Source of the DNA: Baekduia alba | GTDB lineage: Bacteria; Actinomycetota; Thermoleophilia; Solirubrobacterales; Solirubrobacteraceae | Reading direction: 5' to 3' | Assembly: GCF_028416635.1 (NCBI RefSeq) | Contig: NZ_CP114013.1 | Coordinates: forward strand, 2,666,001-2,730,000 | Length of the DNA stretch: 64,000 nucleotides | Part shown: positions 1 to 64,000 of the stretch, one piece after another | Position numbering within the stretch: the stretch's first letter is position 1 | Layout of the letters: each line of letters starts with the position of its first letter | The notes under the pieces: model-generated | Seen by the model: only the letters and a program-made list of their open reading frames with translations | What the model was told of the DNA's origin: nothing | Database searches by the model: none | Position numbers and translations under genes: made by a program

Positions 1-968
1 CCGGAGTCCACTTCGGTCACCAGACGCGCCGTTGGAACCCGAAGATGCGCCGCTTCATCTGGGGCGAGCGTGGCGGGATCTACATCATCGACCTGCTGCA
101 GACCGAGCGTCTGCTCCGCCAGGCCCAGGAGTTCGTCGGCGACCTCGCCGCCCGCGGCGGGACCGTGCTGTTCGTCGGCACCAAGAAGCAGGCCCGCGAC
201 TCCGTCAAGGACGTCGCCGAGGCCTGCGGCATGCCGCACATCAACCACCGTTGGCTCGGCGGCCTGCTGACGAACTTCCAGACGATCAACCAGCGCATCA
301 AGCGCCTGCACGACCTCGAGCGCTACGAGGCCGACGGCCAGCTCGCGCTGCTGCCGACGCGCGAGCGCCTGTCGGCCGAGGCCGACCTCGCCAAGCTGCG
401 CGCCAACCTGGGCGGCGTCAAGAACATGACGCGCACGCCCGACGCGATCTTCGTCGTCGACCTCAAGACCGAGCTCATCGGCGTCCGCGAGGCCCAGCGC
501 CTGCGCATCCCGCTGATCGGCCTGGTCGACACCAACTGCGACCCCGACGGCGTCGACTTCGTCATCCCCGGCAACGACGACGCGATCCGCTCCTGCGACG
601 TCATCACCCGGGCGCTGGGCAACTCGATCGCCGAGGGCGCCGGGCAGTGGAAGGCCGCCGAGGAGGCCCGCATCCAGCGCGAGCAGGAGGCGCTCGCCGC
701 CCGTCAGGCCGAGGAGAACGCCCGTCGCGAGGCCGAGGAGGCCGCGCGCCGCCAGGCCGCCGCCGAGGCCAAGGCCGCCGAGGAGGCCGCGCAGGCCGCC
801 AAGGCCGGTCCGGTCGCCGACGCCGCCGCCGAGTCGGCTCCGGCGCCCGCCGCCGAGCCCGCCCAGGCCGCGCCCGCCGCCGCCCCCGCGGCTCCCGCGG
901 CCCCGGCCGCGCCGGCCCAGGACGCGCCCGCGCCCGCCGCGCCGGCTGGCGACACGCCGGCGTCCTAG
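1..968 (+). CDS. rpsB: Small ribosomal subunit protein S2 (5' end outside window)
   Basis: Ribosomal protein S2 of the 30S subunit, needed for S1 binding and translation initiation. The first visible codons read GVHFGHQTRRWNPK, the conserved N-terminal S2 motif, so only the start codon and roughly ten to fifteen residues are missing. Further signatures are intact: LFVGTKKQA, NHRWLGGLLTN, LVDTNCDPDGVDFVIPGNDD. After the S2 core there is an extra tail of about 95 residues, first Glu/Ala/Arg-rich and probably helical, then Ala/Pro-rich and probably disordered. tsf follows after 30 nt, the usual rpsB-tsf order, so the two are very likely co-transcribed from a promoter upstream of the window. Confidence 0.97.
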   Translation, partial: GVHFGHQTRRWNPKMRRFIWGERGGIYIIDLLQTERLLRQAQEFVGDLAARGGTVLFVGTKKQARDSVKDVAEACGMPHINHRWLGGLLTNFQTINQRIKRLHDLERYEADGQLALLPTRERLSAEADLAKLRANLGGVKNMTRTPDAIFVVDLKTELIGVREAQRLRIPLIGLVDTNCDPDGVDFVIPGNDDAIRSCDVITRALGNSIAEGAGQWKAAEEARIQREQEALAARQAEENARREAEEAARRQAAAEAKAAEEAAQAAKAGPVADAAAESAPAPAAEPAQAAPAAAPAAPAAPAAPAQDAPAPAAPAGDTPAS

Positions 969-998
969 CCCACCCTTTCCCGTACGGAGGACAACACC

Positions 999-1604
999 GT
1001 GAGCACCACGATCAGCGCTGCCGACGTCAAGGCCCTTCGCGAGAAGACCGGCGCCGGCATGATGGACTGCAAGAACGCCCTGACCGAGGCCGGCGGCGAT
1101 GCCGGCAAGGCCGAGGAGATCCTGCGCGTCAAGATGGGCAACAAGATCGGCAAGCTCGCCGGTCGCGAGACATCCGAGGGCACCGTCCAGGCCTACGTGC
1201 ACGCCACCGGCAAGGTCGGCGTGCTCGTCCAGGTCGAGTGCAACACGGACTTCGTCGCCAAGAACGACGACTTCGTCGACTTCGCGAAGGACCTCGCGCT
1301 GCACATCGCCGCCTCCCCGCAGACGAAGTACGTCAACGAGGACGAGATCCCGCAGGCCGACAAGGACGCCGAGGCCCGCGTCTTCGAGCAGCAGGCCGCC
1401 GACAAGCCGGAGAACATCCGGCCCAAGATCGTCGAGGGCAAGCTCAAGGCCTGGTACAAGGACGTCGTCCTGCTCGACCAGGAGCACGTCAACGGCGACA
1501 AGCACGACGGCCAGACGATCGAGCAGCTGCGCGCCGGCCTCTCCGCCAAGACGGGCGAGAACGTCGTCATCAAGCGCTTCGTCCGCTTCGCCGTCGGCGA
1601 GTAG
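999..1604 (+). CDS. tsf: Translation elongation factor Ts
   Basis: EF-Ts, the guanine-nucleotide exchange factor that recycles EF-Tu. The UBA-like N-terminus (VKALREKTGAGMMDCKNAL) and the ECNTDFVAKN motif that contacts EF-Tu are clear. At 201 residues it is the short form, missing much of the region present in the 283-residue E. coli protein; short forms are known in other phyla. The start is GTG, chosen because a GGAGG Shine-Dalgarno lies at 986-990 with an 8-nt spacer. It is the second gene of the rpsB-tsf unit. The 49-nt gap before pyrH contains a promoter-like element, so pyrH may also be transcribed separately. Confidence 0.97.
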   Translation: MSTTISAADVKALREKTGAGMMDCKNALTEAGGDAGKAEEILRVKMGNKIGKLAGRETSEGTVQAYVHATGKVGVLVQVECNTDFVAKNDDFVDFAKDLALHIAASPQTKYVNEDEIPQADKDAEARVFEQQAADKPENIRPKIVEGKLKAWYKDVVLLDQEHVNGDKHDGQTIEQLRAGLSAKTGENVVIKRFVRFAVGE

Positions 1605-1638
1605 GCCGTTCACGGCGACATCCAGCCACGGCGGCCCG

Positions 1639-2950
<1,312 letters not shown>

Positions 2951-2954
<4 letters not shown>

Positions 2955-3628
2955 GCGACTCGGGCCCCCGCGCTCAGCACGTCGCGATCATCACCGACGG
3001 CAACGGGCGGTGGGCGCAGGCGCGCGACCTGCCCGTCGCCGAAGGGCACAAGGCGGGCGCGGACGTCGTCAAGGCGCGGCTGCGCGACGCCGTCGAGTTC
3101 GGCATCCGCGAGCTGACGGTCTACTCGTTCTCGACCGAGAACTGGTCGCGCAGCGCCGAGGAGGTCACGGCGCTGATGCGCATGTTCTCCGAGCGGATCC
3201 TCGGCGAGACGCCCGAGCTCGAGGCGGAGGGCGTCCGCATGCGGTTCATCGGGCGTCGCGACCGCGTGGCGGGCGCGCTGCTGGAGCAGATGGACTGGGC
3301 CGAGGCCCAGACCGCGCACAACGACCGCATCACGCTGTTCATCGCCTTTAACTACGGCGGGCGGGCGGAGATCGTGGACGCCGCCGCGCGCTTTGCGGGC
3401 GGCACCGAAGAGGACTTCCGCCGGCTGCTCTACGCGCCGGACATGCACGACCCCGACCTCGTGATCCGCACCAGCGGCGAGCAGCGCATGAGCAACTACC
3501 TGCTCTGGCAGTCGGCGTACTCCGAGCTCGTGTTCCGCGACGAGCTGTGGCCGGACTTCTCGCGCGAGGCGTTCCGCGCGGCGCTGGACGAGTACGAGGC
3601 GCGCACCCGCCGCTTCGGAGGGCGCTGA
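2951..3628 (+). CDS. uppS: Isoprenyl transferase (undecaprenyl/decaprenyl diphosphate synthase family)
   Basis: cis-Prenyltransferase that adds isoprene units to farnesyl or geranyl diphosphate to make the C50-C55 lipid carrier for peptidoglycan and other glycans. Conserved motifs: TDGNGRWAQAR (catalytic Asp of the DGNGRWA signature), HKAGAD, YSFSTENWSR, FIAFNYGGRAEI, and DLVIRTSGEQRMSNYLLWQ near the C-terminus. The residue before the catalytic Asp is Thr where Met is usual. The start is TTG overlapping the frr stop (TTGA), giving 225 residues, slightly shorter than the E. coli enzyme. cdsA follows after 5 nt. Confidence 0.95.
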
Positions 3629-3633
3629 GCGCC

Positions 3634-4500
3634 ATGCCCCAGCCCCGGCGTCAGCGGCGCGATGCGGGCACGTCGGCCGGCGGACGGCGGCCGCGGAGGG
3701 GCGGCGGCCGCGGCGGCTCGGACCTCGGCAACCGCGTCATCGTCGCGATCCCGGCGCTGGCCGTCGCGCTGGCGATGGTCGCGCTGGGCGGCACGGTCTT
3801 CCTGGCCGGCATCGGCGTGCTCGGCCTGATCTGCCTGCACGAGCTGTTCTCGATGTTCGAGCGCGCGCGGCCGGCGCGGCTGGCGGGCTTCGTCGGGTTC
3901 TTGGGGTTGTTGGCCGCGGCGTCGCTGGGCGACCGCGAGACGATCCTGCTCGCGTTCATGGCGTGCCTGCCGATCGTCTTCTTCGTGGCGGCCAACCAGG
4001 CCGGCGGCGCCGGCGCGCCCGGGATCTCGGTGACGGTCCTGGGGCTGGCGTGGATCGGCCTCGCGCTGGCGCACGCCGTGCTGCTGCGCGACCTCGACCA
4101 CGGCGGCGGGCTGGTCTTCGCGGTGCTGCTCGGGACCTTCGTCGGCGACACCGGCGCCTACCTCGGCGGCCGCGCGTTCGGCCAGCGCAAGCTCGCGCCG
4201 GCCATCAGCCCCAACAAGACGATCGAAGGCCTGGCGATCGGCGTGGTGGCCGGGACCGCGGCGGTCTGGTGGGCGGGCCTGAGCCAGGAGTGGATGGGCG
4301 GCTCCAAGGGCGCCATCCTCGGCGTGTCGATCGCGCTGGCCGCTCCGATCGGCGACCTCTTCGAGTCCTACCTCAAGAGAGATGCCGGCACCAAGGACAC
4401 CGGGACGCTGTTCGGCGCGCACGGCGGCGCGCTGGATCGGCTGGACGCCATCCTGTTCACCGCGGTCACGGGCTACTACGTGTGGCTCGCCCTGACCTGA
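3634..4500 (+). CDS. cdsA: Phosphatidate cytidylyltransferase
   Basis: CDP-diacylglycerol synthase, an integral membrane enzyme that turns phosphatidate and CTP into CDP-diacylglycerol, the precursor of bacterial phospholipids. The C-terminal CDS signature is present (SYLKRDAGTKDTG followed by GAHGGALDRLD), and several hydrophobic segments cover most of the sequence from about residue 33. The first 30 residues are Arg/Gly-rich and basic, probably cytoplasmic. The ATG is 5 nt after the uppS stop; longer in-frame extensions only translate uppS sequence in another frame. The 3' end overlaps the next gene by 19 nt. Confidence 0.95.
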   Translation: MPQPRRQRRDAGTSAGGRRPRRGGGRGGSDLGNRVIVAIPALAVALAMVALGGTVFLAGIGVLGLICLHELFSMFERARPARLAGFVGFLGLLAAASLGDRETILLAFMACLPIVFFVAANQAGGAGAPGISVTVLGLAWIGLALAHAVLLRDLDHGGGLVFAVLLGTFVGDTGAYLGGRAFGQRKLAPAISPNKTIEGLAIGVVAGTAAVWWAGLSQEWMGGSKGAILGVSIALAAPIGDLFESYLKRDAGTKDTGTLFGAHGGALDRLDAILFTAVTGYYVWLALT

Positions 4501-5117
4501 GCGACCGGCTGCGCGGCGGCCTCCTCGGGGTCGCGTTGGGGGAGGCGCTCGGCCTGCCGTGGGCCGGCGTGGCGCCGCGGCGGATCAGCCGGGCCAGGCT
4601 GCTCGACGACGTCGGGCCGACGGGCGCCGTGACGAGCGCCGTGCTCGACGCCGCGCTGTCGGGCGCCGCCGCCGGCGGTGGGCTGCCGGCGGCGCTCGTC
4701 CTCGGCTGGCGCGAGCCGGACGCGCTGGCGCGTCGCGCCGCCGCGCTGCACCTCGGCTTCGCGCCGGTGCTGGTCGCCGACCTCGCGGCCTGGTCGCTGG
4801 CCGGCGAGCCGCTCTACCACCTCGTCGCCGACCACGCCGACGACTGGCCGCCGCCCTTCCACGGCGTCGCGGCCGACGACCGGGCGATCGTCGACGCGCT
4901 GCTGGCGATCCTGCATCGCCACGACGACCCGTCCGAAGGCATGCGCGCCGCGGTTCGCCTCGGCGGCGGCGCGACCGCGCAGCTGACCGCGATCGTCGGC
5001 GGGATCCTCGGCTGCCGGCGCCCGTCGGCGCTGGACCGCGTGCCGTGGGGCGCGCGGGTCGCGCTGCCCGACGACGCGGCGTTCGACGCCGCGGTCGCCG
5101 CGCTGCTGTTCGTATAG
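4482..5117 (+). CDS. Degenerate ADP-ribosylglycohydrolase-like protein, probably inactive
   Basis: The 211-residue product resembles the ADP-ribosyl-(dinitrogenase reductase) hydrolase fold: the N-terminus DRLRGGLLGVALGEALGLPW matches the usual D-R-x-x-G-x-L-L-G-x-A-x-G-D-A-x-G segment, and GGGATAQLTAIVGGILG matches the C-terminal GGDTDT-x(3)-I-x-G segment. Both metal-binding positions are altered: GD is GE in the first motif and the Asp residues of GGDTD are Gly and Ala. The protein is also shorter than the usual 270-330 residues. It is therefore probably not a working hydrolase; it may bind a ligand or be decaying. The GTG start, overlapping cdsA by 19 nt, is the only one that keeps the N-terminal motif. 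It sits between cdsA and the hydantoin operon, unusual for this conserved cluster. Confidence 0.6.
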   Translation: MARPDLSDRLRGGLLGVALGEALGLPWAGVAPRRISRARLLDDVGPTGAVTSAVLDAALSGAAAGGGLPAALVLGWREPDALARRAAALHLGFAPVLVADLAAWSLAGEPLYHLVADHADDWPPPFHGVAADDRAIVDALLAILHRHDDPSEGMRAAVRLGGGATAQLTAIVGGILGCRRPSALDRVPWGARVALPDDAAFDAAVAALLFV

Positions 5118-5164
5118 CCGGACCATCCATTTCCAGGCGGCCTGGCACATGAGATGCTCGGCGC

Positions 5165-6568
5165 ATGACCGAATCGAGTGCAACGCTGCTCCAGGGCGGC
5201 CGGGTCGTGAGCGCCGACGGCGAGTACGACGCCGACGTGCTGATCGTGGGGGAGAAGGTCGCGGCCGTCGGGGACGTCGAGGCGCCGGCCGGCGCCACCG
5301 TCCTCGACGTCAGCGGGTGCGTCGTGATGCCCGGCCTGATCGACAACCACACGCACTTGTCGATGCCGTTCATGGGCATGATGTCCTCAGACGACTACGA
5401 CACGGGAACGCAGGCGGCCGCGGCCGGCGGCGTGACGTGCCTCGTCGACTTCGCCATCCAGCGCGAGCCCGACCAGCTGCGCTCCGCGCTGGAGGAGTGG
5501 CAGGGCCGCGCCGACGGCACGGCGCACGTCGACTACGGCTTCCACATGGCGATCACCAACGCCAACGAGGCCACGATCGACGACATGGCCGCGATCACCG
5601 AGGCGGGCGTCGCGTCGTTCAAGCTGTTCATGGCCTACAAGGGCGAGCTGATGACGCGCGACGACGCGATGACGGCGTGCATGGAGCGCGCCCGCGACCT
5701 CGGCGCGCTGACGATGGTCCACGCCGAGAACGGCGACGTCGTCGACCTGCTCGTCAAGCGGGCGCTGCGCGACGGGCAGACCAACGCGATCCACCACGCG
5801 CTCACGCGGCCCGAGTTCGTGGAGGCCGAGGCGACTTCGCGCGCCGCGCGGCTGTCGGAGTTCACCGGCGCGTCGCTGTTCGTGGTGCACGTCACGTGCG
5901 AGGCGGCGGCGGCCGAGATCCAGGCCGCGCAGGCCCGCGGCGTCCCGGTCGCGGGCGAGACGTGCACGCAGTACCTCGTCAACACGATCGACGACCTGCG
6001 CAAGCCCGACGTCGAGGGCTGTCGCTACGTCTGCTCGCCGCCGCTGCGCGACGCGCGCAACCACGAGCCGCTGTGGGACTACGTCCGGCGCGGGATCCTC
6101 GAGTCGATCTCCACCGACCACTGCCCGTTCACTAACGAGCAGAAGGCGCGCGGCCTGGACGACTTCAGCCTCGTGCCCAACGGGCTGCCGGTCATCCAGC
6201 ACCGCCTCGCCAAGCTGTGGGACGAGGGCGTCGTCGCCGGTCGGATCACCCCGAGCCAGCTCGTCGACCGCACGTCGACGACGATCGCCCGGCGCTTCGG
6301 CCTGACCACCAAGGGCGCGATCGCCCCGGGCAAGGACGCTGACGTGGTCGTGTTCGACCCCAGCGCGCCGCGCGGCTACGGCACGCACACGTCGTTCATG
6401 AACGTCGACTACGACCTCTACGAGGGCGAGATGGCGTCGGGCTCGGTGCGCCACACGCTGTCGCGCGGGACCATGGTGTACGACAACGGGCAGATCGTCT
6501 CGCAGCCCGGTCACGGGAAGTTCGTGGCCCGGCAGACGGCGCTGGCGTCGGAGGGCGCGACCGCATGA
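5165..6568 (+). CDS. hydA: Dihydropyrimidinase / D-hydantoinase
   Basis: Cyclic-amidase superfamily enzyme that opens dihydropyrimidines or 5-substituted hydantoins to N-carbamoyl amino acids. Evidence: the metal-binding DNHTHL motif after VVMPGLI, the likely carbamylated lysine in SFKLFMAYKG, further metal histidines in MVHAENGD and LFVVHVTCEAA, and the Asp of ESISTDHCPF. Length (467) is typical. A small inverted repeat, CCAGG-CGG-CCTGG at 5133-5145, lies just upstream and could be an operator. The stop overlaps the start of the carbamoylase gene (ATGA), making an operon of three enzymes. The true substrate (uracil or thymine breakdown product, or a hydantoin) cannot be read from sequence. 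Confidence 0.92.
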   Translation: MTESSATLLQGGRVVSADGEYDADVLIVGEKVAAVGDVEAPAGATVLDVSGCVVMPGLIDNHTHLSMPFMGMMSSDDYDTGTQAAAAGGVTCLVDFAIQREPDQLRSALEEWQGRADGTAHVDYGFHMAITNANEATIDDMAAITEAGVASFKLFMAYKGELMTRDDAMTACMERARDLGALTMVHAENGDVVDLLVKRALRDGQTNAIHHALTRPEFVEAEATSRAARLSEFTGASLFVVHVTCEAAAAEIQAAQARGVPVAGETCTQYLVNTIDDLRKPDVEGCRYVCSPPLRDARNHEPLWDYVRRGILESISTDHCPFTNEQKARGLDDFSLVPNGLPVIQHRLAKLWDEGVVAGRITPSQLVDRTSTTIARRFGLTTKGAIAPGKDADVVVFDPSAPRGYGTHTSFMNVDYDLYEGEMASGSVRHTLSRGTMVYDNGQIVSQPGHGKFVARQTALASEGATA

Positions 6569-7857
6569 CGTTGAGCATCGACGCCGACCGCGTGCTGTCC
6601 GACCTGCAGGAGCTCGCCGCGGCCAGCGGCGGTGAGCACGCGGGCGCCAAGCGCCTGGCGTGGTCGCCGGACTGGGAGACCGCGCGCGCATGGCTGCTGG
6701 GCAAGCTGGACGAGCTGGGCGACGGCGTGACCGTCGAGCGCGACGAGGCCGGCAACCTGTGGGCGGAGCTCGCGGGCGGCGAGGACGCGCCGGACGGCTT
6801 CGTCATCGTCGGCTCGCACATCGACGCGGTGCCGTCCGGCGGCTGGCTGGACGGCTGCCTCGGGCTGCTGACCGCGCTGGAGGTGCTGCGGACGCTGGCG
6901 GCCGCCGGCGCCCCGCCGGCGATCGCGGTCCGGCTCGTGGACTGGGCCGACGAGGAGGGCGCGCGCTTTGGGCGCTCGCTCGTCGGGTCCTCGGCCGTCG
7001 CGGGCACGCTCGAACCCGACGACGTCCGCGGGCTGCTGGACGCCGGCGGCACGACGCTGCAGGACGCGATGGCGTCGGTGGGCGTCGACCTGGACGCCGC
7101 GACCGCCGCCCGGTCACGCCTGGACGGCGCGCGCGCCTACCTGGAGCTGCACATCGAGCAGGGCCCGGTCCTGAAGGACACCGGCCGCCTGGCGAGCGCC
7201 GTCAGCGGCACGTTCGGCGACGAGCGCTACCTGATCACGTTCACCGGCCAGTCCGCGCACGCGGGCTCGACGCCGATGCACCTGCGCCGCGACACGCTGG
7301 CGGCGGCGGCGACCGCCGCGCTCGAGATCCGCGAGGTCGGCATCCGCCACGGCGGCGTGACGACGGTCGGCGCGATCACGAGCGCGCCCGCGGTCATCAC
7401 GGCGATCGCGGGCGAGTCGGAGATGATGCTCGACCTGCGCCACCTCGACGCCGACGTGTTGGCCACCATGTTGGCCGAGTGCCTGGACGCGTGCGCGCGC
7501 GCGGCCGAGGCGTTCGACTGCGGCGTGCAGCCGCGGCGCGTGTTCGGCGCGACGCCGACGCCGTTTCACCCGAAGTTGATCGCGTTGGCTCGTGCCGCGG
7601 TCGAGGCCGCGGGCGGCGGCGACGGTGGGGTGGGTGGGGCTCCGATTCCCTCCGGGCCGCTGCACGACGCGACGGAGATCGGCCGGCTCGTGCCGACCGT
7701 GATGATCTTCGCCCAGTCCGACCCGCCGATCTCCCACACCGAGGTCGAGGACTCGCCGGTCGACGCGCTGCGCGTCGCGATCGAGGCCTACGGCGCGACG
7801 GTGGGCGAGGCGATCGCCCTGATCGCCGCCGGCGAGCTCGACGGGGCGGTGCGCTGA
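6565..7857 (+). CDS. M20-family N-carbamoyl amino acid amidohydrolase (beta-ureidopropionase-like)
   Basis: Zinc-dependent amidohydrolase of the hydantoinase/carbamoylase branch of M20 peptidases; it would hydrolyse the N-carbamoyl amino acid made by the preceding hydantoinase, releasing CO2 and ammonia. Visible motifs: VGSHIDAVPSGGWLDGCLG (first metal His and bridging Asp region), WADEEGARFG (catalytic Glu pair), YLELHIEQGPVL (metal His), GQSAHAGSTPM (dimerisation domain) and SHTEVEDSP (last metal His). Length 430 is typical. Its ATG overlaps the hydantoinase stop, and its own stop overlaps the next ATG (TGATG). Allantoate amidohydrolase is a related alternative, but the neighbouring hydantoinase favours carbamoylase. 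Confidence 0.88.
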   Translation: MTLSIDADRVLSDLQELAAASGGEHAGAKRLAWSPDWETARAWLLGKLDELGDGVTVERDEAGNLWAELAGGEDAPDGFVIVGSHIDAVPSGGWLDGCLGLLTALEVLRTLAAAGAPPAIAVRLVDWADEEGARFGRSLVGSSAVAGTLEPDDVRGLLDAGGTTLQDAMASVGVDLDAATAARSRLDGARAYLELHIEQGPVLKDTGRLASAVSGTFGDERYLITFTGQSAHAGSTPMHLRRDTLAAAATAALEIREVGIRHGGVTTVGAITSAPAVITAIAGESEMMLDLRHLDADVLATMLAECLDACARAAEAFDCGVQPRRVFGATPTPFHPKLIALARAAVEAAGGGDGGVGGAPIPSGPLHDATEIGRLVPTVMIFAQSDPPISHTEVEDSPVDALRVAIEAYGATVGEAIALIAAGELDGAVR

Positions 7858-8888
7858 TGGACTTCGGGGTGGTCCTCCAGAACGACCCGCCGGCCGCGCG
7901 CGTCATCGACCTGGCCAAGCGCGCCGAGACCTACGGGTTCTCCCACGCCTGGACGTTCGACTCCCACCTGCTGTGGGAGGAGCCCTACGTCGTCTACAGC
8001 CGGATCCTCAACGAGACCCACAAGCTGATCGTGGGCCCGATGGTCACCAACCCGGCAACGCGCGACTGGACGGTCACCGCGTCGACGTTCGCGACGCTCA
8101 ACGAGATGTACGGCAACCGGACGATCTGCGGGATCGGCCGGGGCGACAGCGCCGTGCGCGTCATCAACGGCAAGCCGGTGTCGGTGGCCGACATGTACGC
8201 CTCGATCGAGGTCATCCGCGGGCTGGCCAGCGGCGAGACCGTCGACTACAAGGGCACGCAGCTGCGGCTGCCGTGGAACCCGGACTCGCGGCTGCCGGTC
8301 TGGGTCGCGGCCTACGGCCCCAAGATGTTGGCCTTGACCGGCGAGGTCGCCGACGGCTTCATCCTCCAGCTCGCCGACCCCGACATCACGGCGTGGTCGA
8401 TCGCCGCGGTCCGCGCGGCGGCCGAGGCGGCCGGGCGCGACCCCGACGCGGTGACGATCTGCGTCGCCGCGCCCGCCTATGTGACCGACGGGACCGAGGC
8501 GGGGCTGGCCCACGGCCGCGACCAGTGCCGCTGGTTCGGCGGGATGGTCGGCAACCACGTCGCCGACCTCGTGGCGCGCTACGGCGGCGACGGCTCCGCG
8601 GTCCCGACGGCGCTGACCGACTACATCAAGGACCGCGAGGGCTATGACTACAACGAGCACGGCCGCGCCGGCAACACGCACACGTCGTTCGTGCCCGACG
8701 CGGTCATCGACCGCTTCTGCCTGATCGGCCCGCCCGAGGTCCAGGTGCAGCGCCTCAACGAGCTGGCCGACCTGGGCGTCGACCAGTTCGCGCTCTACCT
8801 CCAGCACGACGACAAGGACCACACCCTGTCGGCCTACGGCGAACGCGTGATCCCGGCGGTCAACCTCCGGGAGGCGGCGAAGCTGTGA
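7857..8888 (+). CDS. LLM-class (probably F420-dependent) oxidoreductase
   Basis: A 343-residue TIM-barrel protein of the luciferase-like monooxygenase family. Features: MDFGVVLQNDPP at the N-terminus, AETYGFSHAWTFDSH (first beta-alpha units), ICGIGRGDSA, LPVWVAAYGPKMLALTGEVADGF and a C-terminal LADLGVDQFALYL strand-helix. It resembles the LLM subgroup often found beside dihydropyrimidinase genes. The ATG overlaps the carbamoylase stop, so it is the third gene of the operon. No classical dihydropyrimidine dehydrogenase is encoded nearby; one inference is that this enzyme does a redox step on the same substrate. FMN instead of F420 is possible. Confidence 0.82.
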   Translation: MDFGVVLQNDPPAARVIDLAKRAETYGFSHAWTFDSHLLWEEPYVVYSRILNETHKLIVGPMVTNPATRDWTVTASTFATLNEMYGNRTICGIGRGDSAVRVINGKPVSVADMYASIEVIRGLASGETVDYKGTQLRLPWNPDSRLPVWVAAYGPKMLALTGEVADGFILQLADPDITAWSIAAVRAAAEAAGRDPDAVTICVAAPAYVTDGTEAGLAHGRDQCRWFGGMVGNHVADLVARYGGDGSAVPTALTDYIKDREGYDYNEHGRAGNTHTSFVPDAVIDRFCLIGPPEVQVQRLNELADLGVDQFALYLQHDDKDHTLSAYGERVIPAVNLREAAKL

Positions 8889-8928
8889 CCGCCGGGCGGC
8901 TTTGAGGTGGCCTTGATGTGCGCGCGGC

Positions 8929-8934
8929 TAACCT
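8929..8934 (+). promoter_or_regulatory. Candidate -10 element of dxr
   Basis: TAACCT ends 10 nt before the ATG chosen for dxr, implying a leader of only a few nucleotides. An alternative reading is translation from GTG 8918, which has GAGGTGG at 8904-8910 as a Shine-Dalgarno. Confidence 0.4.
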
Positions 8935-8944
8935 CTGCGGGCAC

Positions 8945-10096
8945 ATGCCCCGCCGTCTTCTCGTGCTCGGCTCGACCGGGTCGATCGGCACCCAGGCGCT
9001 CGACGTGGTCTCGCGGACCGACGATCTGGAGATCGTCGGGCTCAGCGCCGCTCGCTCCTGGGAGCCGCTGATCGAACAGGCCACCCGCCATGGCGTCCGC
9101 CGGATCGCGATCGCCGATCCCGACGCCGCCGCGCGCGCGGCCGAGGCGTGGACCGACGGCGAGGTGCTGACCGGCGCCGAGGGGCTGGTGCAGCTGGTCC
9201 TGGAGTCGGGCGCCGACCTCGTGCTCAACGCGCTGGTCGGCTCGGCCGGCCTGGGCCCGACGGTCGCGGCGCTGGGCGAGGGCATCGACCTCGCGCTGGC
9301 CAACAAGGAGTCGCTGGTCGTCGGCGGCGAGCTCGTCACGCAGCTGGCCGAGGCGACGGGCGCGCGCCTGCTGCCGGTCGACTCCGAGCACGCGGCGCTG
9401 CACCACCTGCTGCACGGCGTGCCGACCGGCGCGCTGGAGCGCATGACGATCACCGCGTCCGGCGGCCCGTTCCGCGGCCGCACGCACGCCGAGCTGTCCG
9501 ACGTCACGGTCGCCGAGGCACTCGACCACCCGACGTGGTCGATGGGCGGCAAGATCACCATCGACTCGGCCACGTTGATGAACAAGGGCCTCGAGGTCAT
9601 GGAGGCCCACCACCTCTTCGGCGTGCCCTACGACCGCATCGACGTCGTCGTGCACCCGCAGTCGATCGTCCACGCGCTGGTCGAGACCGCCGACGGCGCG
9701 CAGCTCGCGCACCTCGGCCTGCCCGACATGCGGATCGCGATCGCCTACGCCTTGCACCATCCCGAGATCGTGTCGCTGCCGACCAAGCGCCTCAACCTGG
9801 CCGAGGTGGGGTCCTTGACCTTCGAGCCGGTCGACGACGACGCGTTCCCGTGCCTGGGCCTCTGCCGTCAGGCCGCGCTGGCCGGCGGCACCGCGCCGTG
9901 CGTCCTCAACGCCGCCAACGAGGTCGCCGTGCACGCCTTCATGGAGGGCCGGCTGGCCTTCACCGGCATCGGCGACGTGATCGCCGCGACGCTGCACGAG
10001 ATGCCCGGTGGCCCGGTCCGCGCGTTCGAGTCGCTCTTCGAGGCCGACCGCGCCGCGCGCGAGCTGGCCTCCGAGCAGGTGGCGGTGCGCGCCTAA
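8945..10096 (+). CDS. dxr: 1-deoxy-D-xylulose 5-phosphate reductoisomerase
   Basis: Second enzyme of the MEP isoprenoid pathway: rearranges and reduces DXP to MEP with NADPH and a divalent metal. Visible: NADPH-binding RLLVLGSTGSIGTQALDV at the very N-terminus, LALANKESLVVGG, the metal site PVDSEHAALHHLL, the flexible-loop region TASGGPFRG, DHPTWSMGGKITIDSATLMN, and NAANEVAVHAF. From ATG 8945 the protein is 383 residues, which fits the family. A GTG at 8918 would add nine residues and has a better Shine-Dalgarno, so the start is not fully settled. rseP follows with no gap. ispG, another MEP gene, lies 7.6 kb downstream. Confidence 0.95.
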   Translation: MPRRLLVLGSTGSIGTQALDVVSRTDDLEIVGLSAARSWEPLIEQATRHGVRRIAIADPDAAARAAEAWTDGEVLTGAEGLVQLVLESGADLVLNALVGSAGLGPTVAALGEGIDLALANKESLVVGGELVTQLAEATGARLLPVDSEHAALHHLLHGVPTGALERMTITASGGPFRGRTHAELSDVTVAEALDHPTWSMGGKITIDSATLMNKGLEVMEAHHLFGVPYDRIDVVVHPQSIVHALVETADGAQLAHLGLPDMRIAIAYALHHPEIVSLPTKRLNLAEVGSLTFEPVDDDAFPCLGLCRQAALAGGTAPCVLNAANEVAVHAFMEGRLAFTGIGDVIAATLHEMPGGPVRAFESLFEADRAARELASEQVAVRA

Positions 10097-11200
10097 ATGT
10101 CTTGGTTCCTCGCTTTTGCCGGGTTCGCGGCGTTGATCGTCCTGCACGAGTTCGGCCACTTCGCCGCGGCCAAGGCCGTCGGCATGAAGGTGACGCGCTT
10201 CAACCTGTTCTTCCCGCCGCACCTCTTCACCGTCCGCCGCGGCGAGACCGACTACGGCATCGGAGCGATCCCGCTCGGCGGCTACGTGAAGATCGTCGGG
10301 ATGAACCCGCAGGAGGACATCCCCGAGGAGGACGTCCCGCGGGCCTACTACAACCAGCCCGTCTGGAAGCGGTTGGTCGTCATCGGCGCCGGCCCGGCGA
10401 TGAACATCCTGCTGGCCTTCCTGATCCTGTTCGTGCTCTTCGCGGCCAAGGGCGCCGCGACCGACAACGGCAGCGTCGGGAGCGTCCAGAAGGGCTCGGC
10501 GGCCGCCGGCGTCCTGAAGCCCGACGACACCATCGTGTCGGTCGACGGCGTCAGGGGCGACTCGGCCAGGCTGCGCCAGCAGATCGGGACGCACACCTGC
10601 GCCGACGGGGTCAAGGCCAAGGGCTGCGTCGCCGCGACGCCGGCGACCGTGGTCGTCAAGCGCGACGGGCAGCTGGAGACGCTGAAGGTCAGCCCGCGCT
10701 ACGACCCGACCGCCGTCAACACCGACGGCAGCAAGGGCCGCATGCTGATCGGCTTCACGTTCGGCTACGTCTACGACCCGCTGCCCGTCGGCCGCGCCGC
10801 GAGCCGCTCGGTCACCGGCATGTGGGACGTCAGCAAGGCCACGGTCAGCGCGATCACCAAGCTCTTCTACGACAGCTCGGCGCGCAAGAACGTGTCCGGC
10901 GTCGTCGGCTCCTACGAGACGACGCGCCAGTCCTTCCAGCAGGACGACATCGTCCTGGCGCTGCAGATCCTCGCGCTGATCTCCCTCTCGCTCGCGATCG
11001 TCAACCTGTTCCCCTTCCTTCCGCTGGACGGGGGGCATATCTTCTGGGCGCTGGCCGAGAAGGTTCGGGGTCGTCCGATCCCGTTCCGGGTCATGGAGCA
11101 GGCCAGCTATGTGGGGTTCATCCTGGTGATCGCCGTGTTCTTCATCGGCTTCACCAACGACATCGATCGGCTTCGGGGCGCTGGCTTCGGAGTGAAGTAA
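10097..11200 (+). CDS. rseP: RIP metalloprotease RseP / site-2 protease family
   Basis: Membrane zinc protease that cuts transmembrane segments of anti-sigma factors and similar substrates. Evidence: HEFGH zinc motif at residues 17-21 inside the first membrane segment, GAIPLGGYVKI, a second membrane segment near residue 100, a PDZ-like domain (about 120-200, SAAAGVLKPDDTIVSVDG), and the third-ligand motif FLPLDGGHIFWAL in a late membrane segment. Length 367 fits a single-PDZ actinobacterial member. Its ATG follows the dxr stop directly. The membrane-tethered RskA-like proteins of such genomes are plausible substrates, but nothing here proves a pair. Confidence 0.93.
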   Translation: MSWFLAFAGFAALIVLHEFGHFAAAKAVGMKVTRFNLFFPPHLFTVRRGETDYGIGAIPLGGYVKIVGMNPQEDIPEEDVPRAYYNQPVWKRLVVIGAGPAMNILLAFLILFVLFAAKGAATDNGSVGSVQKGSAAAGVLKPDDTIVSVDGVRGDSARLRQQIGTHTCADGVKAKGCVAATPATVVVKRDGQLETLKVSPRYDPTAVNTDGSKGRMLIGFTFGYVYDPLPVGRAASRSVTGMWDVSKATVSAITKLFYDSSARKNVSGVVGSYETTRQSFQQDDIVLALQILALISLSLAIVNLFPFLPLDGGHIFWALAEKVRGRPIPFRVMEQASYVGFILVIAVFFIGFTNDIDRLRGAGFGVK

Positions 11201-11222
11201 CCACCCTGGGAGAGGGGTCGAA

Positions 11223-13019
11223 GTGGAGAGCAGCACCGCACCGCAGCGCGGGGTCGACGCCGCGACGATCGCCGAGGCGTTCCGCATCACGTCGGCGCAG
11301 CGCGCCGACCAGGTGGCCGTCCGGACCAAGGACGACGAGATCTCGTGGACGTGGGGCGAGCTGCGCGAGCGCGTCGACGCGTTGGCCGGCGGCCTGCATG
11401 ACCTCGGCCTGCGCAAGGGCGACGCGATCGCGCTGATGCTGGGCAACCGGCCGGAGTTCCACCTCGCGGACCTCGCGGCGATGATGGTCGGGGCGACGCC
11501 GTTCTCGATCTACATGACCTACGCGCCCAACCAGATCGAGTACGTGGTGGCGGACGCGGGCGCGAAGATCCTCATCACCGAGCAGCAGTTCCTGGCCAAC
11601 GTCCTGGAGGCGCGCGAGACGCTGCCCGACCTGGAGCACGTGATCCTCGTCGACGGCGACGCGGCCGACGGCACGCTGAGGCTGGCCGACGTGGCGGCGC
11701 GCGGCGCCGACGCCGGCTTCGACGTCGATGCGTCGATCGCGGCGCTGGCGCCCGACGACGTCCTGACGTTGATCTACACCTCGGGCACGACCGGCCCGCC
11801 CAAGGGCGTCGAGCTCGCGCACCGCAACCTGCTGTCGGCGGTGTCGGGGATCGAGGAGATCGTCCAGTTCCCGGACGGCGCGCGCGTCATCTCGTGGCTG
11901 CCCAACGCGCACATCGCCGAGCGCGCCGCGCACCACTACCTGCCGATCGTCTTCGGCTTCCAGGTCACGACCTGCCCGAACCCGCGCGAGATCGTGTCGT
12001 TCCTGCCCAGCGTGCGGCCGCACTGGTTCTTCGCGGTCCCGCGGATCTGGGAGAAGCTGAAGGCGGGCCTGGAGGCGATGGTCGCCTCCCAGCCCGAGGA
12101 GCAGCGCGAGAAGGCGCAGGCGGCGCTGGCCGCGGCGCGCCGCAAGGTGCAGCTCGAGCAGGCCGGCGAGCCCGTCCCGGAGGAGCTGGCGGCCGCGGTC
12201 GCGCAGGCCGACGCCGAGATGTTCTCCGGCCTGCGCACGATGCTCGGCCTCGATCAGGTCGTCGCGATCAACGTCGGCGCCGCGCCGACGCCGGTCGACG
12301 TCCTGGAGTTCTTCCACGCCATCGGCCTGCCGCTTTCGGAGCTGTGGGGGATGAGCGAGACGTGCGGCGGCGGCGCGGTCAACCCGCCCGAGCGCATCAA
12401 GATCGGGACGGTCGGCCCGCCGACGCCCGGCTGCGAGCTGAAGCTCGCCTCAGACGGCGAGCTGCTGATCCGCGGCGGCCTGGTGATGCTCGGCTACCGC
12501 GGGCTGCCGGACAAGACGGCGGAGACGATCGACCCCGACGGCTGGCTGCACACCGGCGACATCGCCACGATCGACGACGACGGCTACGTCAAGATCGTCG
12601 ACCGCAAGAAGGAGATCATCATCAACGCGGCCGGCAAGAACATGTCGCCGGCCAACATCGAGGCGACGCTGAAGTCCGCGTCGCCGCTGATCGGCAACGC
12701 GGTCTGCATCGGCGACGCCAAGCCCTACAACACCGCGCTGATCGTGCTCGACGCCGACTTCGCGCCGGCGTGGGCGGCGCAGAACGGCCTGGCCGACACG
12801 TCGCTGGAGGACCTGGCGCACGAGGACGCGATCCGCACCGCGATCCAGGCCGGCGTCGATGCCGCCAACAGCAAGCTCGCCCGCGTCGAGCAGATCAAGA
12901 AGTTCGTGATCGTCGAGGGCGACTGGCTGCCCGGCGGCGACGAGCTGACGCCGACGATGAAGTTGAAGCGGAAGCCGATCGCCGAGAAGTACAACTCGAC
13001 GATCGACTCGATGTACTAG
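11223..13019 (+). CDS. Long-chain acyl-CoA ligase (AMP-forming, FadD family)
   Basis: Adenylate-forming enzyme that activates fatty acids to acyl-CoA through an acyl-AMP. Core motifs: LIYTSGTTGPPKGVELAHRN (P-loop), GMSETCGGG, GWLHTGDIATIDDDGYVKIV, and the hinge DRKKEIIINAAGKNMSP. The 598-residue length and the insertion rich in Glu/Ala/Arg between residues about 285 and 330 are typical of long-chain acyl-CoA synthetases. The start is GTG with GGGAGAGGGG about 8 nt upstream. It begins 22 nt after rseP and ends at a strong hairpin. A wax-ester synthase gene elsewhere in the window could use its product, but no direct link is visible. Confidence 0.92.
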   Translation: MESSTAPQRGVDAATIAEAFRITSAQRADQVAVRTKDDEISWTWGELRERVDALAGGLHDLGLRKGDAIALMLGNRPEFHLADLAAMMVGATPFSIYMTYAPNQIEYVVADAGAKILITEQQFLANVLEARETLPDLEHVILVDGDAADGTLRLADVAARGADAGFDVDASIAALAPDDVLTLIYTSGTTGPPKGVELAHRNLLSAVSGIEEIVQFPDGARVISWLPNAHIAERAAHHYLPIVFGFQVTTCPNPREIVSFLPSVRPHWFFAVPRIWEKLKAGLEAMVASQPEEQREKAQAALAAARRKVQLEQAGEPVPEELAAAVAQADAEMFSGLRTMLGLDQVVAINVGAAPTPVDVLEFFHAIGLPLSELWGMSETCGGGAVNPPERIKIGTVGPPTPGCELKLASDGELLIRGGLVMLGYRGLPDKTAETIDPDGWLHTGDIATIDDDGYVKIVDRKKEIIINAAGKNMSPANIEATLKSASPLIGNAVCIGDAKPYNTALIVLDADFAPAWAAQNGLADTSLEDLAHEDAIRTAIQAGVDAANSKLARVEQIKKFVIVEGDWLPGGDELTPTMKLKRKPIAEKYNSTIDSMY

Positions 13020-13022
13020 GGC

Positions 13023-13043
13023 GATCCTGCGTGCCGCAGGATC
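13023..13043. terminator. Hairpin between convergent genes
   Basis: Perfect 9-bp stem GATCCTGCG/CGCAGGATC with a 3-nt loop, lying between the convergent acyl-CoA ligase and HugZ-like genes. No U-tract follows on either strand, as is usual in very GC-rich genomes. Confidence 0.6.
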
Positions 13044-13046
13044 ACC

Positions 13047-13877
13047 TCAGGGCTGGGCTCGGGCGCGGCGGGTGAGCTCGACGGCCGCGCCGCGCAATCC
13101 GGCCTTGTCGGTCACCGGCTCGGCGAAGCCGACGCGGGCCGGGGCGGAGCCGCGAGGGGTCTCGACCGCCAGGTCGAGGCCGTAGCGGTCGGCCGCGGTG
13201 CAGCGGGCGGCGGTCGCGTCGGGGTAGCCGCCGAGCGCCTGGGCCATGATCAGGAGGGCGTCGGCGTGGTCGTCGTTGAGGTGGGTGATCGCGCCGCGCG
13301 CGTCGCCCACCGGGTCGGCCTGCGCGTTGGCGTAGGCGTCGGCGTCGGCCGAGTCCATCCGGCCGTAGCCGCCGACCCAGCGGACGCGCTCGACCTGCAG
13401 GACGTACAGCGAGAAGTCGCCGAAGCCCTGGTAGGACGACGCGGTCGGGACCGACGCCAGGTACGCGGCGCGCGCGACCGGCTCCTGGTCGCCGGTCGGG
13501 CGCGTGACCCGGCCGGCGAGCGTGACGCGCCCGTGCGCGAGCGGATCGCTGCCGCGCGCGGCCTCGGCGACGACGAGGCTCGCGCGCGGGTCCCGGTCCA
13601 GGTTGCGGCCGTGCTCGGCGAGCGTCGAGACGAACAGGACCGGCGAGCCGTCGTCGAGCGCGGCGTAGCTGACCAGCGACGCCCACGGGCCGCCGTCGTC
13701 GCTCAGCGTCGCGAGCGTCGCGACGTTGGTCTGGGCGACGAGCGTCCGGGCCTCCTCGCCCGCCGTGCGGCGGCGGGCGGGCGGGACCGGCGTCAGCGGC
13801 GGAGGAGCAGGCCCACCCGCCCGCCCCTCGCCGGCGGCGTCGTGGTCGCCGGTCGCGTCGGTGCTGATGTCGGTCAC
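13047..13877 (-). CDS. HugZ-like pyridoxamine-oxidase-fold protein with C-terminal DUF2470
   Basis: 276 residues. After a Pro/Gly-rich N-terminal stretch (about 40 residues) there is a split-barrel FMN-binding domain (ATLATLSDDGGPWASLVSYA, VLFVSTLAEHGRNLDRDPRASLVV, VTLAGRVTRP), then a C-terminal domain (about 195-270) with THLNDDHADALL, the DUF2470 signature. This architecture is shared with HugZ-type haem-degrading proteins and related flavin or haem proteins, so a role in haem use or oxidative stress is possible, but the substrate is unknown. The GTG start overlaps the stop of a broken reading frame upstream (GTGA), suggesting it was once second in a coupled pair. Confidence 0.72.
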   Translation of the reverse strand: MTDISTDATGDHDAAGEGRAGGPAPPPLTPVPPARRRTAGEEARTLVAQTNVATLATLSDDGGPWASLVSYAALDDGSPVLFVSTLAEHGRNLDRDPRASLVVAEAARGSDPLAHGRVTLAGRVTRPTGDQEPVARAAYLASVPTASSYQGFGDFSLYVLQVERVRWVGGYGRMDSADADAYANAQADPVGDARGAITHLNDDHADALLIMAQALGGYPDATAARCTAADRYGLDLAVETPRGSAPARVGFAEPVTDKAGLRGAAVELTRRARAQP

Positions 13878-14110
13878 GAGAAGATCTTGACGGTCGGGGA
13901 GGACTTCGCGCCCGTCACCTTCAGCTTGACCGTGCTCGACAGGGCGGTGACCGTGTCGGCCAGCGTCACCTTCAGCGTCCGGTCCTTGATGGTGGTCGGG
14001 CGTGAGCGTGACGGTCGTACCACCAGGCCGGCGACCCCTTCGGCTGGGTCACCGTGCAGCGGACCACGACCCCTAGGGCGATCCGGTGGCCCGGATCGTC
14101 GTGGCTGACG
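13874..14110 (-). pseudogene. Remnant of a secreted/surface protein gene
   Basis: The roughly 316-bp gap between the HugZ-like and GGDEF genes has no intact gene but keeps minus-strand coding sense. The last 39 codons read TIKDRTLKVTLADTVTALSS and then STVKLKVTGAKSSPTVKIFS, ending in TGA. This is like the C-terminal beta-rich end of a secreted protein. Just upstream the match continues only after a one-base shift (GGTTVTLTP), and further up RCTVTQPKG is seen. No start codon or full domain remains. The rest of the gap, to about 14190, shows nothing recognisable. Confidence 0.45.
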
Positions 14111-14193
14111 TCGCCGGCGCAGCGGCGGCGTGCGCCCGCACGTGAAGCGCGTCGGCGACCGTCACGCGCGGCGAGGCGGCACGCAGGATCGGC

Positions 14194-15864
14194 CTACGGC
14201 CAGCCGGCGCCGGGGGTGGCGAGGCGGGCGGCGTCGCGGCCGGCGGCCTTGGCCTCGTACATCGCCCGGTCGGCCGCCTGGAGCAGCGCCTCGGCGCTGC
14301 GGTCCGGCCGGTCGGGCAGCGCGACGCCGATCGACGCCGTGACCTGCGCGACGCCGGTCGCCAGCGGGATCGGCTCGGCGAGCAGGACGCGCAGGCGCTC
14401 GGCGACGTCCATCGCGTCCTCGGGCGAGCCGACGTCCTCGCACAGGACCACGAACTCGTCGCCGCCGAAGCGGGCGACGGTGTCGCCGGGACGCAGGTCC
14501 TCGTCGATCCGCGCGGCGCTGATGCGCAGCAGCTCGTCGCCGGCCGCGTGGCCGAGCGTGTCGTTGGCCTGCTGGAAGTTGTCCAGGTCGATGAACAGCA
14601 CCGCGACCGTCGTCTCCGCGCGCTTGACGCGCTGCAGCGCGTGACGCAGGCGGTCGGCGAGCTTGGTGCGGTTGGCCAGGCCGGTCAGCGCGTCCTGCTC
14701 GGCGCCGAGCACGACGCCGGCCGGGCCGCCGGCGGCGGCCGCGACGCCGGCGCCGGCGCCGAAGTCCAGGGCCAGCGCGGCCTGATCGGCGAACAGGCGC
14801 AGCAGCTGCAGCCACTCGCGCGCCGGCAGCAGGCGGTCGACCGGGTCGTCGACCCAGACGACGCCGCGGAGGTCGCCGGCCCCGTCGCGCAGCGGCGCGA
14901 TCAGCCAGTGGCGCTGCCACGCGTACGGTCCGCTTCCGTTCGTGCGCGAGCGGTAGACCGATCCGCCCTCCATGCCGAGGATCGCCTCGGCGTCCTCGCG
15001 CTCCAGCAGGTAGCAGCCCTGGCGCTCGTGGACGAGCGACAGCAGCGGCTCGAGCTGGGTCAGCGTCAGCGCCAGGTGCGCGAAGACCGGGTCGTGCATC
15101 GTCCAGCCGGCGGTCGCGGCCGGGCGCAGCAGCCCGCCGTTCTCGGCCAGGAGCACGGCGACCCTGCCGAAGCCGAGCGCCTCGCGCACGCCCGAGCACA
15201 CGGCGTCCAGGACGCCGCCGCGGGTGCGCTCGGCCAGCGGCGGCCGTGCGACCTCGACCAGGCGCTCCAGCGCCGCGCGGTGGCGGGCGTCGCGCTCGCA
15301 CTCGACGGCGCGCTCGGCGGCCAGGGCGGCGAGCGCGGCGAGCGTGACCAGGCGGTCGCAGTCCTCGTCGTCGGGCCGGGAGCCGTCCAGCGGCTCGTCG
15401 ACCGACACGATGCCGAGCACGTCGCCGTTGGCGCGGCGCATGACGGCGAGCAGCAGGTCGTCCGGGTCCCAGCGGTCGGGCGCGGCGGACGGCGGCGCCT
15501 CGGGACGGTGCAGCACGAGCCCGTCGGCGGTCGCGGGCAGCGCCACGGCGCCGGCCGGGACGTGGTGCGCGCCGCTGCGGGTGAAGCGGTTGGAGAGGTA
15601 GGGCGCCCACTGCTCCCAGGTCGACGCCTGGCCCAGCAGCGCGCGGCGCGCCTCGTCGGGCCCGCGGACCGTCACGACCTCGAAGTCGTCCCACGCCGGC
15701 CGGTGCAGGTTGATGACGACGGTCCTGCAGCGCAGCGCCTGGCCGATGGCGTCGGCGATGCGGTCGAGCGCGTCGGCGAGGTCCTCGCGGGTCCGGACGG
15801 CGCGCGCGGCGCCCAACGCTGCGAGCAGCGCGGCGGCCTCGGGCTTGGACGTCGTCTCGGACAC
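14194..15864 (-). CDS. GAF-domain diguanylate cyclase
   Basis: Cytoplasmic 556-residue protein with two GAF-like sensor regions (about 10-180 and 195-370) and a C-terminal GGDEF domain (about 390-550) that makes cyclic di-GMP from GTP. The catalytic GGDEF motif is intact (RFGGDEFVVL), and RPGD, five residues before it, matches the RxxD inhibitory product-binding site, so feedback control is likely. Other GGDEF landmarks: LTGLANRTKLADRL, VLFIDLDNFQQANDTLGH. No membrane segment is seen. The start is taken as GTG 15864, since in-frame sequence further upstream only translates the antisense of the neighbouring gene. Its product could be read by the RsiG-like protein at 29 kb. Confidence 0.9.
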   Translation of the reverse strand: MSETTSKPEAAALLAALGAARAVRTREDLADALDRIADAIGQALRCRTVVINLHRPAWDDFEVVTVRGPDEARRALLGQASTWEQWAPYLSNRFTRSGAHHVPAGAVALPATADGLVLHRPEAPPSAAPDRWDPDDLLLAVMRRANGDVLGIVSVDEPLDGSRPDDEDCDRLVTLAALAALAAERAVECERDARHRAALERLVEVARPPLAERTRGGVLDAVCSGVREALGFGRVAVLLAENGGLLRPAATAGWTMHDPVFAHLALTLTQLEPLLSLVHERQGCYLLEREDAEAILGMEGGSVYRSRTNGSGPYAWQRHWLIAPLRDGAGDLRGVVWVDDPVDRLLPAREWLQLLRLFADQAALALDFGAGAGVAAAAGGPAGVVLGAEQDALTGLANRTKLADRLRHALQRVKRAETTVAVLFIDLDNFQQANDTLGHAAGDELLRISAARIDEDLRPGDTVARFGGDEFVVLCEDVGSPEDAMDVAERLRVLLAEPIPLATGVAQVTASIGVALPDRPDRSAEALLQAADRAMYEAKAAGRDAARLATPGAGWP

Positions 15865-15952
15865 GGCTACGTATTGGTTAACGGCCAGGACGCCGTCGTG
15901 CTTGAGTTCGTCCGGGTGCTGCGCGGAAGATCCCGGAAGATGCGGGGGAAAC

Positions 15953-17023
15953 CTACAGCACGTGGGCGCGGGAGACCGCGCCCGGCGCGGCGGCGCCGAG
16001 CAGCATGAGGTCGAGCTCGATCTCGGCCCGCAGCGTCTCCAGGACCCAGCGGGCGCCCGCCTCGCCGTCCCACGCCAGGCCCCACAGCAGCGGCCGGCCG
16101 ACGAGCACCGCCCGCGCGCCGAGCGCAAGCGCCTTGAGGACGTCGCTGCCGCGGCGCACGCCGCCGTCGACGAGCACCTCGACCTCGCCGGCGACCTCCT
16201 GGGCGACCGGCTCGAGCAGGTCGATCCCGGCCGGGACGCCGTCGAGCTGGCGCCCGCCGTGGTTGGAGACCACGACGCCGGCGGCGCCGTGCTGGATCGC
16301 CAGCCGCGCGTCGGCCGGGGCGTGGATGCCCTTGACGAGGACCGGGAGCTCGACCGCGTCGACCAGGCGCTCGAGGTCCTTCCAGGTCAGCGACGGGTCG
16401 ACGAGCGAGAAGAAGCCGGCGGGGGTGAGGCCGGCGCTGTGGCCGGCCGCGGCGCTGACGCCGGGCATGTCGATGCCGGGCGGGACCGCGAAGCCGGTGC
16501 GCAGGTCGCGCTCGCGGCGGCCGGCGCGCGGCGCGTCGACCGTGACGACGAGCGCGTCGTAGCCGCAGTCGACCGCCTCGTCGACCAGCGCGTGCGTGAC
16601 GGCGCGGTCCTTGAGCACGTAGAGCTGGAACCAGCGCGGCGCGCCCGGCGCGGCCTCGGCGACCTCGCGCGGCGTCGCGGTCGCCAGCGTGGAGACCGTC
16701 ATCACCGTGCCGGCGCCGGCGGCGGCGCGCGCCATCCCGGGCTCGCCGTCGGGATGCGCCATCTTCTGCAGCGCGACCGGCGCGACGATGACCGGCAGGG
16801 CGATCTCGGTGCCCAGGACGGTCGTCCGGGTCGTGACGCCCTCCACGTCGACGAGCACGCGCGGCAGCAGCCGGCGGCGCGCGAACGCCGCCTCGTTGTC
16901 GGCGAGCGTGCGCTCGTCGCCCGCGCCGCCGGCGAAGTAGCCCAGCGGGCCGGCCTCCAGGCGGTCGGCGACGAGCGGCTCGAGGTCGCGCAGGCAGACC
17001 GGGGCCGGCGCGGCGCCGCTCAC
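15953..17023 (-). CDS. FMN-dependent alpha-hydroxy-acid oxidase/dehydrogenase
   Basis: TIM-barrel flavoenzyme of the lactate/glycolate oxidase family, oxidising an L-2-hydroxy acid to the 2-oxo acid. Visible: FAGGAGDERTLADNEAAF at the N-terminus, PVIVAPVALQKMAHPDGE, FQLYVLKDR, TVDAPRAGRRERDLRTGF, PVLVKGIHAPADA, the catalytic histidine in VVSNHGGRQLDG, and FMN-phosphate loops LVDGGVRRGSDVLKALALG and VLVGRPLLWGL. Length 356 is normal. The GTG start overlaps the stop of the upstream methyltransferase (GTGA), so the two form a coupled pair. Lactate monooxygenase and mandelate dehydrogenase are alternatives within the family. Confidence 0.88.
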   Translation of the reverse strand: MSGAAPAPVCLRDLEPLVADRLEAGPLGYFAGGAGDERTLADNEAAFARRRLLPRVLVDVEGVTTRTTVLGTEIALPVIVAPVALQKMAHPDGEPGMARAAAGAGTVMTVSTLATATPREVAEAAPGAPRWFQLYVLKDRAVTHALVDEAVDCGYDALVVTVDAPRAGRRERDLRTGFAVPPGIDMPGVSAAAGHSAGLTPAGFFSLVDPSLTWKDLERLVDAVELPVLVKGIHAPADARLAIQHGAAGVVVSNHGGRQLDGVPAGIDLLEPVAQEVAGEVEVLVDGGVRRGSDVLKALALGARAVLVGRPLLWGLAWDGEAGARWVLETLRAEIELDLMLLGAAAPGAVSRAHVL

Positions 17024-17643
17024 GCCGGGCTCACCGGGTCGATCGCGATCCAGCTCTTGGTCAGCGGCCCGAAGCGCTCGGCGTGCACCGGCGCGGAGAA
17101 CAGGGCCGCGAGCTCGTCGCGGCGCAGCAGGTCGATGTCCTCCCACGTGCCCTGCGCGCCGAGGCGCCAGTACGGGCGCCGGACCGCCGCCGGGAGCCAG
17201 TGGGCGAACGGCAGCAGGCTGTGAGGCTCGATCGGGAAGGTGTAGGCCGGCGTCTGGACGTAGAGCCCGCGACCGACGCGGCGCACCTCGGCCGCGAACG
17301 CGGCGCGCCGCGCGCGCGGGACGTGCTCGATGACCGAGGACGCGTAGACGAGGTCGAACTCGCCGTCGCCGTAGGGCAGGCCGGCGGCCACGTCGGCCTG
17401 CAGGAACGGGCCCGGGTACTCCGGCCGCGGCGCCAGGTCGACGCCCGTGATCGCCAGCTCGGGCTCCAGGGCGCGGAGGCCCAGCGTGCCGCAGCCGACG
17501 TCCAGGACCCGCATCCCGGCCGCCAGGCCGGTCATGCCGAAGAACGTCGCGTGCCGCCGCGCGCGGGTCCTCGCGGCGATCGGGGACGCGATGCGCGCCC
17601 GCGCCTGACCCCGTGCGGTCCCGTAGACGTCAGAAGGGGCCAC
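17020..17643 (-). CDS. Class I SAM-dependent methyltransferase
   Basis: 207-residue Rossmann-fold methyltransferase: motif I MRVLDVGCGTLGLRALEP binds SAM, followed by ITGVDLAPRPEY (acidic ribose-binding residue), LPYGDGEFDLVYASSVIEHV (methyltransferase 11-type motif), and a C-terminal tail with TKSWIAI. The substrate is unknown. It is the first gene of a pair with the FMN hydroxy-acid oxidase. Its GTG start is leaderless in appearance: TACGCT lies 7 nt before it. It is divergent from ispG across only 38 bp. Confidence 0.82.
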   Translation of the reverse strand: MAPSDVYGTARGQARARIASPIAARTRARRHATFFGMTGLAAGMRVLDVGCGTLGLRALEPELAITGVDLAPRPEYPGPFLQADVAAGLPYGDGEFDLVYASSVIEHVPRARRAAFAAEVRRVGRGLYVQTPAYTFPIEPHSLLPFAHWLPAAVRRPYWRLGAQGTWEDIDLLRRDELAALFSAPVHAERFGPLTKSWIAIDPVSPA

Positions 17644-17650
17644 GGCGGGG

Positions 17651-17656
17651 AGCGTA
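17651..17656 (-). promoter_or_regulatory. Candidate -10 of the methyltransferase gene
   Basis: On the minus strand TACGCT ends 7 nt before the GTG start; there is no Shine-Dalgarno. It faces away from the ispG -10 only 12 nt away. Confidence 0.5.
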
Positions 17657-17668
17657 CCGGCCCTCTTC

Positions 17669-17674
17669 TAGAAT
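17669..17674 (+). promoter_or_regulatory. Candidate -10 of ispG
   Basis: TAGAAT ends 7 nt before the ATG of ispG, with no Shine-Dalgarno between, indicating a leaderless transcript. Confidence 0.55.
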
Positions 17675-17681
17675 GCGTCGT

Positions 17682-18923
17682 ATGGCCTCCGCCCGTCAGA
17701 TCCACGTCGGCTCCGTCCCTGTCGGGGGCGGCGCGCCCGTGGCCGTCCAGACGATGACCAAGACGGAGACCGCGAACCTGCAGGCGACGATGGACCAGAT
17801 CCATCGCGTCGCCGAGGCCGGCGCGGACATCGTGCGCGTCGCCGTTCCGCGCGAGCAGGACGTCGAGGCCCTCAAGACGATCGTGGTGCAGTCGCCGATC
17901 CCGGTCATCGCCGACATCCACTTCAACCACACGCTCGCGATCAAGGCCATCGAGGCCGGCGCGCACTGCGTGCGGATCAACCCGGGCAACATCGGCGGAC
18001 CCGACAAGGTCGCCGAGGTCCTGGCGGCCGCCAAGGCCGCCGGCACGCCGATCCGCGTCGGCGTCAACTCCGGCTCGCTGCCCAAGCACCTGCGCGACCT
18101 CGAGTTCACCAGCCCGGTCGAGGCGCTCGTCACCGCTGCGACCGAGTGGGTCGCGCTGATGCACCAGCTCGACTTCTACGACTTCAAGCTGTCGATGAAG
18201 TCGACCTCGGTGCCCAACACCATCGCCTCCAACCGCCTGCTCGCCGAGAAGGTCGACCACCCGCTGCACCTCGGGATCACCGAGGCCGGGACGAAGTGGT
18301 CGGGCTCGCTGAAGAGCGCGGTCGGCCTCGGCACGCTGCTGGCCGACGGCATCGGCGACACGATCCGGATCTCGCTCTCGACCTTCCATGCCGAGGAGGA
18401 GGTGAAGGTGGCGTGGGAGATCCTGAAGGCCTTGAAGCTGCGCGAGCGCGGCCCGGTCCTGATCGCCTGCCCGACCTGCGGCCGCCTGCAGTTCGACATG
18501 GACTCGGTCGTCATGGAGGTCGAGCGCCGGCTGGAGCAGTACGCCGACCCGATCGAGGTCTCGATCCTCGGCTGCGCGGTCAACGGCATCGGCGAGGCGC
18601 GCCACGCCGACTTCGGCATCACCGGCGCCAAGGACTCCGCCATGATCTTCTCCAAGGGCGAGCCGCTGAAGAAGGTCCGCACCGAGGACCTCGTCGACGA
18701 GCTGTTCGCCGAGATCGACAAGTACTACGCGTCGGGCAAGCAGGTCGTCGTCGACGACGCCGCGGCGCGCGAGGCCCAGCAGTGGCTCGCCGAGAACGAG
18801 GACGACACGGCGATGACGCCGGAGCGCCTCGCCGCGCTGGAGGCCGAGCAGGCCGAGAAGGACGCCGACGCGATCGACGAAGCGGTCTCGCCGGTCGCCG
18901 GCCGACGGTTCTCCCGCGCTTGA
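17682..18923 (+). CDS. ispG: 4-hydroxy-3-methylbut-2-enyl diphosphate synthase (flavodoxin/ferredoxin)
   Basis: Iron-sulfur enzyme of the MEP pathway that reduces methylerythritol cyclodiphosphate to HMBPP. N-terminal TIM barrel: IHVGSVPVGGGAPVAVQTM, VRVAVPREQDVEAL, VIADIHFNH, VRINPGNIGG, then the [4Fe-4S] domain with CPTCGRLQFD, and the conserved GCAVNGIGEARHADFG containing the third cluster Cys. Length 413 includes an extra acidic/Ala-rich C-terminal tail of about 50 residues. The ATG is chosen because the conserved N-terminus begins there and a TAGAAT -10 lies 7 nt upstream. In many actinobacteria ispG is next to dxr-rseP; here it is 6.5 kb beyond rseP. Confidence 0.95.
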   Translation: MASARQIHVGSVPVGGGAPVAVQTMTKTETANLQATMDQIHRVAEAGADIVRVAVPREQDVEALKTIVVQSPIPVIADIHFNHTLAIKAIEAGAHCVRINPGNIGGPDKVAEVLAAAKAAGTPIRVGVNSGSLPKHLRDLEFTSPVEALVTAATEWVALMHQLDFYDFKLSMKSTSVPNTIASNRLLAEKVDHPLHLGITEAGTKWSGSLKSAVGLGTLLADGIGDTIRISLSTFHAEEEVKVAWEILKALKLRERGPVLIACPTCGRLQFDMDSVVMEVERRLEQYADPIEVSILGCAVNGIGEARHADFGITGAKDSAMIFSKGEPLKKVRTEDLVDELFAEIDKYYASGKQVVVDDAAAREAQQWLAENEDDTAMTPERLAALEAEQAEKDADAIDEAVSPVAGRRFSRA

Positions 18924-18933
18924 CCTCAAGCGC
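18916..18933. promoter_or_regulatory. Inverted repeat over the ispG stop codon
   Basis: GCGCTTG-ACCT-CAAGCGC, a perfect 7-bp stem. It may end ispG transcription or act as an operator for the ABC genes: TTGACC inside it (18920-18925) could be a -35 element paired with CATCCT at 18945-18950. Confidence 0.4.
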
Positions 18934-18958
18934 GGTTGAAGCCGCATCCTCTCCGGGA

Positions 18959-19738
18959 ATGGCTCCAGCACTCCAGATCTCCGGCCTCGTCAAGCGCTAC
19001 CCGACGGGCACCGAGGCGCTCAAGGGCGTCGACCTCACGATCGGCGCCGGCGAGTTCTTCGGCCTGCTCGGGCCCAACGGCGCCGGCAAGTCCACGTTGA
19101 TCCACTGCACCACCGGCCTGGCCTCGCCGACCGCGGGCGCGATCAGCGTCTTCGGGCACGACGCGATCCACGACTACGGCGACGCCCGGCTGGCCGTCGG
19201 GCTGGCGCCGCAGGACCTCAACATCGACCACTTCCTGACGCTCGAGGAGACGCTGGACTTCCACGGCGGCTACTTCGGGATGCCCAAGCGCGAGCGGCGC
19301 GAGCGCATCGCCGAGCTGCTTGAGGCGTTCTCGCTGACGTCCAAGAAGGACGACCGGACCCGCACGCTGAGCGGCGGCATGAAGCGCCGGCTGATCCTGG
19401 CCCGCGCGCTGATGCACCGGCCGCGGCTGCTGATCCTCGACGAGCCGACGGCGGGCGTCGACGTCGAGCTGCGCCTGGAGCTGTGGCACTACGTCCAGCG
19501 CATCAACGCGGAGGGCACGACGATCCTGCTCACCACGCACTACCTCGAAGAGGCCGAGCAGCTGTGCGACAAGATCGCCTTCATCAACGGCGGTGAGATC
19601 GTCGCGCAGGGGTCCAGCGGGGAGCTGGCGGCGCGCTACGGCGTGTCGGGCCTGGAGGACGCCTACCTGGAACTGGTGGGGCGCAAGGAGCTGTCGCGCG
19701 GCGGGGCGGCCGGCGCCGTCTCGGAGCTGTCGGCGTGA
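18959..19738 (+). CDS. ABC-2 type exporter, ATP-binding protein
   Basis: ATPase subunit of an ABC-2 family exporter. Walker A GLLGPNGAGKSTLI, Q-loop GLAPQDLN, signature TLSGGMKRRL, Walker B LLILDEPTAGVD and the switch histidine in LLTTHYLEEAEQL are intact. At 259 residues it has the DrrA/NodI-like layout with a short C-terminal region. The ATG follows ispG by 35 nt. The stop overlaps the permease start (GTGA), so the two make one transporter. The substrate (lipid, polysaccharide or drug) cannot be told. Confidence 0.9.
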   Translation: MAPALQISGLVKRYPTGTEALKGVDLTIGAGEFFGLLGPNGAGKSTLIHCTTGLASPTAGAISVFGHDAIHDYGDARLAVGLAPQDLNIDHFLTLEETLDFHGGYFGMPKRERRERIAELLEAFSLTSKKDDRTRTLSGGMKRRLILARALMHRPRLLILDEPTAGVDVELRLELWHYVQRINAEGTTILLTTHYLEEAEQLCDKIAFINGGEIVAQGSSGELAARYGVSGLEDAYLELVGRKELSRGGAAGAVSELSA

Positions 19739-20502
19739 CCGCCGGCCAGATCCGGTTCTTCTCGCTGCTGCGCCGCGAGGTCAACCGCTTCATGAAGATC
19801 AAGCGCCAGACCGTCGGCGCGCCGCTGCTCGAGACGTTCCTGTACATCTCGGTCTTCGGCGCGGCGCTGGGCTCGCGCGTGGGGGAGCTGCACGGCGTCG
19901 ACTACGTGGTCTTCGTCGTGCCCGGCCTGATCATGATGGCCTGGGCGATGAACGCATTCTCCAACAACTCGTCGTCGATCCTCCAGCAGAAGTTCCAGCG
20001 CGCGATCGACGACCAGCTGTCGTCGCCGGCGTCGCCGCTGGAGCTGCTGCTGGCCTTCACGCTCGGCGGGTTCCTGCGCGGGATGCTCGTCGCGACGCTG
20101 ACCTTCTGCGCGGCCAGCATCCTGGTGTCGATCCCGGTCGACCACGTCCTGGTGCTGGTCCCCGCGCTGTTCCTGGTGGGCTTCTTCTTCGCGCAGCTCG
20201 GCGTCCTGGTCGGCGTGCGCGCCGAGCAGTTCGACGACGTGTCGTTCGCGCAGACGTTCGTGCTCCAGCCGCTGCTGTTCCTCGGCGGCGTGTTCTACAG
20301 CGCGTCGCTGCTGCCCCAGCCGTTCGAGACGCTGACCCACATCAACCCGATCTACTACATGATCTCGCTGGTCCGCTACGGGTTCCTGGGGTACTCGGAG
20401 ACGAACATCGCGCTCTCGCTGCTGTTCCTCTTCGCGGCGACGGCCGCGCTGTTCCTGGTCAACCACCGGCTGTTCGTGCGCGGCTACCGCCTGCGCGCCT
20501 AG
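19735..20502 (+). CDS. ABC-2 type exporter, permease
   Basis: 255-residue membrane protein with about six hydrophobic segments and the ABC-2 motif region FLGGVFYSASLLPQPFETLTHI near the C-terminus. The N-terminal LLRREVNRFMKIKRQTVGAPL is the typical amphipathic start of the NodJ/DrrB permease family. GTG start overlaps the ATPase stop; the 1:1 pair probably assembles as two permeases with two ATPases. An 18-bp palindrome begins at the base after its stop codon. Confidence 0.88.
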   Translation: MTAGQIRFFSLLRREVNRFMKIKRQTVGAPLLETFLYISVFGAALGSRVGELHGVDYVVFVVPGLIMMAWAMNAFSNNSSSILQQKFQRAIDDQLSSPASPLELLLAFTLGGFLRGMLVATLTFCAASILVSIPVDHVLVLVPALFLVGFFFAQLGVLVGVRAEQFDDVSFAQTFVLQPLLFLGGVFYSASLLPQPFETLTHINPIYYMISLVRYGFLGYSETNIALSLLFLFAATAALFLVNHRLFVRGYRLRA

Positions 20503-20520
20503 CGCAACCGTTCGGTTGCG
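20503..20520. promoter_or_regulatory. 18-bp inverted repeat resembling a TetR-family operator
   Basis: CGCAACCG-TT-CGGTTGCG, 8-bp arms and a 2-bp centre, lies between the permease stop and the -10 of the SnoaL-like gene, covering the position of its -35. AACCGTTCGGTT is the kind of site TetR-family repressors use; no TetR gene is in the window. It could instead be an RNA hairpin ending the ABC operon. Confidence 0.5.
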
Positions 20521-20522
20521 TG

Positions 20523-20528
20523 TAGCGT
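20523..20528 (+). promoter_or_regulatory. Candidate -10 of the SnoaL-like gene
   Basis: TAGCGT ends 7 nt before the ATG; no Shine-Dalgarno, leaderless pattern. Confidence 0.5.
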
Positions 20529-20535
20529 GGGCGGC

Positions 20536-20898
20536 ATGACGGCCGCCCGCGAGGACCTGCTGCGCACCATCTACGCCGCGTTCAACGCGCGCGACATCGA
20601 CGCGGTGCTGGCGGCGCTGGCCCCCGACGTCGACTGGCCCAACGCCTGGGAGGGCGGACGCGTCGCCGGTCACGAGGGCGTGCGCGGCTACTGGACGCGG
20701 CAGTGGGCGGCGATCGACCCGTCGGTCGAGCCGGCCGGCTTCACCGGGCGCCCGGACGGACGGCTGGCCGTGGACGTCGCGCAGGTGGCGCGCTCGTTGG
20801 ACGGCGAGCTGCTCGGCGAGGGTCGGGTCGTCCACGTGTACGCCTTCGACGACGCGACCGGCCTCGTGACGCGGATGGACGTCGAGGAGGAGGGCTAG
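20536..20898 (+). CDS. SnoaL/NTF2-like protein
   Basis: 120-residue cone-shaped NTF2-fold protein: REDLLRTIYAAFNARDIDAVLAALAPDVDW is the typical helix pair, followed by GHEGVRGYWTRQW and a beta-sheet ending in TRMDVEE. Such proteins act as small isomerases, cyclases or stress proteins, and the fold alone does not tell which. It is probably controlled through the 18-bp palindrome just upstream. Its stop overlaps the stop of the convergent HxlR gene. Confidence 0.75.
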   Translation: MTAAREDLLRTIYAAFNARDIDAVLAALAPDVDWPNAWEGGRVAGHEGVRGYWTRQWAAIDPSVEPAGFTGRPDGRLAVDVAQVARSLDGELLGEGRVVHVYAFDDATGLVTRMDVEEEG

Positions 20899-21350
20899 GC
20901 GGTCAGCGCCGGGCCCGGCTCGACGTCGACCGCGTCGCCGCGCAGGAGCTCACCGCAGCAGGCGCAGCGGACCTCGGCGTGGGTGAGCTGGCCGCAGTCG
21001 CGGTGGCGCAGCAGGACGGGCGGCCCGGCGTCGCCGGCGGCGTGCTTGTCGCCCCAGGCCGTCATCGCCATCAGGATGGCGCACAGCTCGCCGCCCTTCT
21101 CGGTCAGGACGTACTCGTGGCGCAGCGGGCGCAGCGAGTACGCGCGGCGCTCCAGCACGCCCTGCTCCACGAGCCACTTCAGGCGCTCGGTCAGCACCTT
21201 GGTCGAGATGCCGAGGTCGGCCTGGATCTGGTCGAAGCGCGTGATGCCGACCCAGACGTCGCGCACGATCAGCGGCGACCACGGCTCGCCGACGACGTCG
21301 AGGGTCCGGGCGATCGAGCACACCATGTCGCCGAAGCGTGTCCGCTGCAT
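20895..21350 (-). CDS. HxlR-family winged-helix regulator
   Basis: 151 residues; winged helix with the HxlR hallmark CSIARTLDVVGEPWSPLIVRDV near the N-terminus (Cys in the position often used for redox or thiol sensing), FDQIQADLGISTKVLTERLKWLVEQG (recognition helix) and YVLTEKGGEL (wing). The C-terminal extension holds a zinc-ribbon-like set of cysteines (CGQLTHAEVRCACCGE). It is divergent from the DUF899/PPOX pair with a perfect palindrome between them, so it most likely represses itself and that pair. Confidence 0.88.
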   Translation of the reverse strand: MQRTRFGDMVCSIARTLDVVGEPWSPLIVRDVWVGITRFDQIQADLGISTKVLTERLKWLVEQGVLERRAYSLRPLRHEYVLTEKGGELCAILMAMTAWGDKHAAGDAGPPVLLRHRDCGQLTHAEVRCACCGELLRGDAVDVEPGPALTA

Positions 21351-21358
21351 GGGGCGAC

Positions 21359-21364
21359 ATCATA
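21359..21364 (-). promoter_or_regulatory. Candidate -10 of the HxlR gene
   Basis: TATGAT on the minus strand ends 8 nt before the ATG. The operator palindrome begins directly upstream of it. Confidence 0.55.
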
Positions 21365-21365
21365 G

Positions 21366-21380
21366 CTTCCTTCAAGGAAG
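21366..21380. promoter_or_regulatory. HxlR operator candidate (15-bp perfect palindrome)
   Basis: CTTCCTT-C-AAGGAAG lies in the 51-bp divergent region between the HxlR gene and the DUF899 gene, touching both promoters. Position and symmetry fit an autoregulatory HxlR-dimer site. Confidence 0.65.
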
Positions 21381-21389
21381 TGACTCTGG

Positions 21390-21395
21390 TACCGT
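21390..21395 (+). promoter_or_regulatory. Candidate -10 of the DUF899 gene
   Basis: TACCGT ends 6 nt before the ATG; leaderless pattern. A -35 element would overlap the palindrome. Confidence 0.45.
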
Positions 21396-21401
21396 CGCCT
21401 C

Positions 21402-22088
21402 ATGACCCCTCTTCCCCCGATCGTGTCCACCGAGGAGCTCGAGACCGAGCGCGCCGCGCTGCTCGAGGAGGAGAAGGCGCTGACGCACCGGCTCGACGCG
21501 CTGGCCGCCCGCCGGCGCCGGCTGCCGATGACGCCCGTCGCGCAGGCCGACACCTACACCTTCCACGGCCCGGAGGGCGACGTGGGGCTCCTCGACCTGT
21601 TCGACGGCCGCCGGCAGCTGGTCGTCTACCACTTCATGTTCCCGCCGGGCCAGGCCGAGCCGTGCGTCGGCTGCTCGACGTTCACGGACAACATCGCCGG
21701 CCTCGAGCACCTGCGCGCCCGCGACACCAACCTGGTGCTGATCGCCCGCGCGCCGCTCGACGAGCTGCTGGCCTATCGCGAGCGGATGGGTTGGACGGTG
21801 CCGTTCTACTCGTCGGAGGGCAGCGCGTTCAACGCCGACTTCGGCGTCACGCGCGACGAGCGGGACGGCTTCAAGCTCAGCGTCCTGCTGCGCGACGGCG
21901 ACGCCGTCTACCGCACCTACTGGACGACGTCGCGCGGCGTCGACCGCCTGCGCTTCGACTTCAACATCCTGGACCTGACGCCCTACGGCCGCCAGGAGGC
22001 GTGGGAGGACTCGCCGGACGGCTGGCCGCAGACGCCGACGATGGGCTGGCTGCGCCGGCACGACGAGTACGCGGACGCCGTGCGATGA
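21402..22088 (+). CDS. DUF899 thioredoxin-like protein
   Basis: 228 residues. A charged N-terminal helix (TEELETERAALLEEEKALTH) precedes a thioredoxin-like domain: VYHFMFPPGQAEPCVGCSTF has the C-x-x-C pair typical of DUF899, then NLVLIARAPLDEL and YRTYWTTSRG. It is probably a thiol-disulfide or peroxide-linked redox protein; the reaction is not known. The stop overlaps the next ATG (ATGA), giving a two-gene operon under the HxlR palindrome. Confidence 0.8.
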   Translation: MTPLPPIVSTEELETERAALLEEEKALTHRLDALAARRRRLPMTPVAQADTYTFHGPEGDVGLLDLFDGRRQLVVYHFMFPPGQAEPCVGCSTFTDNIAGLEHLRARDTNLVLIARAPLDELLAYRERMGWTVPFYSSEGSAFNADFGVTRDERDGFKLSVLLRDGDAVYRTYWTTSRGVDRLRFDFNILDLTPYGRQEAWEDSPDGWPQTPTMGWLRRHDEYADAVR

Positions 22089-22477
22089 GCGTCGCGGTCG
22101 ACGACGACGTCCGCGCGCTGATCGAGGACGCCAACCTCGCGCACATCGCGACGATCCTGCCCGACGGCGCGCCGCACGCGGTCCCGGTCTGGATCGGGAT
22201 GGACGGCGACCGCATCGTCTTCATCACCGACCCGCGCTCGGTCAAGGCCCGCAACGTCGCGCGCGACCCGCGCGTCGCGCTGTCGATCGTCCCCGCCGAC
22301 CGCCCCAACGTGATGGCCCACGTCCGCGGCCGCGTGGTCGCGACGATCGACGGCGAGGAGGGCTGGGCGATCGTCGACCGGCTCTCGCAGCAGTACCTCG
22401 GCACCGACTACCCGCTGCGGACCGGCCGCGTCGCGTACGTCGTCGAGCCCGACCGGGCCTTCGCCCAGGCGTTCTAG
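22085..22477 (+). CDS. PPOX-class, probably F420-dependent, oxidoreductase
   Basis: 130-residue split-barrel protein: LAHIATILPDGAPHAVPVW, IVFITDPRSVKARNVARDPRVALS and VRGRVVATIDGEEG match the pyridoxamine-oxidase-like class whose actinobacterial members often bind F420 or flavin. It is translationally coupled to the DUF899 gene and so likely part of the HxlR-controlled response. It meets the convergent glycosidase-like gene with no spacer (shared CTAGCTAG). Confidence 0.78.
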   Translation: MSVAVDDDVRALIEDANLAHIATILPDGAPHAVPVWIGMDGDRIVFITDPRSVKARNVARDPRVALSIVPADRPNVMAHVRGRVVATIDGEEGWAIVDRLSQQYLGTDYPLRTGRVAYVVEPDRAFAQAF

Positions 22478-23974
22478 CTAGCGCGCGGGCGTGGCGCCGA
22501 CGGCGTCGGAGGTCAGCACCGGCGCCGGCAGCGGATCGACCGTCTTGTAGCGGTAGGTCCCGCGCCGGTGGTGCAGGTCGAGCGTCTTGACGAACGTGCC
22601 GTGGACGTCGGTGCGCAGCTTGGCGACGGTCACCCACGCGCCGGTCGGCGACGCCCGCTGGAGCGCGACGGCGTGGAAGCGCCCCGGCCGGACCTGGCCC
22701 CAGAAGCGCACGAGCGGCGCGCGCGTCGCGACATCGGCGACGAACGGGTGCTGGAAGCCCGCCAGCGCCGGCTTGGGCCTGCCGTTGCTGAACAGCAGCC
22801 CCGACTGCCAGCCCGCGTACTTCTTGCGGCCCGACCCGACCGACTTGACGGGCTCGTCCTGCCACTCGTACTGGACGAGCGTCCGGACACGCGGATCGCG
22901 CCAGGCGATGTAGGCGGCCTCCTGCAGCCAGCGCGACTGGCGCGCCGGCGGGATGCCGTCGTAGGGATCGGGCGGCGAGGTCTGGTAGCCGAGCTCGGTC
23001 AGGTGCAGCGGCGTGTGCGCGCCGGTCGGCGTCGTGAAGCCGCGGGCGCGCTGCACGGCGTCGAGCGTGTCCTCCAGCTTGCGCAGGTCGGCGATGGCGG
23101 CGTCGTCGCTGCGCGGCGACGGCGTGCTCGGCGAGGCCTTGATCGCGTGCGGGTGGTAGGCGAAGCCGTCGATGCGCGCGGGCTGGAAGCCGCGGCAGCG
23201 GCCGGTGCGGATCGGCTCGAGCTGGTCGTCGACGCAGCCGAACGCGCGGATGAACGCGAGCGGGCGCAGCGGGCGGTTGCGCCGCAGCGGGTCGGCGCCG
23301 CGCGGCGCGAGCGTTCCGGCGATCACCTGCGCGCCGGGGTCGGCCTGGTGGATCGCGGGGTAGGCGGCGCGGACGAGCTGGCGGTAGGTGTGCGGCGCGA
23401 CCGGGGTGCACGTGCGCCCGGGCGTCGGGCACTCCTGCTGGGGCTGGAGCCACAGCGGCTGGTTGGGCTCGTTCCACACCAGGTACTGGTTGGCGACGCG
23501 GCCGTAGCGGCGCGCGACCGCGGTCGCGAACTGCCCGAACTTCGTCGCGTCGGGCTGGTAGCGCGGGTTGCCGAGCGACGGCACGCGGCTGGACCACAGC
23601 GGCCCGGAGCCCGTGACCTCGAGGATCGGCGTCATGTGGTTGGCGACGACCAGCCCGATCGCGCGGTCGGTGACCGACCAGCTGTACTGCGGGTCGTCGG
23701 GGTTGCGCGCGTCGAAGCCGAACGGCTGGGTCGGCGCGAGCGGCCCGGGCGCGATCGCGACCCAGCGGACCTGGATGCGGACGGTGTCGATGCCGGCGGC
23801 GGCCCACTGGGCCGCCACGCCGGGCGCGCGCTCGGGCGAGTAGAGCAGGATGCCGTCGTCGGAGATCCCGGTCTGCAGCTGCGGCGCGGCGGAGGCGGGC
23901 GCGGCGGCGAAGGTCAGCAGCGCGAGGAGTGCCGCCGCGAGCGGGACACAGGACCGGGAGGGCACGCGCAGCAT
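22478..23974 (-). CDS. Secreted glycoside-hydrolase-like protein (clan GH-A fold)
   Basis: 498 residues with a clear signal peptide (residues 1-29, cleavage after ASA). The body is a TIM-barrel glycosidase: WAAAGIDTVRIQVRW, the acid/base Glu in YLVWNEPNQP, and the likely nucleophile Glu in LHLTELGYQT, an arrangement like GH5/GH39-type enzymes. A small beta domain (about 415-490, FWGQVRPGRFHAVALQR) follows, possibly for binding. The substrate polysaccharide is unknown. No obvious promoter hexamer is seen; GGCAGG just before the ATG may serve as ribosome binding site. Confidence 0.78.
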   Translation of the reverse strand: MLRVPSRSCVPLAAALLALLTFAAAPASAAPQLQTGISDDGILLYSPERAPGVAAQWAAAGIDTVRIQVRWVAIAPGPLAPTQPFGFDARNPDDPQYSWSVTDRAIGLVVANHMTPILEVTGSGPLWSSRVPSLGNPRYQPDATKFGQFATAVARRYGRVANQYLVWNEPNQPLWLQPQQECPTPGRTCTPVAPHTYRQLVRAAYPAIHQADPGAQVIAGTLAPRGADPLRRNRPLRPLAFIRAFGCVDDQLEPIRTGRCRGFQPARIDGFAYHPHAIKASPSTPSPRSDDAAIADLRKLEDTLDAVQRARGFTTPTGAHTPLHLTELGYQTSPPDPYDGIPPARQSRWLQEAAYIAWRDPRVRTLVQYEWQDEPVKSVGSGRKKYAGWQSGLLFSNGRPKPALAGFQHPFVADVATRAPLVRFWGQVRPGRFHAVALQRASPTGAWVTVAKLRTDVHGTFVKTLDLHHRRGTYRYKTVDPLPAPVLTSDAVGATPAR

Positions 23975-24013
23975 CCTGCCACGCGCGCCCGACCGGATCG
24001 CTGCCGGCGGGTC

Positions 24014-24619
24014 CTACTTGGCCGCGGCGTACCGCTCGGCGACCTTGGCCCAGTTGACGGTGTTCCACCAGGCCTTGAGGTAGTCCGGGCGCTTGTTCTG
24101 GTACTTGAGGTAGTACGCGTGCTCCCAGACGTCGTTGCCCAGCAGCGGCACCTGACCCTCGAGGATCGGGCTGTCCTGGTTGGACGTCTTGGTGAGCTTG
24201 AGCGCGCCGCCGTCGAGGACGAGCCAGGTCCAGCCGGAGCCGAACTGCGTCACGCCGTTGTCCTCGAACTTGGCCTGGAAGTCGGCGAAGGAGCCGAAGG
24301 CCGTGGTGATCGCGTCGGCCAGCTCACCGGTCGGCTCGCCGCCGCCGTCCGGGCTCATGTTCTCCCAGAAGAGCGTGTGGTTGGCGTGGCCGCCGGCCTG
24401 GTTGCGCAGCGGCGTCTGCTTGTCGGCGGGCAGCGACGACAGGTTCGCGAGCAGCTCCTCCACCGGCTTGTCCTCGTAGCCGGTGCCCTCGAGCGCGGCG
24501 TTGGCCTTGTCGACGTACGCCTGATGGTGCTTGTCGTGGTGGAGCTTCATCGTCGCTTCGTCGATGTGCGGCTCCAGCGCGTCGTACGCGTAGGGCAGAT
24601 CAGGCACGGAGTAGGGCAT
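24014..24619 (-). CDS. sodA: Superoxide dismutase (Fe/Mn family)
   Basis: 201-residue Fe/Mn superoxide dismutase. Metal ligands are visible: His in [15 protein letters not shown], His in [13 protein letters not shown], and Asp and His in [25 protein letters not shown]-type residues before the Asp read [10 protein letters not shown]. The gene has a good Shine-Dalgarno (AAGGAG, 6 nt before ATG). A TATGTT hexamer about 40 nt upstream suggests a normal leader, unlike the leaderless genes around it. Mn or Fe use cannot be decided with certainty. Confidence 0.96.
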
Positions 24620-24658
24620 GGGTCTCCTTGGTTCGGGTCGGGGTCGAGTCCTCCGTGA

Positions 24659-24664
24659 AACATA
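24659..24664 (-). promoter_or_regulatory. Candidate -10 of sodA
   Basis: TATGTT on the minus strand, giving a leader of roughly 30-35 nt that carries the AAGGAG Shine-Dalgarno. Confidence 0.35.
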
Positions 24665-24694
24665 TCCCTCCCTCGATCCGTTCCCACCTGCACA

Positions 24695-26512
24695 ATGCCT
24701 CACCTGATGCACGGACGCACGATCGCGCTCGCCGGAGCGCTCACAACCCTTGCCCTCGCCGCCACGCCGGCCGCCGGGGCGCGGGCCATCACGCCGGGTC
24801 AGGCCGCGGACGCCGACGGCGTCGTCGTGAGCTGGAAGGTCCAGACCGCGACGCCGCAGACCGTGCGCCTGCGGACGATCCAGCCGACCACCGGCCCGAC
24901 GTTGACGACCGCCGAGAGCGACCCGGTCTCGCTGAGCGCGACGCAGGCGATCGCCGCCCGTCTGCCCATCGCGGCCGGTGGGCGGATCGAGCTGGAGGGC
25001 GAGACCGGCTCGCCGACCGTGACCGCGGAGGTCGAGCCCGACACCGACGGCGACGCCTACGGCGATACCACGCAGGACGCCTGCCCGGGCGACTACGCCG
25101 ACCACGCCGCGCCCTGCGACGCGACCGCGACGCTCGGCAGCCCGCTGACGCTCGCGCCCGACGGCGCGTACCTCGCGGGCGGGACGCTCGGCGTCGAGGC
25201 CCTCCAGCAGGCCGCGCCCGGCGCCACCGCCGCGGCGCCGGCGACCTCCGCCGGCGTCCTCACGCACTGGCGCTTCCGGGCCTGGGCCGGCTTCCCGGCC
25301 GGCGACACCGTCCTGCAGCTGCTGCGCCCGGCCGCGAGCGGCGACGGCTACGTCGTGGCCGCCGAGACCGCGACGGTGCACGTCACCTCCACCGCCGTCG
25401 TCGACCTCCCGGCGCAGCTCGCCGTGCGCCCCGGCGACCGGCTGGCGGCGCGCTCGGTGCCGCGCGGCGGCGACGCCTACCTCGGGGCGTTCGCGCGGCG
25501 CGTAGGCGACGCCGTCGCGTTCACCGGCGCCCCGCCGGCGACGGCCGGCCAGGTCTTCACGCCCGACGCCACCACGCCCGACCTGCGGCTCCTCGTGCAG
25601 GCCGACGTCGAGCCCGACCTCGACGGCGACGGCCGCGGCGACGTGAGCCAGGACCACGCCGACGTCGCGCTCACCGGCAGCGCGCCGGCCGCCGTCGGCA
25701 CGCAGGACACGTTGAGCCACACCTACACCATCATCAACCGGGGCCCGGACACCGCCGCCGGCCTGCGCCTGACCATCAGAGGCGCCGCGGGCGTCACGCC
25801 CGACACGCCGGCCGGCGCCACCTGCGCCGGCAACCGCGCGCTCGGCACGGCGACGTGCACCCTGGCCGCGCTGGCGCCCGACGCGTCGATCGCGGTCGTG
25901 CAGCCGATCGTCGGCGCCGCGATCGGGACCGTGACGACGACCGCGACCGTCACCGCCGGGACCGGCGACCCCGACACCTTCAACAACTCCGCGACGCTGA
26001 GCACCGACGTCCACGGCTACGCGCCGAGCATCCCGGCCCCGCAGCCGTTCCGCATCGTCGTCTGCGGCAACGTGATCCGCGGGACCCGTGACGACGACGC
26101 CCTGCGCGGCACCGTCTTCGGCGACCGCCTGGTCGGCAACGACGGCGACGACCTGCTCAAGGGCAACGGCGGCGACGACTGCCTGGAGGGCGGCAGCGGC
26201 AGCGACGTCCTCGACGGCGGGGACGGCAACGACCGGCTCGCCGGCTCCTCGGGCGCCGACCGGCTCACCGGCGGGGCGGGCGCCGACCGGCTCACCGGCG
26301 GCAAGGGCAACGACACGCTCAGCGGCGGGCCGGGCAACGACCTGCTGTCGCCCGGCGACGGCAAGGACGCGATCGCCGCCGGCAGCGGCAACGACACCGT
26401 CAACGCGGTCGACGGCGTGCGCGAGACCGTCGACTGCGGCGCCGGCAGGGACACGGTCCGCGCCGACAAGCGCGACCGCCTGGCGCACTGCGAGAAGGTC
26501 ACGCGCCGGTAG
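24695..26512 (+). CDS. Secreted protein with RTX-like calcium-binding repeats
   Basis: 605 residues with a signal peptide (first 27 or so, cleavage near AAGARA). Residues about 30-330 form beta-rich domains with two Asp-rich loops resembling thrombospondin-type calcium loops ([36 protein letters not shown]). About 330-430 is an Ig-like DUF11 domain ([18 protein letters not shown]). About 455-570 contains around ten nonapeptide GGxGxDxL repeats like haemolysin-type calcium repeats, closed by a Cys-containing CGAGRDTV...HCEKV tail. A second in-frame ATG at 24707 is an alternative start. No protease or lipase catalytic motif is seen; it may be an adhesive surface protein. Confidence 0.8.
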
Positions 26513-26532
26513 CCGCGCGGGAGTCGGTTCGA

Positions 26533-26559
26533 GCCGGCGCGCTTCCGTGGCGCGCCGGC
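26533..26559. terminator. Hairpin after the RTX-like gene
   Basis: 10-bp perfect stem GCCGGCGCGC/GCGCGCCGGC with a 7-nt loop, between the RTX-like gene and the -10 of proS. Confidence 0.55.
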
Positions 26560-26562
26560 CCG

Positions 26563-26568
26563 TATCGT
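26563..26568 (+). promoter_or_regulatory. Candidate -10 of proS
   Basis: TATCGT ends 7 nt before the ATG of proS; no Shine-Dalgarno. Confidence 0.5.
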
Positions 26569-26575
26569 CCGCTCC

Positions 26576-28249
26576 ATGCGCATGAGCCAGCTCTTCCTGC
26601 CGACCGAGCGTCAGCCCCCCGCTGACGCCGAGGCGCTCTCGCACAAGCTGATGGTCCGTGCCGGGCTGGTCCGTCAGCTCGGCTCCGGCCTGTGGACGTG
26701 GCTGCCGGCGGGCTGGCGCGTCCACCAGCGGGTCGTGCAGATCGTGCGCGAGGAGATCGACGCGATCGGCGGCCAGGAGCTGCTGATGCCGGTCCTGCAG
26801 CCGGCCGAGCTGTGGAAGCGCTCGGGCCGCTACGACGCGATCGGCGACGAGCTGTTTCGCCTCCAGGACCGCAGGGGCGCCGACATGGTGCTCGCGATGA
26901 CCAACGAGGAGGCCGTGACCTACCACGCCGCCCAGGTCGTCCGCTCCTACCGCGACCTGCCGTTCATCCTGTACCACTTCCAGATCAAGGAGCGCGACGA
27001 GCCGCGGCCCCGCGCCGGCGTCCTGCGCACGCGCGAGTTCATCATGAAGGACTCGTACTCCTTCGACCGCGACGAGGACGGGCTGGCCGCCAGCTACGAC
27101 CGCCACCGCGAGGCCTACGCGCGCATCTACGACCGCTGCGGCCTGGACTGGTACGAGATCCAGTCCGACGTCGGGATGATGGGCGGGACGAAGGCGCACG
27201 AGTACATGGCGCCCTGTCCCGCCGGCGAGGACGACGTCGTCCTGGGCACCAACGGCTACGCCGCCAACCTGGAGATCGCGACCGCCGATCCCCAGCCCGC
27301 CGCACCGCTGCCGGCCGCGATCACGGGCACGTTCGAGACGCCCGGCCACACGACGATCGAGGCGGTCGCCGGCGGCCTCGGCATCCCCGCGGGCAACCTG
27401 CTCAAGGCCTTCCCCGTCGTCACCGAGAAGCGCGGCATGGTCGTGGTCGTCGTGCGCGGTGACCACCGCGTCGGCGAGACCAAGCTCGCCAACGCGCTGG
27501 GCGAGCCGTTCCGCCCCGCCCAGGAGGACGAGCTGCCCGGGCCCGCCGGCTTCCTCGGGCCGCAGGGCCTGGACGGCGTCGAGGTGCTCTACGACGAGGC
27601 GATCGCGCCCGGCCGCTACGTGGTCGGCGCGAACATGCCCGGGCACCACACGGTCTTCGACTACGAGGGCGGCGACACCGCCGACATCCGCCTGGCCGAG
27701 CTCGGCGACACGATCGGCGGCGCCGCGGTCCGCATCGAGCCCGCGATCGAGGTCGGCAACATCTTCCAGCTCGGCACGCGCTACTCCGAGCCGCTCGGGC
27801 TGACCTACTCCGACGACGGCGGCAAGGAGCACCCCGTCGTGATGGGGTGCTACGGCATCGGCCCCGCGCGCATCGCCGCGGCCGCCGTCGAGCAGTTCGC
27901 CGACGAGCGCGGGATCGCGTGGCCGAAGGCGCTCGCGCCGTTCGACATCGAGATCGTCGCGCTGGGCAAGCCCGGCTCGCAGGAGCAGGAGGCGGCCGCG
28001 CGCGTCTACGAGGAGCTCAAGGCGGTCGGCTTCGACGTGCTGCTCGACGACCGCGGCGCCGGCCCGGGCGAGAAGTTCGCCGACGCCGAGCTGCTCGGCG
28101 CGCCGCTGCGGCTGACGATCGGCAAGCGCTCGCTGGACGCCGGCGCCGCCGAGGCGCAGATCCGCCGCGGCCAGGTCGACGTCGAGGGCGGGATCCCGCT
28201 CGCGGAGGCCGCGGAGGCGGTCCAGAAGCTGTGGCCGACGATCCCGTAG
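26576..28249 (+). CDS. proS: Prolyl-tRNA synthetase (bacterial type)
   Basis: Class II aminoacyl-tRNA synthetase charging tRNA-Pro. Motif 1 region [26 protein letters not shown], motif 2 [25 protein letters not shown] (read in two parts), the editing INS domain between (about 215-375: [36 protein letters not shown]), motif 3 [17 protein letters not shown], and the anticodon-binding domain (about 455-557). The length of 557 with the INS insertion marks the bacterial type. Its 3' end overlaps the next gene by 19 nt. Confidence 0.96.
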
Positions 28250-28896
28250 AGCCCCAGCCCCAGCAGCGCGCGTGGAGCAACCCGCGGCTGACGTTCCGGC
28301 GCCTCTTCGGGCTGGACCGCTCCGGCCCGCCGCCGCCGCAGACGCTCAGCGGCGCGCCGTGGAACGTGTGGACGATCCCGAACGCGATCGGGTTCGTCCG
28401 GCTGGCGCTGCTCGTCCCGATGCTGGTCCTCGGCCTGTCGTCCGACGACGGCACCGACGCGCTGCCGGCGATCCTCTTCGCGGTCGTCGCGTGGAGCGAC
28501 TACGCCGACGGCATCGCCGCCCGCGTCACCGGCCAGTACAGCCGCTTCGGCGCGCTGCTGGACCCGATCGTCGACCGCCTGCTCGTGATCTGCGGCGTCG
28601 TCATCTGCTGGAAGTTCGAGACGCTGCCGCGCTGGGGGATCGCGATCCTGATCGCCCGCGAGCTCTACCTGCTGGTCGCGGGCCGGCTCGCGCTGCGGCG
28701 CGGGATCGAGCTGAAGATCAACTGGTGGGGCCGCTGGGGCGTGTGGCCGACGATGAGCGCGATCTTCTTCGCGATGGCCGGCCTGGATACTGTGGCGCAC
28801 GTGCTGTTCTACGTCGGTCTGGCGCTCTCTTTGATGGCGGCCGTCGTCTACACGCGCGACGCGCTGTCCGCAACGCGGGCTGCACCCTCAAGTTGA
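28231..28896 (+). CDS. CDP-alcohol phosphatidyltransferase (PgsA/cardiolipin-synthase-like)
   Basis: 221-residue integral membrane enzyme with the complete CDP-alcohol signature D-x2-DG-x2-AR-x8-G-x3-D-x3-D read as [19 protein letters not shown] and then [10 protein letters not shown]. It transfers a phosphatidyl group from CDP-diacylglycerol to an alcohol such as glycerol phosphate, phosphatidylglycerol or inositol phosphate. About five hydrophobic helices are seen; the N-terminus (first 50 residues) is basic and Pro-rich. The GTG start overlaps proS by 19 nt. Its last codons overlap a palindrome belonging to the next promoter. Confidence 0.85.
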
Positions 28897-28903
28897 GCTT
28901 GAG
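28887..28903. promoter_or_regulatory. Palindrome over the rsiG-like promoter
   Basis: CTCAAG-TTGAG-CTTGAG, 6-bp arms, overlapping the end of the phosphatidyltransferase gene and the -35 element of the next promoter. Likely operator. Confidence 0.4.
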
Positions 28904-28926
28904 CGGCGGCCCGCCGCTGCTATTCT
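28899..28926 (+). promoter_or_regulatory. Promoter of the RsiG-FHA-MerR operon
   Basis: TTGAGC (28899-28904), 16-bp spacer, TATTCT (28921-28926): one of the best -35/-10 pairs in the window. The leader of about 30 nt carries a strong AGGAGGAGAAGG Shine-Dalgarno. Confidence 0.6.
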
Positions 28927-28962
28927 CGCCCCGGCCCGCCCTCAGGAGGAGAAGGACCCCTT

Positions 28963-29223
28963 ATGGACACGTTCCCCGATCTCGGCTCGCTCTCGGACCA
29001 GGAGCTGAAGGACCTCATCCAGCAGCTGACCGAGGAGGAGGTCGACATCTCCTACCGCCGTCGCATCCTGCACGGCAAGATCGACATCTTGCGCGCAGAG
29101 CTGGTCAACCGCCTGCGCAAGCGCCACGAGGGCGGCGAGGAGGTCATCACCGGTGCGGACGTGCAGCGCCTGACCGACATCCTCGCGGGCCGCGCCTCCG
29201 GCGACGAACCGGCGAGCGAGTAG
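28963..29223 (+). CDS. RsiG-like c-di-GMP-binding anti-sigma protein
   Basis: 86-residue, almost entirely helical protein. Residues 26-41 read E-x3-S-x2-R-x3-H-x3-D (E26, S30, R33, H37, D41). This matches the cyclic-di-GMP motif E-x3-S-x2-R-x3-Q-x3-D described for the actinobacterial anti-sigma factor RsiG, with His for Gln. RsiG forms an antiparallel helical hairpin and, with c-di-GMP, holds the sigma factor WhiG; single-motif ancestral forms from Rubrobacter act as homodimers. This protein has one motif, so it would have to dimerise. No WhiG-like sigma is in the window, but a diguanylate cyclase is. It leads an operon with an FHA and a MerR gene. Binding itself is inferred. Confidence 0.72.
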   Translation: MDTFPDLGSLSDQELKDLIQQLTEEEVDISYRRRILHGKIDILRAELVNRLRKRHEGGEEVITGADVQRLTDILAGRASGDEPASE

Positions 29224-29243
29224 CGCGAACGGAGGTACGGCGC

Positions 29244-29723
29244 ATGGCCCGCCAATGCCCCGAGTGCGGGTTCACGAACGCCGAGGGCGCGAACTACTGC
29301 CAGCGGTGCGGCGCGTTCATCGGCCAGCCGGACGAGGCGGTGGCGCCCGAGTCGTCCACCGCGACCTATCGCATCGACGAGACGGGTGAGCTCGTGCCGG
29401 TCGAGATCGAAGACGTCGTCGCCCAGGGCGGCGGCGCCGCGCTGGTGGTGCGCGCCGGTGGCGGCCGCGTGGGCGAGAGCTTCCCGCTCGACCACGACCG
29501 CATGACGATCGGGCGCCGACCCGACTCCGACGTCTTCCTCGACGACGTCACGGTCTCGCGCGACCACGCGCTGGTCGTCAAGCGCGGCGACGAGTTCCAC
29601 CTCGACGACCTCGGGTCGCTCAACGGGACCTACGTCAACCGCCGCCGCATCGAGTCCCATCACCTGGCCGACGGCGACGAGCTCCAGGTCGGCAAGTACA
29701 AGCTCACGTTCCTCTCGCGCTGA
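29244..29723 (+). CDS. Zinc-ribbon and FHA-domain protein (GarA/OdhI-like)
   Basis: 159 residues. An N-terminal zinc ribbon (CPECGFTNAEGANYCQRCG, two C-x-x-C pairs) is followed by a Thr/Ser-containing linker and a FHA domain (about 68-158: MTIGRRPDSDVFLDD, VSRDHALV, DLGSLNGTYVNRRRI), which binds phosphothreonine. Placement directly before a MerR gene matches the mycobacterial garA-Rv1828 pair, where GarA controls 2-oxoglutarate metabolism after phosphorylation by PknB/PknG. The usual ETTS phosphorylation motif is not present; ESSTAT is at the comparable place. GGAGGT lies 7 nt before the ATG. The stop overlaps the MerR start. Confidence 0.82.
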   Translation: MARQCPECGFTNAEGANYCQRCGAFIGQPDEAVAPESSTATYRIDETGELVPVEIEDVVAQGGGAALVVRAGGGRVGESFPLDHDRMTIGRRPDSDVFLDDVTVSRDHALVVKRGDEFHLDDLGSLNGTYVNRRRIESHHLADGDELQVGKYKLTFLSR

Positions 29724-30487
29724 TGGCCGCCGTGGAAGAGGAGCGCACCGCACCGACCGACGAGCGCCCCGGCAAGGCGATGACCATCGGCGCCGTGTGC
29801 AAGGCGCTGGGTCAGGAGTTCCCGGACATCTCGATCTCCAAGATCCGCTACTTGGAGGATCAGAAGCTGCTGGAGCCGCGGCGCACGCCGGGCGGCTACC
29901 GGCTGTACGCGCAGTCTGACGTCGCGCGCCTGCGCACGATCCTGCGCATGCAGCGTGACGAGTTCCTGCCGCTGCGCGTCATCAGGCAGGAGCTCGCCTC
30001 CGGCCGGATGGACGGCGGCGAGCCCACCGTGCCGACGCCGTCGGCGGACGCCGCGGGCGGCGACGCCGCGCGCACGCGCAGGCGGCCGAGCGTCTCGGTC
30101 ACAGGCGGCGGCGCCCTGTACTCGCTCGACGACGTCGTGGAGGACACGCGCGCCGAGCCGAGCCTGATCGCCGAGCTCGAGGAGTACGGCGTCATCAAGG
30201 GCGAGAACCGCGCCGGGACCAAGTACTACGACGAGACCGAGCGCGAGATCATCCGCGCGGTCACCGAGCTGGCGCGCTACGGCGTGGGCGGGCGCAACCT
30301 GCGCGCGTTCCGCACCAGCGCCGACCGCGAGGCCGCGCTGCTGCAGCAGATCCTGGCCCCGGCGCTGCGCTCGCGCAACGTCGAGCGGCGCAAGGAGGCC
30401 GTCGAGGCGCTGGAGAACCTGGCCGCCGTGACGACCCACCTCAAGCACCTGCTGCTGATCCGCGACCTGCGCAAGATCGTCGGATAG
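29723..30487 (+). CDS. MerR-family regulator (FtsR/Rv1828-like)
   Basis: 254 residues with a MerR winged helix near the N-terminus (FPDISISKIRYLEDQKLLEPRR, then GGYRLYAQSDVARLR) and a second region, about 130-200, that looks like another winged-helix motif (YSLDDVVED, LIAELEEYGVIKGENRAG). This double layout fits Rv1828/FtsR, which in Corynebacterium activates ftsZ. It is translationally coupled to the FHA gene (TGATG). The same-operon arrangement suggests a role in growth or division control. The apt leader follows directly, so apt may be read from the same transcript. Confidence 0.82.
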   Translation: MAAVEEERTAPTDERPGKAMTIGAVCKALGQEFPDISISKIRYLEDQKLLEPRRTPGGYRLYAQSDVARLRTILRMQRDEFLPLRVIRQELASGRMDGGEPTVPTPSADAAGGDAARTRRRPSVSVTGGGALYSLDDVVEDTRAEPSLIAELEEYGVIKGENRAGTKYYDETEREIIRAVTELARYGVGGRNLRAFRTSADREAALLQQILAPALRSRNVERRKEAVEALENLAAVTTHLKHLLLIRDLRKIVG

Positions 30488-30496
30488 GCGGACGCC

Positions 30497-30712
30497 ATGA
30501 CGGTGGACATCGGCTCCTTCGTCCCCGGGATGTCAAGCGAGTGAGCTCTGTGGACCTCAACAATTTCGTTCGCGACATCCCCGGGATGTCAAGCGAGTGA
30601 GCTCTGTGGACCTCAACAACTTCGTTCGCGACATCCCCGGGACGTCAAGCGAGTGAGCTCTGTGGACCTCAACAACTTCGTTCGCGACATCCCCGGGATG
30701 TCAAGCGAGTGA
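30497..30712 (+). other. Chain of four coupled mini-ORFs leading into apt
   Basis: Four short reading frames follow each other with GTGA stop/start overlaps. The first, ATG 30497 to 30544, encodes MTVDIGSFVPGMSSE. The next three (30541-30600, 30597-30656, 30653-30712) are GTG-started and encode 19 residues each, MSSVDLNNFVRDIPGMSSE or, for the second of these, the same with Met16 changed to Thr. The last overlaps the GTG start of apt. The first 14 residues of each 19-mer equal the N-terminus of Apt. A ribosome could pass along the chain by termination-reinitiation. Whether the peptides are made is unknown. Confidence 0.7.
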
Positions 30713-30746
30713 GCTCTGTGGACCTCAACAACTTCGTTCGCGACAT
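30523..30746 (+). repeat. Four tandem copies of a 56-bp unit made from the apt 5' end
   Basis: Exact 56-bp period: copies begin at 30523, 30579, 30635 and 30691, and the real apt sequence diverges after position 30751. Copies differ only by single bases (AATTTC for AACTTC in copy 1; GGGACG for GGGATG in copy 3). The unit joins the end of a leader peptide frame to the first 14 codons of apt. The joint lies in a TCCCCG hexamer present both in the leader (30522) and in apt (30746), which explains its origin by slippage or unequal crossover at this microhomology. Confidence 0.95.
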
Positions 30747-31239
30747 CCCCGACTTCCCGAAGCCGGGGATCGTCTTCAAGGACATCACGCCGGTGCTGGC
30801 GTCGGCCGAGGCGCTGGACGCCGCGGTCGCGCAGCTGGCCGCCGCGACGCGCGACCTGAAGGTCGACGTGGTCATCGGCGCCGAGGCGCGCGGCTTCCTG
30901 CTCGGCGCGGCGCTGGCGCGCGAGCTGGGCGCCGGGTTCGTCCTGGCGCGCAAGCCCGGCAAGCTGCCGCACGAGACCGTCCGGGCCGAGTACCTGCTCG
31001 AGTACGGCACCGACGCGCTCGAGCTGCACACCGACGCGGTCGCCCAGGGCGCGCGCGTCCTGGTCCACGACGACCTCCTCGCCACCGGCGGCACGGCGCG
31101 CGCGCTGTGCGAGCTGGTCGAGCAGCTCGAAGGCGTCGTCGTCGGCTGCGCGTTCCTGATCGAGCTCGGCTTCCTCGGCGGCCGCTCGAAGCTGGCGGGC
31201 TACGACGTCAGCTCGGTCCTGCGCTACGACGCCGAGTGA
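30709..31239 (+). CDS. apt: Adenine phosphoribosyltransferase
   Basis: Purine salvage enzyme converting adenine and PRPP to AMP. N-terminal DIPDFPKPGIVFKDITPVL and VIGAEARGFLLGAALA are family signatures; the PRPP-binding motif is VLVHDDLLATGGTA. Length 176 is normal. The GTG start is supported by the repeated copies upstream, which preserve the same GTG and following codons, and by the GTGA overlap with the last mini-ORF. In many bacteria apt sits next to relA; here it follows the MerR gene. Expression is probably tuned by the repeat leader. Confidence 0.95.
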   Translation: MSSVDLNNFVRDIPDFPKPGIVFKDITPVLASAEALDAAVAQLAAATRDLKVDVVIGAEARGFLLGAALARELGAGFVLARKPGKLPHETVRAEYLLEYGTDALELHTDAVAQGARVLVHDDLLATGGTARALCELVEQLEGVVVGCAFLIELGFLGGRSKLAGYDVSSVLRYDAE

Positions 31240-31249
31240 GGATGGGCCC

Positions 31250-31690
31250 GTGCCGGTGACGCGCCGCAGCGCGGTCGTCGCCGCCCCGCCGTCGATCGTC
31301 TGGCAGACCGTGGCCGACCCGCACCGGATGCCCGCGTGGTGGCCGCGCGTCGAGCGCGTCGAGGGCGTCAGCGGCAGCAGCTTCACGCAGGTGCTGCGCA
31401 GCGACCGCGGCGCGGTGGTGCGGGCCGACTTCCGGATCGGCCAGCGCAACCGGCCGCGCGTGATCGACTGGGCCCAGGAGCTCGAGGGCACGCCGTTCGC
31501 CAAGCTCCTCACGCGGTCCGAGACGACCGTGACGCTGGAACCGTCCGGCGAGGACGCCACGCGGGTCGAGGTGCGCCTGGAGCAGCGTCTGCAGGGCATC
31601 TCGCGCTTCGGCGGCTTCCTGGTCCGCCGCGCGGCGCGCAAGCAGCTCGACGGCGCGCTGACCGCGCTCGCCGAGCTGCACGCGGCCTAG
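31250..31690 (+). CDS. SRPBCC/START-fold protein
   Basis: 146-residue helix-grip protein: a beta strand (RRSAVVAAPPSIVWQTVADPHRMPAWWPRV, typical polyketide-cyclase/CoxG-like start), central beta sheet (FTQVLRSDRGAVVRADFRI; TTVTLEPSGEDATRVEVRLEQ), and the long C-terminal helix FLVRRAARKQLDGALTALAEL that closes a hydrophobic cavity. Such proteins bind lipids or small aromatic ligands. GTG start 10 nt after apt, so probably co-transcribed. Ligand unknown. Confidence 0.78.
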   Translation: MPVTRRSAVVAAPPSIVWQTVADPHRMPAWWPRVERVEGVSGSSFTQVLRSDRGAVVRADFRIGQRNRPRVIDWAQELEGTPFAKLLTRSETTVTLEPSGEDATRVEVRLEQRLQGISRFGGFLVRRAARKQLDGALTALAELHAA

Positions 31691-31694
31691 CCTG

Positions 31695-31826
31695 GCCCCC
31701 TGGGCGAACACCCGCAAGGGAACCTGGCCCTCTGGGCCAGCGTTCCCCTAGCCTGGCGGCGGGTTTCGCCCCCTGGGCGAACACCCGCAAGGGAACCTGG
31801 CCCTCTGGGCCAGCGTTCCCCTAGCC
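31695..31826. repeat. Tandemly duplicated bidirectional terminator (73-bp period)
   Basis: A 59-bp core occurs twice, 73 bp apart, between the convergent SRPBCC and RskA-like genes. Each core contains a long hairpin: GGGAAC-C-TGGCCC, loop TCT, GGGCCA-GC-GTTCCC. The hairpin is nearly symmetrical, so it can act on both strands. The second copy runs into the 3' end of the minus-strand gene. Confidence 0.8.
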
Positions 31827-32765
31827 CTTCAACTTGCCCTGCAGCACGATCGCCGTCGGCTGCTTGGGCGAGCTGGACGGCTCGCGCGAGATGAGCATCT
31901 CGGTGTAGCTCGTAAGGTCGCTCGGCGCGGCGACGATGCCCTGCAGCTTGCCCTTGTCGGTGCCCTTGCTCGTGACGACCGGGAAGAACCCCAGGAACTT
32001 CACCTTGGAGCCGTTGCGCAGCCAGAGCACGTAGTGGCCGGAGGCCGGGAGGTCCTGGCCGACGACCGCGATCGCGCGCTTGCCGCTCTGGGCGACGATG
32101 TTGGCCACGCCCAGCGGCTTCTTGGCGCCGTTGGGCGGCGTGAGGTTGACCTGCTGCTCGACGCTGGTGGTGGCGTCGCTGGTCGTGCCGGTGCCCGTCG
32201 TCGCGGTGGCGGTCGCGGCGGCCTTGTCGGAGCCGTTGTCGTCGTCGCCGCCGATGACGTTGGTGAGCAGCAGGACCGCGCCGACGACGACGATCACCGC
32301 GGCGACGATCAGCAGCAGGCCGCCGAGGCGCGAGCTGCGCTCCTGATCGGCGCGCGCGGCGCGGCGCGCGTGCAGCGCGTCGAACGCCTCGTCGACCTCG
32401 GCCGGGTCGGACGGGATCTCGGGCAGCGAGTCCTCGCCGGCGACGCCGGCGCCGCGCAGCTCGGTCGCGACGGCGCGCGCCCAGTCGCGCGCGGACTGGC
32501 TGGCCTCCAGATAGGAGCGCGTCGCGGCCCGCTCGCTCGCGGACTGCTGGCCGAGCAGGTAGTCGCCGATCTCGTCCTGGCGCTCCTCGTCCAGGCCGTC
32601 CAGCCCCGACGGCCCGATCGCGTCGAGCGCGGTCAGCGCGCGGTTCTGGACCGCGGCGTCGGAGATCTTGAGCAGCGTGGCGATCTCCGCGTATGTGCGC
32701 CCTTGGCGCAGCACGAGCTGGAGAACGGCCTTCTGGTCGGCGGGGAGGTCGTCGAAGCGCGCCAT
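31821..32765 (-). CDS. Membrane fusion of sigma-region-4 HTH, anti-sigma-like segment and RskA-like domain
   Basis: 314 residues. Residues 5-50 (LPADQKAVLQLVLRQGRTYA, then EIATLLKISDAAVQNRAL) look like the region-4 helix-turn-helix of ECF sigma factors. Residues 64-104 (DYLLGQQSASERAATRSYLE onward) resemble the N-terminal sigma-binding domain of anti-sigma factors, without cysteines. A transmembrane helix spans about 147-171, then an Asp/Ala/Thr-rich linker, and about 210-314 resembles the extracytoplasmic RskA domain. It could be a membrane-held transcription regulator or an anti-sigma factor with a DNA-binding or decoy domain. An ECF sigma gene lies 2.7 kb away. The ATG has TAGCCT 10 nt upstream. 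Confidence 0.7.
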   Translation of the reverse strand: MARFDDLPADQKAVLQLVLRQGRTYAEIATLLKISDAAVQNRALTALDAIGPSGLDGLDEERQDEIGDYLLGQQSASERAATRSYLEASQSARDWARAVATELRGAGVAGEDSLPEIPSDPAEVDEAFDALHARRAARADQERSSRLGGLLLIVAAVIVVVGAVLLLTNVIGGDDDNGSDKAAATATATTGTGTTSDATTSVEQQVNLTPPNGAKKPLGVANIVAQSGKRAIAVVGQDLPASGHYVLWLRNGSKVKFLGFFPVVTSKGTDKGKLQGIVAAPSDLTSYTEMLISREPSSSPKQPTAIVLQGKLKG

Positions 32766-32775
32766 GCGGCGCAGG

Positions 32776-32781
32776 AGGCTA
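32776..32781 (-). promoter_or_regulatory. Candidate -10 of the RskA-like fusion gene
   Basis: TAGCCT on the minus strand, ending 10 nt before the ATG. GGAGG nearby on the plus strand does not serve this gene. Confidence 0.4.
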
Positions 32782-32797
32782 ACCGAAGGGGCGCCGG

Positions 32798-32803
32798 TAT
32801 CGT
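32798..32803 (+). promoter_or_regulatory. Candidate -10 of the PaaI-like gene
   Basis: TATCGT, ending 11 nt before the ATG; no Shine-Dalgarno. Confidence 0.35.
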
Positions 32804-32814
32804 GCCGCTCCCCT

Positions 32815-33213
32815 ATGGAACTTCAGCTTCCCTACGTCATCGAAGGCGGGTTCGACGGCCTGTACGGGCTCGTCGTGGACACCGTGGACCTCGACGCCGG
32901 CGTCGTCGAAGCCCACGTCGACGTCGCCGACCACCACCTCCAGCCGGCCGGCCTCGTGCACGGCGGCGTCTTCGCCTCGATCGCCGAGTCGATCACCTCG
33001 ATCGGCACTTGGTGGGCGGTCCAGGCCGACGGCAAGTCGGCCCAAGGGCTCAGCAACCAGACGTCGTTCCTGCGCCCGATCCTCGGCGGCACCGTCCACG
33101 CGGTGGCCCGCGCGCGGCATCGCGGCCGCACGACGTGGGTGTGGGAGGTCGAGATCTCCGACGACGAGCAGCGGCTGTGCTCGCTCGTCCGGATGACCAT
33201 CGCCGTCCGGTAG
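32815..33213 (+). CDS. PaaI-family hotdog thioesterase
   Basis: 132-residue hotdog-fold protein: HHLQPAGLVHGGVFASIAESI is the PaaI/4HBT motif (HGG with the catalytic acidic residue following), then the strands GLSNQTSFLRPILGGTVHAVAR and WEVEISDDEQRLCSLVRMTI. It would hydrolyse an acyl- or aryl-CoA thioester. The ATG at 32815 gives the usual length. Divergent from the RskA-like gene with a 49-bp shared control region. Confidence 0.85.
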   Translation: MELQLPYVIEGGFDGLYGLVVDTVDLDAGVVEAHVDVADHHLQPAGLVHGGVFASIAESITSIGTWWAVQADGKSAQGLSNQTSFLRPILGGTVHAVARARHRGRTTWVWEVEISDDEQRLCSLVRMTIAVR

Positions 33214-33299
33214 CCGCAACACCGCGGGCGAGCCGTTGGCGGGGATGATGCGACTCCCGGACTGCTCGTGGCCTGCGGTGCGCTGGCGATGGCAAGCTC

Positions 33300-33812
33300 G
33301 TGACGGTCACGACCGGGCCGCCGCCGAGGTTCACGCCGGGCCTCGTCTGGCGCGCGCCCGGCGACCCGGTGGCGCACCGTCTCGCGCTGCCGGTCGTCGA
33401 CCGCGACTACGAGCTGACCACGCAGTTCGGCGCGCGCCGCGATCGCCGGCGACCCGCGTCGTCGTGAGCGTCGGCGCGGCGCAGGGCGCCCACGAGCTCG
33501 TGTTGTCCGACCTCGCGGGCCACGCGCGAACGCTGGTGCGCTTCGGCCCCGACGCCGTCGTGCGTCCGGCGGCGCGGCCGCTGGACGTCGCGTTCGACGG
33601 CACGCGCGTGGCGTGGGCGGCGGCCCAGTGCGAGCGGCCTGGCCACCGGGCGCTTCGACCTGCGCAGGACGGCTGCGGCGCAGCCGGTCGCGCTGCGCCT
33701 GAGCCCGGCCGGCCGGCGTCTGCTCGCTCGCGGGGCGCTGGCGCTCGCGGTCCGGGTCAACGGCCAGCCGGCGCGGCTCGGGCGCCGGGTGACGCTGCGC
33801 CCGGCGCGCTAG
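33300..33812 (+). pseudogene. Decayed secreted-protein gene (at least two frameshifts)
   Basis: The 595-bp gap between the thioesterase and wax-synthase genes keeps plus-strand coding sense in pieces. The first reads RFTPGLVWRAPGDPVAHRLA and stops at TGA 33465. Sense continues in another frame (VVVSVGAAQGAHELVLSDLA ... DVAFDGTRVAWAAAQCE), then returns to the first frame (GRFDLRRTAAAQPVALRLSP and on to a TAG at 33810). The last part resembles the C-terminal beta domain of secreted proteins in this order; the middle resembles a beta-propeller blade. 33214-33299 shows nothing clear. Confidence 0.55.
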
Positions 33813-35254
33813 CCGGCCGGCGCGGTCGCGGTCGGCCGCTCGCGCAGGCCGGTGCGGCGCACGCGCACGTCGGCGCCGGCGGCCGCGGCGAGGTCGTCGA
33901 TCGCGCCGCGCAACTCGGTCGCGATCTCCTCGACGTCGGGCAGCGCGTCGAAGTCCGCGAGGAGCCCGAAGCCCAGCCGCCCGTTGTAGGACATGATCGC
34001 GATGCCCAGCGCCTGCTTGAGCGCCAGCGGCACCACGGGGTAGAGCGCGAGCAGCCGGCGGCCCAGCAGGTACAGCTCGAGCTGCGGGCCCGGGACGTTG
34101 GTCACCACGAGGTTGAAGAACCGCTGGCGGGCCTGCAGCCGCGCGGCCTGGCTCATGATCGTCGGCGGGGCGAAGTCCGCGAGCTGGGTCAGCGTCTCGG
34201 CGCCGACGGCCTGGCCGGACTCCTTGAGGTCCTTCATGGCCTCGTGGACCTCGGCGAAGCAGTCGACCGGGTCGCGGACGCCGACGGGCAGCGGCGCCCA
34301 CATCGTCGCGACGCGGTTGCCCAGCGCGCCGCGCTCGGCGTCGGCGCGCACGGACACCGGCACCATCGCGCGCAGGACGAGATCCTCGGTGTCCTCGCCG
34401 CGGCCGCGCATCCAGCGCCCGAGCGCGAGGGCGACCGCGGTCAGCACCACGTCGTTGACGGTCCCGCCGAGCTTCGACTTGATGGCCTTGAAGCGCTGCA
34501 GGTCGGCGTCGACCCACGTGTAGCGCCGGTGCGGGCCGATCGCGACGTTCAGCGGCGTGCGTGGGGCGGGGGACAGGCCGACCTTGGCCATCGAGCCGAT
34601 CCCGGAGACGCCGCCGGCCAGCCGCTCGACGACCTGGCGCGGGGCGCGCGTGAGCGCGCGGAACCCGCGGACGGCCTCGCCGGGGACGGTCGTGCGCTCC
34701 AGCAACGCCTCGGCCAGCAGCTCGGTCGACGTCGGCACCGGGTGCGGCAGCCACGCGCTGGCCGGGGGTGCGGGCGGCGCGGGGTCGGCGGCGGTGTCGA
34801 AGAGCACCGAGACGATGTCGACGCCGCTCACGCCGTCGACCAGCGCGTGATGCGTCTTGCTCAGCAGCGCGAAGCGGTTGTCGTCGAGGCCCTCGACCAG
34901 CCAGATCTCCCACAGCGGCTTCGAGCGGTCCAGGCGCTGGCCGAACACGCGGGCGGCCAGCCGCTTGAGCTCCTCGTCGGATCCCGGTGCCGGCAGCGCC
35001 GTGTGGCGGATGTGGTAGCGGGCGTTGAAGTGCGGGTCGTCGACCCAGCGCGGCCGGCCCTGGCCGAGCGGTACGAAGGCGAGCCGCTGGCGGTAGCGCG
35101 GGACGAGGTGCAGCCGCGCCTGGATCGCGTCGACGAGGTCGTCGTAGGCGGGCGCGGGGCCGTCGAAGGTCATGACGGCCGCGACGTGCATGTGCGCGCC
35201 GCTGTCCTCCAGGTGCAGGAACGAGGCGTCGAGAGCGGTCAGCCGGGTGGGCAC
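33809..35254 (-). CDS. Wax ester synthase / diacylglycerol acyltransferase (WS/DGAT)
   Basis: 481-residue condensation-fold acyltransferase that esterifies fatty alcohols or diacylglycerol with acyl-CoA for neutral lipid storage. N-terminal LTALDASFLHLEDSGAHMHV, the catalytic HHxxxDG motif in LLSKTHHALVDGVSG, GTVNDVVLTAVALALGRW and the C-terminal FNLVVTNVPGPQLELYLLG are the WS/DGAT signatures. The length is typical. Its GTG start (35254) lies about 70 bp from the palindrome before the sigma-factor promoter. The FadD-like gene in this window could supply acyl-CoA. Confidence 0.92.
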   Translation of the reverse strand: MPTRLTALDASFLHLEDSGAHMHVAAVMTFDGPAPAYDDLVDAIQARLHLVPRYRQRLAFVPLGQGRPRWVDDPHFNARYHIRHTALPAPGSDEELKRLAARVFGQRLDRSKPLWEIWLVEGLDDNRFALLSKTHHALVDGVSGVDIVSVLFDTAADPAPPAPPASAWLPHPVPTSTELLAEALLERTTVPGEAVRGFRALTRAPRQVVERLAGGVSGIGSMAKVGLSPAPRTPLNVAIGPHRRYTWVDADLQRFKAIKSKLGGTVNDVVLTAVALALGRWMRGRGEDTEDLVLRAMVPVSVRADAERGALGNRVATMWAPLPVGVRDPVDCFAEVHEAMKDLKESGQAVGAETLTQLADFAPPTIMSQAARLQARQRFFNLVVTNVPGPQLELYLLGRRLLALYPVVPLALKQALGIAIMSYNGRLGFGLLADFDALPDVEEIATELRGAIDDLAAAAGADVRVRRTGLRERPTATAPAG

Positions 35255-35325
35255 GCGGCGATCGTCTCAGCACCGGTGAGGGACCGCAAGGGATGTGAGG
35301 CGCCAATCGTTTCCTGAGAGGTTCT

Positions 35326-35340
35326 TGCAGCCAGGCTGCA
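35326..35340. promoter_or_regulatory. 15-bp palindrome upstream of the sigma-factor promoter
   Basis: TGCAGCC-A-GGCTGCA, perfect 7-bp arms, ending 9 bp before the -35. A regulator-binding site for the sigma gene or for the divergent WS/DGAT gene. Confidence 0.5.
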
Positions 35341-35349
35341 CACATGTTG

Positions 35350-35378
35350 TTGCAAACCTTCAACAGCGCGTGTAAGGT
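35350..35378 (+). promoter_or_regulatory. Promoter of the ECF sigma gene
   Basis: TTGCAA (35350-35355), 17-bp spacer, TAAGGT (35373-35378): near-ideal housekeeping spacing, giving a leader of about 50 nt with GGAG before the ATG. Confidence 0.65.
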
Positions 35379-35436
35379 CTGCACGGCAAGGGTAGATCGG
35401 CTTCGTCGGATCCTCTTCGGACTTGGAGCAACAGCG

Positions 35437-36000
35437 ATGGACCTCAGCGATCCCGTCACCTTCGGCCGCATGTACGACGAGCACCGCCGTGGCGTCCATG
35501 CGACGGCCTACCGCGTTCTCAACAGCTCGACGCTGGCGCAGGACGTCGTCCAGGACGTGTTCCTGCGCGTGTGGCGCAACCCCAAGAAGTTCGACGCGCG
35601 GCGCGGCGAGCTGGGGTCCTACCTGCGGCTGATGGCCCGCAGCCGCGCCGTCGACCTGTGGCGCGAGGGTCAGGCCTCCGGGCGTGCGGAGGACCGGCTC
35701 AAGGCGGTCGTCGGCCACGAGCCGCCGCGGCCCGACGCCCAACCCGATCACCTGGCGCTGGCGTCGGCCGACCGCTCGACCGTGCGCGCCGCGCTCGGCC
35801 GCCTGCCCGACCCGCAGCGCGAGGCGCTGGTCCTCGCCTACTGGGGCGGCCTGACCGCCGACCAGATCGCGGTCAAGGCGGGCGTCCCGCTCGGCACCGC
35901 CAAGAGCCGCATCCGGCTGGGCCTGGCGAGGCTGCGCGACGACCTCGCCCCCTTGCGCGCCGCGGAGCTCACGCCGGCCGCAGGCGCCGTCGCCGCGTGA
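35437..36000 (+). CDS. ECF RNA polymerase sigma factor (SigK-like)
   Basis: 187 residues with sigma region 2 (FGRMYDEHRRGVHATAYRVL, AQDVVQDVFLRVWRNPKKFD, LMARSRAVDLWR) and region 4 (LGRLPDPQREALVLAYWGGL, TADQIAVKAGVPLGTAKSRI). It would direct RNA polymerase to a specific stress regulon. The ATG at 35437 is preferred over a start 31 codons earlier because GGAG lies 9 nt before it and the promoter is between them. No separate anti-sigma gene follows, which is unusual for this group; the RskA-like membrane fusion 2.7 kb upstream is a possible partner. Confidence 0.9.
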   Translation: MDLSDPVTFGRMYDEHRRGVHATAYRVLNSSTLAQDVVQDVFLRVWRNPKKFDARRGELGSYLRLMARSRAVDLWREGQASGRAEDRLKAVVGHEPPRPDAQPDHLALASADRSTVRAALGRLPDPQREALVLAYWGGLTADQIAVKAGVPLGTAKSRIRLGLARLRDDLAPLRAAELTPAAGAVAA

Positions 36001-36006
36001 CGCGGG

Positions 36007-36012
36007 TAGGGT
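36007..36012 (+). promoter_or_regulatory. Candidate -10 of the amidohydrolase gene
   Basis: TAGGGT ends 7 nt before the GTG start; leaderless pattern. Confidence 0.5.
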
Positions 36013-36019
36013 CGGCCGC

Positions 36020-37156
36020 GTGCCTGTTCGCGGCCTGCCCTTCGACGACGTCGTCTCCGACCTGCGGGCGCGCGAGCTCGCGTGGCTCGGCGCCGACGTG
36101 CCGTGGTTCGATGCGCACACCCACATCGGCCATCACGATCCCGACGGCGCCGAGGCCGATCCGCACGAGCTGATCGAGGCGCTGGACGTCGCGGGGCAGC
36201 AGCGCGCGCTGGTGTTCGCGATGCAGGAGCCCGACGGCTACCGGGAGCCCAACGCGTGGGTGCTGCGCAGCGCGGCGGAGTCCGACGGCCGGTTGATGGC
36301 CCTGGGGCGGATCGACCCGAACGCGCCGGACGCGCTGGAGGAGGCGCAGCGCTGCCTGGCCGACGGCGCGCGCGGCTTCAAGCTGCATCCGCGCAGCGAC
36401 GCCTTCGGGCTGCCGCATCCGGTCGTCGAGCAGGTCGTCGCGCTCGCGGGCGAGCACCGGCTGCCCGTGCTCTTCCACGCCGGCCGCGGGATCCCGGACC
36501 TCGGCGAGTCGGTGCTGCACATGGCGGCCGACCATCCGGGCGCGCGCCTGATCCTCGCCCACGCGGGCATCAGCGACCTGGGTCTGCTCGGCCCGCGCGT
36601 GGCCGAGTTCGAGAACATCATGTTCGACACGTCGTGGTGGCACATCAGCGACATGCTGACTCTGTTCAGCACCGTGCCGCCCGGCCAGATCGTGTACGCG
36701 AGCGACATGCCCTACGGCGGTTCGCGCTTCCCGTCGTTCCTCATGCTGCGGTGCGCGCGAGCGGTCGGCGCGACGCCCGAGCAGGCCGCCGCGATCGCCG
36801 GCGGGCAGCTCGCCCGCGTGGTCGCCGGCGACGAGTTGATGGACTTGGGTCCCGCGCTCGGCACGGGCAACCTGGGCCGCCGGATCCTCGCCTACGAGCG
36901 GGTGATCAGCTACCTGACGGGTGCCGCCCACATGGTCTTCCGGGGCGGCGATCCGACCGAGCCGCTGGCGCTCGCGCGGCTCGGCTGCCAGGCGCCCGAA
37001 GATGGAGAGCACCGCGCAGTGCTCCACGAGGCAGAGGGCTTCATCGCCCTCGCGCAGCAGCGCCTCGGCGACGGCCTGAACCCGATCGCGGTCATCCACC
37101 CGGCGATCACCGCGATGGTCCTCGTAGGGACCGCGGAAGCGCTTCAGAGCCCATAA
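36020..37156 (+). CDS. Metal-dependent amidohydrolase (TIM-barrel, amidohydrolase-2 type)
   Basis: 378 residues. Metal ligands of the superfamily are visible: WFDAHTHIGHH near the N-terminus, RGFKLHPRSDAFG, VLFHAGRGIPD, LILAHAGISDLGLLG and the Asp in VYASDMPYGG. The amidohydrolase-2 group includes hydrolases and decarboxylases, so the reaction is open. The last 90 residues (from about 290) are an extra helical region. GTG start with a -10 at 7 nt, so leaderless. A hairpin follows the stop. Confidence 0.8.
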   Translation: MPVRGLPFDDVVSDLRARELAWLGADVPWFDAHTHIGHHDPDGAEADPHELIEALDVAGQQRALVFAMQEPDGYREPNAWVLRSAAESDGRLMALGRIDPNAPDALEEAQRCLADGARGFKLHPRSDAFGLPHPVVEQVVALAGEHRLPVLFHAGRGIPDLGESVLHMAADHPGARLILAHAGISDLGLLGPRVAEFENIMFDTSWWHISDMLTLFSTVPPGQIVYASDMPYGGSRFPSFLMLRCARAVGATPEQAAAIAGGQLARVVAGDELMDLGPALGTGNLGRRILAYERVISYLTGAAHMVFRGGDPTEPLALARLGCQAPEDGEHRAVLHEAEGFIALAQQRLGDGLNPIAVIHPAITAMVLVGTAEALQSP

Positions 37157-37158
37157 AA

Positions 37159-37178
37159 ACGGTCCGTCGCAGGACCGT
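37159..37178 (+). terminator. Hairpin after the amidohydrolase gene
   Basis: ACGGTCC-GTCGCA-GGACCGT, 7-bp stem directly after the stop codon, preceded by a run of A's. Confidence 0.45.
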
Positions 37179-37179
37179 C

Positions 37180-37205
37180 GCCTGTGTGAACACCGTCACA
37201 CAGGC
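37180..37205. terminator. Second hairpin before the riboswitch
   Basis: GCCTGTGTGA-ACACCG-TCACACAGGC, a perfect 10-bp stem 1 nt after the previous hairpin. It ends 15 nt before the riboswitch -10, so it may insulate the riboswitch unit or overlap its -35. Confidence 0.5.
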
Positions 37206-37220
37206 TTCGGCGACCCGGGG

Positions 37221-37226
37221 TAGCCT
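37221..37226 (+). promoter_or_regulatory. Candidate -10 of the riboswitch transcript
   Basis: TAGCCT, about 15 nt before the conserved riboswitch body. Confidence 0.45.
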
Positions 37227-37239
37227 GTCGAACGCTTGT

Positions 37240-37422
37240 TCGAACGCCGAGTCGTCCCTGCGTCAACAGGGGGACGAGCGGGGGACCCAATCTCCGGTCG
37301 TGAGTGCGATCCGACCGGATGGGGCGAATCGGGGCCTGCTGGCTCCGTAGCGACACGTCGCCGCGTGCCCGATGCATGCGACGCGCCGTGCCGCGAGCCC
37401 GACAGCTAACCCCGTAGGCGCT
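37240..37422 (+). ncRNA. ydaO-yuaA type cyclic di-AMP riboswitch
   Basis: The leader of the RlpA-like gene carries the hallmark segments of the c-di-AMP riboswitch in order: GCCGAGTCGTCCCTG near the 5' end, GCGGGGGACCCAA (37279-37291), GGGGCGAATCGG (37321-37332), and the near-invariant 3' segment GACAGCTAACCCCGTAGGCG (37401-37420). In actinobacteria this class controls cell-wall hydrolases such as Rpf and NlpC/P60 proteins, and c-di-AMP usually turns expression off. Downstream, the Shine-Dalgarno AGGAGG can pair with CCTCC just before the GTG, a small hairpin that could hide the ribosome site. Exact ends are approximate. Confidence 0.88.
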
Positions 37423-37445
37423 GATCACGTAGGAGGTGCCTCCCC

Positions 37446-38166
37446 GTGAGGCTCGACAACCTGCGTGCGCCGCGTATTGCGGGCACGCTGCTCAGCACGA
37501 CCATGATCGCGGCGGCCGCTGTCCCGGCAGTCGCGAGCTCCGATACGCAGTCCCCGGCCCCGGCCCCGGCCGCGTCCACGACCGCCGCGACGCCCGTGGC
37601 CACCAAGGCGTCCGCGTCGCTGTCCGTCGCCTCCGTGCGCCGCACGGTGATCGAGGGCCGCCGCGTCGTCGTCCGCGGTGCCCTGCGCCCGGGCCGGCTC
37701 CGGCCGGGCGGTGGCGCTCCAGGTCGGCCGCTCCGGCGGCGGCTGGACGACCGTCGACCACGACCGCACCGACCGCAAGGGCCGCTACGTGCTGGCCTGG
37801 CGGGCGACGAAGACCGGCACCAAGCGGGTCCGCGTCCACTTCGGCGGGACGAGGGAGCTGGGCTCGGCCCGGCAGCTCGCCGGCACGACCCGGATCTACC
37901 GCCGGGCGTTCGTGTCCTGGTACGGCCCGGGCCTGTACGGCCAGCACCTCGCGTGCGGCGGCACGCTGTCGTCCGGCACGCTCGGGGTGGCCCACAAGTC
38001 GCTGCCCTGCGGCACGAAGGTCACGCTGCACTACAAGGGGCACACGGTCCGCGTGCCCGTCGTCGACCGGGGCCCCTACGTGGCCGGCCGCGAGTTCGAC
38101 CTGACCGCCGCCACCAAGCAGAAGCTCGGCTTCGGCTCGACCGGCACGGTCCTCTCGACGCGCTAG
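37446..38166 (+). pseudogene. rlpA: RlpA-like cell-wall protein with an internal frameshift
   Basis: The first frame (GTG 37446) gives a signal peptide and Ala/Pro/Thr-rich linker, then SVRRTVIEGRRVVVRGALRPG. From about 37700 the sense continues one frame further on (AVALQVGRSGGGWTTVDHDR ... YVLAWRATKTGTKRVRVHFG) into a double-psi beta-barrel of the RlpA family (FVSWYGPGLYGQHLACGG; VPVVDRGPYVAGREFDLT) and stops at 38166. A single extra C in the GC run near 37697-37710 would explain it. RlpA-type proteins bind or cut peptidoglycan glycan. The intact riboswitch and intact domain favour a recent mutation or a sequencing error over old decay. Confidence 0.8.
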
Positions 38167-38175
38167 GCCGCGTCA

Positions 38176-38232
38176 CCCGCCATCCTCGCGACGGACGTCG
38201 TTCACGCGACGTACCCCTCGCGAGGTGGCGGG
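38176..38232. promoter_or_regulatory. Nested inverted repeat between the RlpA-like gene and dinB
   Basis: Outer arms CCCGCCA-T-CCTCGCGA (38176-38191) pair with TCGCGAGGTGGCGGG (38218-38232), 15 bp with one bulge. An inner hairpin ACGTCG-(6)-CGACGT lies in the loop. Likely a strong terminator, or a small structured RNA. Confidence 0.55.
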
Positions 38233-38267
38233 CGTCGCCGCGCCCCGACCTCGTCGCCTCCCCGGCG

Positions 38268-38273
38268 TAGCCT
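38268..38273 (+). promoter_or_regulatory. Candidate -10 of dinB
   Basis: TAGCCT ends 7 nt before the GTG start of dinB. No LexA/SOS-type palindrome is obvious next to it. Confidence 0.5.
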
Positions 38274-38280
38274 GTGCGAG

Positions 38281-39372
38281 GTGTCGCGGCGCGTCATAGC
38301 CCACCTCGACTGCGACGCGTTCTTCGCGTCCGTGGAGCTGCAGCGGCGACCCGAGTTGCAGGGCCTTCCGGTCATCGTCGCCGGCAGCGGGCCGCGCGCC
38401 GTCGTGACCACCGCGTCCTACGAGGCGCGCAAGTTCGGGATCGGCTCGGCGATGAGCGCGGCCGAGGCCAAGCGCCGCTGCCCGCAGGCGATCACGATCC
38501 CGCCCGACCACCAGGCCTATTCCGAGAAGTCCAAGGAGGTCTGGAGCGTCGTGCGCGAGGAGATCGAGGTGCTGCAGCAGGCCTCCATCGACGAGGCCTA
38601 CGCCGACCTGTCGGCGTTCGCGAAGCCGCTGCCGATGCTGCGCACGCTGATCGCGCGCGTCAAGGAGGAGACCGGCATCCAGATCTCGGCCGGCATCGCC
38701 CCCAACCGGCTGGTCGCCAAGATCGCCTCCGACCTCGGCAAGCCCGCCGGCTTCGTCGCCATCGGCCGCGAGCAGTGCGCCGCGCACGTCGCCGGCCAGT
38801 CGCCGCGGATCGTCCCCGGCATCGGGCCGAAGACCGCGGCGCGCCTGGCCGAGATGGGCTACGCGACGCTCGGCACGCTCCAGGACGCGCCGGTCGAGGA
38901 GCTGCAGGAGCGCTTCGGCGAGCGCTACGGCGTCGACCTGCACCGCCGGGCGCACCTGCACGACGAGTCGCCGGTCGAGACCACCCGGGTGCGCAAGTCG
39001 CGCTCGGTCGAGACCACGTTCGACGTCGACGTCGCCGACCACGCCGAGCTCGAGGCCACGCTGCGCCAGCAGTCCAACCGGCTCGCCGAGCAGCTGCGCC
39101 GGGCGCAGGAGCGCGGGCGCACGATCGGGATCAAGGTCCGCCTCGACGACTGGACCACGATCACCCGCGCGCGGTCGATCGACGCCTACATCGACGACGA
39201 GGCGACGATCATCGCGATCGCGCTGGAGCTGTTTCGCGACTACGCGCCGCCGCGGCCCGTGCGCCTGCTCGGCGTCCGGGTCGCGGGCTTCGAGGGCGAG
39301 GCGAGCGCGGCGTCGGAGCCGGCACCGCGCGGCGCGCCGCCCGGCCAGCTCGTGCTGCCGCTGGGCGTGTGA
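38281..39372 (+). CDS. dinB: DNA polymerase IV (Y-family)
   Basis: Translesion polymerase, 363 residues. Catalytic motifs: IAHLDCDAFFASVE (first metal Asp), QQASIDEAYADLS (Asp-Glu pair), GIAPNRLVAKIASDLGKPAG, helix-hairpin-helix IVPGIGPKTAARLAEMG, and a little-finger domain (about 240-345). The C-terminal QLVLPLGV fits the beta-clamp-binding QLxLPL motif, so it should be recruited by the sliding clamp. GTG start, leaderless pattern. Confidence 0.93.
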   Translation: MSRRVIAHLDCDAFFASVELQRRPELQGLPVIVAGSGPRAVVTTASYEARKFGIGSAMSAAEAKRRCPQAITIPPDHQAYSEKSKEVWSVVREEIEVLQQASIDEAYADLSAFAKPLPMLRTLIARVKEETGIQISAGIAPNRLVAKIASDLGKPAGFVAIGREQCAAHVAGQSPRIVPGIGPKTAARLAEMGYATLGTLQDAPVEELQERFGERYGVDLHRRAHLHDESPVETTRVRKSRSVETTFDVDVADHAELEATLRQQSNRLAEQLRRAQERGRTIGIKVRLDDWTTITRARSIDAYIDDEATIIAIALELFRDYAPPRPVRLLGVRVAGFEGEASAASEPAPRGAPPGQLVLPLGV

Positions 39373-39381
39373 GCCAGCGGG

Positions 39382-39387
39382 TACGGT
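39382..39387 (+). promoter_or_regulatory. Candidate -10 of the alpha/beta hydrolase gene
   Basis: TACGGT ends 6 nt before the ATG. Confidence 0.45.
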
Positions 39388-39393
39388 TGGCCC

Positions 39394-40236
39394 ATGGCGC
39401 ACCTGACCATCGGCGGCCGCAACCTCTTCCACCGGCGCAGCGGCGCGGGCGAGCCGCTGCTGCTGATCATGGGGATGAGCGGGACGCACCTGTCGTGGGG
39501 CGAGCCGTTCATCGCCGACCTCGAGCGCGACTTCGACGTCGTCGCCTACGACCATCGCGGCATCGGCCGCTCCGACCCCGAGAGCGCGGCGTTCTCGATC
39601 GTCGACCTGGCCGACGACGCGGTCGGGATCCTGGACGCGCTCGGCTGGACCAGCGCCCACGTCCTCGGGATCTCGATGGGCGGGATGATCGCCCAGGAGC
39701 TGGCGCTCAGCCATCCCGAGCGGATCCGGACGCTCACCCTCGGCTGCACCTACTGCGGCGGACCCGGCTCGGCGCTCGCGCCGCAGGCCACGATCGAGAA
39801 GCTGTCGGCCGGGATGATCACGTCCCACCCACCCGACCGCGAGCTGGCGATCCGCAACGGCTTCGAGGTCAACGTGTCGGCGGCGTTCGCGGCGCGCGAG
39901 GGCACCTACGAGTCCTTCCGCGCGATGGCCAAGGCGCTGCCCGCCCCCGTGCCGGTGATCATGCTCCAGATGCAGGCCATCGCCCAGCACGACACGAGCG
40001 CGCGCCTGGCGACGCTCGGCGGCGTGCCGACGCTCGTGATCCACGGCGACGAGGACGCGATGCTGCCCGTGGAGAACGGCCGGCTGATCGCGTCGCTGAT
40101 CCCGGGCGCGGAGCTGGAGGTCCTCGAAGGCGTCGGCCACATGTTCTGGTGGGAGCAGCCCGAGCGCTCGGCGGCGCTGGTGCGTGCGCACGCGGACGCC
40201 GGCCTCCAGGTCGCGCCGCCCGCGCCGAACCACTGA
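39394..40236 (+). CDS. Alpha/beta hydrolase
   Basis: 280 residues with the catalytic triad visible: nucleophile elbow VLGISMGGMIAQELAL (Ser), Asp in LVIHGDEDAMLPVENG, His in LEGVGHMFWWEQP. The oxyanion region is LLLIMGMSGTHLSWG and the strand motif VVAYDHRGIGRSD is typical. Many such enzymes are esterases, haloperoxidase-like or aclacinomycin-methylesterase-like proteins; the substrate is unknown. Stands alone with its own leaderless promoter. Confidence 0.85.
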   Translation: MAHLTIGGRNLFHRRSGAGEPLLLIMGMSGTHLSWGEPFIADLERDFDVVAYDHRGIGRSDPESAAFSIVDLADDAVGILDALGWTSAHVLGISMGGMIAQELALSHPERIRTLTLGCTYCGGPGSALAPQATIEKLSAGMITSHPPDRELAIRNGFEVNVSAAFAAREGTYESFRAMAKALPAPVPVIMLQMQAIAQHDTSARLATLGGVPTLVIHGDEDAMLPVENGRLIASLIPGAELEVLEGVGHMFWWEQPERSAALVRAHADAGLQVAPPAPNH

Positions 40237-40265
40237 CCAGTGACGCGGGAAGGTGCTGGTGGGGA

Positions 40266-41009
40266 CTAGTACAGCGCGCCGGCCAAGCGCCGGCGCGCGT
40301 CCCGCGCGAACGGGTGGTCGACGCCGAACGCGTCGAGGATCCCGACGATCACGCGACGCAGGTCGTCCTTCTGGCCGTTGCTGTCGCCGATCGCGTCGAT
40401 CAGCAGGTCGACCGCCTGCTTGGGGTCGCCGCCGTCGAGCGCGGCGAACGCCGCGACCGCGCCGGGGACCTGCTCGCGCTCCAGCCGGATGCGCGCCGCG
40501 AGGCCGTCGGCGGCGAAGTCGCCCGTCGCGTTGGCCAGCGACTCCAGCGCGCCGTCGATGTCGCCGGCCTTGCGCTGGATGATCGCGAGCTTGACGCGCG
40601 CGTCGGCGCGGGCGGGGTCGAGCGCGATCGCGCGGCGCAGCGACGCCTCGTCGCCGGCGGCGACCAGGCCGTCGGCCTCGGACGGCACGAGGCCGTCGAA
40701 GAACGCGTTGACCTTCGCGGGCGGGATGGCGCCGATGAACTCGTCGACGACCTCGCCGTCCTTGAAGGCCTTGACGGCCGGGATGCTCTGGATCTGGAAG
40801 GTCTGCGCGATGCCCTGGTTGGCGTCGGTGTCGAGCTTGGCGAGGACGACCTTGCCCTCGCGCTCCGCGGCGGCCTTCTCGAGGAACGGCCCGAGCGTGC
40901 GGCACGGCCCGCACCACTCCGCCCAGAAGTCGACGACCACGGGGGTCTCCTTCGACTTCTCGATGACCTGCTGCTGGAAGTCCTGCTCGGTGACGTCGAT
41001 CACGGCCAT
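40266..41009 (-). CDS. Thioredoxin-TPR protein (CnoX/YbbN-like)
   Basis: 247 residues: an N-terminal thioredoxin domain with an intact WCGPC active site (VVDFWAEWCGPCRTLGPFLE) and cis-Pro in SIPAVKAF, followed from about residue 115 by helical TPR-like repeats (SLRRAIALDPARADARVKLA; GDIDGALESLANATGD). CnoX proteins hold unfolded or oxidised proteins and pass them to chaperones; the family often has lost the second Cys, but it is kept here, so oxidoreductase activity is possible. AGGAGAC precedes the ATG. Divergent from the next hydrolase across 19 bp. Confidence 0.88.
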   Translation of the reverse strand: MAVIDVTEQDFQQQVIEKSKETPVVVDFWAEWCGPCRTLGPFLEKAAAEREGKVVLAKLDTDANQGIAQTFQIQSIPAVKAFKDGEVVDEFIGAIPPAKVNAFFDGLVPSEADGLVAAGDEASLRRAIALDPARADARVKLAIIQRKAGDIDGALESLANATGDFAADGLAARIRLEREQVPGAVAAFAALDGGDPKQAVDLLIDAIGDSNGQKDDLRRVIVGILDAFGVDHPFARDARRRLAGALY

Positions 41010-41015
41010 GTCTCC

Positions 41016-41021
41016 TAGGGT
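41016..41021 (+). promoter_or_regulatory. Candidate -10 of the second alpha/beta hydrolase gene
   Basis: TAGGGT ends 7 nt before the GTG start, inside the 19-bp divergent gap; any -35 would lie within the CnoX-like gene. Confidence 0.45.
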
Positions 41022-41028
41022 ACGACGG

Positions 41029-41835
41029 GTGACGCTGTTCCAGGAGCGAAGCGGAGGTCCCGCCGGCCCGCCGGTGGTGCTGCTGCACGGGCTGACCGCG
41101 ACGCATCGCTACGTCGTGATGGGGTCGAAGGCGCTGCAGCGCGCCGGCCACGACGTGCTCGCCTACGACGCGCGCGGGCACGGCGCGTCGGACCCGGCGC
41201 CGTCGCCGTCGGCGTACGAGTACGCCGACCTGGCCGCCGACCTGCTGTCCGTGATGGACGCGGCCGGGATCGAGCGCGCCGTGCTCGCGGGCGCGTCGAT
41301 GGGCGCGCACACCGCGGTGCGGGTGGCGCTCGCGCATCCCGAGCGCGTCGCCGGGCTGGTGATCGTCACGCCCGCCTACGACCCCGAGGACTGGCCGGGG
41401 GACCTCGTGCGCTGGGACGCGCTGAGCGACGGGCTGCGCGCCGGCGGCGTCGACGGGTTCGTCGAGGCCTACGGGGAATCGGGCCCACCCACCCCGGAGA
41501 AGTGGAAGGCCACGCTGCAGACCGTGCTCCGGCAGCGGCTCGGCGCGCACGAGCACCAGGACGCGGTCGCCGACGCGCTGAAGGTCGTGCCGCGGTCGCG
41601 GCCCTTCACGAGCCGCGACGAGCTGCGCGCGATCGCCGCGCCCACGGTCGTCGTCGCCGACCACGACGAGCCCGACCCCGGCCATCCGCTGCGCGTGGGC
41701 GAGTTGTACGCCTCGCTCATCCCGGGCGCGCGGCTGGTCGTCGAGGACGAGGGGTCCAGCCCGATCGCCTGGCAGGGCGGGCAGTTGTCGAAGGTCATCG
41801 CCGGGGTGGCCGCCGAGGCGTTCGCGACGTCGTGA
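41029..41835 (+). CDS. Alpha/beta hydrolase, coupled to a permease gene
   Basis: 268 residues: oxyanion PPVVLLHGLTATHRYVVMG, nucleophile elbow AVLAGASMGAHTAVRVAL, Asp region PTVVVADHDEPDPGH. The usual His near the C-terminus is not obvious: the final segment reads VVEDEGSSPIAWQGG, so the triad may be incomplete. GTG start with a -10 at 7 nt. The stop overlaps the permease start (GTGA), meaning the hydrolase and transporter subunit are made together. Confidence 0.78.
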   Translation: MTLFQERSGGPAGPPVVLLHGLTATHRYVVMGSKALQRAGHDVLAYDARGHGASDPAPSPSAYEYADLAADLLSVMDAAGIERAVLAGASMGAHTAVRVALAHPERVAGLVIVTPAYDPEDWPGDLVRWDALSDGLRAGGVDGFVEAYGESGPPTPEKWKATLQTVLRQRLGAHEHQDAVADALKVVPRSRPFTSRDELRAIAAPTVVVADHDEPDPGHPLRVGELYASLIPGARLVVEDEGSSPIAWQGGQLSKVIAGVAAEAFATS

Positions 41836-42752
41836 GGCGGTTGGCGGTCCGGCTGGGCGGGATCGTGGTCGTCGTCGTGCTGGCGACGGCGTGCGCGTGG
41901 ATCCTGTTCCACCTCTTGCGCCCCGAGTTGTTCCGCGGCCGCGGCGACCTTGGCTCGCTGCCGCACTACCTCAACCGCGCGTTCCTGCACTTCGACTTCG
42001 GCCGCTCCGAGCAGGGCAGCCAGCGGCCGGTCGCCGACCTGATCCGCGAGGGCCTGCCGGCCGACGTCGCGCTGCTCAGCGGCGGCCTGGCCTTCGGCCT
42101 GCTGCTCGGGATCGGCGGCGCGATCGCGTGCGCCCGGCGGCCGCGCGGCTGGGCGTCGCGCGCCGCGCAGGTCCTCGCGATGGTCGGCCTGTGCGCGCCG
42201 GTCTACGTCGTCGGGCTGATGAGCCTGCTGTTCTTCGGCGCCGACATCGGCGTCGTGCCGTTCGACATCGGGATCCCGCTGCGCTACGTCGAGTTCGCCG
42301 ACTCGCCCAGCGGCTGGCTCGGCGCGCTGATCGTCCCGTGGATCGTCCTCGGCCTGCCGCTGGCCGGGATGTGCCTGCGCGTCATGTTGGGGCAGATGGT
42401 CGAGGGCGGCGACGAGGAGTACGTGCGCTCGGCGCGCGCCAAGGGGCTGGGGGAGTGGACGGTCCTCAGCCGCCACGTCGCGCCCGCCGCGCTGGCGCCG
42501 ACCGCGATGCTCGCGTCCGCCTCGATGCCGCTGCTGCTGACCAACGTCGTGCTCGTCGAGCAGGTCTTCAGCATCCCCGGCGTCTTCCGCGACCTCACGC
42601 GCTCGATCGGGACCGCGAACACACCGCTGATCCTCGGGATGACCGCGGTCGGCGCGCTGCTCATCGCGGTGACCACGTTCCTCTTCGACGTGTTGTTGGT
42701 GTGGTTGGACCCGCGGGTGCGCGCGGGCGAGGTGGCTCCCGCCTCCCGCTAG
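41832..42752 (+). CDS. Orphan DppB/OppB-type ABC transporter permease
   Basis: 306 residues with about six membrane helices. The EAA loop is clear (EEYVRSARAKGLGEWTVL), and the C-terminal VFSIPGVFRDLTRSIG region is the peptide-permease signature. Such proteins normally pair with a second permease, two ATPases and a solute-binding protein; none is nearby. It is translationally coupled to a hydrolase gene instead. It may work with subunits encoded elsewhere. The family's initial helix is present (IVVVVVLATACAWILFHLL). Confidence 0.87.
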   Translation: MRRLAVRLGGIVVVVVLATACAWILFHLLRPELFRGRGDLGSLPHYLNRAFLHFDFGRSEQGSQRPVADLIREGLPADVALLSGGLAFGLLLGIGGAIACARRPRGWASRAAQVLAMVGLCAPVYVVGLMSLLFFGADIGVVPFDIGIPLRYVEFADSPSGWLGALIVPWIVLGLPLAGMCLRVMLGQMVEGGDEEYVRSARAKGLGEWTVLSRHVAPAALAPTAMLASASMPLLLTNVVLVEQVFSIPGVFRDLTRSIGTANTPLILGMTAVGALLIAVTTFLFDVLLVWLDPRVRAGEVAPASR

Positions 42753-42755
42753 GGT
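42750..42755 (+). promoter_or_regulatory. Candidate -10 of the 134-residue protein gene
   Basis: TAGGGT, whose first three bases are the permease stop codon, ends 6 nt before the ATG. Confidence 0.4.
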
Positions 42756-42761
42756 GGCGAG

Positions 42762-43166
42762 ATGAACGTCGACTGGGTGATCCCGTGCCGGTACGTCGAG
42801 GTCCACGACAACCTCGGCAGCATGATCGGCGCGGGGATCGACACGTTCTGGGTGCCGGAGCTCCCGGCGCCGCTGCAGGTGATGCTGGCGGTCAGGCTGA
42901 CCGCCACGGCCGAGGAGCTGTCGCCCGGCATCCAGCACGTGCTGCGCACGGTCGTCACCGACAAGCACGGCGAGGTCGTCTTCGAGGCGACCGTCGAGTT
43001 CGAGGCCGACTCCGAGGTCACGCAGACCGAGTGGCTCAACTCGATGGTGATGCCGAGCGTCGTCCAGTTCGAGGCCGTCGAGGCCGGGACGTTCCAGCTC
43101 GAGCAGTCCGTGGACGGCAACTCCCAGTCGATCCCGCTGCACGTCATCGAGGGTCCGCCGGAGTGA
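42762..43166 (+). CDS. Conserved protein of unknown function (DUF6941-like)
   Basis: 134 residues, mixed alpha/beta with no signal peptide or membrane helix. The layout (WVIPCRYVEVHDNLGSMIGA, then a strand LQVMLAVRLTATAEEL, then HVLRTVVTDKHGEVVFEATV) is like small DUF6941-type proteins, an assignment made from memory and not firm. No catalytic motif is seen. Leaderless pattern. The thioesterase gene follows 22 nt downstream and may be co-transcribed. Confidence 0.6.
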   Translation: MNVDWVIPCRYVEVHDNLGSMIGAGIDTFWVPELPAPLQVMLAVRLTATAEELSPGIQHVLRTVVTDKHGEVVFEATVEFEADSEVTQTEWLNSMVMPSVVQFEAVEAGTFQLEQSVDGNSQSIPLHVIEGPPE

Positions 43167-43188
43167 CGCCGGCCGCCGGCACGGCGCG

Positions 43189-43980
43189 ATGACGCCGGAG
43201 GCCGTCTTCACGCCCGACGGCGACGTGCTCGTCCCGTCGGTCCACGCGCGGGGCCCGTGGGACGCCGACGCGATGCACGGCGGCGCGCCGACCGCGCTGC
43301 TGGCGCGGGCGATCGAGGCGCTCGAGACGCCGGTGCCGATGCAGGTGGTCCGCCTCGCGGTGGAGTTCCCGCGCGCCGTGCCGCAGGCGCCCGTGATCGC
43401 GACCGCGCGCCTGACGCGGCCCGGCCGCAGGCTCGGGCTGGCCGAGGCGACGCTGACCACCGTGGACGGCACCGAGGTGCTGCGCGCGCGGGCGACGCTG
43501 CTGCGCCGCGGCGAGGTCGCCCTGCCCGCGTCGGCGCTGGCGCGCGAGCCGCGCCCGTTCCCCGGCCCGGACGAGGGGCGCGTCGCGCACTGGACCGGCG
43601 GCGACGAGACCGCCGGCTTCCACCTCACGGCGATCGAGCTGCGCTTCGCCAGCGGCGACTGGGGCCACGGCCCCGCCGCCGGCTGGTTCCGCTTCGCGCT
43701 GCCGCTCGTCGCCGGCGAGGCGCCGACGCCGCTGCAGCGCGCGGTCGCGTTCGCGGACTTCGGCAACGGCCTCAGCCGCGCGCTGGACTTCCGCACGCAC
43801 CTGTTCGTCAACACCGACCTCACCGTCCACCTCCAGCGCGAGCCGGTGGGCGAGTGGGTCGCGCTCGACGCCCGCACCGACCTCGACGCCGCGGGCGTCG
43901 GCCAGGCCACCTCGGTCCTGCGCGACGAGCACGGCCGCCTCGGCGTCGCGGCGCAGTCGCTCTACGTCGACACGCGCTGA
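43189..43980 (+). CDS. Acyl-CoA thioesterase-like (double hotdog) protein
   Basis: 263 residues. Two hotdog halves: the first contains DADAMHGGAPTALLARAIEA (HGG motif) and VRLAVEFPRAVPQAPV; the second contains AVAFADFGNGLSRALDFRTH, FVNTDLTVHLQREPVGEWVA and a final strand GVAAQSLYVD. This is the TesB-like/4HBT_3 layout of acyl-CoA thioesterases. The specificity is not predictable. No Shine-Dalgarno; likely read with the preceding gene. Confidence 0.8.
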   Translation: MTPEAVFTPDGDVLVPSVHARGPWDADAMHGGAPTALLARAIEALETPVPMQVVRLAVEFPRAVPQAPVIATARLTRPGRRLGLAEATLTTVDGTEVLRARATLLRRGEVALPASALAREPRPFPGPDEGRVAHWTGGDETAGFHLTAIELRFASGDWGHGPAAGWFRFALPLVAGEAPTPLQRAVAFADFGNGLSRALDFRTHLFVNTDLTVHLQREPVGEWVALDARTDLDAAGVGQATSVLRDEHGRLGVAAQSLYVDTR

Positions 43981-44006
43981 GGCGGCCGCGCCGCGCGACG
44001 GCACCC

Positions 44007-44510
44007 TCAGCCGGCCGCGGCGGCCTTGTCGAGCTCCTTCTCGAACTCCTTGGCATCGGCGTCGATCTGCTTCTGCAGGCGCTTGTCCGCCCGCCGCAGC
44101 TCGCGATCGAGCGTCTCCTCGAGCTGGTCGCGGCCGACCACCACCAGCGCGGCCTCGCCCGCGTCGAGGGCCTCGCCGAGCTCCTTGACGTCGCCGCGCG
44201 ACATCCCGTGCCACAGGTGGCCGACCACGCCGCCGGCGGCGCCGCCGACGATCGCGGTCCCGATGATCGACGGCGGGAAGAGGATCCCGACCAGCGCGCC
44301 GACGCCGATGCCGGTCCAGGCGCCGTGCTGGGTCGGCTTCTCGTGCTTGTGCACGTGGACCTTGCCGTCGCCGTCCTTGGTGACGATCGCCGCGTCGTAG
44401 GTTCCGACGACGCCGCTCGCGTGCAGCTCCAGCAGGACGTCGTAGTCCTCGCGGGCCGCGGCCTCGCTGTCGTATGCCGCGATGTAGATGAAGACCGGTG
44501 CGTCGGACAT
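44007..44510 (-). CDS. DUF1269 membrane-associated protein
   Basis: 167 residues. N-terminal ferredoxin-like half (FIYIAAYDSEAAAREDYDVL), a central Gly-rich hydrophobic stretch (about 75-110: VGALVGILFPPSIIGTAIVG) and a C-terminal charged helix (LEETLDRELRRADKRLQKQI) that may be a coiled coil. This is the DUF1269 layout seen in stress-linked actinobacterial proteins. The ATG at 44510 is chosen over a start 19 codons earlier because AAGGAG lies 7 nt before it. Function unknown. Confidence 0.78.
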   Translation of the reverse strand: MSDAPVFIYIAAYDSEAAAREDYDVLLELHASGVVGTYDAAIVTKDGDGKVHVHKHEKPTQHGAWTGIGVGALVGILFPPSIIGTAIVGGAAGGVVGHLWHGMSRGDVKELGEALDAGEAALVVVGRDQLEETLDRELRRADKRLQKQIDADAKEFEKELDKAAAAG

Positions 44511-44576
44511 GTCGTGCTCCTTCGGGATCGGGAGAGGGCTCGGGGAGAGCATCCGCCGAGGGAGCACGAGGCGCCC

Positions 44577-44783
44577 TCACTCGGTCAGGGTGATCTTCTT
44601 GGCGCGGAACCGGCGCGCGCGCTTGATGGCCTTCTTCGGCGCGTCGAGCACGTAGGTGCGCTTGCCGGTCCGCTGCGCCAGCCCGACGGCGCTGAGGCGC
44701 TTGGCGACGACCGGGCAGCGCTGGCAGCGCGGGTCGCTCTTGCAGCAGCGCTTCTTGACCGTCACCTCGCGCCGGGTCGCCAT
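44577..44783 (-). CDS. Small basic protein with a Cys cluster
   Basis: 68 residues, strongly basic (many Lys/Arg). CCKSDPRCQRCP gives four cysteines spaced CC-x5-C-x2-C, likely a metal site, next to basic helices (KKAIKRARRFRAKK). It may bind nucleic acid or ribosome. No family name recognised with certainty, though similar small proteins are common in actinobacteria. TAGCCT lies 9 nt before the ATG. Confidence 0.65.
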   Translation of the reverse strand: MATRREVTVKKRCCKSDPRCQRCPVVAKRLSAVGLAQRTGKRTYVLDAPKKAIKRARRFRAKKITLTE

Positions 44784-44792
44784 CCGCCTGCG

Positions 44793-44798
44793 AGGCTA
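44793..44798 (-). promoter_or_regulatory. Candidate -10 of the small Cys-cluster gene
   Basis: TAGCCT on the minus strand, 9 nt before the ATG. Confidence 0.4.
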
Positions 44799-44821
44799 GC
44801 GTTGAGGCTCCGCCGTTCCCG

Positions 44822-45382
44822 ATGCCCGACGCCTTCCCGCTCCCCGACCCCGCGCTGACCGACGGCTCGGTCCTGCTGCGCCCGCTGACCGCGGCCGACG
44901 TGCCCGCGATCTACGCGGCGTGCCAGGCGCCCGACATCCAGCACTTCACGTTCGTCCCGGTCCCGTACGCGATGGACCACGCGCGCGAATGGGTCGGCGG
45001 CGCGGCGCGCGCCCGCGAGCAGGGCGAGGCGCTCAGCCTGGCGATCGTCGACGTCGACGACGGCGGCCTGGTCGGCACGGTCGCGCTGCTGCGCCCGGAC
45101 TGGCAGCACCGCACGGTCGAGATCGGCTACTGGGTCGCGCCGTGGGGCCGGCGCAACGGCGCCGCCACCCGGGCCGTGGCGCTGCTGGCGCCCTGGGCGA
45201 TCAGGACCCTCGCCTTCGCGCGGGTCGCCTGCGACGTGGACATCGACAACGTGGCCAGCCAGCGCGTCGCCGAGCGCGCCGGCTTCACGCGCGACGGCGT
45301 CCTGCGCTCGCTGCTCGAGATCAAGGGCCGGCGCTGGACGCTGGCCGCCTACTCGCTCACCGAGGAGGATCTCGCGTCATGA
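44822..45382 (+). CDS. GNAT-family acetyltransferase (RimJ/RimL type)
   Basis: 186 residues: LTDGSVLLRPLTAADVPAIY at the N-terminus, VGTVALLRPDWQHRTVEIGY, the acetyl-CoA loop WVAPWGRRNGAATRAVALL (R-x-x-G-x-A/G-like), and DIDNVASQRVAERAGFTRDG, the RimJ/L signature. It acetylates an amine, possibly a protein N-terminus or an antibiotic. The stop overlaps the aminotransferase start (ATGA), a coupled pair. Confidence 0.87.
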   Translation: MPDAFPLPDPALTDGSVLLRPLTAADVPAIYAACQAPDIQHFTFVPVPYAMDHAREWVGGAARAREQGEALSLAIVDVDDGGLVGTVALLRPDWQHRTVEIGYWVAPWGRRNGAATRAVALLAPWAIRTLAFARVACDVDIDNVASQRVAERAGFTRDGVLRSLLEIKGRRWTLAAYSLTEEDLAS

Positions 45383-46551
45383 GCCCGCCGGACCATCGCC
45401 CGCCGCCCGCGCGCCTCGGGGTGCTGCCCGAGCAGTACTTCACGCAGATCCTCGCGGCCGCCGCCCGCGCCCGCGCCCAGCCCGGCGCGCCGTTCATCGA
45501 CCTCGGCCGCGGCAACCCGGATCTCCCGCCGCCGCCGCACGCGATCGCCGCGCTGCGCGCCGCGGCGCTGGAAGTCGACACGCCGCTGGTCCACGGCTAC
45601 CCGCCGTTCCGCGGACATGCCGACCTGAAGGAGGCGATCGCGCACCGCTACGCCGTCGACCACGGCGTGCAGCTCGACCCCGAGCGCGAGGTCGCGGTCA
45701 TCCCCGGGACCAAGACGGGGATCATGCTCGCCTGCCTGGCGACCGCGGAGGACGGCGACGCGATCCTGCTGCCCGACCCCGGCTATCCGGACTACCTGTC
45801 GGGCGCCGCGCTGGCGCGGGCGCGCGTGCTCCCGCTGCCGCTCGACGCCAGCGCGGGCTTCCAGCCGGACTTCGACGCGGCGAGTGGGGCCGCCCGGGTC
45901 GCGCTGGCCGTCCTCAACTACCCGTCCAACCCGACCGCCGCGCTCGAGCGGCCCGGCACGTTCGAGGCCGCCGTGGCCTACGCGCACGCGCGCGGCGCCT
46001 GGGTCCTGAACGACCTGGCCTACGGCTTCCTGGCCTACGACGGCGCCCGCGCGCGGTCGATCCTGGAGGTCGACGGCGCGCGCGACGTCGCGCTCGAGCT
46101 CTGGTCGCCGTCCAAGATCTACGGGATGGCCGGCTGGCGGATCGGCTTCGCGGTCGGCAACCCCACGCTCGTCGCGCGGATCCAGGACCTCGTCGACCAC
46201 CTCACCGCCGGCGTGTGGACCGGGCTGCAGCGCGGCCTGGCCGCCGCGCTGCGCTCCGACCAGGCCGACGTCACGGAGCGCCGCGCGGTCTACGCGCGCC
46301 GCCGCGATGTCGTGGTCCGGACGCTGACCGCGGCGGGGGCGCCGCCGGCTCCGGCCGAAGGCTCCTTCTTCGTCTGGTGGCCGCTGCCGGGCGGCGTGAC
46401 GCCCGAGTCGCTGATCGCGCAGGCGCGCGTCGGCGTCGCGCCGGGCCAGGGGTTCGGCGGCGGTGGCGCCGGCTACGCGCGCCTGTCGCTCGCGGTCGCC
46501 GACGACGAGCTCGCCGAGGCCGTCGCGCGGCTCGCGGCGGCAGGCACCTGA
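45379..46551 (+). CDS. PLP-dependent aminotransferase (class I/II)
   Basis: 390 residues of fold type I: FIDLGRGNPDLPPP, VIPGTKTGIMLACLA, PDPGYPDYLSGAAL, NYPSNPTAALERPG, NDLAYGFLAYDG, the PLP lysine in LWSPSKIYGMAGWRIGFAVG, and C-terminal APAEGSFFVWWPLPGG. It resembles LL-diaminopimelate or alanine/valine-type aminotransferases (the DapC/AlaC group); the substrate cannot be fixed. Coupled to the GNAT gene. Confidence 0.88.
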   Translation: MSPPDHRPPPARLGVLPEQYFTQILAAAARARAQPGAPFIDLGRGNPDLPPPPHAIAALRAAALEVDTPLVHGYPPFRGHADLKEAIAHRYAVDHGVQLDPEREVAVIPGTKTGIMLACLATAEDGDAILLPDPGYPDYLSGAALARARVLPLPLDASAGFQPDFDAASGAARVALAVLNYPSNPTAALERPGTFEAAVAYAHARGAWVLNDLAYGFLAYDGARARSILEVDGARDVALELWSPSKIYGMAGWRIGFAVGNPTLVARIQDLVDHLTAGVWTGLQRGLAAALRSDQADVTERRAVYARRRDVVVRTLTAAGAPPAPAEGSFFVWWPLPGGVTPESLIAQARVGVAPGQGFGGGGAGYARLSLAVADDELAEAVARLAAAGT

Positions 46552-46573
46552 CACACCGGCGCGCGCAGCACGT

Positions 46574-46579
46574 TAGATT
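46574..46579 (+). promoter_or_regulatory. Candidate -10 of the response regulator gene
   Basis: TAGATT ends 7 nt before the ATG; leaderless pattern. Confidence 0.5.
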
Positions 46580-46586
46580 CAGGTGC

Positions 46587-46979
46587 ATGGCTGAGGCCAC
46601 GGTGCTCGTGGTGGACGACGACGCAGGCTTCCGCGCCTACGTGCGCGCGGCGCTGGAGGGCGAGCGCTTCCGGGTGGTCGAGGGCGAGAGCGGCCCCGAC
46701 GCCGTCACGGTCGCGCTCCGCGAGCGTCCCGACGCCATCCTGCTGGACTGGCGGATGCCGGGCCAGAGCGGGATCACGGCCTGCCGCAACCTGCGCGCCG
46801 AGCCGACCCTGGCCGGCGTGCGCATCGCCATGATCACCGGCCTGGACGACGAGCGCGACCGCACGCTGGCCCGCCACGCCGGCGCCGACGCCTTCCTGGT
46901 CAAGGACCCCGACCCGGACGCGCTCGCGCGCCAGGTCCGCCGGCTGCTGGACGCCGGCCCCGCGCCCGTCACACCGTAA
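46587..46979 (+). CDS. Stand-alone response regulator receiver
   Basis: 130-residue CheY-like receiver with no output domain: acidic pair VLVVDDDAGFRAYV, phospho-Asp in AILLDWRMPGQSG, Thr in AMITGLDD, and the Lys in AFLVKDPDP. It would take phosphate from an unlinked histidine kinase. A GAF-type kinase with no partner lies at 51-53 kb; a link is only a guess. Two hairpins follow the gene. Confidence 0.88.
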   Translation: MAEATVLVVDDDAGFRAYVRAALEGERFRVVEGESGPDAVTVALRERPDAILLDWRMPGQSGITACRNLRAEPTLAGVRIAMITGLDDERDRTLARHAGADAFLVKDPDPDALARQVRRLLDAGPAPVTP

Positions 46980-46984
46980 TCGCG

Positions 46985-47022
46985 GGCGCTGAGCGCCGCA
47001 CAGCGGCGGGTTTCGCCCCGCC
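46985..47022 (+). terminator. Tandem hairpins after the response regulator gene
   Basis: GGCGC-TGA-GCGCC followed by GGCGGG-TTTCGC-CCCGCC, in the 102-nt gap before the subtilase start. Confidence 0.55.
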
Positions 47023-47081
47023 GGGGCGGGGGAATGGGTCGGGCCTCTCGTTCTTCCACGCCTTCAGGGGAGGCCTACACC

Positions 47082-48782
47082 TTGCGCATCAGAACGGTCC
47101 TTTGCGCGTCTGCGGCCGTGATCTCGGCCAGCGCGATCGGCGGCATCGCGGCGAGCGGCACGTCGGCTCAGGGCGGCGACGCCCGCACGTTCGTCGTCCT
47201 GCTCGACCCGTCCGCCTCGACCGACGCGGCCACGCAGTCCATCCAGCAGGCCGGCGGCTCGGTCGAGAAGCTCAACACGGCGGTCGGCGTCGCGACGGTC
47301 CGCTCGACCAACGCGGACTTCGCCCAGCAGGTGCGGGCCAAGCCCGCCATCCAGGGCGCGGCGGCCGACCGCGAGATCGGGCAGGTCCCCGCCGAGTCGC
47401 GCACGCACCGCGAGCAGGCCGAGATCGAGCGCCTGCAGGCCCAGCGCGACGCCCAGCGCGGCGCGCCCGGCGTGACGCCGAACGTCGCGACGCCCGGCGA
47501 CCCGCTGTCGTCGCTGCAGTGGGACATGCAGGCGATGCACGCCACGGTCGACGGGTCCTACAAGGTCCAGCAGGGCACCAAGGACGTCCGCGTCGGCATC
47601 ATCGACACCGGCGTCGACGGCTCCCATCCCGACATCGCACCGAACTTCGACCGCGACCTGAGCCGCAACTTCACCGTCGACGACCCGGTCATCGACGGCG
47701 CGTGCGACACCGACCCGGACGGCTCGTGCGACGACCCGGCCGACGTCGACGAGGACGGCCACGGCACGCACGTCGCCGGCACGATCGCCGCCCCGCTCAA
47801 CGGGCTGGGCATCGCGGGCGTCGCGCCGCGCGTCGACATCGTCAACCTGCGCGCGGGTCAGGACTCCGGCTACTTCTTCATCCAGCCGGTCGTCGACGCC
47901 CTCACCTACGCGGGCGACCACGGGATCGACGTGGTCAACATGTCGTTCTACATCGACCCGTGGCTCTACAACTGCACCGCCAACCCGGCGGACTCGCCGG
48001 AGGAGCAGGCCGAGCAGCAGACGATCATCCAGGCCACGCAGCGCGCGCTGGCCTACGCGCGCCAGCGCGGCGTGTCGCTGGTGGCCGCCGAGGGCAACGA
48101 GTCGACCGACCTCGGCCGTCCGGACTTCGACGACACGAGCCCGGACTACCCGCCGGACGCCGCGCACGACCGCAACGTCGACAACTCGTGCCTGAACCTG
48201 CCGACCGAGGGCGAAGGCGTCATCGGCGTCACCGCCACCGGCCCGAGCGGGCGCAAGGCCTACTACTCCAACTACGGCACGGAGCAGGCCGACGTCGCGG
48301 CGCCGGGCGGCGACTACCGCGACTTCTACGGGACCGACAAGTACAAGACGCCGGGCAACCTGATCCTGGCGCCGTACCCCGAGTCGGTCGGCCGCGCCGC
48401 GGGCGACATCGACGCCGCCGGCAACCCGACGACCCCGTTCGTGGTCAAGGACACCAAGAACGGCCAGGCGGCGTACTACCAGTACCTGCAGGGCACGTCG
48501 ATGGCCACGCCGCACGTCGTGGGCGTGGTGGCGCTGATCGTCAGCGAGTTCGGCAAGAAGGACCGGTCCCAGGGCGGCCTCACGCTGCCTCCGGATCGCG
48601 TTCAGAACATCCTGCAGAAGACCGCGACCGACACGCCCTGCCCGTCGCCGCGGCTCTACGAGTACCAGAGTGACGACCTGGGCCCGGAGTACAACGCGTA
48701 CTGCGAGGGGCCGGCGAAGCGCAACGGGTTCTTCGGCGACGGCGTGGTCGACGCGCTGGCCGCCGTGCAGCCTCGCGGCTGA
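47082..48782 (+). CDS. Secreted subtilisin-like serine protease (S8)
   Basis: 566 residues with a signal peptide (about residues 1-28), an inhibitor I9-like propeptide (TFVVLLDPSASTDAATQSIQ to about 100), and the S8 catalytic domain: Asp in VGIIDTGVDGSHPDIA, His in EDGHGTHVAGTIAAP, Asn in VAAEGNES, and Ser in LQGTSMATPHVVGVVAL. The TTG start is favoured over an upstream ATG (47034) because AGGGGAGG lies 8 nt before it and the signal peptide then starts properly (MRIRTVLCASAAV). A hairpin follows the stop. Extracellular proteolysis is the expected role. Confidence 0.92.
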   Translation: MRIRTVLCASAAVISASAIGGIAASGTSAQGGDARTFVVLLDPSASTDAATQSIQQAGGSVEKLNTAVGVATVRSTNADFAQQVRAKPAIQGAAADREIGQVPAESRTHREQAEIERLQAQRDAQRGAPGVTPNVATPGDPLSSLQWDMQAMHATVDGSYKVQQGTKDVRVGIIDTGVDGSHPDIAPNFDRDLSRNFTVDDPVIDGACDTDPDGSCDDPADVDEDGHGTHVAGTIAAPLNGLGIAGVAPRVDIVNLRAGQDSGYFFIQPVVDALTYAGDHGIDVVNMSFYIDPWLYNCTANPADSPEEQAEQQTIIQATQRALAYARQRGVSLVAAEGNESTDLGRPDFDDTSPDYPPDAAHDRNVDNSCLNLPTEGEGVIGVTATGPSGRKAYYSNYGTEQADVAAPGGDYRDFYGTDKYKTPGNLILAPYPESVGRAAGDIDAAGNPTTPFVVKDTKNGQAAYYQYLQGTSMATPHVVGVVALIVSEFGKKDRSQGGLTLPPDRVQNILQKTATDTPCPSPRLYEYQSDDLGPEYNAYCEGPAKRNGFFGDGVVDALAAVQPRG

Positions 48783-48811
48783 CCGCGAGCAGCGGGGGAG
48801 GCCCCGGGATC

Positions 48812-48839
48812 GGACGGACTTCACGGAGGGAGTCCGTCC
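48812..48839 (+). terminator. Hairpin after the subtilase gene
   Basis: GGACGGACT-(10)-AGTCCGTCC, perfect 9-bp stem about 30 nt after the stop codon. Confidence 0.6.
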
Positions 48840-48864
48840 ACCCATCCCGTCCCCACCCGCCCCG

Positions 48865-48870
48865 TATGTT
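48865..48870 (+). promoter_or_regulatory. Candidate -10 of pdxH
   Basis: TATGTT ends 8 nt before the ATG. Confidence 0.45.
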
Positions 48871-48878
48871 GGTCGGCG

Positions 48879-49550
48879 ATGCCCGAGCCGACCGTCCCCG
48901 ACCACCAGCGGCTGGCGGCCATGCGCCGCAGCTACGAGCGCGGCGGCCTGGACGTGGGCGACCTCGCGCCGACGTGGTCGGCGATGCTGTCGCGCTGGCT
49001 GGACGACGCCGAGGCCGGCGGCGTGCGCGAGCCCAACGCGATGATCGTCGCGACCGCCGGCGCCGACGGCCGGCCCAACGTCCGCACCGTGCTGCTGAAG
49101 GGCCTCGACGACGCGACGCTGACGTTCTTCACCAACTACGCGTCGGCCAAGGGCCGGGAGCTGACCGCCAACCCCGTGGCGTCGATCCTGTTCCCGTGGA
49201 TCGACCTCCAGCGCCAGGTGCGGCTGACGGGCGCGGTGCGCAAGCTCGGCGGCGCGGCGTCCGACGCCTACTTCGCCTCGCGCCCCTACGGGTCGCGGAT
49301 CGGCGCGCTGGCCAGCCCGCAGTCCGAGGTGGTGGCCGACCGCGCCGCGCTGGAGTCCGCGCGCGACGCGCTGACCGCCCGCCACCCCGACCCGCCGGGC
49401 GACGTGCCGCGCCCGGAGACCTGGGGCGGCTACGTCGTGGAGCCCGACACCGTGGAGTTCTGGCAGGGCCGCCCGGACCGCCTCCACGACCGCCTCGTCT
49501 ACCGGCGCGGCGACGACGGGTCGTGGACGACGGCCCGGCTCGCGCCCTAG
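48879..49550 (+). CDS. pdxH: Pyridoxamine 5'-phosphate oxidase
   Basis: FMN enzyme oxidising pyridoxamine or pyridoxine 5'-phosphate to pyridoxal 5'-phosphate. Signatures: MRRSYERGGL, ATAGADGRPNVRTVLLKGLD, FFTNYASAKGRELTANP, PWIDLQRQVRLTGAV, FASRPYGSRIGALASPQS, and the C-terminal WGGYVVEPDTVEFWQGRPDR and DRLVYRR. Length 223 is typical. The stop overlaps that of the convergent DsbA-like gene. Leaderless pattern. Confidence 0.94.
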   Translation: MPEPTVPDHQRLAAMRRSYERGGLDVGDLAPTWSAMLSRWLDDAEAGGVREPNAMIVATAGADGRPNVRTVLLKGLDDATLTFFTNYASAKGRELTANPVASILFPWIDLQRQVRLTGAVRKLGGAASDAYFASRPYGSRIGALASPQSEVVADRAALESARDALTARHPDPPGDVPRPETWGGYVVEPDTVEFWQGRPDRLHDRLVYRRGDDGSWTTARLAP

Positions 49551-50437
49551 GCGGCGACCAGGTGCCAGAGCGCGCCGTCGCCGACGGCCTCGCGACGCAC
49601 CAGGCCCTCGCCGGCGGCGGCGATCAGCGCCCGCTCGGCCGCGTCGTCGTCGACCTCGCCCAAGTTAGAGGTCATGCAGACCGCGACCTCGCGCGTGACG
49701 GGCGCGTAGGGGAGGGCGCGCAGGACGTCGACCGGGTCCTCGGCCGGCGCGCGGCGCTCCAGCGCCACGTCGAGGTTGGCCAGCGCCGTGTCGTAGGACT
49801 CCAGCGGCTGGAAGCCGCCGACCTCGAGCGAGCTCCCGTCGGTGTGCGTGAAGATGACCGACGGCGCCGTGTACCGGACCGCGCCGTCGGTGTTGGCCTC
49901 GCGGCCCTGGGCCTCGATCGGCCGGCCGGCGGCGGTGCGCGACAGCGCGCGGTCCTCCTGGTAGGCGCTTTCGACCGCTTCGGTCTCCAGCGCGGCGACG
50001 AGGCGGTCGACGTCCAGGCCCTCGACGCCGGCCAGCGCCGTGCGCAGGCCCTCGGGCTCGTCGAGCAGCGCGGTGGTCGTGAACTGCGCGAGCTGCAGCG
50101 CGCGGAAGACCGCGGGCTCCAGCTCGGGCTGCCCCAGGCGCGCGGCGACGACGGCACGGCACGCGTAGCCCGTCCCGGTGACGCGCTCGCGGGGCTGACC
50201 GCCGAACGGCATGCCGAAGCGCCGGCCGAAGGTCCGGAAGCCCTGGGCGCTGCGCGTGGGCGTGTAGCCGGACTCGACGTAGCGGTCGGGTCCCTCGCTC
50301 AGACCGATGAGGACCAGCCGCCAATCGAGCTGGTCTCCGAAGCGCCAGCGCAGCGCCGCGTGGGCCGGGGAAGCGGCGTACGCCCAGGGGCAATGCGGGT
50401 CGCTGAAGTGCGTGAGGGAGATCGCTGAGGGAGCCAT
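49547..50437 (-). CDS. DsbA/FrnE-like thioredoxin-fold protein with a single active-site Cys
   Basis: 296 residues. N-terminal ISLTHFSDPHCPWAYAASPA is the FrnE/HCCA-isomerase-like start, but the C-x-x-C is CPWA: the second Cys is Ala. A helical insertion (about 75-190) and a return to the thioredoxin fold (AAGRPIEAQ, PSVIFTHTDGSSLEVGGFQP) follow. The last 60 residues (from about 235) look like a small winged-helix or helical tail. Members of this group use mycothiol or glutathione; one-Cys forms may act by glutathionylation-type chemistry. Starts at 50437 or 50443 are both possible. Upstream lies a GTTGCA-CA-TGCAAC palindrome. Confidence 0.7.
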   Translation of the reverse strand: MAPSAISLTHFSDPHCPWAYAASPAHAALRWRFGDQLDWRLVLIGLSEGPDRYVESGYTPTRSAQGFRTFGRRFGMPFGGQPRERVTGTGYACRAVVAARLGQPELEPAVFRALQLAQFTTTALLDEPEGLRTALAGVEGLDVDRLVAALETEAVESAYQEDRALSRTAAGRPIEAQGREANTDGAVRYTAPSVIFTHTDGSSLEVGGFQPLESYDTALANLDVALERRAPAEDPVDVLRALPYAPVTREVAVCMTSNLGEVDDDAAERALIAAAGEGLVRREAVGDGALWHLVAA

Positions 50438-50447
50438 GCACATGATG

Positions 50448-50461
50448 GTTGCACATGCAAC
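50448..50461. promoter_or_regulatory. Inverted repeat before the DsbA-like gene
   Basis: GTTGCA-CA-TGCAAC, 6-bp arms, 4-10 nt from the possible start codons; probably an operator. Confidence 0.45.
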
Positions 50462-50492
50462 AGGTCGACGACCAACGGACAACTGACCAACA

Positions 50493-50513
50493 ACTTGCAC
50501 CAAGGACTTGCAC
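50493..50513. promoter_or_regulatory. Direct repeats in the divergent control region
   Basis: Two ACTTGCAC copies 13 bp apart (50493-50500 and 50506-50513). Their TTGCA core also occurs in the nearby palindrome, so one regulator may bind all sites. The ribbon-helix-helix-like protein encoded next door is a candidate. Confidence 0.4.
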
Positions 50514-50598
50514 TAGGCACGACTTATAGGCAAGGATTTGGTCACCGGACGGCGAACACTCGCGCACGCAGTCCAACCCAAATCAGGAGGGCAACCCC

Positions 50599-50850
50599 AT
50601 GGCAACGGAACGACCGAGCGGACTCAAGCAGCGCTCGTACCTCATCGGCGGCGACGAGATCAACTGGCTGGAGACGGCCGCCGGCAAGACCAAGCTCACG
50701 CAGAGCGACCTGGTGCGCCTCGCGCTCCAGCGTCTGCGCAAGGACCTCGGCGCTGCTCGCAGCCTGAAGGTCGAGTCGGTCGAGGCCCTCGCGAAGGGCA
50801 CCAAGTGGTCCCCGGTCAAGCGTGGCGGTCCCCGCCGCAAGGCGAGCTAG
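50599..50850 (+). CDS. Small ribbon-helix-helix-like DNA-binding protein
   Basis: 83 residues. KQRSYLIGGDEINWLETAAG and KTKLTQSDLVRLALQRLRKD fit the strand-helix-helix layout of CopG/Arc-type proteins, with a basic C-terminal tail (SPVKRGGPRRKAS). The ATG has a strong AGGAGG 8 nt upstream and a leader of unknown length. It is divergent from the DsbA-like gene, sharing repeats that could be its targets. No toxin gene is beside it. The fold assignment is by pattern only. Confidence 0.6.
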   Translation: MATERPSGLKQRSYLIGGDEINWLETAAGKTKLTQSDLVRLALQRLRKDLGAARSLKVESVEALAKGTKWSPVKRGGPRRKAS

Positions 50851-50866
50851 CGCCCACGCGTCGACC

Positions 50867-50889
50867 GGCGCTCAGCTGACCTGAGCGCC
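50867..50889 (+). terminator. Hairpin after the ribbon-helix-helix-like gene
   Basis: GGCGCTCAG-CTGAC-CTGAGCGCC, perfect 9-bp stem 16 nt after the stop. It is followed by a GC palindrome, CCGCGGCGCCGCGG. Confidence 0.65.
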
Positions 50890-50961
50890 GCGGCGCCGCG
50901 GTGGACGGACGTCCGATCACGGGCATCTGACACTGCGGCGCCGCGGCCTCGCGGTCGACCC

Positions 50962-50967
50962 TAGGGT
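50962..50967 (+). promoter_or_regulatory. Candidate -10 of the 114-residue protein gene
   Basis: TAGGGT ends 8 nt before the ATG. Confidence 0.45.
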
Positions 50968-50975
50968 GAGACGCG

Positions 50976-51320
50976 ATGCCGCCCGCACCCTTCGAGCTCG
51001 ACTTCGTCCGGATCATCAACGCCGCTCGTCTGGAGCTGGAGTCCGCCGGCAACCCCGCCTACGCGGTCTCCGTCATCGAGCCCAACGGGCAGGCCCATCT
51101 GGCCCCGATGGTCTTCTCCACCGTCGGCCCCGCGACCGACCACGCGACCCGCCTGGGCCGCGCCGCCTTCGACACCGGTGAGCAGATCGTCATCGTCTCC
51201 CGCTCGGCCGCCGGCCGCCGCGCGATGTTCACCGTCGTCGAGCCGCGCACCCTGCGCAAGCTCCACCAGCGCCTCGAAGTGATCGAAGAGACCTTCGCGG
51301 AGCTGGATACCACGATCTAA
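50976..51320 (+). CDS. Hypothetical protein
   Basis: 114 residues, not recognised. It begins with a helix (LDFVRIINAARLELESAG), then strands (AYAVSVIEPNGQAHLAPMVF), a helix-rich middle, the hydrophobic strand EQIVIVSRSA, and a C-terminal helix (RKLHQRLEVIEETFAELD). No signal peptide, membrane helix or cysteine. The stop codon overlaps that of the convergent histidine kinase gene by 3 nt. Leaderless pattern and normal codon use support a real gene. Confidence 0.6.
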   Translation: MPPAPFELDFVRIINAARLELESAGNPAYAVSVIEPNGQAHLAPMVFSTVGPATDHATRLGRAAFDTGEQIVIVSRSAAGRRAMFTVVEPRTLRKLHQRLEVIEETFAELDTTI

Positions 51321-52945
51321 CGGGTCGCGGCCTCGGGCGCGACGTCGCGCTCGTCGGCCACCGCGCGGTACCAGAGGAGCATCATCGGCTCCTCGTCGGT
51401 GAACTGCCAGCCCGGCTCGCCGAAGAGCAGCGCCATCTCGTCGCGGATCGTCGCGTAGAAGCCACGGCGGTCCGACCGCCAGCCTTCGAGGGTCGTCGCC
51501 CCGACGTCCTCGGGCTCCAGCCAGTCGTCGTCGATGTCCAGGAACGGGACCGACGCCACGCTCACGACCTCCACGGTCGCGCGGCGGCGGCCGAGGTGGT
51601 CCATGACCGGCAGGCGCTGGCCGACGCGCGGCGCGCCGCCCTCCAGCTCCCACTCGCGGGCGAGCGTCACCGACAACGTCTTGCGCCCGGCGAGCACGGC
51701 CTGGATGTTGCGCTCGCCGCGGCCGCCGTCGTCGGGGTGGCCGAACTCCAGGAACGGCTCGTGCGCGCTGCGCCACGGCGCGAGCGGGATCGTCGCGGTG
51801 AGCGTCGTTCCGCGGCCGGGCGGAGACTCGACCAGCAGCTCGCCGCCGAGCGCGGCCACGCGGTCGCTCAACCCGGCCAGCCCGCTGCCGCCGGTGGCGT
51901 CGGCGCCGCCGCGGCCGTCGTCGGCGAGCGTGACGACCGCCTCGCCCAGCCTGGTCGACACGTCCACCCGGACGACGTCGGCCTGCGCGTACTTCACCGC
52001 GTTGGTCAGGCCCTCGGAGGCGAGGTAGAACGCGGTCAGCTCGACGGGCGCGGGCAGGCGCCGCTCCGGCAGCCCGTCGATGTGCAGGGGGATGGGGGAG
52101 CGGCCGGCCAGCGCCTCGAGCGCCGAGCCGAGGCCCTTCTCGGTCAGGCCGGCGGGATGCAGGCCGCGGGCCAGCTCGCGCAGCTCGTCGGTCGCGAGCC
52201 GGGCCTCCTCGTGCGCGCGCTCCAGCAGCTCCAGCGCGACCGGCTCGGCGTCGTCGCCCAGCTTGCGGCGCGCGATGCCGATCAGGTGGCCGAGCGCGAC
52301 GATGCGCTGCTGCGCGCCGTCGTGCAGGTCGCGGCCGATGCGCTGGCGCTCGGAGTCGGCGGCGTCCAGGACGCGGGCGCGCGCGGCGGCGACCTCGGCG
52401 TCGCGGGTGCGTAGCGCGGCCTGATGGCGGCGGCGCTCGATCTCGGCGCCCGCGCGCGCCGCGAAGATCTTCAGGACCGCGAGCTCGTCCTCGTCGGGGT
52501 CGATGGCCGTGGACGACATCAACGCCACGTAGCCGACGTGCTCGTCGCCGGCGCCGGGGAGCGCGACGCCGAGGTAGGAGTCCAGCCCGAAGTCGCGGAC
52601 GTAGCGGTCGTCGGGGAAGCGCGCGCACGTGCCTTCGGGGAGCACCAGCAGGCCCTCGCGGCGCACGACCGCGCACGGCATCGAGTCGTCGAGGTCGAAC
52701 TCGTAGCCCTCGCGCATCTCGACGCCGTTCTGCCACGACACCAGCACGCGGACGCGCCCGACCGCGGGCGCGGGCAGGTGCTCGGCGATGAACGCCAGCT
52801 CAGCGCCGAACGCGGCGGCGAGATGGCGGACCATCGCGCGCAGGAACGCGTCGCCGACGACCCCGGCCGTTCCCGTCGCGAGGCGCCTCAGGAGGTCGCG
52901 CTCGCGCGCGCTGGGCGGATCTTCTGGCGCTTCGGCGGTCGACAC
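51317..52945 (-). CDS. GAF histidine kinase fused to a C-terminal ASCH domain
   Basis: 542 residues, no membrane segment. About 25-172 is a GAF sensor; 196-263 is a HisKA_3 dimerisation domain with phospho-acceptor His208 (GRDLHDGAQQ); 305-388 is the ATPase (TNAVKYAQ N-box, ADDGRGG, GSGLAGLSDRV). About 398-530 does not belong to a kinase: PFLEFGHPDD, NIQAVLAGRKTLSVTLAREW, VGQRLPVMDHLGR, VEVVSVASVPFLDIDDDWL and WRSDRRGFYATI follow the ASCH domain, a PUA-like fold thought to bind RNA or modified nucleobases. No response regulator is adjacent. The GTG start has TACCAT 10 nt upstream. Confidence 0.85.
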   Translation of the reverse strand: MSTAEAPEDPPSARERDLLRRLATGTAGVVGDAFLRAMVRHLAAAFGAELAFIAEHLPAPAVGRVRVLVSWQNGVEMREGYEFDLDDSMPCAVVRREGLLVLPEGTCARFPDDRYVRDFGLDSYLGVALPGAGDEHVGYVALMSSTAIDPDEDELAVLKIFAARAGAEIERRRHQAALRTRDAEVAAARARVLDAADSERQRIGRDLHDGAQQRIVALGHLIGIARRKLGDDAEPVALELLERAHEEARLATDELRELARGLHPAGLTEKGLGSALEALAGRSPIPLHIDGLPERRLPAPVELTAFYLASEGLTNAVKYAQADVVRVDVSTRLGEAVVTLADDGRGGADATGGSGLAGLSDRVAALGGELLVESPPGRGTTLTATIPLAPWRSAHEPFLEFGHPDDGGRGERNIQAVLAGRKTLSVTLAREWELEGGAPRVGQRLPVMDHLGRRRATVEVVSVASVPFLDIDDDWLEPEDVGATTLEGWRSDRRGFYATIRDEMALLFGEPGWQFTDEEPMMLLWYRAVADERDVAPEAATR

Positions 52946-52955
52946 GGGGCGACGG

Positions 52956-52961
52956 ATGGTA
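52956..52961 (-). promoter_or_regulatory. Candidate -10 of the kinase-ASCH gene
   Basis: TACCAT on the minus strand, 10 nt before the GTG. Confidence 0.35.
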
Positions 52962-52984
52962 CCCGCGCCGACCGCCGGATCAGC

Positions 52985-54658
52985 TCATCGAGCGTCCAGG
53001 GCGACGCCGCGCGGAAGCGTGAACGTCGGGTACTTCCTGGGGTTGCTCGCCTGCTCGCGCACGTCGGTCGCCATGCGGTAGACCGCGGCGGCCTGGCCCT
53101 TGGGCGCGGGCACGGTGACCTTGAACGTGCCGTCGGCGTTCGGCTTGAAGCGCTTGACGAGCACGACCTTGTGGCACGACACCCGCCGGACGAGGCGGAT
53201 GTCGGAGAGCGGCGTGGTCAGCGGCCGCACGACGCGGCCGGAGATCGTCACCTTGCCGTCCTTGGACGTGAGCGCGTTGACGATCAACCGCCGCTGCAGC
53301 TTCAGCGGCAGCGACAGCTCCTTGCCGATCTCCGCGCGGTAGCGCAAGGTGTTGGACTGCGTGTGCGAGGCCATGACCGCCCGCGACGGCAGGGGCGCGG
53401 TCGTCTCGAACGAGCCGTCCTTCTCGACCGTCGCGTGCGCGACGATCGCGTTGCCGCGGCGCAGCCGGATCGCGACGCGCTTGCCGACGTAGTCGCGGTT
53501 GGCGGCGCCGAGCAGCTTGACGCGGCCGCCCTGCTTGAGCACGTCGACCAGGACGAGCTTGCGGTCGCTGCACGCCAGCAGCTGGTCGGCGACGCTCTGG
53601 CCCGCGACCGCCGCCGCCGGCGGCTTGGCGGTGACCGACCGGCCGGTGACCGGCGCCGTGGGGCACGCGCCGGCGTCGGCGCTGACGTGCGCCTCGCCGA
53701 GCACGGCGTCGAGGATCGGCTGGCCGGCGAGCGCGATCGTCGCGTGCAGCGCGCGCTGGGTCAGCGACGTGCCGGCGACGATCTGCTCGCTGGGCCGCAG
53801 CTGGACGTCGGCGAGCGCGGGCGGGATCTCGATGGCCGGGATCTGGTCCAGCGGCAGCTGCGCGAGGACGTTGGTGAGCACACCGCCGAGGATCGGAGTC
53901 AGGCCCGTCGGGTCGGTGATCGTCCCGGCGTAGACCTTCACGAGGCCCGTCTGCAGGAGCTGGGAGAGCGAGACGCTGCGGCTGTTGATCAGCGGCAGCG
54001 CCTGGTTGAGCGCGCCGTCGAGGCCGACGTCGAGGCCGAGGACCTTCAACCCCGCCACGGTGCTGGAGCCCGACAGGGCGGGCGCGCCGGACTGGCACGT
54101 CACGTTGGCCTGGGCGTCGAGCACGTCGGCCGACAGCAGCGCGGTCGCCGGCGGCGGGATCAGGCTCAGCAGCGCCGCGTGCAGGTCCAGCGTCACGCCG
54201 GTGATCTGCGGGATCGGGATCGGCAGCGGCAGGCCGGAGACCGGGTTGGACAGCGTGATCGGCCGCAGCGGCAGCGCGTTGATCAGGTCGACGACCTGCT
54301 GGCGGCCGGCGGCCAGGATCTCGGGCGTCGGCAGGATCTGGAGGCTCGCGACGCCGCCGGTCGCCGCGCCCGCGGGTCCGGACGCGTCGTAGGTCGTCCT
54401 GGCGGTCAGCGCCGAGGCGTGGAGCAGCGGCGTGCTCAGCGACGGGGTCGCCGCGCCGGTGGCGCAGTCGGCGCCGCGGCCCTGGGTGACGGGCTCGACG
54501 GCCTGCGTGCCGAGCACCGTCGCCCGCAGCGGTGAGGCGTCGCAGTGCAGCGCCGGCGCCGCGCTCGCGCGTGAGGCACCTGCGGCGGACAGCAGCATCA
54601 ACGACAGCACCATCGGCAGGGCGGACCCCGCGGCCGCCCGCACACGCACGTACCTCAT
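52985..54658 (-). CDS. Secreted beta-rich protein of unknown function
   Basis: 557 residues with a signal peptide (about 1-34, AGASRASA cleavage region). The middle is hydrophobic and repetitive, with choice-of-anchor-like segments (LPLPIPIPQITGVTLDLHAA; SSTVAGLKVLGLDVGLDG) like those of surface proteins from this order. From about 385 two Ig-like or carboxypeptidase-regulatory-like beta domains follow (RVKLLGAANRDYVGKRVAIR; KVTISGRVVRPLTTPLSDIR), ending PTFTLPRGVALDAR. No catalytic motif or sorting signal is seen. An in-frame ATG nine codons upstream is an alternative start. Same strand as the SGNH gene, 119 bp downstream of it. Confidence 0.7.
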   Translation of the reverse strand: MRYVRVRAAAGSALPMVLSLMLLSAAGASRASAAPALHCDASPLRATVLGTQAVEPVTQGRGADCATGAATPSLSTPLLHASALTARTTYDASGPAGAATGGVASLQILPTPEILAAGRQQVVDLINALPLRPITLSNPVSGLPLPIPIPQITGVTLDLHAALLSLIPPPATALLSADVLDAQANVTCQSGAPALSGSSTVAGLKVLGLDVGLDGALNQALPLINSRSVSLSQLLQTGLVKVYAGTITDPTGLTPILGGVLTNVLAQLPLDQIPAIEIPPALADVQLRPSEQIVAGTSLTQRALHATIALAGQPILDAVLGEAHVSADAGACPTAPVTGRSVTAKPPAAAVAGQSVADQLLACSDRKLVLVDVLKQGGRVKLLGAANRDYVGKRVAIRLRRGNAIVAHATVEKDGSFETTAPLPSRAVMASHTQSNTLRYRAEIGKELSLPLKLQRRLIVNALTSKDGKVTISGRVVRPLTTPLSDIRLVRRVSCHKVVLVKRFKPNADGTFKVTVPAPKGQAAAVYRMATDVREQASNPRKYPTFTLPRGVALDAR

Positions 54659-54777
54659 CGAGGAACCCCTGTCTCGCGTTGTCATGGAGCTGCTTCCGGG
54701 CGCCCCGCAGCGCCCGGATCGCAGTCTTCCGCACCCGGCGCGCCGATGCGCCGGTTCTTCGAGTACCCCGATCGCGC

Positions 54778-56004
54778 CTAGTTCAGGCCCATCTTCGGCT
54801 CGCCGGCCGCGGTCAGGCCGGTGCCCGCGATCGTGCACGTGCCGCCCCGGGGCGTGCCGTTGTTGTAGGCCTGGCGGACGCAGCTGCGCAGCGCCAGCTG
54901 GCCCCAGTAGTTGGGGTGCAGCGACTCCTGGACCTGGTAGGGGCCGAAGACCGTCGACACCGTCCGGATCTCGTTGACCCATTCGGTCTTGTCGACCGCG
55001 CCGGCCTGCGTCCAGGAGCTCAGGCCCTTCTCCTCCAGCAGCCCGACCGTGTTCTCGCACAGGCGGCGGCCGTTGAACGCCGACTGCAGCTCGAGGACCT
55101 TGAGGTTGGACAGGCCGGTCTGGGCGGCCGCGTTCTTGACCGCGTTGTTGATGGTCGGCAGCGCGGTGGCGTTGGCCCAGTTGGCGTCGTTGTTCCAGAA
55201 CCCGCAGCCGCCGGTGCTCTGGCGCGTGTAGCCGGACTCGCCGTAGCGGAAGCCGGAGCCGGACGGGATCGGCGACTCGTAGTCCTGGACGACGATCGTG
55301 TACTGCGCCGCGGAGTAGCCCGCGTTGGCCATCGCCGTGCGGATGTTGAGGATGCCGTTCTTGATGGCCGTCGTCTGAGCGGCGACGTTGGACGCCGTGA
55401 AGTTCGCGGTCACCGACGAGTCGTCGTTGCAGTAGTCCTTCCACCAGCTCGGGCTGAGCAGCCAGTCCGTGACGCAGGACTGCACGACCGAAGCGAAGTT
55501 GAAGTTGTTGCCGCCGATCGAGACGTTGACCATCTTGACGTTGTGGGTGGCGGCGAAGCCCTGGAGCATCAGCGCCTGGCCCTGCTTGGCGCCGGAGGCG
55601 TAGAAGTCCAGGCCGGGCTTGAAGCTGTCTCCGTCGGAGGTGGAGGTCTTCGCGCCGCTGCACGCGAGGTTCACGCCGTTGACGCCGCCGCCGACGTAGA
55701 CCTCGGCGGACTTGGACCGGTGGCAGCCGCTGATCTGCTCGGCGCTGTTGGACGCGTTGTCGTAGTAGGCGGTCGAGCCCAGCGCGTCGACCTGCGACGA
55801 GCTGTTGTTGGTGCTGCCGGCCCAGCGGCCGGCCTCGCCCGAGATGTAGGAGTCGCCGACGCTGGCGACCCACGGGGCGCCGGCGCCCGGCCCGTCGGCG
55901 CGCGCCGCGCTGCTGTGCTGCAGCGCGAGCGAGCAGAGCACCGCGAGGGCGACGAGCACCCCGGTGCGGCGCGTGACCCCACGCGCCGCGAAGACGTGCG
56001 ACAT
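54778..56004 (-). CDS. Secreted SGNH-type esterase/lipase
   Basis: 408 residues with a signal peptide (about 1-36). The SGNH blocks are visible: block I VASVGDSYISGEAGRW (Ser nucleophile), block III GGNNFNFAS (Asn), block V HPNYWGQLAL (His). Several Cys suggest disulfides outside the cell. It resembles actinobacterial secreted esterases and phospholipase-like SGNH proteins; the substrate is unknown. A good GGAGGAGAG Shine-Dalgarno precedes the ATG, so this gene has a normal leader. Confidence 0.85.
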   Translation of the reverse strand: MSHVFAARGVTRRTGVLVALAVLCSLALQHSSAARADGPGAGAPWVASVGDSYISGEAGRWAGSTNNSSSQVDALGSTAYYDNASNSAEQISGCHRSKSAEVYVGGGVNGVNLACSGAKTSTSDGDSFKPGLDFYASGAKQGQALMLQGFAATHNVKMVNVSIGGNNFNFASVVQSCVTDWLLSPSWWKDYCNDDSSVTANFTASNVAAQTTAIKNGILNIRTAMANAGYSAAQYTIVVQDYESPIPSGSGFRYGESGYTRQSTGGCGFWNNDANWANATALPTINNAVKNAAAQTGLSNLKVLELQSAFNGRRLCENTVGLLEEKGLSSWTQAGAVDKTEWVNEIRTVSTVFGPYQVQESLHPNYWGQLALRSCVRQAYNNGTPRGGTCTIAGTGLTAAGEPKMGLN

Positions 56005-56110
56005 GTTCTCTCCTCCTGCTGACCTACTGGCGCAGCCGGATGCCGCGCCCGACTGGACGCGAACCTAACCGCGATGGAGGATGCCCTGCAAGGCGCGCCC
56101 TTGACGCTGC

Positions 56111-56116
56111 TAGCCT
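56111..56116 (+). promoter_or_regulatory. Candidate -10 of the DEAD-box helicase gene
   Basis: TAGCCT in the 236-bp gap; if used, the helicase mRNA has a leader of about 118 nt, long for this window. The other part of the gap, 56005-56110, shows nothing clear. Confidence 0.35.
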
Positions 56117-56209
56117 CTGTCGGGCGTGGGGCACCGACGTCGCACGCGAGGCAGCTCGCTTGGGTCCCGCCAGGGTGCGGTTCGGGTCAGCAGTCTCCCC
56201 GAATCGTCA

Positions 56210-56227
56210 GCGGCCTTCGAAGGCCGC
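56210..56227 (+). promoter_or_regulatory. RNA hairpin just before the helicase ribosome site
   Basis: GCGGCCTTCGAAGGCCGC is an 18-bp perfect palindrome (7-bp stem, TCGA loop) ending 3 nt before the GGAG Shine-Dalgarno at 56231. It could control translation of the helicase. Confidence 0.5.
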
Positions 56228-56240
56228 ACTGGAGTCCCAT

Positions 56241-57485
<1,245 letters not shown>

Positions 57486-57584
57486 CCCGTCGGCAGACGC
57501 CGGGCGACGTCGGCCCGGCGCAGCAGCACTCAGCACCACCGGTGCGCCGTCTCGCGGCGGCGCGCCAATCGCTTCGCAGTTCCC

Positions 57585-57610
57585 GGCGCGCCGTCTGATG
57601 ACGGCGCGCC
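57585..57610 (+). terminator. Hairpin after the helicase gene
   Basis: GGCGCGCCGTC-TGAT-GACGGCGCGCC, perfect 11-bp stem. An imperfect related hairpin (GGTGCGCCG and CGGCGGCGCGCC) lies just before it at 57541-57566. Confidence 0.65.
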
Positions 57611-57627
57611 ATTCGTTAAGCGATCGG

Positions 57628-57633
57628 TACGCT
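57628..57633 (+). promoter_or_regulatory. Candidate -10 of the GlsB-S4-VWA operon
   Basis: TACGCT ends 6 nt before the GTG start of the first gene; leaderless pattern. Confidence 0.5.
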
Positions 57634-57639
57634 CGCGGC

Positions 57640-57894
57640 GTGCTCGGCGCCGTGATCCTCGGTCTCCTGGCCGGCTACCTCGGCCGGATGCTGACGCCTG
57701 GCCCGGGGCCGAGCGGGTGCTTCCCGACGCTGGCGATCGGGCTGGTCGGCTCGCTCGTCGGCTACTTCGTGTTCACCGAGGCGCTGGGGATCGGCGACGC
57801 CGAGATCCTGGACCTCGGCGGCCTGCCCGGCGCGATCCTCGGCACGATCGTGGTGCTCGTCGTCCTGCAGGCGATCGGGAGGCGGGACGCGTGA
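57640..57894 (+). CDS. GlsB/YeaQ/YmgE-family small membrane protein
   Basis: 84 residues with about three hydrophobic segments (LGAVILGLLAGYLGRMLTPG; FPTLAIGLVGSLVGYFVFTE; PGAILGTIVVLVVLQAIG) and the Gly-rich pattern of the transglycosylase-associated (GlsB/YeaQ) family, a stress-linked inner-membrane group of unknown activity. First gene of a four-gene operon; its stop overlaps the S4 gene start (GTGA). Confidence 0.8.
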   Translation: MLGAVILGLLAGYLGRMLTPGPGPSGCFPTLAIGLVGSLVGYFVFTEALGIGDAEILDLGGLPGAILGTIVVLVVLQAIGRRDA

Positions 57895-58115
57895 GCGGTC
57901 GTGAGATCCCGATCCGCGGCGACATGATCCGGCTCGGCCAGCTGCTCAAGCTCGCCGACGTGGTCGACGGCGGCGGCGAGGTCAAGGACTTCCTGGCCGA
58001 GGTCGCGGTGCTCGTCAACGACGAGCCCGAGAACCGCCGCGGGCGGCAGCTGCATCCGGGCGACGTGGTCGTCGCCGGCGACGAGGAGCTGCGGATCGTC
58101 GGGGGCGACGCGTGA
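57891..58115 (+). CDS. S4-domain RNA-binding protein (YaaA/RlbA-like)
   Basis: 74 residues that are almost only an S4 RNA-binding domain: IRLGQLLKLADVVDGGGEVK, FLAEVAVLVNDEPENRRGRQ, LHPGDVVVAGDEELRIVG. Stand-alone S4 proteins of this kind are found next to dnaA/recF or rRNA-related genes; finding one between membrane and VWA genes is unusual. GTG start overlapping the previous stop; its own stop overlaps the next GTG, so translation is coupled on both sides. Confidence 0.85.
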   Translation: MSGREIPIRGDMIRLGQLLKLADVVDGGGEVKDFLAEVAVLVNDEPENRRGRQLHPGDVVVAGDEELRIVGGDA

Positions 58116-59815
58116 AGCGCGGACAGGTCCTGATCCTCGCGTTCGCCGCGGTCGCGATCGCGGTCCTCGCCCTGATCGGCAGCAGCGGCGGCAAGGACGA
58201 CAACAAGAGCGCGTCCACGCAGACCACCGCCACCGGCCCGGTGCAGCGCGCGCCCGACGGCGCCGTGGTCGTCTCCTTCGCCTACTCGCCCGAGAAGGAC
58301 GCCCTGCTCAAGCCGCTGATCGCGCGCTTCAACGCCTCGGGCGCGCAGGTCGACGGCAAGCGGGTCTTCGTCCAGGGCACGAGCGTCGCCTCGGGCGACA
58401 GCGAGCTGGCGATCGCCAAGGGCCGCTCCAAGCCGGTCGCGTGGTCGCCGGCGTCGTCGCTGTGGGGCCGGCTGCTGAACTTCGAGGCCGACCGCTCCTA
58501 CGTCGCCGACGAGAACCCGTCGCTGGTGCGCACGCCATTGGTCATCGCGATGTGGGAGCCGATGGCGCGCGCGCTCGGCTGGCCCAAGAAGCAGCTCGGC
58601 TTCGCCGACATCCTGCGGCTGGCGCGCTCCGGCGCCGGCTGGGGCGCCTACGGCCACCCGGAGTTCGGCGACTTCAAGCTCGTCCACACCAACCCGGACT
58701 TCTCGACGGCCGGGCTGTCGAGCGTCGTGGCCGAGTACTACTCGGCGACGGGCAAGAAGGAGGGGCTGGTCGAGTCCGACCTCCCGGCCGCGCGCGCCAA
58801 GGTCAAGGCCATCGAGTCCTCGATCGTCCACTACGGCGACACCACGCTGTTCATCGAGGACCAGCTCAAGAAGGAGGGCCCGGGCTACGCGTCGGCGGTC
58901 GCGCTGGAGGAGGCGACGCTCGTCGACTTCAACCAGCACCGCGGCTCGCAGGGCAAGTTGGTGGCCATCTACCCGCGCGAGGGGACGTTCTACAGCGACG
59001 ACCCCTACATCACGCTCGACGCGCCGTGGGTGAGCGCCGCGCAGAAGCAGGGCTCGGCCGCCTTCCAGAAGTTCCTGACCGGTGCGCTGACGCCGGCGGC
59101 GGTCGCCCGCTACGGCTTCCGGCCCGGCGACGTCGACGCCAAGCCGGTCGCCCCGCTGGACGCGTCCAACGGCGTGGATCCCGACCAGCCCAAGCGCGTG
59201 CTCGGCCTGCCCGAGCCGCGCGTGCTCGCCGCGCTGAAGAAGGTCTGGCGCGAGGACCGCAAGCCGGCCAACGTCCTGCTGGTGCTCGACACGTCGGGCT
59301 CGATGGTCCAGGAGCAGCGCCTCGCCCGCGCCAAGCAGGGGCTGGAGAGCTTCCTGGCGCAGGTCCAGCCGCAGGACCGCATCGGGCTGACCGCGTTCTC
59401 GGACGAGATCCGCCCGCTGGTCCCGCTCGGGCCGTTGAACGACAACAAGGCGAAGCTGCGCCAGGCCGTGGCCGGCGTCAACGCGTCGGGCGGGACCAAG
59501 ATCTACGACGTCGCCGCCGCCGCGGTCGACGACGTCGCGCGCGTCGCCGACAAGAGCCGGATCAACGCGGTGGTGCTGCTGACCGACGGCGAGGACACCG
59601 ACAGCGACCGGACCGCCGAGGACGTCATCGCCCGCCTGCGGGCCCAGGGCGACTCGTCGCGCCGCGTGCGCGTGTTCACCATCGCCTACTCGGCCGGCGC
59701 CGCCGGCGCGGCGCAGACGCTGGCCAAGATCGCCGACGCGTCCGGCGGCAAGTCCTACGAGGGCACGACCTCCGACATCGAGTCGGTCTACCGCTCGATC
59801 TCGAGCTTCTTCTAG
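58112..59815 (+). CDS. Membrane-anchored solute-binding protein fused to a VWA domain
   Basis: 567 residues. An N-terminal membrane helix (about 5-23) is followed by a periplasmic-binding-protein-like region (about 50-345: VVSFAYSPEKDALLKPLIARF, VAWSPASSLWGRLLNFE, PLVIAMWEPMARALGWP) of the SBP_bac_11 type, and then a von Willebrand A domain (about 385-567) with a complete MIDAS start DTSGSM at 393-398 and LLTDGEDTDSD. It would sit outside the membrane, binding a ligand and, through a metal, another protein. Coupled to the S4 gene before it; the last gene of the operon starts on its stop codon. Confidence 0.85.
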   Translation: MKRGQVLILAFAAVAIAVLALIGSSGGKDDNKSASTQTTATGPVQRAPDGAVVVSFAYSPEKDALLKPLIARFNASGAQVDGKRVFVQGTSVASGDSELAIAKGRSKPVAWSPASSLWGRLLNFEADRSYVADENPSLVRTPLVIAMWEPMARALGWPKKQLGFADILRLARSGAGWGAYGHPEFGDFKLVHTNPDFSTAGLSSVVAEYYSATGKKEGLVESDLPAARAKVKAIESSIVHYGDTTLFIEDQLKKEGPGYASAVALEEATLVDFNQHRGSQGKLVAIYPREGTFYSDDPYITLDAPWVSAAQKQGSAAFQKFLTGALTPAAVARYGFRPGDVDAKPVAPLDASNGVDPDQPKRVLGLPEPRVLAALKKVWREDRKPANVLLVLDTSGSMVQEQRLARAKQGLESFLAQVQPQDRIGLTAFSDEIRPLVPLGPLNDNKAKLRQAVAGVNASGGTKIYDVAAAAVDDVARVADKSRINAVVLLTDGEDTDSDRTAEDVIARLRAQGDSSRRVRVFTIAYSAGAAGAAQTLAKIADASGGKSYEGTTSDIESVYRSISSFF

Positions 59816-60591
59816 TGGCCGGCCAGCATCCCGACCGGCCGCCGACGCGCGAGGAGCTCGCGGCGGCCCTGGCGGTCAACGCCGCGGCCAAGCCCTTCAA
59901 CATCGCCGTGCTGCTGGTGGTCTTCGGCGCGGGCGTCGCGCTCGGCGCTCCGCTGCCGCTGGCATTCGTGCTCGCCCTGGTCGTCTACGCGGCGGCCGCC
60001 GCGCGGACGATGTTCGACGGCGAGGAGGCCGACCGCGTGGCCGCGGCGCGCAAGGCCGACCGCAAGGCCGCCGTCGCGCGCGGCCGCGCCGCGCTGGACC
60101 CGGCGACGCTGGCGCCGCCGATCGCGCGGCGCCTCGCCGAGGCGCGCGCGACCGAGGCCCGCATCAAGGACGCGATCGAGCGCGCCGAGCTGCCATTCGC
60201 CGAGGTCAGCGACGAGGTCGACGGGCTCGTGGCGCTGATGGAGCAGTCCGCGCGGCGGGCGCAGCTGCTGCAGGAGGTCCTGGACGAGACGCCGCCCTCC
60301 GCGATCGAGCGGCGCCTGGCCGAGCTCGAAGGCTCCGGCAAGGCCGAGCTGATCGACGCGCTCCAGCAGCAGCTGAAGGTGCTGCGGCGCTGCGAGGCCC
60401 AGCTCGCCCGCTTCTACGACGAGATGGAGCGGCTGGTCGTCGAGCTCGACACGGTCCGCGGCACGCTGGTCAGCGTGTCGGCCTCCACCGACACCGCCAA
60501 CCAGGAGCGCCTCGCCGCCGACGTCCGCGGCCTGCGCGACGAGCTGGTCGCGGTGTCGTCGGGGATGAGCGAGGCCTACGAGCAGGCCTAG
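59815..60591 (+). CDS. Membrane protein with long coiled coil
   Basis: 258 residues. Two adjacent hydrophobic segments (about 28-46 FNIAVLLVVFGAGVALG; 48-64 LPLAFVLALVVYAAAAA) form a hairpin in the membrane. The remainder is charged and helical, with heptad-like spacing (AEARATEARIKDAIERAELP; LQQQLKVLRRCEAQLARFYD; ERLAADVRGLRDELVAV). The layout recalls XpaC/TelA-associated membrane proteins but no signature is decisive. The GTG overlaps the VWA gene's TAG. Likely a cytoplasmic scaffold for the VWA protein across the membrane. Confidence 0.68.
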   Translation: MAGQHPDRPPTREELAAALAVNAAAKPFNIAVLLVVFGAGVALGAPLPLAFVLALVVYAAAAARTMFDGEEADRVAAARKADRKAAVARGRAALDPATLAPPIARRLAEARATEARIKDAIERAELPFAEVSDEVDGLVALMEQSARRAQLLQEVLDETPPSAIERRLAELEGSGKAELIDALQQQLKVLRRCEAQLARFYDEMERLVVELDTVRGTLVSVSASTDTANQERLAADVRGLRDELVAVSSGMSEAYEQA

Positions 60592-60605
60592 AGCGGCGGG
60601 AAGGC

Positions 60606-60833
60606 GTGCGTGATCCCGTGGTCGCCGAAGGGGTCGAGCCGGCGCAGTTGGCGCCCTACGCCACCGGCATCGGCGCGATGCTCCCCGAGATGATCGGCCG
60701 CTTCGCGCAGCAGATCGCCGCCGGCGAGTTCCCCGGCGACCGGTCGACCGTCGCGTCGTCGCGGTCGTCGATCGACGGCCTCGCCCACCTGTCGACGTCG
60801 CTGCGTCGCGCCGACGGCTCCGACCCCCGCTAG
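60606..60833 (+). pseudogene. C-terminal remnant of an imine-reductase-like NAD(P)-dependent oxidoreductase
   Basis: 75 residues: GVEPAQLAPYATGIGAMLPE, FAQQIAAGEFPGDRSTVASS and a final helix. These match the C-terminal helical dimerisation domain of imine reductase/reductive-aminase-type enzymes. The Rossmann half and most of the enzyme are missing, so this is a truncated copy with a chance GTG at its front. Its stop overlaps the stop of the convergent SDR gene. Confidence 0.55.
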
Positions 60834-61657
60834 TCGCCCTGGGCCAGCTCGGCGACCGGCTGCCAGGCGCGCCAGGTCTCCAGCCGCGAGGCGTAGTCGG
60901 CCTCGGCGATGCCCAGCGGCGCCCTGCCGAAGAAGCAGCGCAGCGGCGGCTCGTCGGCGTCGACGACCTTCAGCACGGCGGCGGCCGACGCGGTCGGGTC
61001 GCCCGCGGCGGCGGCGCCGCGCGCACGGCGCTCGTTCGACGCCGCGTGCGCGGCGGCGTAGGCCTCCAGCGGCTCGGCGCGCTTGGCCGACGCCCCGCCC
61101 CAGTCGGTCGAGAAGCCGCCCGGCTCGATCAGCGTGACGTGGATGCCGAAGTCGGCGACCTCCTGGGCCAGCGCCTGGCTGAAGCCCTCCAGCGCCCACT
61201 TCGACGCGTGGTAGGCGCCGATGCCGTTGAACGCCGAGATGCCGCCGATCGACGACACCTGCAGGAAGTGGCCTGAGCCCTGCTCCCGCAGGAACGGCAG
61301 CGCGGCCTGCGTCACCCACAGCGCGCCGAACAGGTTCGTCTCCATCTGGTCGCGGAGCTCCTGCTCGGACAGCTCCTCGATCATCCCGAACTGGCCGTAG
61401 CCGGCGTTGTTGACGACGACGTCGAGGCGCCCGAAGCGGTCGTGCGCCGCGGCGACCGCGGCGAACGCCGCCTCGCGGTCGGTCACGTCGAGCTCGATCG
61501 GCTGGACGGCGTCGCCGAACCGCTCGACGAGATCGTCCATCGTGCGGAGGTCGCGTGCCGTCCCGGCGACCCGATCCCCGCGCTCCAGGGCCGCGATCGC
61601 CCACTCGCGACCGAACCCGCGCGACGTCCCGGTGATGAACCACGTCTTCGATGCCAT
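60830..61657 (-). CDS. Short-chain dehydrogenase/reductase
   Basis: 275-residue classical SDR: cofactor motif TWFITGTSRGFGREWA (TGxxxGxG), NNAGYGQFG, Ser in FLQVSSIGGISA, and the Tyr-Lys pair in GAYHASKWALEGFSQAL. The Arg after the glycine motif (DLRTMDD region) hints at NADP. The substrate is unknown. TAGCCT lies 7 nt before the ATG, a perfect leaderless pattern. Confidence 0.9.
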   Translation of the reverse strand: MASKTWFITGTSRGFGREWAIAALERGDRVAGTARDLRTMDDLVERFGDAVQPIELDVTDREAAFAAVAAAHDRFGRLDVVVNNAGYGQFGMIEELSEQELRDQMETNLFGALWVTQAALPFLREQGSGHFLQVSSIGGISAFNGIGAYHASKWALEGFSQALAQEVADFGIHVTLIEPGGFSTDWGGASAKRAEPLEAYAAAHAASNERRARGAAAAGDPTASAAAVLKVVDADEPPLRCFFGRAPLGIAEADYASRLETWRAWQPVAELAQGD

Positions 61658-61664
61658 GCGGTCC

Positions 61665-61670
61665 AGGCTA
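61665..61670 (-). promoter_or_regulatory. Candidate -10 of the SDR gene
   Basis: TAGCCT on the minus strand, 7 nt before the ATG. Confidence 0.5.
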
Positions 61671-61701
61671 GCCGCGGGTGGTCGCGGCGCCGCGCCTGGA
61701 C

Positions 61702-61707
61702 TAGGCT
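61702..61707 (+). promoter_or_regulatory. Candidate -10 of the STAS gene
   Basis: TAGGCT, giving a leader of about 20 nt that carries AAGGAGAG before the ATG. Confidence 0.4.
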
Positions 61708-61732
61708 CGCCGTCAGGACAAGGAGAGCGCGC

Positions 61733-62056
61733 ATGTTCGACGTCCAGCTGCACTACATCGGCGACACCGACGTCGTCGCACCCGTCGGGGAGCTCGACCT
61801 GGCGACCGCCCATCGGCTCGCCGCCGCGCTCGCCGCCGCGTCCGAGCGCGGCGCGCCGCGCGTCGTCCTGGACCTGCGCCGCCTCACGTTCGTCGACTCC
61901 TCCGGCATCAGCGTCATCGTGAAGTTCAAGCGCCACTTCGCGGGCGAGGGCATCCGCTTCGGCGTCGTCAAGGGCGACGACACGGTCCAGCGCGCGCTCG
62001 CGCTGTCGCACGTCGAGGCGCTGCTGCCGTGGACCGCGCCGCCGCCGGCGGCCTAG
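61733..62056 (+). CDS. STAS-domain anti-anti-sigma factor-like protein
   Basis: 107 residues of STAS fold: VAPVGELDLATAHRLAAALA and VVLDLRRLTFVDSSGISVIV, the latter with the DSSG motif whose Ser is phosphorylated by anti-sigma kinases in SpoIIAA/RsbV proteins. FKRHFAGEGIRFGVVKGDD and a C-terminal helix complete the domain. No RsbW-type kinase or sigma-B gene is nearby. AAGGAG lies 8-9 nt before the ATG. Confidence 0.88.
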   Translation: MFDVQLHYIGDTDVVAPVGELDLATAHRLAAALAAASERGAPRVVLDLRRLTFVDSSGISVIVKFKRHFAGEGIRFGVVKGDDTVQRALALSHVEALLPWTAPPPAA

Positions 62057-63177
62057 CCCGGGTCCGCGTTGCCGGCCGTGAACGTGTCGCAGGCGGCCGG
62101 GGTGCCGGACCGGCGGCCGACGTCGAGCCAGTGGACGCGCTGCGCCGAGGAGCCGTGGGTCCAGGTCTCGGGCGCGAGGTCGGCGCCGGCCTGATTGCGC
62201 TGGAAGTCGTCGCCGACGACCGTCGCGGCGCCGACGATGTCGGCGATGTCGGCCTGTGTGAGGGCGCCGACGCCTTCCAGCTCGTGGAGCCAGACGCCGG
62301 CGTAGCAGTCGGCCTGGAGCTCGAGCGCGACCGAGCGGCGGTTGGCGCCGGCCGGGTCGGAGGCGTCGAGCCGCGCGATCCGGTCGTGGAGGCCGACCAG
62401 CGCCTGGACGTGGTGGCCCATCTCGTGCGCGGTCACGTAGGCGGCCGCGAAGCCGCTGCGCAGGTCGTAGGCCCGGCTCAAGGCCTCGAAGAAGTCCGTG
62501 TTGAGGTACACCCCGTGGGCGGGCGGGCAGTAGAACGGCCCGGTGCTGGCGGTCTGGACGCCGCACGGCGTGTGGATCTGGGTGTGGAAGAAGACGAGGT
62601 GCGCCGGCTCGTAGCGCGCGCCGGCGCCCGCGAACTGGCGCTGCCACATCTCCTGGGCCGAGTCGAAGGCCTGGCGCAGGAACTCCGCGCTGGCCGCCGT
62701 GGCCCCCGCGGTCGACGGGTCTGGCGCCGCGCCGGTCACCGGCAGGCGCATCTTGCGGACCGCCGGGCTCTCCAGCGTGGCGTCCGGCGCGGTCGCCGCC
62801 TGGCTGCCCGAGGACTCCGCGACGAAGCGCGCGACCGCCTGGGCGTCCTCGCCGGCCACGATGCCGCGCGGCATGATCTTCGAGCCGAAGCCGCCGTTGC
62901 GGATCGCGAACAGGACGTCGTCCTCGCTGACCTTGCGGTGGTCGAAGTTCACGCCGTCGGTGCGCTCGCTGCGGTGCACGTCGGTCGCCGACCCGCGCGC
63001 GCCCGCCGCGGCGAGCGTGTGGCAGCCCGCGCAGCGCGCCACGAACAGCTCCTTGCCGGTCGCCGCCTGCTGCTGGGTGGACGTGGTGTCGTCGCCGTCC
63101 GACCCGCACGCGGTCGCGCCGGCCAGCGCCGCGACGAGCGCCGCGGCGACCCCGGCCTGTCGGATGCCGGCGCGCAC
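62053..63177 (-). CDS. c-type cytochrome fused to a YpfJ-type zinc metallopeptidase
   Basis: 374 residues. The N-terminus is a probable lipoprotein signal with the lipid Cys at 24 (AGATACGS). About 38-120 is a monohaem cytochrome c domain: CAGCH at 49-53 and a likely axial Met102 (SKIMPRG). After a linker, about 155-365 is a neutral zinc metallopeptidase: FFHTQIHTPCGVQTASTG, PFYCPPAHGVYLNTDFFEAL, zinc motif HEMGHH at 251-256, and ELQADCYAGVW with the third-ligand acid. Both active sites look complete. The GTG start follows the AbgT stop directly (TAGGTG), so the two are probably co-expressed. Confidence 0.85.
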   Translation of the reverse strand: MRAGIRQAGVAAALVAALAGATACGSDGDDTTSTQQQAATGKELFVARCAGCHTLAAAGARGSATDVHRSERTDGVNFDHRKVSEDDVLFAIRNGGFGSKIMPRGIVAGEDAQAVARFVAESSGSQAATAPDATLESPAVRKMRLPVTGAAPDPSTAGATAASAEFLRQAFDSAQEMWQRQFAGAGARYEPAHLVFFHTQIHTPCGVQTASTGPFYCPPAHGVYLNTDFFEALSRAYDLRSGFAAAYVTAHEMGHHVQALVGLHDRIARLDASDPAGANRRSVALELQADCYAGVWLHELEGVGALTQADIADIVGAATVVGDDFQRNQAGADLAPETWTHGSSAQRVHWLDVGRRSGTPAACDTFTAGNADPG

Positions 63178-64000
63178 CTAGCTCACCGGCGCACCCGGGC
63201 CGAGCGGGATCCCGAGCAGGTACCAGGCCAGGAAGAACAGCGTCCAGAGGATCGACAGCGCGATGACGTAGGGCAGCATCATCGACACGACCGTGCCGAT
63301 GCCGCTGTTCTTGTCATAGCGCTTGGTGAACACCACGATGAGCGGGAAGTAGGCCATCAGCGGCGTGACGACGTTGGTGGGCGCGTCGCCGACGCGGTAG
63401 GCGGCCAGGACCGTCTGCGGCGGCACGCCGAGGCGTAGGAACAGCGGGATGAAGATCGGCGCCAGCAGCGCCCACTTGGCGATCGCCGCCGGGATGATGA
63501 AGTTGATGATCGCGCTGATGATCACCACGCCGAGCAGCAGCCACACCGCCCCGACGTCGATGTGCTCCAGGACGTCGCCGAGCTTCACCGCCGCGACGTC
63601 GGGCATCTTGGAGAAGTTGAAGCAGGCGATGAACTGCGCGATGAGCAGGAACAGGAACAGCAGCGCGGCGAGCCCGGCCCACGACTTCGTGATCGTCGCC
63701 AGGACCTGGTCCTTGGTCGTCAGCGTCCCGGCGCCGCGGCCGTAGCAGAGGCCCGCGACCAAGAACACGAACATGATGATCACGATCAGGCTGTCCATGA
63801 ACGGCGAGTCGCCGATCACCTTGTCGGTCACCGGGTCGCGCAGCGGCGCGCCCGGCGGCGCGGTGAGCAGGACGATGAACGCGATCGCCGCCAGCGTGCC
63901 CCACCCGGCCCAGGCCAGCCCGCGCGACTCGGCCTCCGGCGCGACCTCGGCCACCGCCGGCTCGACCTCGCCGTCGCCGCCCGCGGTCGGGGCCAGCGCC
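63178..64000 (-). CDS. AbgT-family transporter (5' end outside window)
   Basis: 274 codons of the 3' part are visible and the frame stays open to the window edge. At least six hydrophobic segments are seen, with AbgT-like blocks: DSLIVIIMFVFLVAGLCYG, FIACFNFSKMPDVAAV, IISAIINFIIPAAIAKWALL, RVGDAPTNVVTPLMAYFPLI and MMLPYVIALSILWTLFFLAW. AbgT proteins import p-aminobenzoyl-glutamate or export antimetabolites such as sulfonamides. The hydrophilic segment near 63900-63960 belongs to a cytoplasmic loop. It immediately precedes the cytochrome-peptidase gene. Confidence 0.88.
   Translation of the reverse strand, partial: ALAPTAGGDGEVEPAVAEVAPEAESRGLAWAGWGTLAAIAFIVLLTAPPGAPLRDPVTDKVIGDSPFMDSLIVIIMFVFLVAGLCYGRGAGTLTTKDQVLATITKSWAGLAALLFLFLLIAQFIACFNFSKMPDVAAVKLGDVLEHIDVGAVWLLLGVVIISAIINFIIPAAIAKWALLAPIFIPLFLRLGVPPQTVLAAYRVGDAPTNVVTPLMAYFPLIVVFTKRYDKNSGIGTVVSMMLPYVIALSILWTLFFLAWYLLGIPLGPGAPVS

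What the first reader, a model, noticed from the sequence alone, without database searches (positions are those of the whole stretch)
30497..30751. Variable-number repeat that rebuilds the apt start as a chain of coupled mini-ORFs
Four 56-bp tandem units copy the first 14 codons of apt joined to the end of a leader peptide. Because 56 is not a multiple of 3, each copy shifts frame, but each carries its own stop and restart with a GTGA overlap. apt therefore always starts in frame whatever the copy number. Seen directly: exact period, single-base differences, overlaps, and a TCCCCG microhomology at the joint that explains the origin. Inferred: copy number sets apt expression through reinitiation, a rheostat-like control.
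Basis: partly seen in the sequence, partly recalled or inferred. Interest (0 to 1): 0.82.

Follow-up and report, generated by a model that had tools for sequence, protein, structure and literature searches.

The report
Tandem repeat of coupled mini-genes before apt
A 56-base DNA repeat sits between two neighbouring bacterial genes and turns the start of the second gene (apt) into a relay of tiny genes that each stop and restart; it is real, is one of a whole family of similar-length repeats in this genome, resembles the MIRU repeats used to fingerprint tuberculosis strains, and is most likely a young duplication that was tolerated because it keeps translation flowing rather than a proven dial for apt.

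Summary
In detail: four 56-bp units (30522-30745) plus a 6-bp tail lie between ftsR and apt, 98% identical. They form one 15-codon and three 19-codon mini-ORFs linked by GTGA overlaps, ending at apt. The origin offered needs correcting. The "leader" is the displaced old start of apt: the nearest relative begins apt MSVDIESFVRDI at the same place, and here the leader reads MTVDIGSFV and then runs into the repeat. None of about 50 relatives inspected at the junction, nor 232 genomes of the order searched, has the unit. The array is not isolated: in about 42% of this genome I found 17 near-perfect arrays of period 30 bp or more, 11 with period 53-59 bp, unrelated in sequence and nearly all at gene edges. 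Three lie at same-strand gene junctions (ftsR-apt, a binding protein/ABC permease pair, holin-X/DUF3618), and all three form perfect stop/start relays. Best reading: a lineage-specific minisatellite in a coupled junction, retained because each copy preserves coupling, working like mycobacterial MIRUs but not a member (not dispersed, locally derived). A copy-number rheostat is possible but untested; an unchanged apt start in every copy follows trivially from duplicating a start codon.

The parts
29723..30487 (+). ftsR, MerR-type regulator; upstream gene whose stop (TAG) precedes the relay
   Evidence: NCBIfam NF050798 TF_FtsR_Actino E 1.9e-66; ftsR-apt neighbourhood conserved in Solirubrobacterales relatives
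30497..30544 (+). 'Leader' mini-ORF MTVDIGSFVPGMSSE*: relic of the original apt start (MTVDIGSFV) joined to the repeat end
   Evidence: Synteny with relative L003 (apt = ATG TCG GTC GAC ATC GAG TCG TTC GTC CGC GAC ATC, 12 nt after the ftsR stop; here 9 nt); best anti-Shine-Dalgarno score of the chain, -8.5 kcal/mol
30522..30751 (+). Tandem array: 4 units of 56 bp (30522, 30578, 30634, 30690) plus TCCCCG tail
   Evidence: TRF, unit listing
30541..30600 (+). Relay mini-ORF 1 (19 aa, GTGA overlap at both ends)
30597..30656 (+). Relay mini-ORF 2 (19 aa)
30653..30712 (+). Relay mini-ORF 3 (19 aa)
30574..30590 (.). 17-nt palindrome GACATCCC-C-GGGATGTC at the unit joint (again at 30686-30702; one mismatch at 30630-30646)
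   Evidence: no other copy in the genome within one mismatch
30709..31239 (+). apt, adenine phosphoribosyltransferase, starting in the last copy (GTG 30709, or GTG 30718 = VDLNNF, the position aligned with relatives)
   Evidence: TIGR01090 / NF002636 above cut-off; 88% identical to relative G006

Best explanation
It is a young, lineage-specific minisatellite (56-bp unit) at the coupled ftsR-apt junction, one of a genome-wide class of 53-59 bp arrays at gene edges. Shown: the array, the coupled mini-ORF chain, absence in relatives, the leader being the old apt start, the genome-wide class, and two further relay arrays. Inferred: (1) a duplicated or re-made apt start plus a short filler was placed inside the old apt start; (2) slippage or unequal exchange between the TCCCCG direct repeats amplified the 56-bp unit to four; (3) ribosomes leaving ftsR restart at the leader ATG and hop through GTGA overlaps to apt, so apt stays translated; (4) variants that broke the relay were removed by selection. 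Any effect on apt level (attenuation per hop, or none) is a by-product whose size is unknown.
For: Array and frames. Leader is the old apt start. Unit absent from 232 order genomes and 396 phylum genomes apart from this one. Eleven of 17 near-perfect arrays have period 53-59 bp, nearly all at gene edges. The other two same-strand junction arrays also form relays: L195, TGATG, between a PBP-domain protein and an ABC permease; L281, TGATG, between holin-X and DUF3618. Four such loci outside apt lack the array in the closest relative. All three relay periods are 2 mod 3, as a stop/start overlap requires, while the other eight of the class spread over 0, 1 and 2. Stop/start-overlapping genes do reinitiate (PMC6728339).
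Against: No expression or ribosome data. Three of three relays in phase has probability about 1/27 without selection, only suggestive. The source of the filler is unknown, so the first step is not reconstructed. Copy-number variation was not observed because only one genome of the species is held. The overlap GTGs have ordinary, not absent, Shine-Dalgarno scores (-4.4; genome median -3.8), so independent initiation at apt is not excluded.
Confidence: 0.72

Rival explanations
1. Adaptive copy-number rheostat: the number of units varies rapidly and sets apt translation through the product of reinitiation efficiencies, giving heritable phenotypic variation.
For: Serial reinitiation would multiply losses per hop (inference). 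Precedent: tandem-repeat length upstream of fpg in M. tuberculosis correlates with expression, and that array also ends at the start codon and is absent from non-MTC relatives, where only a few bp separate the genes (PMC2734929). A 57-bp dop promoter repeat varies between strains (PMC12817950).
Against: No strain variation or expression data here. Two copies carry private substitutions, so the array is not turning over extremely fast. The review on coupling argues that MIRU coupling minimises impact on expression (PMC12548453). Similar arrays lie at 3' gene ends, where no such control is expected.
Confidence: 0.18
2. A MIRU-like mobile mini-ORF element inserted at a stop/start junction and then tandemly amplified.
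For: Anatomy matches the description of MIRUs (ORF coupled with -4 nt spacing, start-codon insertion). In L195 the unit shows no visible similarity to the start of the downstream gene and sits exactly at TGATG. Two relay arrays are AT-rich for this genome's coding sequence (G+C 0.58-0.59).
Against: The apt unit has no other copy in the genome, none in 232 order or 396 phylum genomes, and the units of different arrays are unrelated by eye. 42 of 56 bases of the apt unit are the apt start itself.
Confidence: 0.08
3. Regulatory DNA or RNA site: the palindrome GACATCCCCGGGATGTC at each joint is an operator, or the transcript forms a riboswitch-like element.
For: 8-bp arms are unusual (3.5% of controls); the 321-nt RNA folds at z = -2.5.
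Against: No copy elsewhere in the genome within one mismatch. No Rfam match. No promoter- or terminator-like site. Repeats inflate folding scores by self-pairing, and hairpins are not enriched in the array class.
Confidence: 0.03
4. Assembly artefact (false duplication).
For: Tandem repeats are error-prone in assembly; reads are not available here.
Against: The genome is one 5.86-Mb contig. Two copies carry private substitutions. Many similar arrays exist in the same genome, and the relay frame is intact.
Confidence: 0.03

Closest known systems
Mycobacterial interspersed repetitive units (MIRUs; Supply et al. 1997, as cited in PMC12548453, PMC2734929, PMC3914561)
   Same: Tandem units of 46-101 bp at gene junctions. 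Each carries a short ORF coupled to the next gene by a -4 nt overlap. Thought to leave the downstream gene expressed.
   Different: MIRUs are a dispersed homologous family (41 loci in M. tuberculosis) thought to be mobile. Here the unit exists at one locus only, is built mainly from the start of the downstream gene, and other loci of this genome carry unrelated units.
M. tuberculosis VNTR/ETR minisatellites (ETR 53-79 bp, PMC3914561; VNTR3239 upstream of fpg, PMC2734929)
   Same: Similar unit size and gene-boundary location. For fpg the array ends at the start codon and is missing in species where the two genes nearly touch.
   Different: Different order and genes. No typing or variation data here. 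VNTR3239 is a composite 55/79-bp repeat and was not described as a relay of coupled ORFs in the passages read.
Termination-reinitiation at overlapping genes (PMC6728339)
   Same: Stop/start overlaps (here GTGA; TGATG in the two parallel arrays) that allow reinitiation.
   Different: Normal cases join two real genes once; here four joints are chained through 15-19 aa peptides.

Membership tests
MIRU | Tandem units of about 46-101 bp in a junction of co-directional genes | tested here: met
   56 bp x 4 between ftsR and apt
MIRU | Short ORF in the unit overlapping the neighbouring ORF by 4 nt | tested here: met
   GTGA at 30541, 30597, 30653, 30709
MIRU | Dispersed family of homologous units at many loci | tested here: not met
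   Only one locus in the genome; no homologue in order or phylum samples
MIRU | Sequence homology to mycobacterial MIRU units | tested here: inconclusive
VNTR minisatellite | Near-identical tandem units of minisatellite size | tested here: met
   98% match, no indels
VNTR minisatellite | Copy number varies between strains | not testable with these tools
   One genome per species is held
Termination-reinitiation coupling | Stop and start codons overlapping or very close | tested here: met
   Four GTGA overlaps; leader ATG 9 nt after the ftsR stop
Termination-reinitiation coupling | Downstream translation depends on upstream translation | not testable with these tools
   Needs reporters or ribosome profiling
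Regulatory leader peptide (attenuator) | Conserved leader peptide gene in relatives | tested here: not met
   Relatives have apt itself starting there

The most novel reading that the evidence does not exclude
This lineage has a process that makes 53-59 bp minisatellites of unrelated sequence at gene edges. Where the edge is a coupled stop/start junction, selection keeps only arrays whose period is 2 mod 3, so that every copy becomes a relay mini-ORF; this yields copy-number-variable translational attenuation without a mobile element, and would explain MIRU-like coupling as a selected outcome rather than an insertion preference.
Probability: 0.25. Interest if true: 0.72.

Novelty: new variant of a known kind. 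Interest (0 to 1): 0.5.

Why it matters
If right, it shows that chains of coupled mini-ORFs at gene junctions can arise locally and repeatedly, without the dispersed MIRU family, in a different actinobacterial order. It gives a clean, testable rule (period equals 2 mod 3 at coupled junctions, unrestricted elsewhere) to tell selection from insertion. It also raises the question of why unrelated arrays in one genome cluster so tightly around 55 bp, a size range shared with M. tuberculosis minisatellites.

Tried and rejected
Independent regulatory leader peptide: rejected, relatives start apt there. Dispersed element: no other copy of the unit in the genome or in order and phylum samples. Operator palindrome: no other genomic site within one mismatch. 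Hairpin-driven slippage as a common cause: hairpins are not enriched in the array class (mean rank 0.53 by energy, 0.375 by inverted-repeat length). Rfam element: none. Promoter or terminator: none. Whether the 5' half of the unit descends from a diverged copy of the ftsR end: looks possible by eye (AGCGAG after the ftsR stop in G006, GCGAG in G004; L133 has a similar GTGAGCTC...TGGACCT start) but too short to decide; left open. A unit-against-unit BLAST failed on a script error and was not repeated; that the units are unrelated to each other rests on inspection and on the genome BLAST of the same call, in which no unit of the 53-59 class hit another array.

Full report
Observation. The window holds four 56-bp units at 30522-30745 followed by TCCCCG (30746-30751), 98% identical and without indels. 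Copy 1 has one private base (AATTTC) and copy 3 another (GGGACGTC). Upstream is ftsR (29723-30487, NCBIfam FtsR) and downstream apt (to 31239, adenine phosphoribosyltransferase). The leader ATG at 30497 opens MTVDIGSFVPGMSSE*; its TGA overlaps GTG 30541 as GTGA; three 19-codon ORFs follow with GTGA overlaps at 30597, 30653 and 30709, the last being the first possible apt start; GTG 30718 (VDLNNF) is the position that aligns with relatives. The period 56 equals 20 codons minus the 4-nt overlap. The mini-ORF reads out of the apt frame, across TCCCCG, into the leader frame because the hexamer has the same codon phase in both places; that is a one-in-three condition. That apt itself starts correctly at any copy number is automatic for a duplication that includes its start codon.

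Origin. ftsR and apt are neighbours throughout the Solirubrobacterales relatives examined, separated by about -5 to 125 nt, often with an ATGA or GTGA overlap. In the closest relative (G006, apt 88% identical) the junction reads TAG AGCGAGGACATC ATG TCG GTC GAC ATC GAG TCG TTC GTC CGC GAC ATC, which is the start of apt. In this genome the same place reads TAG GCGGACGCC ATG ACG GTG GAC ATC GGC TCC TTC GTC and then runs into the repeat. The 'leader' is therefore the displaced old start of apt. Joining its TTCGT to the TTCGT of the last copy gives MTVDIGSFVRDIPDFPKPGI in frame, the expected ancestral protein start (inference from the sequence). If the leader once had the full joint, a 9-bp deletion between TCC repeats explains its shorter form. 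The apt body looks vertically inherited, since it is closest to the same relative as ftsR. The unit is found nowhere else in the genome, in none of the other genomes among 232 of the order (matches there cover the apt start and not the repeat's spacer), and not in 396 genomes of the phylum beyond chance-level matches. The array is thus recent and local. The source of its filler (GGGATGTCAAGCGAGTGAGCTCT and neighbours) is not known.

A class of arrays. Tandem Repeats Finder gave 17 non-overlapping arrays with period 30 or more and at least 93% match; 11 have period 53-59 bp. The peak holds at every identity and copy-number threshold tried, and a scan test with log-uniform periods gives p of about 1e-4 (thresholds were chosen after seeing the data). 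The units look unrelated to each other. Ten of the eleven lie at gene edges: the 3' ends of an ftsX-like gene, a succinyl-CoA-ligase-like gene and others, gene starts, or just after stop codons (gene calls are from open frames with high third-position G+C). Purifying selection inside genes would leave such a pattern. In the closest relative, the four such loci that I compared outside apt have no array.

Relays recur. Two more of the eleven sit between same-strand genes. L195:17602-17790 lies between a periplasmic-binding-type protein and an ABC permease (phosphate-type by its looks): its 56-bp units read MTQTEKMTVVEVIAEIGS* with TGATG overlaps (56 = 19 codons minus 1), ending exactly at the permease start; relatives G006, G004 and G001 have the two genes joined directly at the TGATG. 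L281:18679-18865 (minus strand) lies between a holin-X family gene and a DUF3618 gene: its 53-bp units read MPQRSPEEIAEFLTEVN* with TGATG overlaps (53 = 18 codons minus 1), the first nine codons being those of the DUF3618 gene; relatives have no array. All three relay periods are 2 mod 3, which an out-of-frame stop/start overlap demands, while the other eight periods are 54, 56, 55, 59, 58, 57, 55 and 54. Three of three has a chance of about 1/27 without selection: suggestive, not proof.

Mechanism. Shown: the array, the frames, the class, the absence in relatives. Inferred: ribosomes ending at ftsR restart at the leader ATG, which has the best Shine-Dalgarno match of the chain (-8.5 kcal/mol), and then hop by GTGA overlaps whose own matches are ordinary (-4.4; genome median -3.8). 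Reinitiation at stop/start overlaps has been shown experimentally in H. volcanii and E. coli (PMC6728339). Whether four hops lower apt, or hardly matter, cannot be told here. The 17-nt palindrome at each joint, the folded RNA, Rfam and promoter scans gave no better explanation.

Comparison with the known. [quoted passage not shown] The anatomy here is the same, so it works like a MIRU. It fails the MIRU test of being a dispersed homologous family, so I do not file it as one. M. tuberculosis also has locus-specific minisatellites of similar size, one of which (VNTR3239, upstream of fpg) ends at a start codon, is missing where the two genes nearly touch, and correlates with expression (PMC2734929). 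The present case is a new variant: independent, locally made arrays in another actinobacterial order that converge on the same relay design.

Limits. One genome per species is held, so copy-number variation is untested; there are no reads, no transcript or ribosome data; 58% of the genome was not read; the comparison of array density with relatives is weak (316 kb of loci, no array of period 30 or more at 93% match).

Noticed in passing
L195:17602-17790: 56-bp x 3.4 array forming TGATG-coupled mini-ORFs between a PBP-domain gene and an ABC permease gene; absent in three relatives.
   Followed up: yes
L281:18679-18865: 53-bp x 3.5 array on the minus strand forming TGATG-coupled mini-ORFs between a holin-X gene and a DUF3618 gene; absent in relatives.
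   Followed up: yes
L175:8803-9144, L188:4663-4964, L204:13003-13254, L260:7144-7343, L185:7458-7659, L277:13656-13835, L265:11745-11871: Other near-perfect 54-59 bp arrays, mostly at 3' ends of genes, each starting and ending in the same partial unit; sequence-unrelated. Cause of the ~55-bp size unknown.
   Followed up: partly
L040, L041, L048 (ftsR-apt gap): Distant relatives carry an independent ~39-bp repeat (GTCCGAGCTTGCGAGGACCGAAGGGCGAAAC...) in the same ftsR-apt gap; nearly confined to that locus in those genomes.
   Followed up: partly
window 31695-31814: Repeat (CCTGGGCGAACACCCGCAAGGGAACCTGGCCCTCTGGGCCAGCGTTCCCCTAG, twice) similar to the 83-bp array L268 and related to other places in the genome; looks like a dispersed intergenic repeat family.
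   Followed up: no
L188:12135-12526: 101-bp x 3.9 array whose unit matches many other genomic places, i.e. a dispersed hairpin repeat unlike the 55-bp class.
   Followed up: no

What the first reader, a model, noticed from the sequence alone, without database searches (positions are those of the whole stretch)
51317..52945. Histidine kinase fused to an ASCH domain
One continuous frame joins a GAF-HisKA_3-HATPase kinase (His208) to a C-terminal ASCH domain of about 130 residues. ASCH is a PUA-related fold linked to RNA or modified nucleobases. I know of no described kinase with this output. It may sense an RNA or nucleoside, or couple signalling to RNA. No response regulator is adjacent.
Basis: partly seen in the sequence, partly recalled or inferred. 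Interest (0 to 1): 0.75.

Follow-up and report, generated by a model that had tools for sequence, protein, structure and literature searches.

The report
Histidine kinase with C-terminal ASCH domain
A soil actinobacterium and some relatives carry a signalling kinase permanently joined to an ASCH domain, a fold known for binding RNA or modified nucleosides; the fusion is real, arose once and is kept by selection, but what the ASCH part senses or does is not yet known.

Summary
Window 51317-52945 (-) is one uninterrupted 542-aa frame: GAF, DesK-type HisKA_3 (His208) and HATPase_c, then, after a linker of about 10 residues, an ASCH domain (398-530). ASCH is supported by sequence (profile to PDB 1t62 8.9e-37, 3s9x 2.1e-32) and fold (pLDDT 90.8; Z 12.3 to 3s9x, 10.9 to the ac4C amidohydrolase YqfB). 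It is not an artefact: 11 loci in 10 genomes (three genera, two families of Solirubrobacterales) share the architecture. Both halves are monophyletic, consistent with one origin, and ASCH is under purifying selection. The closest unfused kinase ends at the join. I found no published histidine kinase-ASCH fusion; Pfam just misses the domain in this copy.

Interpretation is only partly supported. The fused ASCH is acidic (net -6 to -10 in 8 tails checked) and does not conserve the YqfB K-T-E triad (intact in 2/11 fused, 34/36 stand-alone relatives), while gaining clade-specific invariant residues. I favour a non-catalytic ligand-sensing module acting on the kinase (about 0.45) over an RNA-processing output. 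The kinase is orphan: 57/78 related kinases have a NarL-type regulator within 1 kb; of 11 fusion loci only one does, and there it has its own kinase.

The parts
51317..52945 (-). 542-aa GAF-HisKA_3-HATPase_c-ASCH histidine kinase gene, GTG start, includes stop
   Evidence: the GTG start is also present in G006 and G001
52436..52858 (-). GAF domain, residues about 30-170
   Evidence: GAF_2 weak here (0.0049); GAF over gathering in orthologues G006, G205-type and G204; folded in the full-length model, pLDDT about 90
52145..52357 (-). HisKA_3/DHp, residues 197-267; His208 at 52322-52324, DxxxQ motif (D209, Q213)
   Evidence: best PDB sequence match DesK
51782..52135 (-). HATPase_c, residues 271-388, N, G1 and G2 motifs intact
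51755..51781 (-). Conserved linker APWRSAHEP, residues 389-397; W391 in 10 of 11, R392 and P397 in 11 of 11 fusions
   Evidence: closest kinase without ASCH (L009) stops at ...ATIPL just before this
51356..51754 (-). ASCH domain, residues about 398-530; K422, S425, E479 align with YqfB K21, T24, E74
50976..51320 (+). Convergent 114-aa gene of unknown family whose stop overlaps the kinase stop; homologue beside HK-ASCH in G006, G003, G001, G002; possible partner

Best explanation
A soluble, orphan, DesK/NarL-class histidine kinase that gained a C-terminal ASCH domain by one gene fusion in Solirubrobacterales. Shown by computation: the continuous frame, the domains, intact kinase motifs, trees consistent with a single origin of the fusion, purifying selection, no conserved response regulator nearby, and non-conserved YqfB-type catalytic residues together with new clade-specific invariants. 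Inferred: the ASCH pocket binds a small, probably nucleoside-like cytoplasmic ligand without obligate catalysis, and through the short conserved PWR linker changes the position of the ATP-binding domain, tuning kinase versus phosphatase activity alongside the N-terminal GAF domain; phosphate then goes to a regulator encoded elsewhere.
For: Continuous frame; orthologues over Pfam thresholds for kinase and ASCH; ASCH fold Z 12.3/11.8/10.9. Fusion in 10 of 232 genomes of the order and no further ones in samples of 396 (phylum) and 399 (class) genomes. One clade on both trees (support 94/92 kinase core, 100/100 ASCH). ASCH dN/dS 0.05-0.54, similar to or lower than HATPase in most pairs. YqfB K/T/E triad, S or T accepted in the middle: complete in 2/11 fused versus 34/36 stand-alone, while R430, W432, G437, P446 and M521 are invariant in all 11 fusions and G437, P446, M521 occur in none of the 36 stand-alones. 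No NarL-type regulator within 1 kb in 10 of 11 loci versus present in 57/78 related kinases. Net charge -6 to -10 in the 8 tails checked, against a basic nucleic-acid cleft. Published YqfB homologues act on free acylcytidines and showed no nucleic-acid binding (PMC9599836).
Against: No ligand, phosphorylation or partner data. The window's own copy keeps K422, S425 and E479, so enzymatic activity in this copy is not excluded. The E479 column lies in a variable loop and its alignment is loose. Clade-specific invariants could equally be a kinase-ASCH interface. Relative domain placement in the full-length model is uncertain (pTM 0.57, monomer only). No coordinates were available, so invariants were not mapped onto the pocket.
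Confidence: 0.45

Rival explanations
1. ASCH is the effector: kinase state (ATP binding or His phosphorylation) switches an ASCH nucleoside amidohydrolase or RNA-binding/cleaving activity, so no response regulator is needed.
For: No adjacent regulator. ASCH proteins include an ac4C amidohydrolase and an RNA-cleaving protein (PMC9599836, PMC5615036). K422/S425/E479 present in the window copy. In G204 the second DHp helix is deleted in frame while ASCH is kept. In G001 a DEAD-box RNA helicase is the divergent neighbour.
Against: Triad complete in 2 of 11 fusions only, and the Arg aligned with YqfB R26 is absent in all 11; acidic domain; fold Z to the RNA-cleaving ZmASCH only 7.6-7.7 versus 12.3 to 3s9x; the helicase was not seen next to the gene in G005, G226, G204 or G205.
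Confidence: 0.2
2. ASCH is a structural or docking element: a scaffold, dimer clamp or docking site that gives an orphan kinase specificity for a distant regulator, with no small ligand.
For: Conserved short linker and clade-specific invariant residues; catalytic residues not conserved; a kinase C-terminal tail is known to dock its regulator (WalK, abstract of PMC9087282).
Against: The ASCH core, including the G of GxK and most barrel residues, is retained and folds confidently as a full domain, more than simple docking would need.
Confidence: 0.25
3. A fusion with little function of its own (passenger), or a gene-calling or assembly artefact.
For: The G001 second copy is split by a frameshift between the halves; G204 has a damaged DHp; narrow distribution.
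Against: 11 loci over three genera, dN/dS well below 1 and an unchanged linker in three comparisons, one clade on both trees.
Confidence: 0.05

Closest known systems
DesK / NarX-type HisKA_3 sensor kinases, soluble GAF-containing (DevS/DosT-like) branch
   Same: GAF, HisKA_3 with HDxxxQ, HATPase_c; best PDB sequence matches DesK and, for the ATPase domain, DevS; closest unfused homologue is L009 from Ca. Solirubrobacter pratensis
   Different: Extra C-terminal ASCH domain, no adjacent NarL-type regulator, no membrane part
Stand-alone ASCH proteins of the 1t62/3s9x type (old Pfam DUF984)
   Same: Same fold over the whole domain, Z 12.3 and 11.8; stand-alone relatives in the same phylum; nearest in the tree is L119 of the same family, weakly placed
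   Different: Fused to a kinase; EGEGD motif lost, K to R in 4 of 11, clade-specific conserved LAREWELEGG and EPM stretches
E. coli YqfB, N4-acetylcytidine amidohydrolase (9kyf, 9kyh)
   Same: ASCH barrel, Z 10.9, 2.4 A over 101 residues
   Different: 19% identity; K21/T24/R26/E74 not conserved across the fused clade
ZmASCH ribonuclease (5guq)
   Same: ASCH/PUA-like barrel, Z 7.6
   Different: 13% identity; its positively charged RNA cleft (PMC5615036) contrasts with the acidic fused domain

Membership tests
HisKA_3 (DesK/NarL-class) histidine kinase | HisKA_3 with phospho-acceptor His in an HDxxxQ context | tested here: met
   PF07730 2.5e-12; H208, D209, Q213
HisKA_3 (DesK/NarL-class) histidine kinase | HATPase_c with N, G1 and G2 motifs | tested here: met
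   PF02518 6.4e-9; N315, D342/G344/G346, G353/G355
HisKA_3 (DesK/NarL-class) histidine kinase | Adjacent NarL-type response regulator (typical, not defining) | tested here: not met
   None near the window gene; control 57 of 78 homologues have one within 1 kb
HisKA_3 (DesK/NarL-class) histidine kinase | Autophosphorylation and phosphotransfer | not testable with these tools
   Needs protein biochemistry
ASCH domain (PF04266) | Sequence profile over gathering score | tested here: inconclusive
   20.2 versus 21.2 bits here; orthologues G052 and G226 at 34.4 and 33.4, over the cut-off; profile to 1t62 8.9e-37
ASCH domain (PF04266) | PUA-like barrel with ASCH topology | tested here: met
   Model pLDDT 90.8; Z 12.3 to 3s9x, 10.9 to YqfB
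ASCH domain (PF04266) | GxKxxxxR octapeptide described for ASCH proteins (PMC5615036); not shared by all stand-alone relatives | tested here: not met
   G420 and K422 present but the last position is T427; K is R in 4 of 11 fusions; the 36 stand-alone relatives also lack the R, so it does not exclude ASCH membership of this branch
YqfB-type ac4C amidohydrolase | Catalytic K21, T24, E74 (and R26) conserved | tested here: not met
   Across the fused clade K 7/11, S or T 6/11, E 7/11, all three in 2/11, R 0/11; the window copy has K, S, E but not R
ZmASCH-type RNA-binding nuclease | Basic RNA cleft with Tyr47, Lys53, Ser128 | tested here: inconclusive
   Net charge -9 for the window domain argues against; residue equivalents were not mapped on coordinates

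The most novel reading that the evidence does not exclude
The first histidine kinase regulated by a modified-nucleoside-binding ASCH domain: a domain of RNA and nucleoside turnover recruited once, with its catalytic triad relaxed, as a C-terminal sensor that reports nucleoside or RNA breakdown to a two-component network.
Probability: 0.2. Interest if true: 0.8.

Novelty: new variant of a known kind. Interest (0 to 1): 0.55.

Why it matters
Most ASCH proteins have no known function (stated in PMC9599836), and what most kinases of this class sense is unknown. A single-origin fusion under selection ties the two questions to one soluble protein, where a ligand can be screened by its effect on kinase activity. 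It also shows a folded C-terminal module other than a receiver domain placed after the ATPase of a histidine kinase, which standard Pfam annotation just misses in this copy.

Tried and rejected
Artefact or missed stop: rejected by orthologues and selection. Plasmid or phage origin: no plasmid record covers 80% of the protein and the best hits are kinase parts; no viral relatives. Independent HK-ASCH fusions elsewhere: five long-frame ASCH hits of the phylum sample were fetched; of the four displayed none was a kinase (G434 a sarcosine-oxidase-like fusion, G316 ASCH followed by an acetyltransferase-like tail, G273 and G562 only long open frames); the G277 frame was not displayed. Other phyla could not be sampled. 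A first regular-expression scan for response regulators was too insensitive and was replaced by phmmer. In G226 an adjacent NarL-type regulator exists but is followed by its own HisKA_3 kinase and is absent beside the gene in sister G052, so it is not taken as the partner. Iyer et al. on the ASCH superfamily was not held.

Full report
WHAT IS THERE. The 542-aa frame at 51317-52945 (-) is real and unbroken. It reads GAF (about 30-170), a long signalling helix running into the HisKA_3 segment with His208, a HATPase_c domain to residue 388, the linker APWRSAHEP, and an ASCH domain at about 398-530. In this copy ASCH scores 20.2 bits against a Pfam cut-off of 21.2, and a whole-genome scan with the Pfam model misses it. 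The orthologues G052 and G226 are over the cut-off for HisKA_3, HATPase_c and ASCH in one protein. A profile of fused and stand-alone tails finds 1t62 at 8.9e-37 and 3s9x at 2.1e-32. The predicted tail (pLDDT 90.8) matches 3s9x with Z 12.3, 1t62 with 11.8 and the ac4C amidohydrolase YqfB with 10.9; the ZmASCH structures come near 7.7 and EVE and YTH domains lower.

HOW WIDELY IT OCCURS. In 232 genomes of the order, 10 genomes carry 11 loci with tails above 190 bits; the next hit is at 85 bits and stand-alone. Samples of 396 genomes across the phylum and 399 across the class add none. Trees of the kinase core and of the ASCH domain each put the fusions in one clade. The nearest unfused kinase, L009, is GAF-HisKA_3-HATPase and ends at ...ATIPL, where the fused proteins continue, mostly with (A/S)PWR. 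Between close relatives the ASCH part has dN/dS 0.05-0.54, similar to or lower than the HATPase in most pairs; the 13 codons at the join show no amino-acid change in G000/G006, G000/G003, G006/G003 and G052/G226 despite synonymous change, though G000/G001 and G204/G205 do differ there.

WHAT THE ASCH PART LOOKS LIKE FUNCTIONALLY. Stand-alone relatives keep the residues aligned with YqfB K21 (36/36), T24 (34/36) and E74 (36/36). In the fused clade these are K 7/11 (R in 4), S or T 6/11, E 7/11; only G000 and G002 keep all three. The E column lies in a variable loop, so that column is the least certain. At the same time the fused clade has its own invariants (R430, W432, G437, P446, R501, W513, M521), several found in no stand-alone relative. 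Net charge is -6 to -10 in the eight tails counted. Published YqfB-type proteins act on free N4-acylcytidines and showed no nucleic-acid binding (PMC9599836), whereas ZmASCH uses a basic cleft for RNA (PMC5615036). My reading, which is inference, is a remodelled, not obligately catalytic, binding domain.

THE KINASE AND ITS PARTNERS. The kinase motifs are intact in the window copy and closest in the PDB to DesK by sequence, with DesK among the best structural matches. With phmmer, 57 of 78 related kinases have a two-domain NarL-type regulator within 1 kb; of 11 fusion loci only G226 does, where that regulator is followed by its own HisKA_3 kinase. So this is an orphan kinase lineage by gene order. 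The conserved neighbour in the genus is a 114-aa protein of unknown family, adjacent in five genomes and nearly genus-restricted, with no significant match in Pfam or PDB.

MECHANISM. Most likely the ASCH domain binds a small cytoplasmic ligand and acts through the short linker on the ATP-binding domain. Rivals are an ASCH output (enzyme or RNA binder switched by the kinase) and a docking module. Sequence cannot separate input from output; the tests are given under next steps.

NOVELTY. Three paper searches for ASCH and kinases gave no described HK-ASCH protein; the nearest is a remark that EVE fusions of another type sit near kinases and regulators (PMC7641849). The open-access library is incomplete and the founding ASCH paper was not held, and only Actinomycetota genomes were sampled, so absence elsewhere is not shown. 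I rate it a new variant of a known kind: a new domain architecture of a histidine kinase.

Noticed in passing
50976-51320: Convergent 114-aa gene, stop overlapping the kinase stop, no significant Pfam or PDB match; homologues adjacent to HK-ASCH in five genomes, codirectional and with a second copy next to it in G002.
   Followed up: partly
about 46600-46979: Single-domain CheY-like receiver, syntenic with the HK-ASCH gene in G006, G003 and G001; conceivable phosphate acceptor.
   Followed up: no
L106:6427-7877: Second HK-ASCH copy in G001 split by a frameshift between HATPase and ASCH; sequencing error or decay.
   Followed up: no
L156:7162-8607: G204 copy lacks the second DHp helix in frame (HisKA_3 matches only positions 1-32) yet keeps ASCH; probably kinase-defective.
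   Followed up: partly
L159 (G434): ASCH domain at the N-terminus of a sarcosine-oxidase-alpha-like protein in the same class: another unusual ASCH fusion.
   Followed up: no
L102:4150-5448: In G001 a DEAD-box RNA helicase is the divergent neighbour of HK-ASCH; in the window it lies at about 56040-57482 with other genes between.
   Followed up: partly
L157:7386-7862 and L156:6656-7195: An Lrp/AsnC-type regulator converges on HK-ASCH in both g12 genomes, the ends overlapping.
   Followed up: no

What the first reader, a model, noticed from the sequence alone, without database searches (positions are those of the whole stretch)
62053..63177. Cytochrome c fused to a zinc metallopeptidase, coupled to an AbgT transporter
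A lipoprotein signal, a CAGCH haem site with a candidate axial Met, and a complete HEMGHH peptidase lie in one 374-residue protein. It starts on the base after the stop of an AbgT transporter gene. A redox-gated surface peptidase that feeds a transporter (for example p-aminobenzoyl-glutamate or peptide products) is one reading. The combination is unusual to me.
Basis: partly seen in the sequence, partly recalled or inferred. Interest (0 to 1): 0.7.

Follow-up and report, generated by a model that had tools for sequence, protein, structure and literature searches.

The report
Cytochrome c fused to surface zinc peptidase
One actinobacterium has joined a common membrane-anchored electron-carrying protein (cytochrome c) to a common surface protein-cutting enzyme; both halves look intact, but no relative searched shares the fusion, so it looks like a one-off domain shuffle and not a general redox-controlled system.

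Summary
On the minus strand (63177..62053), one 374-residue frame holds a lipoprotein signal (Cys24), a class I mono-haem cytochrome c (CAGCH 49-53, Met102) and a YpfJ-type zinc peptidase (PF04228, E=1e-63, HEMGHH 251-256, Glu286). Its GTG start follows the TAG stop of an AbgT gene directly.

The fusion is real but, in everything searched, unique to this genome. Among 136 distinct peptidase and 56 distinct cytochrome sequences held, no other gene carries both. The closest peptidase (63% identical, same genus) is a plain lipoprotein without haem. The peptidase tree places the fusion on the window's own branch, inside a lipoprotein subclade of YpfJ-like peptidases. The cytochrome half belongs to a small lipoprotein family found in 176 of 232 genomes of the order.

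AbgT adjacency is partly meaningful. An M20-AbgT-SLC13 cassette is conserved across the family, but the zinc peptidase sits beside it only here and, rearranged, in one congener.

Best reading: a lineage-specific fusion in which an intact lipid-anchored cytochrome c replaced the anchor and spacer of a lipoprotein peptidase, both domains probably working on their own.

The parts
62053..63177 (-). Gene for the 374-aa lipoprotein: cytochrome c fused to a YpfJ-type zinc metallopeptidase
   Evidence: GTG start directly after the AbgT stop, GGTGA 5 nt upstream
63106..63177 (-). Signal peptide and lipobox (residues 1-24, Cys24)
   Evidence: Sequence; Cys24-Gly25 near-invariant in 44 standalone cytochrome c lipoproteins of the order
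62818..63069 (-). Mono-haem class I cytochrome c domain (residues 37-120)
   Evidence: Pfam Cytochrome_CBB3 and Cytochrom_C; 27 of 32 near-invariant positions kept
63019..63033 (-). Haem attachment motif CAGCH (residues 49-53)
   Evidence: Cys49, Cys52 and His53 invariant in 45 aligned cytochromes
62872..62874 (-). Met102, predicted axial haem ligand
   Evidence: Met102-Pro103 invariant in 45 aligned cytochromes
62704..62811 (-). Linker, low-confidence in the model; part of it aligns with the spacer of the haem-free congener protein
   Evidence: pLDDT about 47-61; 'APDATLESPAVRKM' against 'APRSPIESEDAQKM'
62080..62703 (-). YpfJ-type zinc metallopeptidase domain PF04228 (residues 159-366)
   Evidence: pLDDT 82-98 over residues 161-360; best structural matches are zincin peptidases
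62410..62427 (-). HEMGHH zinc-binding and catalytic motif (residues 251-256)
   Evidence: His251, Glu252, His255 and His256 invariant in all 34 aligned relatives
62320..62322 (-). Glu286, candidate third zinc ligand (LELQAD)
   Evidence: Invariant in 34 of 34; role inferred from zincin families
63178..64000 (-). AbgT-family transporter, 3' part (the full gene continues outside the window)
   Evidence: PF03806 E=5.5e-150 on the full gene
61733..62056 (+). Convergent STAS-domain gene whose end overlaps the peptidase gene end; not thought part of the system
   Evidence: PF01740 E=4.9e-13

Best explanation
This is a lineage-specific gene fusion. A complete small lipid-anchored mono-haem cytochrome c, of the family that most Solirubrobacterales carry as a separate gene, took the place of the lipid anchor and part of the spacer of a lipoprotein YpfJ-type zinc peptidase. 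The protein is most likely exported, lipidated at Cys24, given haem by the genome's System I (Ccm) machinery, and held on the outer face of the cell membrane. There the C-terminal domain cleaves proteins or peptides. Its products could be handled by the neighbouring M20 peptidase and the AbgT and SLC13 transporters. The cytochrome domain most likely keeps ordinary electron-carrier ability on its flexible tether, acting beside the peptidase and not gating it. Shown: the fusion, intact motifs, uniqueness in the searched set, origin on the window's branch, and presence of Ccm genes. Inferred: localisation, haem loading, protease activity, substrate link, and the independence of the two domains.
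For: Both domains by Pfam. The nearest ortholog (same genus) is a haem-free lipoprotein, 63% identical over 241 aa. Peptidase tree: lipoprotein subclade of 8 with SH-aLRT 98, window and congener sisters at 100, all others haem-free. Of 136 distinct peptidase sequences only this one has CxxCH. Cytochrome family in 176 of 232 order genomes; sampled members end 2-52 aa after the haem domain. The fused copy keeps 27 of 32 near-invariant positions against 36 of 84 variable ones (Fisher p=6e-5). CcmB, C, E, F and an ABC ATPase present. Peptidase zinc site fully conserved. The YpfJ protein KPN_02809 hydrolyses casein through its HEXXH motif (PMC3269727).
Against: The fused cytochrome has a long branch (0.62; median 0.17) and has lost five near-invariant residues (P76V, S98G, G99S, N105G, Y122S), the most of 45 sequences, so relaxed function is possible. 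Its divergence may predate the fusion, so conservation is not proof of selection on the fused form. There are no expression or biochemical data. One genome gives no orthologs of the fusion to test.
Confidence: 0.6

Rival explanations
1. Spent cytochrome as anchor and spacer: the fusion supplied a working signal peptide and lipobox, and the haem domain is now mainly a structural spacer that is decaying.
For: Five near-invariant residues lost, the most in the set; long branch. The peptidase's lipoprotein relatives have only an anchor and spacer.
Against: All covalent haem and axial ligand residues are kept, and 84% of near-invariant positions against 43% of variable ones.
Confidence: 0.22
2. Redox-gated surface peptidase: the oxidation state of the haem controls the peptidase, for example through the conserved Cys205-Cys217 pair.
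For: Both sites intact in one chain; Cys205 and Cys217 invariant in 34 of 34 aligned peptidases.
Against: The cysteines are equally conserved in haem-free relatives, so they are not tied to the cytochrome. The domains are joined by a low-confidence linker. The fusion is found in one genome only.
Confidence: 0.08
3. Sequencing or assembly artefact that joins two neighbouring genes.
For: Found in a single assembly.
Against: The genome is one 5.86 Mb contig. The frame is open with GC3 of 0.96-1.00 throughout, the linker keeps residues of the congener's spacer, and the start is tightly coupled to AbgT. No held relative has the two genes side by side.
Confidence: 0.05
4. The peptidase acts in turnover of cytochromes or the respiratory chain, with the cytochrome domain steering it to its partner complex.
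For: The donor cytochrome family is near-ubiquitous in the order, and the genome's standalone copy lies about 3 kb from a likely complex I gene cluster (read by eye).
Against: Nothing in the immediate neighbourhood is respiratory; the neighbours are a transport and M20 peptidase cassette.
Confidence: 0.05

Closest known systems
YpfJ / KPN_02809 neutral zinc metallopeptidase (PF04228, NF050010)
   Same: Full catalytic domain with HExGHH, Glu286, His341, Arg347 and Cys205/Cys217 invariant; 36-46% identity to aligned family members
   Different: The N-terminal membrane segment and MKW..DRRG motif of the classical form are missing; a lipobox and a cytochrome c stand there instead
Haem-free lipoprotein YpfJ-like peptidases (same-genus G006, G106, G109, G052, Acidimicrobiaceae MAG, Actinocatenispora)
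   Same: Lipobox, spacer and peptidase; one subclade in the tree
   Different: No cytochrome c
Solirubrobacterales small cytochrome c lipoproteins (resembling Bacillus-type c551, NF045774 E=1.5e-8)
   Same: Signal, lipobox, CxxCH, Met-Pro and GG motifs; 54% identity at best
   Different: They end shortly after the haem domain; the fused copy has lost five near-invariant residues and carries a peptidase
AbgABT (p-aminobenzoyl-glutamate uptake; from general knowledge)
   Same: M20 peptidase gene next to an AbgT gene
   Different: Here a single M20 gene and an SLC13-type permease, with the zinc peptidase added; substrate unknown

Membership tests
PF04228 / YpfJ zinc metallopeptidase | Profile match over the curated cut-off | tested here: met
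   215.6 bits against a cut-off of 23.2
PF04228 / YpfJ zinc metallopeptidase | HExxH with conserved Glu | tested here: met
   His251, Glu252, His255 and Glu286 invariant in 34 of 34
PF04228 / YpfJ zinc metallopeptidase | Classical full-length YpfJ equivalog (NF050010) | tested here: not met
   238 bits against a cut-off of 250; model positions 1-67 unmatched. It is a member of the domain family, not the equivalog form
PF04228 / YpfJ zinc metallopeptidase | Protease activity | not testable with these tools
   Shown for KPN_02809 (PMC3269727)
Class I cytochrome c lipoprotein | Profile match with CxxCH and axial Met | tested here: met
   Two Pfam models over cut-off; Cys49, Cys52, His53 and Met102 invariant in the family
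Class I cytochrome c lipoprotein | Covalent haem and electron transfer | not testable with these tools
   Ccm maturation genes present in the genome
Redox-regulated enzyme | Architecture conserved across genomes | tested here: not met
   1 of 136 distinct peptidase sequences
AbgABT-like operon | AbgT with M20 hydrolase | tested here: met
   PF03806 and PF01546; M20 next to AbgT in 13 of 13 loci
AbgABT-like operon | Transport of p-aminobenzoyl-glutamate | not testable with these tools
   No substrate evidence

The most novel reading that the evidence does not exclude
A membrane-anchored zinc protease whose activity is switched by the redox state of a covalently fused cytochrome c, tying extracellular peptide digestion and AbgT/M20 uptake to respiratory state.
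Probability: 0.06. Interest if true: 0.65.

Novelty: new variant of a known kind. Interest (0 to 1): 0.27.

Why it matters
No other cytochrome c / PF04228 fusion turned up in the searches, nor any report of one in the open-access papers held, so it appears to be a new combination of two well-known parts. If the haem is loaded and the peptidase active, it would be a natural test of whether an electron carrier can be tethered to, or can influence, a surface protease. As a single-genome fusion its general importance is limited.

Tried and rejected
Searched for the fusion in 7 genus, 146 family, 232 order, 399 class and 396 phylum genomes (overlapping sets), in the GTDB r220 contig scan and in PLSDB plasmids: none. 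Looked for the two genes side by side in relatives (a possible ancestor): none in 155 peptidase loci. ResB / System II was sought for haem attachment: absent; System I is present instead. Orthology of the fused cytochrome to the genus's own copy is not favoured: the own copy groups with genus members (98/91) away from the fused one. The AlphaFold model leaves the cytochrome half unmodelled, since only peptidase rows were in the alignment, so no haem-to-zinc distance could be read. The Foldseek PDB search had no hit at E<=0.001; the VIA-align rows at Z 8-9.5 are mostly zincin peptidases, which agrees with the family but is not strong alone. Paper searches on cytochrome/peptidase fusions gave nothing relevant.

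Full report
Observation. The finding is correct, on the minus strand. The frame 63177..62053 encodes 374 residues. It starts with GTG on the base after the TAG of the AbgT gene, with GGTGA five bases upstream. Pfam finds Zn_peptidase (PF04228, E=1.4e-63, residues 159-366) and two cytochrome c models (E=3.9e-6 and 1.8e-5, residues 37-120). The GC content of the third codon position is 0.96-1.00 in the signal, haem, linker and peptidase segments, so nothing suggests a frameshift or a non-coding bridge.

Cytochrome half. A family of small cytochrome c lipoproteins with the same signal, lipobox and haem region occurs in 176 of 232 genomes of the order. Apart from two rows that matched a wrong frame and were left out, the sampled members end 2-52 residues after the haem domain. 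In an alignment of 45 sequences the fused copy keeps the lipobox Cys, both haem Cys, His53, Met102 and 27 of 32 near-invariant positions, against 36 of 84 variable positions equal to consensus (Fisher p=6e-5). It has however lost five near-invariant residues, more than any other row, and its branch is long. It does not group with the genus's own copy, which sits in a genus clade with 98/91 support; its nearest rows belong to another genus, without support. Haem attachment is plausible because the genome has CcmB, CcmC, CcmE, CcmF and a CcmA-like ATPase, though no ResB.

Peptidase half. It is the only PF04228 gene of the genome. The 34-row alignment shows His251, Glu252, His255, Glu286, Asp290, His341, Arg347, Cys205 and Cys217 invariant. 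Cys291 and Cys363 are present or lost together, which suggests a second disulphide. The model of this half has pLDDT 82-98 over residues 161-360, and its best structural neighbours are zincin peptidases. Classical family members carry an N-terminal membrane segment with an MKW..DRRG motif. A subclade of eight, including this one, has a lipobox and a Ser/Thr-rich spacer instead. A YpfJ protein, KPN_02809, has been shown to digest casein through its HEXXH motif (PMC3269727).

Distribution of the fusion. The closest relative, in the same genus, is a 315-residue lipoprotein peptidase without haem, 63% identical over 241 residues. Its spacer aligns with part of the window's linker (APRSPIESEDAQKM against APDATLESPAVRKM), so the cytochrome lies between the lipobox region and the old spacer. 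In the tree the two are sisters (100) inside the lipoprotein subclade (98), all other members haem-free; by parsimony the fusion arose on the window's branch. Of 136 distinct peptidase and 56 distinct cytochrome sequences held, only this gene has both, and no held peptidase locus has the cytochrome as a neighbour. The searches covered the genomes held and kept only the best-scoring peptidase loci, so a divergent fusion elsewhere is not excluded.

Neighbourhood. In this genome the order is SLC13-type permease, M20 peptidase, AbgT, then the fusion, all on one strand. M20 beside AbgT is conserved in all 13 Solirubrobacteraceae loci examined and the permease in 11 of them (of the two exceptions, one ends at a contig end and the other has an IS21-type pair in that place). 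The zinc peptidase is next to the cassette only here and, divergently oriented, in the congener. Lipoprotein peptidases elsewhere do not sit by AbgT. The cassette thus exists without this peptidase; the link is a genus-level association that survived a rearrangement, which mildly supports a shared role in peptide or N-acyl amino acid use.

Mechanism. The most likely picture is a lipid-anchored surface peptidase whose anchor was replaced by a complete, probably haem-loaded cytochrome c, with the two domains acting independently on a flexible tether. The main alternative is that the haem domain has become a mere spacer. Redox gating is possible but has no positive evidence: the peptidase and its cysteines are just as conserved without any cytochrome.

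Verdict. Real and, as far as searched, undescribed as a domain combination, but a single-genome fusion of two known families.

Noticed in passing
L032 9179-13800; L220-L230; L033 4194-8727: A three-gene cassette M20 peptidase - AbgT - SLC13/CitMHS permease with TrkA_C is conserved in Solirubrobacteraceae; the gene order is permuted in the window's genome (permease first).
   Followed up: partly
L033 8820-9767, L133, L134, L144, L034 8358-9278, L053 3338-4246, L054 5836-6738: A subclade of YpfJ-type peptidases is lipobox-anchored and lacks the usual transmembrane N-terminus (one side of a branch, SH-aLRT 98).
   Followed up: yes
window 62527-62565 (Cys205, Cys217) and relatives: Cys205 and Cys217 are invariant in the aligned YpfJ family; Cys291 and Cys363 are kept or lost together, suggesting two extracytoplasmic disulphides.
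   Followed up: partly
window 61733-62056: A STAS-domain gene converges on the fusion gene and overlaps its end by a few bases.
   Followed up: no
window 58112-59815: One protein combines an extracellular solute-binding domain (SBP_bac_11) with a VWA domain and a signal-like N-terminus.
   Followed up: no
L220 127-2102: An IS21-type transposase and IstB pair lies where the SLC13 permease is expected, downstream of AbgT in G106.
   Followed up: no
L033 11177-13843: Near the congener's peptidase lie a peroxidase gene (PF00141, catalase-peroxidase-like) and a Fur-family regulator.
   Followed up: no
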